A program made the translations under genes and the position numbers. Of a stretch of 13,444 bases of DNA, positions 1 through 13,444 are shown one piece after another. The stretch's first letter is position 1; each line of letters starts with the position of its first letter. The DNA is from Deltaproteobacteria bacterium. Lineage in GTDB: Bacteria; Desulfobacterota; DSM-4660; Desulfatiglandales; Desulfatiglandaceae. The stretch covers positions 1 through 13,444 of the forward strand of contig JAFCZI010000024.1 of assembly GCA_019314425.1 (NCBI GenBank). Reading direction: 5' to 3'. The notes below the pieces were generated by a model. It was not told the DNA's origin. It made no database searches and saw nothing but the letters and a program-made list of their open reading frames with translations.

Positions 1-1
1 T

Positions 2-397
2 CATAAAGGCGATGAAGGTGTGAGCGCCTACAAAAACAATAAATCTAAGGACGGATCCAAGCCCGCCTATATGTTCGCTTTTGAGGGCGGCGTGGGAACA
101 TCGCCTTACCTTTTTGAAGATGAGGCGACACCTTTTTCCGACAACATGTTCGAAGGTGATGCGCTTCCCGGTTATGTTCTGAGAACACCCTCCGGAGACC
201 GGGCAAATGTGGAAGTGTTCGGTGTGTGGAAGGATGGATACTGGACGGTGGTGTTTAAGAGAAACCTTCGAACAGAATCCGAAAATGATGTTCAGTTCAC
301 CGCAAATTCAAATTATCCCTTCGGCATTTCCATCTTCGATAATGCAGGAGATGAAAAACATCTGAAAAGCCACCCATTGTACCTCTGGCTTGAATAG
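2..397 (+). CDS. C-terminal end of an ethylbenzene-dehydrogenase-type heme-binding (EB_dh) protein, 5' partial
   Basis: The frame is open to the left edge, so this is only the last 131 residues of a longer protein; the GTG at 20 is internal, not a start. The visible part matches the end of the EB_dh heme-binding fold found in the gamma subunit of ethylbenzene dehydrogenase and DMSO-reductase-type enzymes, and in the C-terminal half of some multiheme cytochromes. The recognisable signature is the block around 220-280 (VWKDGYWTVVFKRNL), then a YPFGISIFDN segment and a terminal beta strand ending LYLWLE. In the family this domain binds heme b and passes electrons to or from a molybdopterin catalytic subunit. 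No CxxCH motif lies in the visible part. The rest of the protein is outside the window, so hydrocarbon hydroxylation, a respiratory cytochrome or another redox role cannot be separated. The next gene is convergent and not obviously related. Confidence 0.75.
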   Translation, partial: HKGDEGVSAYKNNKSKDGSKPAYMFAFEGGVGTSPYLFEDEATPFSDNMFEGDALPGYVLRTPSGDRANVEVFGVWKDGYWTVVFKRNLRTESENDVQFTANSNYPFGISIFDNAGDEKHLKSHPLYLWLE

Positions 398-412
398 TTG
401 ATCCTTGACACT

Positions 413-429
413 TCCATTGCGCCAATGGA
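413..429. terminator. Short inverted repeat between convergent genes, possible weak terminator
   Basis: TCCATTG (413-419) and CAATGGA (423-429) form a perfect 7-bp stem with a CGC loop. It lies in the 46-bp gap between the EB_dh stop at 397 and the convergent lipoprotein stop at 444. No clear T-run follows on either strand, so termination function is only suggested by position. Confidence 0.3.
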
Positions 430-443
430 CCTTTAGGGCCGAT

Positions 444-1028
444 TCAACCGCCGTGATCATGGGGCACTGCAAAATTGTCTTCACAATCAGTGAGAGAGTC
501 ATCCTGAGCGGGTTTGCCATGGTATGCCATTCGGACCACTCTCCCTTTCGGGGGAACACAACGCAGATGCACCTCGAAGCGAGACGGGCGGTGTTTTCTA
601 GCCCCCGGGGTCTTGGGCAGGATTTTGGGTGTATAAGCGGCATGGGCCTGGTTGATGACCGTCCCGCCAGGTGAGACCACAGCCACATCCACATGACCGA
701 TACCGGAAAACTTCGCGTTGAGGCGACGTACTTCCCCCGTAATCACCAGATCATCACCTTCCTGCCTGACGGCAATATTCGACAGGGACACCCGTGAAGA
801 GGGGATGGGATCGACAAACAGTCCTCCCTCCATCTGAACAAGACCCGAATGCTGGGATACACATCCTCCCATACCGACGCAGGTCGCCAAAAGCCATAGC
901 AACAACAGGAAAGAACCTCTTTCTTTAAAGACGGTTATGATCCTGCGTACCGCTGTTTCTCTAAAGCGTACAATGGGCTTTTTCAAGATTTGCTCCTTTT
1001 TCGCCATCTTATCCGGCAGCGGGTTCAT
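444..1028 (-). CDS. Predicted lipoprotein of unknown function
   Basis: I do not recognise a named family. The product (194 aa from the ATG at 1028) has a basic N-terminal region (KERGSF), a hydrophobic stretch LLLLWLLATC at about residues 41-50, then VGMGGC with Cys56 as a lipobox-like cysteine. This suggests Sec export and lipidation, although Met rather than Leu at -3 makes the lipobox imperfect. The mature part is soluble and beta-rich by eye, with an ITGEVRR strand, a GHVDVAVVSPGG strand and a conserved-looking RPSRFEVHL strand, and it ends in a His/Asp tail. The start is uncertain. The ATG at 1028 and the in-frame ATG at 1007 lack a good ribosome site. A TTG at 986 follows AAGGAG by 7 bases and gives a 180-residue form with a more typical signal-peptide length. 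It is a single gene with its own promoter, convergent with the EB_dh gene. Confidence 0.7.
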   Translation of the reverse strand: MNPLPDKMAKKEQILKKPIVRFRETAVRRIITVFKERGSFLLLLWLLATCVGMGGCVSQHSGLVQMEGGLFVDPIPSSRVSLSNIAVRQEGDDLVITGEVRRLNAKFSGIGHVDVAVVSPGGTVINQAHAAYTPKILPKTPGARKHRPSRFEVHLRCVPPKGRVVRMAYHGKPAQDDSLTDCEDNFAVPHDHGG

Positions 1029-1064
1029 GAAAAAATGATAAGAAGTTGCTTTTCAAAGCAAAAA

Positions 1065-1092
1065 AATATAAAAAAGTACCCTGGTACGTCAA
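1065..1092 (-). promoter_or_regulatory. Sigma-70-type promoter of the lipoprotein gene with internal palindrome
   Basis: Read on the minus strand, TTGACG (1087-1092) and TATATT (1065-1070) are separated by 16 bases, a good match to -35 and -10 boxes. An inverted repeat GTACC-CT-GGTAC (1076-1087) fills most of the spacer and touches the -35 box, where a repressor could bind. A second hairpin-forming sequence, TTGCTTT-TC-AAAGCAA, lies downstream in the untranslated leader at about 1046-1061. Operator function is inference. Confidence 0.5.
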
Positions 1093-1119
1093 GGAAAAAA
1101 GTCTGCTGAATGGTTAGAC

Positions 1120-1264
1120 AGTGTCCGTCCACAAATGAGAAAATTTGTTCGAGTTCAAGGAAGGCGCTAATTGTAACCGCAGGAATACATTGAAGGTATT
1201 TCGAGGATTACAATTTTCGCCTGACGCCGAAATCGGACAAATTGGCCATTTGTGGATGGGCACT
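1120..1264. repeat. 145-bp foldback/MITE-like repeat, copy 1
   Basis: The same sequence recurs at 13137-13280 in the same orientation, about 87% identical by hand alignment. The element begins AGTGTCCGTCCACAAATG and ends CATTTGTGGATGGGCACT, which are imperfect terminal inverted repeats. The complementarity continues inward (for example AATTTGT/ACAAATT and ATTGTAA/TTACAAT), so nearly the whole element can fold into one long hairpin. There is no credible coding sequence inside; the short ORFs through it are by-products of the palindrome. No clear target-site duplication is visible (flanks ttagac and aagaaa). This fits a non-autonomous miniature inverted-repeat element or a large REP-like sequence. 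It ends 22 bp before the scaffold gene's ATG, so it makes up most of that operon's upstream region. Confidence 0.8.
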
Positions 1265-1286
1265 AAGAAACAAAGGAGGTTTTCAA

Positions 1287-1979
1287 ATGAATATGACATC
1301 GGAAGTGGCGGGGATGGTTTGTGTGGCCAAGGGGCCCAAAAACGGCCCGGCGCCCATTCCTGAAGAAGGGAAATGGGTTCAGGCCAAAGAGATTAAAGAT
1401 ATTTCCGGTTTGACCCACGGGGTCGGTTGGTGCGCACCCCAGCAGGGGGCAAGCAAACTGACCCTGAATGTGAAAAACGGTATCATTGAGGAAGCCCTGG
1501 TGGAAACCCTCGGGTGTACGGGCATGACCCATTCTGCGGCCATGGCGGCGGAAATCCTTCCCGGGAAAACCATTCTGGAGGCCCTGAATACGGATCTCGT
1601 GTGCGACGCCATCAACGTGGCCATGCGGGAACTCTTTCTGCAAATTGTCTATGGAAGGACTCAGACGGCATTCTCCGAAGGGGGGCTTCCCATCGGCGCG
1701 GGCCTCGAAGACCTGGGAAAAGGCTTTCGAAGTGTCGTGGGCACCATGTACGGCACAAATGCCAAAGGGGCACGATACCTTGAAATGGCCGAAGGATACG
1801 TCAAGAGAATCGGCCTGGACGAAAACGATGAGATCATCGGGTACGAATTCATTCAGCTGGGCACCATGATGGATCTGATCGAAAAAGGTATGGATGCGGG
1901 CGAAGCCCTCAAAAAGGCCACCGGAACCTACGGCCGGTTTCAGGATGCCGTTCAAACCATCAATCCGAGACACCAATAG
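1287..1979 (+). CDS. NifU/IscU-like iron-sulfur cluster assembly scaffold protein paired with GGGtGRT
   Basis: This 230-aa protein resembles the NifU N-terminal (IscU-like) scaffold fold, on which Fe-S clusters are built or held. Three cysteines sit in scaffold-like positions: Cys49 (GVGWCAPQQG), Cys77 (ETLGCTGMTHSAAMAAE) and Cys106 (DLVCDAIN). The segment between Cys77 and Cys106, with LPGKTILEA, is the typical post-cysteine helix and loop. The protein is longer than housekeeping IscU (about 130 aa), with an N-terminal extension holding Cys12 and a C-terminal helical region. The start at 1287 is chosen because AGGAGG lies 7 bases upstream; an in-frame upstream start would read through the repeat element. 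The stop is 12 bp before the GGGtGRT gene, so the two are co-transcribed. These families are known to be neighbours in other anaerobes. Whether it really carries a cluster, and for which target, is unknown. Confidence 0.75.
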   Translation: MNMTSEVAGMVCVAKGPKNGPAPIPEEGKWVQAKEIKDISGLTHGVGWCAPQQGASKLTLNVKNGIIEEALVETLGCTGMTHSAAMAAEILPGKTILEALNTDLVCDAINVAMRELFLQIVYGRTQTAFSEGGLPIGAGLEDLGKGFRSVVGTMYGTNAKGARYLEMAEGYVKRIGLDENDEIIGYEFIQLGTMMDLIEKGMDAGEALKKATGTYGRFQDAVQTINPRHQ

Positions 1980-1991
1980 GGGGGTCAAACA

Positions 1992-2990
1992 ATGGCACTT
2001 TTTGAAGGATATGACAGACGGATCAAACAGATCACCTCTACCCTTGAACAATACGGCATCGCCTCCCTGGAAGAGGCCGATGCGATCTGCAAGGAAAAGG
2101 GCCTGGATGTGTACCGGATCGTAAAAGAGGTTCAACCCATCTGTTTTGATAACGCCTGCTGGGCATACCTGTTGGGGGCGGCCATCGCCATCAAAAAAGG
2201 GCAGGTGCGAGCCTATGATATCGCGGAAACCCTTGGGATCGGATTGCAGGCCTTCTGCATTCCCGGGTCCGTTGCAGACGACCGGAAGGTGGGCCTGGGA
2301 CACGGCAACCTGGCGGCCATGCTACTCAAGGAGGAAACACAATGTTTCGCTTTTGTGGCGGGCCATGAGTCTTTTGCTGCGGCTGAAGGGGCCATTGGTC
2401 TTGCCAATTCCGCCAACAAGGCCCGGGAAAAACCGTTAAAGGTCATCTTAAACGGCCTGGGGAAAGACGCAGCCCACATCATTTCGCGCATCAACGGGTT
2501 TACCCATGTGATCACAAAATTCGACTACAAAACCGGAGCGCTTGAAATTGTCAAGGAAACGCCCTATTCCACCGCCGAACGGGCCAAAGTGAAGTGCTAC
2601 GGGGCCGATGACGTGCGGGAAGGGGTGGCCATCAATCACCATGAGGGGGTGGATGTGTCCATCACGGGAAACTCCACCAACCCCACCCGGTTCCAACACC
2701 CGGTGGCCGGCACCTACAAAAAAGAATGTCAGTTGAAAGGCAAAAAGTATTTTTCAGTGGCCTCGGGCGGCGGCACGGGACGGACCCTTCATCCGGATAA
2801 CATGGGCGCCGGCCCCGCCTCCTACGGGATGACCGATACCATGGGCAGAATGCATTCGGATGCGCAGTTCGCCGGTTCTTCCTCAGTTCCCGCCCACGTG
2901 GAGATGATGGGTTTCATCGGCATGGGAAACAACCCCATGGTGGGGGCTTCCGTAGCCGTGGCCGTGGCCGTGGAACAGGCCATGAAATAA
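1992..2990 (+). CDS. GGGtGRT family protein
   Basis: The 332-aa product carries the motif that names the family, SGGGTGRTLHPDN, with GGGTGRT at residues 259-265. The family is conserved, mainly in anaerobic bacteria and archaea, and has no assigned biochemical role that I know of. Other visible features are a glycine-rich segment around residues 92-110 (PGSVADDRKVGLGHGN), a His pair (INHHEGVDV, about 214-222), and seven cysteines at 33, 51, 56, 89, 118, 202 and 246. C51 and C56 are close together (ICFDNAC). The C terminus is small and hydrophobic (GASVAVAVAVEQAMK). No signal peptide or membrane segment is seen, so it is probably cytoplasmic. A G-rich run 5-10 bases before the ATG could serve as ribosome site. 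It lies 12 bp after the NifU-like gene, which suggests it uses, carries or helps make an Fe-S species; that link is inference from context. Confidence 0.85.
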   Translation: MALFEGYDRRIKQITSTLEQYGIASLEEADAICKEKGLDVYRIVKEVQPICFDNACWAYLLGAAIAIKKGQVRAYDIAETLGIGLQAFCIPGSVADDRKVGLGHGNLAAMLLKEETQCFAFVAGHESFAAAEGAIGLANSANKAREKPLKVILNGLGKDAAHIISRINGFTHVITKFDYKTGALEIVKETPYSTAERAKVKCYGADDVREGVAINHHEGVDVSITGNSTNPTRFQHPVAGTYKKECQLKGKKYFSVASGGGTGRTLHPDNMGAGPASYGMTDTMGRMHSDAQFAGSSSVPAHVEMMGFIGMGNNPMVGASVAVAVAVEQAMK

Positions 2991-3001
2991 AAGAAACGGC
3001 T

Positions 3002-4249
3002 TCATCTGGCGCTCCTCCTGAACCCCTGAATGGCGCGGATCCGATCCAGAACCGGCGGGTGACTGTAGCTCAGAAACACTTTGAGGGGATGGGGCGTCAG
3101 GTTGGAGAGGTTGTCCACACTGAGCTTTTTAAGGGCCGCGATCATGGATTGGGGCCGTTGATAGGTCCGAACCGCCCAGGCATCGGCTTCATATTCATGG
3201 TGGCGGGACAACATGTTGCCGAAAATGGAGAGGATCATCTCGATGGGGGCATAAAGAAAACCGAAAAAGAACAGACTGGCATAGATAGAAATATGCTCCA
3301 TTTGAAATGCCGCAAACAGGGCGGGATTGTTCATGAAAATGGAGAGGATATAAAACATGAGCCCGGTTGACAGAATGGAAATGATAATGGATTTAAGGAT
3401 ATGCTTCTTTTTATAATGTCCCATTTCGTGGGCCAGAATGGACACCAGCTCCTCGGTGGTATGCTTTGAAATAAGGGTGTCAAACAGCACAATGCGCCTG
3501 AAACGCCCAAATCCGGTGAAAAACGCATTGGCTTTTGTGGAGCGTTTGGATCCATCCATGGAGAAAACACCTTTGATCTTAAACCGCTGCTTTTTGGCGT
3601 AGTCTTCAATGGCCGATTTCAACTCTCCCTCCTCCAGAGGAACGAATTTATTGAAAATGGGCATGATCACCACCGGTGCGATGAACATGAGAAAAACCTG
3701 AATGACCGTGAGCGCCCCCCAGCAGTAAGCCCACGCCATGGGGCCGGTTTGTTCAAAGAACCACAAAATGGCTGAAAACACGGAGGCGCCGATAACTATC
3801 GCCAACAACCATCCCTTCAGAATGTCCAGCACAAAGGTTCCCGGCGTTGTCTTGTTGAACCCGTATTTTTCCTCGATAACAAATGTGCTGTAGACAGAAA
3901 AAGGCAGGCTCAATATCTGGGACCCGAACAGCAAAATGGCGGCAAAAATAAGACCCGTGGCGATGGGCCCCCAGTGAAAGCTCCTGGACCACTGATCCAC
4001 CCAGTTAAACCCTCCCAACAGGATAAAGGCAATAACCGCAGGCGTCGATATGGAACCGGTGATCAGTCCAAATCGGGTGTTTTCCTTGAGATATTCCTGT
4101 GATTTCCTGTATTTCTCCTCATCGTAATACCCGGCGAACCCCGTCGGCAAATCGGTTTTCAGGTGTTTGACATTGAGGGCATCCACTACCAGGCCCAGCG
4201 CGTAATCGCCAATGAGAATAAACAGAATAATGATCAAAAACACGTTCAT
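3002..4249 (-). CDS. M48 family Ste24-type membrane metalloprotease
   Basis: This is an integral-membrane zinc endopeptidase of the Ste24/CAAX-protease branch of M48. Counting from the ATG at 4249 (415 aa), the order is an N-terminal hydrophobic helix, the M48_N multi-helix region (to about residue 200), the conserved block GSKRSTKANAFFTGFGRFRR, the zinc site HEMGH (274-278) in LAHEMGHYKKKH, a further hydrophobic region, then the third ligand Glu354 in YEADAWA and the terminal SYSHPP motif. All expected catalytic residues are present and the length is normal for the family. Bacterial members cleave or quality-control membrane and exported proteins; the substrate here is unknown. A TTG four codons upstream is also in frame, but the ATG has GGAG 7 bases before it. 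It begins 20 bp after queF stops, so both probably share a transcript. It converges on GGGtGRT with only 11 bp between stops. Confidence 0.9.
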   Translation of the reverse strand: MNVFLIIILFILIGDYALGLVVDALNVKHLKTDLPTGFAGYYDEEKYRKSQEYLKENTRFGLITGSISTPAVIAFILLGGFNWVDQWSRSFHWGPIATGLIFAAILLFGSQILSLPFSVYSTFVIEEKYGFNKTTPGTFVLDILKGWLLAIVIGASVFSAILWFFEQTGPMAWAYCWGALTVIQVFLMFIAPVVIMPIFNKFVPLEEGELKSAIEDYAKKQRFKIKGVFSMDGSKRSTKANAFFTGFGRFRRIVLFDTLISKHTTEELVSILAHEMGHYKKKHILKSIIISILSTGLMFYILSIFMNNPALFAAFQMEHISIYASLFFFGFLYAPIEMILSIFGNMLSRHHEYEADAWAVRTYQRPQSMIAALKKLSVDNLSNLTPHPLKVFLSYSHPPVLDRIRAIQGFRRSAR

Positions 4250-4269
4250 GAATAACTCCAAAAGGTCTC

Positions 4270-4656
4270 TTACAAGTGTCCTTCGATACAGGTGGTATCG
4301 AACCCACCCCTTGTATTGTAAATGGTGGTGATCTTCAACCGTTCGGTTTTCAACACCGTTTTCAGATCGTCATAAATCCGTCGGGTGACACCTTCCTGAA
4401 AAAGCCCTACGTTTTTAAAGCTGACCGTATAGTATTTGAGCGATTTCAGTTCGATGCACCGGCCGCCTTCCGGGTGGTATTCGATGATCAGATGGCCCAC
4501 ATCGGGCAGGCCGCTGAAAGGACAGGCGGCGATGAACTCCCAGGTTTCAGTTTTAATGTATTGATTGGGGCTGTCAAAATCAAAGGTTTCCAGAAAATCC
4601 GCTCTGATTTTGTCGGGACTTTCCCATGGGAAGATTTTTCCTTCTGCCTCGATCAT
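4270..4656 (-). CDS. queF: NADPH-dependent 7-cyano-7-deazaguanine reductase (preQ0 reductase, unimodular)
   Basis: QueF reduces the nitrile of preQ0 to the aminomethyl group of preQ1, on the way to queuosine in tRNA. The 128-aa product is the short single-module type. Visible motifs are the nucleophile Cys45 in ACPFSGLPD with Asp52 seven residues on, the substrate/cofactor motif ELKSLKYY at 69-76, and the conserved TRGGF near the C terminus. Where the Bacillus enzyme has the His-Glu pair (His96/Glu97), this protein reads FQEG, so Glu88 is kept and the His is Gln87. The start at 4656 is preferred because AAAGGAG lies 8 bases upstream; an in-frame ATG at 4689 adds 11 residues but has no ribosome site. 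It precedes the M48 protease gene by 20 bp. No other queuosine genes are in view. Confidence 0.9.
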
Positions 4657-4700
4657 ATGGCGGTCTCCTTTTTCAGAATGCGGGGACATTCGGTCTATTT

Positions 4701-4731
4701 AGTGTCTGAACGGCTTTTTCGTTCAGGCACT
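4701..4731. repeat. 31-bp hairpin element with AGTG/CACT ends
   Basis: AGTGTCTGAACG (4701-4712) pairs with CGTTCAGGCACT (4720-4731) around a GCTTTTT loop; one pair is a G-T wobble or mismatch and the stem gains a T-A pair outside. ATTT occurs directly on both sides (4697-4700 and 4732-4735), which could be a short target duplication or chance. The ends resemble the termini of the 145-bp repeats (AGTGTCCG... and ...GGGCACT). It lies between queF and the leader of the divergent aminotransferase. A role as terminator is unlikely because no gene ends here. Confidence 0.55.
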
Positions 4732-4815
4732 ATTTAATTGGGCGGGCACACAGGCCTCGCTATCCATACCCTATCTTCACGGAAAAGCCAATGCCAATTC
4801 ATTTTCACAAAAAAG

Positions 4816-4826
4816 GTGATTATCAC
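4816..4826. promoter_or_regulatory. Perfect 11-bp inverted repeat, possible operator
   Basis: GTGAT-T-ATCAC is a perfect palindrome embedded in A-rich sequence, 10 bases upstream of the -35 box proposed for the aminotransferase leader. The half-site spacing (GTGA-N3-TCAC) is too short for a standard Crp/Fnr site (N6). Regulator unknown. The rest of 4733-4835 shows no gene or other recognisable signal. Confidence 0.3.
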
Positions 4827-4835
4827 AAAAAAACC

Positions 4836-4864
4836 TTGAATTGTTTTCTAAAGCATGTCATAAG
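4836..4864 (+). promoter_or_regulatory. Candidate promoter for the aminotransferase leader transcript
   Basis: TTGAAT (4836-4841) and CATAAG (4859-4864) are separated by 17 bases. The -10 matches consensus at four of six positions. Initiation near 4871 would give a leader of about 280 nt containing the Ala/Val-rich ORF and both attenuator hairpins. Confidence 0.4.
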
Positions 4865-4954
4865 GGGTATTTCAATTGGATGAGACTTAGAGGGATTGAA
4901 AGGATTAGCGACGTGTTTTCTTTTCGTAACCAACAGATTATCGGTGGATTCCAC

Positions 4955-5029
4955 ATGTCCGACGAGGTGGCATCAGCCGCTGCGGTAGCTGCTGAGCCTG
5001 TGGTTCTGGGAGGACCGTCGATGGCATAA
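4955..5029 (+). CDS. Ala/Val-rich 24-codon leader peptide (attenuator sensor)
   Basis: ATG at 4955 follows GGTGGA by 6 bases and opens a 24-residue ORF ending TAA at 5027-5029. Seven residues are Ala and four are Val. The core SAAAVAAEPVVL (codons 7-18) packs six Ala and Val codons in a row, using several different Ala codons (GCC, GCT, GCG; GCA just before). Composition like this, in a tiny ORF before a biosynthetic gene and ahead of overlapping hairpins, is typical of the leader peptides of ilvB, leu or trp operons, where ribosome stalling reads charged-tRNA supply. The frame also extends upstream to an ATG at 4880, but that has no ribosome site and would sit almost at the proposed transcript start. 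GTGGA-T-TCCAC (4944-4954) overlaps the ribosome site. The stop codon lies in the loop of a small hairpin (GATGG-CATAAA-CCATC, 5020-5035). No peptide-family match is claimed; a small bioactive peptide is the alternative. Confidence 0.6.
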   Translation: MSDEVASAAAVAAEPVVLGGPSMA

Positions 5030-5065
5030 ACCATCAACAAAACCAACCAGGGTTGCAGGCGACTC

Positions 5066-5111
5066 GCGGCCCTTTTCTTGAGGGGCTGCTTGAATTTGCG
5101 GCCCTTTTTTT
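5066..5111 (+). promoter_or_regulatory. Transcription attenuator: mutually exclusive antiterminator and terminator hairpins
   Basis: The segment GCGGCCCTT occurs twice, at 5066-5074 (A) and 5098-5106 (C), on either side of AGGGGCTGC at 5081-5089 (B). B can pair over 9 bp with A (loop TTCTTG) or over 9 bp with C (loop of 8 nt), but not both. The B:C hairpin runs into a T-run (5105-5111) and is a textbook intrinsic terminator; A:B is the competing antiterminator. The leader ORF stops 36 bases before A. Within the leader, GCCTG-TGGTT (4996-5005) can pair with AACCA (5045-5049) and CAGGC (5056-5060), a possible 1:2 hairpin next to A. All pairings were read by eye; energies were not computed. Confidence 0.65.
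5081..5111 (+). terminator. Intrinsic terminator (B:C hairpin) before the aminotransferase gene
   Basis: AGGGGCTGC (5081-5089) pairs with GCGGCCCTT (5098-5106), mostly G-C with two G-T wobbles, followed directly by T residues to 5111. It stands 42 bases before the aminotransferase ATG, so termination here would silence that gene. No gene other than the small leader ORF ends upstream of it. Confidence 0.65.
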
Positions 5112-5153
5112 ATAGACTGAAGGCGTTTTTTTAAGCAGGAGGAGAAATTATTT

Positions 5154-6464
5154 ATGCGAACCGACATCGTTCACATCGGCGCAGGCGAACTGACCTATGA
5201 AATTCGAGAGATCATGCAGTTGGTGGAAAAACTGAATGGCATGGGCATGAAAATCACCCTGGAAAACATTGGAGATCCTGTGGCAAAGGGTGAAAAAATC
5301 CCCGATTGGCTGAAAAGCATCATTGCGGATCTGGCCATGGAGGACGATTCGTACGCCTACAGCGCCACTTTGGGCGAGGTAGAAACGCGGAAATACCTGG
5401 CCGCACTGACCAACCGAACAAGCGGCGTTCACCTGAAAGAGCAAGATATTATTTTCTTTAACGGTTTAGGCGATGCCATCACCAAAATATATGGGTTTCT
5501 GCGTCGTACCGCCCGCGTCATCACCCCGACACCCACATATACAACCCACTCCTCCTCGGAAGCGGCCCATGCAGGATCCCCGCCCTTGTGTTATCCGCTC
5601 GATCCACACAATCGGTGGTATCCGGATGTGGCGGAATTGAGGCGACGGGTCAAATACAACCCCGCAGTGGCCGGGATCCTGATCATTAATCCCGACAATC
5701 CCACGGGAATGGTGTATCCGGAGAGCATGCTGGAAGAGATCGTTTCCATTGCGCGGGATTTTGATCTTTTTATCATCGCGGACGAAATCTATCTGAATCT
5801 CGCCTATAACGGTCACAAAGGCAAATCTCTGTCGGAAATTATCGGCAATGTCCCGGCCATTTCCATGAAAGGCATTTCCAAGGAAGTTCCCTGGCCGGGA
5901 AGTCGTTGCGGATGGATTGAGGTTTATAACGCGGATCGAGACCCCATGTTCGCCAACTACATCAAAAGCATCATCAATGCGAAAATGGTTGAGGTATGTT
6001 CCACAACGCTTCCGCAAAAGGCCATCCCCAGGGTTTTTGAACACCCCGCCTACGTGGATCATCTCATAAAACGCCGCAAGCGCTATGAACGTTTCTCAAA
6101 AATCGCTTACCAAAAATTGAACGGGATTCCCGGCATCATGGTCAACCAGACCAATGGCGCTTTTTATATGACCGTGGTTTTTGAAGAAGGAATGATAAAC
6201 CGAAAACAAAAATTGACCATTGCCGATCCCGAAGTCCGCAAGCTCATAGAAAGCTTAACCGCAGAAGACAAAAAAATGCAGTTGGACAAGCGTTTTGTCT
6301 ATTATCTGCTGGGGGCCACGGGCATCTGCGTCGTTCCCCTGACCTCTTTCAGCTCTGACCTGCAGGGATTCCGGGTGACCCTGCTGGAAACCGACGAAGC
6401 AAAATTCAGGGAAACATTCGATGCCCTTTCTGACAACATCAATCAGTATCTGGCGTCGGCATAA
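5154..6464 (+). CDS. PLP-dependent aminotransferase, fold type I (AlaA/AvtA-like)
   Basis: The 436-aa product is a class I/II aminotransferase, cytoplasmic, transferring an amino group between an amino acid and a keto acid through pyridoxal phosphate. Diagnostic residues are present: NPDNPTG (179-185), Asp210 and Tyr213 in IADEIYLNLAY, Lys243 in GISKEVPWPGSRCGW as the Schiff-base lysine with Arg251 for phosphate, and Arg407 in GFRVTLLE as the carboxylate-binding arginine. The SK-x5-GSRCGW arrangement and the length suggest the alanine/valine-type (AlaA, AvtA) group, but substrate cannot be fixed from sequence. The region between about 340 and 385 (a Lys-rich insert before YYLLGATGICVVPL) is longer than in E. 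coli-type enzymes. The ATG has GGAGGAG about 10 bases upstream. It lies behind an attenuator with an Ala/Val-rich leader, which points to alanine or branched-chain metabolism. It converges on glgB with 52 bp between stops. Confidence 0.85.
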   Translation: MRTDIVHIGAGELTYEIREIMQLVEKLNGMGMKITLENIGDPVAKGEKIPDWLKSIIADLAMEDDSYAYSATLGEVETRKYLAALTNRTSGVHLKEQDIIFFNGLGDAITKIYGFLRRTARVITPTPTYTTHSSSEAAHAGSPPLCYPLDPHNRWYPDVAELRRRVKYNPAVAGILIINPDNPTGMVYPESMLEEIVSIARDFDLFIIADEIYLNLAYNGHKGKSLSEIIGNVPAISMKGISKEVPWPGSRCGWIEVYNADRDPMFANYIKSIINAKMVEVCSTTLPQKAIPRVFEHPAYVDHLIKRRKRYERFSKIAYQKLNGIPGIMVNQTNGAFYMTVVFEEGMINRKQKLTIADPEVRKLIESLTAEDKKMQLDKRFVYYLLGATGICVVPLTSFSSDLQGFRVTLLETDEAKFRETFDALSDNINQYLASA

Positions 6465-6516
6465 GGGAACTTCCAAAAAATAATCTACGCATCCTGCTTG
6501 CCCTTTTGCCCGTTTT

Positions 6517-8541
6517 CTACGTTGTGATAACAGGCGCAAGCACCAACGCCGTACGGGTGGGAAGATAGAGGCTGAGGGCCGGGAGACTGAGAGCTGGCGC
6601 GGCGAAATGCCGCTGCCCCTGACGCAGTCGGTCGTGACCGCCGTATTCCAGCGCATCGCTGTCCATAATCATCTGATACTCACCGGGGGCCGCTTCGATG
6701 GAATAGTCATTATGGGAGTGGGTCGGGTGAAAATTGAACACGAAAATCAGCCCCCCCCGCTCAAATGCCAGAATCTTGTGTTCAAAATGCTCCGTAATGA
6801 GACGGAGATCGGAAACATCGAGAAACCGATACGTTCCGGCCAGTTTAATCATCTGGCGATCAAACCGTGCCAGATACGCATATTTCAAATCCGGGCTATC
6901 CATGAGGCGCCATTGGCGCCGGGCATATTCATAGGACCACCCGTTTCCCTCGCGGGGGAAATCTATCCAATCCGGATGTCCGAACTCGTTTCCCATAAAG
7001 TTGAGATAGCCGTTCCCGGCGGTGGCCAGCGTGATGAATCGCACCAGCTTGTGAAGGGCCATCCCCCTGTCCACAGCCAAATTCTCTTGCTTTACGTGCA
7101 TGTGATGGTAGAGGTCCGGTCCCATGAGTCTCAGCGCCAGTGTTTTATCCCCCACCAGCGCCTGATCGTGGGACTCGGCATAGCCGATGCTTCTTTCATC
7201 CACCCTTCGATTGGTCAGTTCATGCCACATCTCCCCCAGGGGCCAATCCTCATCACGTTTTTCTTTCAGGATTTTGATCCAGAAATCCGGAACCCCCATG
7301 GCCAGCCGATAATCAAATCCCACACCGCCCGCTTCCCCGGGCGCGGCAAGGCCCGGCATGCCGCTGATATCCTCAGCGATGGTGACGGCGGCTGGACGAA
7401 CGTCATGGATCAATTCATTGGCCAGGGTCAGGTAGGTAAGGGCATCCTCGTCCACATGATCGTCAAAATAGTCCTCGTAGGACGTAAACGCTTTTCCCAA
7501 CCCATGATGACGATAGAGCATACTGGTAATGCCGTCAAACCGGAACCCGTCAAAATGGTATTCATCCAGCCAGAATCGGCAGTTGGAAAGGAGAAAATGG
7601 AGCACCTGGGGTTTGCCGTAATCAAAGCAGCGAGACCCCCAGGCCTCGTGGATCCCCCGGGGCCCTTCATGAAAATACTGGTACACTGTTCCGTCAAAAC
7701 GGCCCAGGCCCTCCACCTCATTGGCCACGGCATGGGAATGAACCAGGTCCATAATAACGGAGAGCCCCAGCCCATGGGCCCGATCAATCAGCGCCTTTAA
7801 ATCCTCAGGGGAACCGAACCGGGACGATGCGGCAAAAAAACTGGATACATGATACCCGAAAGACGCATAATAGGGATGCTCCTGAATACCCATAAGCTGC
7901 AGGACACCATACCCCGCATCCACAATCCTCGGCAGGATGTGTTCGGTAAATTCCCGGTATGAACCGATTTTTGCTTCTTCCTGGGCCATGCCCACATGGG
8001 CTTCATAGACAAAAACGGCCCCCGGGGCGGGAACAAAATCAGGGCATGTCCACAGGTAGGGATCGGGGGGAAACCACACCTGGGCATTGAATATCAGGGT
8101 GTCCGGGTCCTGTACCACGCGCCGGGCATACGCGGGGATGCGGTCTCCTTCCCCACCCTCCCAGTGCATGCGAAGCCTGTAAACCATGCCGTGCGTAAGG
8201 GTTTGGGGGGAAAGCCTGATTTCCCAAACGCCTTCTTCGTCAATTCTTTCAAGTTCAAAGACCCCCGCTTCCCGCCAATCCGTCATGTCTCCCACAAGGA
8301 AGATAGCCCTTGCATTGGGCGCCCATTCCCTGAACACCCATTGGTTTTCGCGAAAATGGAGCCCAAAGAATTCGTGACCCGACGCAAAATCCCCCAGGCT
8401 TGTCCGCCCGTCGTGGGTCAGCCGGGCTTTCATGGTTTCCACGCGCTGCATCCGCGCTAGAATCATTTTCTCATAAGGACGGAGATACGGATCATTTCGC
8501 AATCCGCATTCCACAATCCGCACTCGTTTTTTCTCAGTCAT
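6517..8541 (-). CDS. glgB: 1,4-alpha-glucan branching enzyme, eukaryotic-type GH13
   Basis: GlgB cuts an alpha-1,4-glucan chain and re-attaches it by an alpha-1,6 bond, creating branches in glycogen. The 674-aa protein has an N-terminal DPYLRPYE segment, a CBM48 domain (about 60-150), the GH13 barrel (about 175-545) and a C-terminal beta domain (about 575-670). Catalytic residues are visible: nucleophile Asp336 in GFRFDG, acid/base Glu390 in TIAEDISG and Asp459 in AESHDQ, plus DLVHSH at 265-270. GITSMLYRHHG and YAESHDQALVGDKT are typical of the eukaryote-like branching-enzyme group also found in some anaerobic bacteria, rather than the E. coli type. The ATG overlaps the last 8 bases of glgA, indicating translational coupling. 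Codons 5-15 lie on a 14-bp imperfect tandem repeat (8495-8522), so the extreme N terminus is probably not conserved. Confidence 0.92.
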   Translation of the reverse strand: MTEKKRVRIVECGLRNDPYLRPYEKMILARMQRVETMKARLTHDGRTSLGDFASGHEFFGLHFRENQWVFREWAPNARAIFLVGDMTDWREAGVFELERIDEEGVWEIRLSPQTLTHGMVYRLRMHWEGGEGDRIPAYARRVVQDPDTLIFNAQVWFPPDPYLWTCPDFVPAPGAVFVYEAHVGMAQEEAKIGSYREFTEHILPRIVDAGYGVLQLMGIQEHPYYASFGYHVSSFFAASSRFGSPEDLKALIDRAHGLGLSVIMDLVHSHAVANEVEGLGRFDGTVYQYFHEGPRGIHEAWGSRCFDYGKPQVLHFLLSNCRFWLDEYHFDGFRFDGITSMLYRHHGLGKAFTSYEDYFDDHVDEDALTYLTLANELIHDVRPAAVTIAEDISGMPGLAAPGEAGGVGFDYRLAMGVPDFWIKILKEKRDEDWPLGEMWHELTNRRVDERSIGYAESHDQALVGDKTLALRLMGPDLYHHMHVKQENLAVDRGMALHKLVRFITLATAGNGYLNFMGNEFGHPDWIDFPREGNGWSYEYARRQWRLMDSPDLKYAYLARFDRQMIKLAGTYRFLDVSDLRLITEHFEHKILAFERGGLIFVFNFHPTHSHNDYSIEAAPGEYQMIMDSDALEYGGHDRLRQGQRHFAAPALSLPALSLYLPTRTALVLAPVITT

Positions 8542-10048
8542 TGATTAAAGGCCGCTCAAGCATTTTTTCGTATAGATCCATATAGTTACGCGCCGTGACC
8601 GAATGATTAAAGGCCGCCTTGCTTTGACGCATCACCCGCGTGATTTCCCGGCTTTTCACATCCATGGGAAGGTTGTAAAACGCCATGGCCTGATCAATGG
8701 CCCATGACAAACCGTTTGGGTCGAATGTTTTAAACAAAAAACCATTTCCCGTTTCTCCAGCCACATCCATATGAACAACCGTGTCGTGAATACCGCCGGT
8801 ATCACGAGCCACCGGCAAGGACCCATAGATGGGGCCGATCATTTGGGGAAGACCGCAGGGTTCAAACAATGACGGCATCAGCACAAAATCCGAGGCGGCA
8901 TAACCACGGTGGGAAAGGCTTTCATCGAAATCGCAGATTGCCACCCGTTCCAGCAAATTATGCTGCCAATTAATCTCACGGAAATATTTTTTGTACTCGC
9001 CGTCCGCCACAAATACGATCTGCAGATGCCGATCCCAATAACGGCTCACCACATCATACAGAATATGGGCCAGCAACTGGCAACCTTTTTGAACCATGTC
9101 CAACCGGGACGGCCATAGAAAAATGGGGGCATCCTCGTCCTCCAAGAGCCCCAGTGCACTCTGCAACGCCCTCTTGTTCTTCCGCTTGCCCTCCACATGG
9201 GTGTCCGCATCGTATTTACGTGTTAATCTTCTATCCGATTTCGGATCAAAGGTGGGATCCGGGGCGTTGATGATGCCTGCGGCACATCCGGCTTCATATT
9301 TGGCGGCCAACTCTCTTCGAAGGGGTTCTTTCACAAATTCATGTTGCCCACTGACAATCTCCGTCAGAAATGTCTTGCTCACGGTGTTGACGAAATGCGC
9401 GGAAAAAACGCCGCTCACCAGAAAATCCACCAGATTGTTGTCCCGGGCCTGCCCGTAACCTGACGGGTAACCATCATAGAAAAGGTGCTGCCAGAAGGCT
9501 GCCGCGTCAATGCCTCGATCTTCAATGTAATGCAGCGGGCGCTGTACCGTATGGATGTTGTGAATGGTAAAAAGGCAGGGGATCTCCTGCTGACGGGCCA
9601 TGGCCGGGATCAGGCCGGTCATCCAGTCGTTGCAGTGGATCAGGTCGGGCTGCACCCGTGGAATAATATTGTTGATGACTTCTCTCTGGAATGCCAGCGC
9701 AATCTTGCCGTTCTCATTCCCGTAATCGGAATACACCCGATTCAGGTAAAAAAAGGCGCGATCTTCGGCAAGGTGGATTCGCTCTGCGGGCATGTTACGC
9801 CGAATGGCGTCCAGTTTCTTGATTTGAAGGGAAGCGATGCCCGCACCGAACATGCATCGATAATCAGGCAGGGCCACATGAATATCGGCCCCCAGTTCAA
9901 ACAAAGCGCTGATGAGGGTTGCTGAAACGTCGGCAAGGCCCCCGGCTTTTGCTGAAAGATTGTCGGCAATATCTCCCATTCCTTTGGGGAGGTAGGTCAC
10001 TTCAGGTGTCACCAGGAGAATGGTCGGATTGGCCAGGAATGTATCCAT
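8534..10048 (-). CDS. glgA: Glycogen synthase (GT5)
   Basis: GlgA adds glucose from ADP-glucose (or UDP-glucose) to the non-reducing end of an alpha-1,4-glucan. The 504-aa product has the GT5 N-terminal Rossmann domain with the nucleotide-sugar motif KAGGLADV (34-41), HCNDWMTGLIP (138-148) and TIHNIH (161-166), and a C-terminal domain with SRLDMVQKG (314-322, Arg315 and Lys321 as phosphate contacts) and SLFEPCGLPQM (393-403). Between TPEVTYL and KAGGLADV there is an insertion of roughly 13 residues compared with E. coli-type GlgA, which has only a few residues there; the motif also reads KAGG instead of KTGG. The ATG is 4 bp after the glgP stop, with AAGGAG inside the end of glgP. The gene is the middle of a glgP-glgA-glgB operon. 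No glgC lies in the window, so the sugar donor is not decided. Confidence 0.92.
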   Translation of the reverse strand: MDTFLANPTILLVTPEVTYLPKGMGDIADNLSAKAGGLADVSATLISALFELGADIHVALPDYRCMFGAGIASLQIKKLDAIRRNMPAERIHLAEDRAFFYLNRVYSDYGNENGKIALAFQREVINNIIPRVQPDLIHCNDWMTGLIPAMARQQEIPCLFTIHNIHTVQRPLHYIEDRGIDAAAFWQHLFYDGYPSGYGQARDNNLVDFLVSGVFSAHFVNTVSKTFLTEIVSGQHEFVKEPLRRELAAKYEAGCAAGIINAPDPTFDPKSDRRLTRKYDADTHVEGKRKNKRALQSALGLLEDEDAPIFLWPSRLDMVQKGCQLLAHILYDVVSRYWDRHLQIVFVADGEYKKYFREINWQHNLLERVAICDFDESLSHRGYAASDFVLMPSLFEPCGLPQMIGPIYGSLPVARDTGGIHDTVVHMDVAGETGNGFLFKTFDPNGLSWAIDQAMAFYNLPMDVKSREITRVMRQSKAAFNHSVTARNYMDLYEKMLERPLIND

Positions 10049-10052
10049 GAGG

Positions 10053-12629
10053 CTATGGCTCCTTTTCGGCTTCTGCCCAGGTTACAAAACCGGGCATATA
10101 TTTGATGAGGTCATCTCCCTGGGGCATCACCCGGACCGAAAATCCATATTGACCCGACGAGGTGCAGGTTAAATTGCAGGCGTACAGATACGTGCCGTCG
10201 CCTTTGCTTTCTCTGACCGCCATCAATTCGGTGTGACTCTCCGAAATGGTGTCAAGGGATTGAACGTTTCCATGATAGAGCTCCACATGGACTTCTTCGG
10301 GTTTCAAATCTCCCAGATGCACCATGACCGTCACGGGAAATACATCCCCCATGCGGATCGGCTCACTTCCGCTCCTCTCACATACGGGCGGCGCCAGGGA
10401 AATGTCGCCCCATTTGGAACGATACCGCTCGCGAAGGTCTGCCACTTTCTGGGCCCCCGCCGCATGGTGGTCCAGGAGCTCACCATATTTCCGGGATGCG
10501 TGAGAATAGAATCTTTTTTCGTACTCTTCCACCATTCGAAGGCTTGAAAAATCGGACAGAACCATTTTCATGGATGCTTTCATCATCTCAATCCACCGAA
10601 ACGGCGCCGCGCCCTCCTCTCTGTCATAAAAACAGGGGATCACTTCGTTTTCAAGAACATTGTAGAGGGCATGGCTGTCCACCAGGTCTGAATCGGAATG
10701 TTCTTCATAATCCTCTCCCTTCCCGATGGCCCATCCGGTTTCCTCCGTGTATCCCTCACACCACCAGCCGTCCAGAATACTCACGTTGAGGACGCCGTTT
10801 ACCGCCGCTTTCATGCCGGACGTACCACACGCCTCGTAGGGGCGCCTCGGCGTGTTGAGCCAGACATCGGCCCCCTGCACCAGAAGTCTGGCCATACGAA
10901 TATCATAATCTTCCAGAAAGACAATTTTATGGCGCAGCCGCTCATCGGAGGCATGCTTGAAAATATGTCGAATCAGGCCTTTGCCCTCTTCGTCCGTGGG
11001 ATGCGCTTTTCCCGCATAAATAATCTGTACCGGCCGTTCCTCATTGTTAAGGATATCATTAAGGCGATCCAGATCTCGAAGCAAAAGATTGGCCCGTTTG
11101 TAGGTGGCAAAGCGGCGGGCAAAGGCAATGGTCAGAACATCCTTGTCCAAAACCGATTCAGCCGCCTCCACAACATTTTGGGGGGCATTCCGTCGTTCGC
11201 ACTGCTTTTTCAACAAGCGCCTGCAATTTTCGATAAGACGGTTTCGGCTTCGTTTGTGCGCTTCCCACAGATCCAGATCATTGATACCGTCAATTTCCTT
11301 CAGGCTCTCCCTTTTCCATGAATTGCAATGCCAGTTTATTCCCAGGCGATTTTGGAAAAACATGGCGTTACTCCAAGACACATAAGAGGGAATGTGGATG
11401 CCGTTTGTCACATGGGCAATGGGAATCTCCGCCTCGGGCCGATGGGGCCATACATGCCGCCACATGCGGCGGGCTACCCGGCCATGAAGTTCGCTGACCC
11501 CGTTCATAAACTGGCTCATCCTCAAACCCAGAATAAACATGGACAGCTTGCTGTCTATGCCCGCGCCTTCATGCTGCCCCCAGGAGAGAATTTCGTCTTC
11601 GGAAACCCCCAGTCGATCCTGGAATTGATGCAGGTAGGGTCTCACCAGATCCGGCTCAAATTCATCATGGCCTGCGGGAACCGGCGTGTGGGTCGTAAAC
11701 ACCGTGGCGCGGGGAACAATTTCCCTTGCCGCCCGAAGATCGACGCCGTGAATCTCCATAATTCGTGCCAGACGTTCCAGGCATGAAAATACCGGGTGTC
11801 CCTCATTCATGTGAAAAACCCGCGGCTCTATTCCCATGGCGCTGAGCGCCTGGACGCCACCGACGCCGAGGAGCATCTCCTGCGCCAGACGAACGGACGT
11901 CTCGGACACATACAGTCTGGCGGTAATATCCCGAATATGGCGAGGATTCTCACGCAAATTGGTATCCAACAGGTAAAGCGGAACCCGACCGACACCCACT
12001 TTCCACACAACCGCCACAATGTCCTCCGACGGTCCGGGAATCGTAATGCGCATTTCATGCCCGTGTTCATCACGAATTTTTTCCAAGGGGAGAGGGTAAA
12101 GGTCTGTCTCAGGATATTCCTCCTGCTGCCAGCCGTCCTTGTTGATGCGCTGATGAAAATATCCCTGCCGATATAAAAGCCCCACGCCCACCAGGGGAAG
12201 CCCTAGGTTGGAAGCCGCTTTAAGGTGGTCTCCGGCTAAAATACCCAGACCGCCCGCAAAGATGGGAAGGGTTTCGTGAATCCCGAACTCCATGGAAAAA
12301 TAGGCAATGGCGCCTTCCCGGTCGTATATTCCCCCGGGACCACCCGTGAAGGGTGTTTTAACCCGTTCCTCAAAAAGCGCCTTTACGCGGGCCTGGTGGT
12401 CCAGGAACCCGGGATCCGTTGACAGCGCTTCAAGTCTTTTCTGAGAAACATTGGCCAGAAACAGAAGCGGGTTCCGGCCTGAGCTTTCCCAAAGTTCCAA
12501 ATCAATGCGGCGAAACAGTTCTTTGGCATCCAGTTCCCAGCTCCACCAGTAATTCCTGGACAGTGACTCAAGAAAAGAAAGGGGTTCGGGTATATTGGGC
12601 AGCACTTGAAAAGTTTGAAAATAATCCAT
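10053..12629 (-). CDS. glgP: Alpha-glucan (glycogen) phosphorylase, GT35
   Basis: The enzyme releases glucose-1-phosphate from the ends of alpha-1,4-glucan using a PLP cofactor. The 858-aa product is of the form with an N-terminal DUF3417-type segment (NYWWSWELDAKELFRRID, about 26-43), as in Thermotoga-type phosphorylases rather than E. coli GlgP or MalP. Visible signatures are YFSMEFGIHETLPIFAGGLG (110-129), HMNEGHP (273-279), TTHTPVPAGHDEF (312-324), the phosphate-site region FARRFATYKRANL (503-515), and the PLP lysine Lys607 in ACGTSGMKAAVNG. A beta-rich C-terminal extension (about 740-858) is present. All key residues are intact. The start has GGAG about 12 bases upstream (long but usable); the conserved DUF3417 region begins soon after. 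It is the first gene of the tight glg cluster, 166 bp downstream of the YkgJ-type gene. Confidence 0.92.
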   Translation of the reverse strand: MDYFQTFQVLPNIPEPLSFLESLSRNYWWSWELDAKELFRRIDLELWESSGRNPLLFLANVSQKRLEALSTDPGFLDHQARVKALFEERVKTPFTGGPGGIYDREGAIAYFSMEFGIHETLPIFAGGLGILAGDHLKAASNLGLPLVGVGLLYRQGYFHQRINKDGWQQEEYPETDLYPLPLEKIRDEHGHEMRITIPGPSEDIVAVVWKVGVGRVPLYLLDTNLRENPRHIRDITARLYVSETSVRLAQEMLLGVGGVQALSAMGIEPRVFHMNEGHPVFSCLERLARIMEIHGVDLRAAREIVPRATVFTTHTPVPAGHDEFEPDLVRPYLHQFQDRLGVSEDEILSWGQHEGAGIDSKLSMFILGLRMSQFMNGVSELHGRVARRMWRHVWPHRPEAEIPIAHVTNGIHIPSYVSWSNAMFFQNRLGINWHCNSWKRESLKEIDGINDLDLWEAHKRSRNRLIENCRRLLKKQCERRNAPQNVVEAAESVLDKDVLTIAFARRFATYKRANLLLRDLDRLNDILNNEERPVQIIYAGKAHPTDEEGKGLIRHIFKHASDERLRHKIVFLEDYDIRMARLLVQGADVWLNTPRRPYEACGTSGMKAAVNGVLNVSILDGWWCEGYTEETGWAIGKGEDYEEHSDSDLVDSHALYNVLENEVIPCFYDREEGAAPFRWIEMMKASMKMVLSDFSSLRMVEEYEKRFYSHASRKYGELLDHHAAGAQKVADLRERYRSKWGDISLAPPVCERSGSEPIRMGDVFPVTVMVHLGDLKPEEVHVELYHGNVQSLDTISESHTELMAVRESKGDGTYLYACNLTCTSSGQYGFSVRVMPQGDDLIKYMPGFVTWAEAEKEP

Positions 12630-12662
12630 TTCGTATCTATCTCCTGAGGCGGCAACGCCGCA

Positions 12663-12689
12663 GTTTTAGGTTTTAGGTTTTTCAGTCAA
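12663..12689 (-). promoter_or_regulatory. Weak promoter candidate for the glg operon
   Basis: On the minus strand TTGACT (12684-12689) and TAAAAC (12663-12668) are 15 bases apart. The -35 is good, but the spacing is short and the -10 poor. A short GC-rich hairpin (GCGGC-AAC-GCCGC) lies at about 12649-12661, between this site and the glgP ribosome site, and could affect translation. Two further palindromes, AAAAAGCTTTTT (12735-12746) and AGCCA-T-TGGCT (12753-12763), lie between ykgJ and this site; neither has the form of a clear terminator. Confidence 0.25.
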
Positions 12690-12795
12690 TGAACTTCTTG
12701 TTTTTTGTGACAGAAAACCAGGTGATAAGGTACTAAAAAGCTTTTTGCTGTTAGCCATTGGCTTGTTGATTTCTGTACGATGTTTATCAAGGCCC

Positions 12796-13098
12796 TCAAC
12801 GGCTTCCTCCGCTGGGAAGACCGGCCTTGACACGGATATCGTCACATGCCTGACACCCTGGCTCAAACCATCGACAAAGGACCGGCCGAAATCTGTGATG
12901 CCGGCACTTGCCGGAATCGAGATCCAGCCAAAGACAGGGATTGGAATCCCGATAGCGAGCACTGCGAGCGTAAGCGTCAACTTGTTCAAGGAGTGCGTCC
13001 GGCGCCTTTACCAACTCGTTGGCATCAAAGGGCGGAAGTGAAAAAGTCAAACAACAGATTCCACAGTTATCACACAGATTATTTGAGGGTGTGCTCAT
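12796..13098 (-). CDS. YkgJ-type cysteine-cluster protein
   Basis: The 100-aa product has the cysteine pattern of the YkgJ/CxxCxxCC family: CDNCGICC at residues 9-16, then GKCRHH, RPVLCRWFEPGC and a final C within CQAC. The conserved RP..C..F core is present. These small cytoplasmic proteins are thought to bind an Fe-S cluster or zinc through the conserved cysteines; their biochemical function is unsettled. The length is at the short end of the family. The ATG at 13098 has AGGTGA about 5 bases upstream. It lies 166 bp upstream of glgP on the same strand, so it may share a transcript with the glg genes, though the gap and several palindromes leave that open. An overlapping ORF in another frame (12666-12989) that looks like a signal peptide is a shadow. 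Confidence 0.8.
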   Translation of the reverse strand: MSTPSNNLCDNCGICCLTFSLPPFDANELVKAPDALLEQVDAYARSARYRDSNPCLWLDLDSGKCRHHRFRPVLCRWFEPGCQACDDIRVKAGLPSGGSR

Positions 13099-13136
13099 AT
13101 GTCACCTGAACGAAGGGTTATCATCAGCGCCGGGGT

Positions 13137-13280
13137 TGTGTCCGTCCACGAATGAGAAAATTTGTTCGAGTTCAAAGAAGGCGATAATTGTAACCGCAAG
13201 AATATATTTGAGGCTTTTGAGGCTTACAATTTGAGCCGGACGCCGAAATCGGGCAAATTGGCCATTTGTGGCTGGTCACT
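13137..13280. repeat. 144-bp foldback/MITE-like repeat, copy 2
   Basis: Second copy of the element at 1120-1264, same orientation. The outer arms are best conserved: GTGTCCGTCCAC, GAGAAAATTTGTTCGAGTTC, and CAAATTGGCCATTTGTGG are shared. Most differences fall in the central loop around 13199-13233. The terminal inverted repeats are imperfect (first base T rather than A). It lies between the start of the YkgJ gene and an AT-rich PIN-domain gene, and its right end marks the change in base composition. No target duplication is visible. Confidence 0.8.
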
Positions 13281-13303
13281 AGGTTATCTTTTGTCGTAAA
13301 GGT

Positions 13304-13444
13304 TTACCACATTGATTTTTCATAATTTTCTAAAATATTTTGATCTTTTGTCACTAAAATATCACGATCTACGGTTGCATTAGCAACAATAATACGGTCA
13401 AACGGATCACGGGCCCAAGAAATGTCTAAAGCACCACTTGCAAT
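13304..13444 (-). CDS. C-terminal end of a PIN-domain (VapC-like) toxin, 5' part beyond the window
   Basis: Reading the minus strand from the right edge gives 46 residues and a TAA at 13304-13306. The segment SWARDPFDRIIVANA followed by DRDILVTKDQNIL matches the C-terminal half of PIN-domain ribonucleases of VapBC toxin-antitoxin modules, including the late acidic residues (Asp in RDPFDR and Asp in TKD) that bind the catalytic metal. The start, the first acidic residues and any vapB antitoxin gene lie outside the window to the right. Codon use is strongly A/T-ending (ATT, GAT, TTA, AAA), unlike the glg genes, which suggests recent acquisition. Confidence in the PIN family is good; whether the module is intact cannot be seen. 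Confidence 0.7.
   Translation of the reverse strand: MASGALDISWARDPFDRIIVANATVDRDILVTKDQNILENYEKSMW

Follow-up and report, generated by a model that had tools for sequence, protein, structure and literature searches.

A short Ala-rich open reading frame (ORF) followed by repeated, mutually complementary sequences lies immediately upstream of an aminotransferase gene in the window, by which we mean the whole 13,444-nucleotide stretch of DNA analyzed here (G000:C314, from a genome of 2.8 Mb in 475 contigs, 80% complete). This arrangement raises the question of whether translation of the ORF controls transcription of the gene and, if so, which amino acid is sensed. A first-pass annotation of the same DNA had proposed a ribosome-mediated attenuator responding to alanine or valine.

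A leader ORF and five pairing segments before a PRK06855 transaminase gene

The gene at 5154–6464 (forward strand, like all leader features below) encodes a 436-residue PLP aminotransferase of the PRK06855 family, scoring 707.8 bits with NCBIfam model NF005334, above the curated cut-off of 443. The second-best model, alanine aminotransferase PRK08363, gives 171.5 bits, far under its cut-off of 534. By sequence comparison the nearest solved chains are Pyrococcus furiosus 1XI9, a putative transaminase according to its deposition, and 4CVQ, deposited under the name of the E. coli glutamate-pyruvate aminotransferase AlaA. The enzyme is AlaA-like by these nearest solved sequences, and it probably makes alanine. 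The nearest family-matched ORFs on both sides, encoding QueF and an M48 peptidase on the 5′ side and glycogen-type enzymes on the 3′ side, are on the opposite strand, so the leader appears to control one gene only. A sigma-70 scan of 4690–5160 found no promoter. There is a 14-pair hairpin with a T-rich tail at 4700–4732, just beyond the start of the QueF ORF. Elsewhere in the window, a weakly NifU-like protein followed by a GGGtGRT-family protein forms an apparent pair at 1290–2990 (forward strand), and a weak match to the c-di-GMP-I-GGC riboswitch at 2300–2414 (reverse strand; 19.7 bits against a gathering threshold of 59) lies opposite coding DNA and is probably due to chance.

The leader ORF (4955–5029, stop codon TAA at 5027–5029) consists of 24 codons, 7 for Ala and 4 for Val, exactly as first annotated, and encodes MSDEVASAAAVAAEPVVLGGPSMA. 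Its putative sensing codons, GCA TCA GCC GCT GCG GTA GCT GCT at 4970–4993, include six for Ala among eight, and were assigned by the Ala-rich leader found in orthologs. The ribosome site previously noted for this ORF is present 5′ of the ATG at 4955 but is weak, and a better one, AAAGGA, is located 8 nt upstream of an in-frame GTG at 4913. The motif ahead of the in-frame GTG is AAAGGA in L002, GAAGGGA in L003, and ATAGGG in L004, with L005 differing by an indel. Judging from these motifs, and from counterparts of the longer frame in L003 and L004, the true start may be GTG 4913, which would give a leader of 38 codons (4913–5029).

Downstream of the Ala codons lie five segments, in the order 1-2-3-4-5, and each is complementary to the one after it. 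Segment 1 (4996–5009), the 5′ arm of a predicted antiterminator, lies within the ORF and can form a 14-bp helix with segment 2 (5047–5060; −17.7 kcal/mol). Segment 2, whose assignment comes from the helix energies and the alignments of orthologs, can pair instead with segment 3 (5066–5075; −14.2 kcal/mol) to give terminator 1 at 5049–5073, which is followed by TTTTCTT and has a scored stem of −11.4 kcal/mol. Segments 3 and 4 (5080–5089), placed by helix energies and a terminator scan, can pair with each other (−16.8 kcal/mol), and segment 4 can pair equally well with segment 5 (5098–5107; −16.8 kcal/mol) to form terminator 2 at 5080–5107, detected by both the scan and our detector. The T-run after segment 5 extends to 5111, so that T-runs follow both the 2:3 and the 4:5 helix. 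A stock terminator scan lists 5066–5089 and 5080–5107. Of the two intrinsic terminators that the custom detector finds between the leader ORF and the gene, the stock scan therefore lists the second alone.

Segments 3, 4, and 5 correspond to the repeats A, B, and C of the first-pass annotation, all of which were found: GCGGCCCTT at 5066, AGGGGCTGC at 5081, and a second GCGGCCCTT at 5098. The identical energies of 3:4 and 4:5 bear out its proposal that B can pair with either A or C. Its account of the anatomy holds for these three repeats and the T-run but overlooked segment 1, inside the ORF, and the 2:3 terminator at 5049–5073. The A:B helix, which it took to be the antiterminator, is a predicted pairing that would act as a secondary antiterminator once 1:2 has taken segment 2; the decisive helix would be 1:2.

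The fold of 4950–5160 is modestly stable compared with shuffled sequences (z −1.79; 9 of 200 shuffles fold equally well). Downstream of a ribosome stalled at the sensing codons, the RNA is predicted to fold as 1:2 plus 3:4. Downstream of a ribosome at the stop codon, the lowest-energy fold is not 2:3 plus 4:5 but 2:5 around 3:4, which likewise ends at the second T-run. The stop codon lies 17 nt past segment 1, a borderline distance.

Recurrence, codon content, and covariation of orthologous leaders

Upstream DNA of orthologous genes was collected from relatives, from contigs of named genomes (the best 80 of 514), and from a sample of the phylum in which 82 of 395 genomes were above the family cut-off. 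L106 and L130 were dropped for want of a gene start, and L038, L185, and L186 were counted despite short upstream DNA, giving 167 regions. These were searched with a custom detector that looks for a small ORF ending downstream of a segment able to pair with the 5′ arm of a terminator, with the added condition that no fewer than 5 of 12 codons encode Ala. An Ala-rich leader with both competing helices was found in 63 of the 167 (60 distinct leaders): 9/14 from relatives, 34/79 contig loci, and 20/74 phylum loci; in the other 104 regions it was not detected. At least 7 Ala are present in 52 of the 63. With the same detector and Ala condition, 2360 control stretches taken from elsewhere in the fetched loci gave only 4 matches, one of them the window's own leader in the duplicate locus L001, and 1260 shuffled sequences gave 2. 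Without the Ala condition 69/167 regions pass, and Ala is the commonest run residue in 63 of these 69, the Ala-richest candidate ORF having been chosen for each locus. The recurrence of the Ala run and the alternative helices among Desulfobacterota orthologs thus supports what had been proposed from the window alone.

The leaders cluster on a quick tree of 122 enzymes, from which L142–L186 were excluded because only gene starts had been fetched. They are present in 33 of 33 rows of one clade, 20 of 23 rows of the window's clade, and 6 of 8 rows of a third, and in none of the 51 rows of another clade or of the remaining 7. Seven changes of label suffice on this tree, the three labels being taken together, compared with a mean of 49.7 when labels are shuffled. 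L005, whose shortened run has at most three Ala in a row and falls below the threshold, was labeled as leader-bearing. In the window's clade, no leader was detected at L041 and L073, and the upstream DNA of L038 extends for just 167 nt.

The 63 leaders, which were selected for Ala, encode 628 Ala among 1870 residues in their last 30 codons, followed by Arg (149), Gly (112), and Ser (107), with Val at 83, and in 61 of them Ala is the commonest residue of this region. In the Ala-richest 12-codon windows, picked for their Ala content, the Ala codons are GCG (149), GCA (137), GCC (106), and GCT (93). The use of all four codons suggests selection on the amino acid rather than on one DNA repeat. Of the two amino acids first suggested to be sensed, Ala is therefore retained by the orthologs and Val is not. 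The position of the run is also consistent: a median of 43 nt separates the first Ala codon of the Ala-richest 12-codon window from segment 1, which ends a median of 9 nt before the stop codon and within 18 nt of it in 53 of the 63 leaders. As a separate observation, clade-B leaders (e.g., L049:2299–2442) have a near-invariant CGA-GC step, encoding Arg-Ala, ahead of the Ala run. In these leaders the Arg codon is CGA in 40 of 47 cases when Ala follows and in 8 of 95 otherwise; the step is a candidate pause signal, slow codon, or RNA-pairing element.

To follow the helices across orthologs, leaders of two clades were aligned separately by sequence rather than by fitting to structure, and compared with shuffles that leave relatedness in place. 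Clade B leaders (41) have one terminator, mostly of the GGCCATGGGC type, and both alternative helices covary. In alignment A2, which contains 41 of 43 clade-B leaders (L062 and L075 are out), the 2:3 helix is 96.9% paired and 8 of its 12 pairs have changed on both sides, as many as in none of 500 shuffles. Pairing in the 1:2 helix amounts to 79.0%, and 10 of its 13 pairs have changed on both sides (7/500 shuffles as high), with a covariation score reached by 0/500; its further pair types are not above shuffles (71/500), and its outer three pairs fail in about half of the rows.

Clade A has two detected terminators in 17 of 20 leaders; in L009 and L010 a single one was detected near the ORF, and in L044 just the second. 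Alignment A1 comprises 18 of the 20 rows, without the single-terminator L009 and L010 and with L005 although it is below threshold; L162, a copy of L046, is a 21st clade member outside the alignment. In these 18 leaders the read-through state (1:2 plus 3:4) is 96.6% paired, and 4 of 23 pairs have changed on both sides (15/500 shuffles as high). The terminator state (2:3 plus 4:5) is 93.3% paired, and its 5 two-sided pairs of 21 are not above chance (119/500 shuffles as high). Counted as individual alignment cells changed on both sides, the two states beat nearly all shuffles, which did as well in 3/500 and 2/500 cases, respectively. Paired cells of single helices amount to 96.0% for 1:2, 97.4% for 3:4, and 92.6% for 4:5. 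When the structures were slid along the alignment, at most 55.3% (read-through state) and 65.6% (terminator state) of cells paired, a comparison that favors the test structures because each was drawn from one row of its alignment (L035 or L049). The clade-A helices are nearly always paired, yet vary less than those of clade B.

Proposed mechanism and competing explanations

These features lead us to consider it highly probable that the leader works as a ribosome-mediated transcription attenuator, with charged tRNA-Ala as the signal sensed and an alanine transaminase as the target. The ortholog comparison backs this core proposal of the first-pass annotation, Ala codons before an alanine-type transaminase included. 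RNA polymerase would transcribe the leader while a ribosome translates the small ORF. When Ala-tRNA is scarce, the ribosome would wait at the Ala codons at 4970–4993, upstream of segment 1. With segment 1 free, 1:2 and 3:4 could form, leaving segment 5 without a partner, and transcription would read through into the transaminase gene. When Ala-tRNA is plentiful, the ribosome would run through segment 1 to the stop codon and block its pairing while segments 2 and 3 are being made. With segment 1 masked, 2:3 would form terminator 1, and 4:5, or 2:5 around 3:4, would form terminator 2. The ribosome would thus act on segment 1 within the ORF, with 3:4 as a secondary antiterminator after 1:2 has captured segment 2. 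A ribosome at the stop codon would cover, or would just have passed, segment 1. In the window, with the stop codon 17 nt past segment 1, a ribosome there would barely touch the segment, so masking must rely on timing. Since a stalled ribosome would leave segment 1 free, an untranslated leader should read through. An alanine dehydrogenase is also encoded in the genome, over its family cut-off, and counts against the attenuator reading.

The simplest competing account is that the terminators form a constitutive pair allowing partial read-through, and that the Ala-rich ORF arises by chance from GC-rich stems. Ala codons are indeed GC-rich, the stems repeat GCGGCC-like words, and there are few two-sided changes in clade A. 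This is hard to reconcile with the occurrence of the combination in 63/167 upstream regions against 4/2360 control stretches and 2/1260 shuffles, with the use of all four Ala codons, and with the covariation in clade B of the 1:2 helix, which a plain terminator does not need; we regard it as very improbable. Little more can be said for sensing of valine or branched-chain supply ahead of an AvtA-like enzyme, to which we assign a similarly slight probability. The window leader does have 4 Val codons, and PAVL or PVVL follows the run in many clade-A leaders, but Val accounts for 83 of the 1870 residues in the last 30 codons against 628 for Ala, and the clade-A PAVL codons overlie segment 1, whose sequence is constrained by pairing. 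In principle, alternative hairpins in any leader could belong to a riboswitch or T-box. Here the ORF explains the conservation, and a search of Rfam 15, including its T-box and amino-acid leader models, gave no match in the leader up to an E-value of 1 and no family at gathering threshold in 20 related loci, so that such an element is extremely improbable.

A closer competitor is an arrest peptide, in which the peptide sequence itself (Arg-Ala-x-x-Ala-Ala and so on in clade B) would stall the ribosome, perhaps through a small molecule, irrespective of tRNA-Ala charging. The retention of the Arg-Ala step in clade B and its preference for CGA would fit such a peptide. The step is missing, however, from the window leader and most clade-A leaders, the leaders of a second transaminase family described below have the Ala run and not the Arg-Ala motif, and in the same lineages leaders built alike, with Leu, Trp, Lys, and Phe/Tyr runs, stand before genes that match the run. 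We consider an arrest peptide improbable and return to charged tRNA-Ala as the likely signal.

The E. coli trp, his, leu, and ilv leaders combine a short ORF containing a run of codons for the product, alternative hairpins, and an intrinsic terminator, and the leader studied here shares this layout, alanine being the probable product. Stalling in E. coli trp covers segment 1 and so frees segment 2, whereas in our proposal segment 1 stays free when the ribosome stalls. We know of no ribosome-mediated attenuator for alanine, and none was found in the open-licence PMC literature searched, in agreement with the earlier remark that no well-established alanine-sensing example was known. The proposed logic matches that described for the leader of mycobacterial ilvB1, in which a ribosome at the stop codon of the branched-chain amino acid uORF masks antiterminator RNA, giving the terminator, and a stall at the sensing codons gives the antiterminator (PMC13236596). 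Masking at the stop codon and stalling at the sensing codons would have the same outcomes here, and the differences are the alanine run, the AlaA-like transaminase target, and the tandem terminators of clade A. The mechanism is of a known kind; what is new, as far as we have seen, is its alanine specificity, its targets, and the chain of five segments. If correct, it would extend classic attenuation to alanine and explain how many Desulfobacterota may regulate alanine synthesis. Leader codons would predict the product, providing a substrate probe for generically named transaminases, and the chain, with its five segments and two terminators, offers a design that can be tested.

A second transaminase family and leaders with other codon runs

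A model built from clade-B leaders (R1) was run on 390 genomes. All 19 hits of at least 53 bits precede PRK06855 genes and are mostly training rows, as are most of the R1 and R2 matches before such genes generally. A second TRANSAMINASE emerged from a weaker R1 match, L256, where the leader MMIPVVLLAAAAAFRSAWVPVGV precedes an aminotransferase gene. The best NCBIfam model for this Ala-led enzyme (L256/L257) is alanine transaminase PRK08175 (AlaC), with 503 bits, under the cut-off of 647, followed by LL-diaminopimelate aminotransferase models with 457 bits. Within the same order, 11 of 39 genomes have orthologs of 76–100% identity together with the upstream region, and the Ala leader is present in all 11 (10 found by script and L263 after re-orienting); a twelfth genome, G468, has a C-terminal piece only. 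Model R3, made from ten of these Ala leaders, added two more, L295 (four consecutive Ala) and L296, and also recovered a leader outside the model, L294 of G265. Alignment A3 contains 10 of the 11 leaders (L269 is out).

Ala runs therefore precede two distantly related transaminases. The second-family leaders (L259–L269, L295, and L296) share with the window leader the Ala run and competing helices; the six leaders displayed also have a second hairpin, followed by a T-run. They differ in the distantly related enzyme, in stem words of the ACGCCATGGGCTG type, and in a first hairpin that has no clear T-run in L260 and L262. The leader itself suggests that the second-family enzyme would make alanine. 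The Ala leader was found in none of the 19 paralogs examined among those 51–54% identical to the Ala-led enzyme (L270–L288). These had been taken as a DapL-like control of different function, a use we dropped because the five tested, scored as fragments cut at the match, reach 616–639 bits with the PRK08175 model against 503 for the Ala-led enzyme. All that follows from them is that one paralog has the leader, and their better fit to the alanine transaminase model makes the substrate of the Ala-led enzyme uncertain. The order thus has two AlaC-like paralogs, with the leader on the divergent one (L259–L269) and not on the one nearer the model (L270–L288).

Among the model matches listed outside PRK06855, seven were printed and 40 more fetched, several of the 40 having no clear codon run. 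Leaders of like design in the same lineages have Leu runs before leuA (L213, L227), Trp runs before trpE (L220, L226), a Lys run before dapA (L225, leader DKKKGKKQEVKK, with a gene product passing the dapA cut-off), and Phe/Tyr runs before genes for DAHP synthase (L244), shikimate kinase (L239), an aminotransferase (L218), and IOR alpha (L252). NCBIfam models were run on ten downstream genes, and the names are those of the best model for each: L213, L225, L244, and L218 pass its cut-off, and L220, L226, L227, L239, and L252 are below it, four of them shortened by the end of the stretch and L239 just below. As these sister leaders were picked through a model match, they show that the design recurs, not how frequent it is. 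R1 also produced numerous short, partial matches, and one full-length match, at L216, resembles an ordinary terminator behind the end of a gene, so a full-length match alone is no proof.

The window's own genus has a Trp leader, L316 (G003:C305:35308–35481), in which a tandem pair of hairpins, each with a T-run, precedes an apparent DAHP synthase gene, and similar Trp leaders at L309–L312 and L315, their genes judged by eye. Like the window leader, L316 has a codon run followed by two tandem T-run hairpins; it differs in its Trp codons and in preceding an aromatic-pathway gene, identified by eye from the N-terminus.

Taken together, we suggest tentatively, and as a proposal with somewhat less than an even chance of being right, that Desulfobacterota use one modular attenuator, with a 1-2-3 core of the GGCCATGGGC or GCCCATGGCC-T type whose codon run has been swapped for Ala, Trp, Leu, Lys, or Phe/Tyr. 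Two distantly related transaminases would each have acquired alanine sensing on their own, so that the divergent AlaC-like enzyme would likewise act on alanine, and in some branches the core would have been doubled to the five-segment chain with two terminators.

Several further leaders were observed alongside these. Lys-rich leaders with a like terminator precede dapA-like genes at L225 and L237 (the latter judged by eye), and their codon runs make them a candidate lysine ribosomal attenuator. Phe-rich leaders precede shikimate kinase-like genes at L239, L241, and L245. At L210 (G335:C65), the leader MTANQSRAYLYYYYYYTKRRGLLMD, with a Tyr run, precedes a gene that by eye appears to encode a metallo-beta-lactamase-fold protein.
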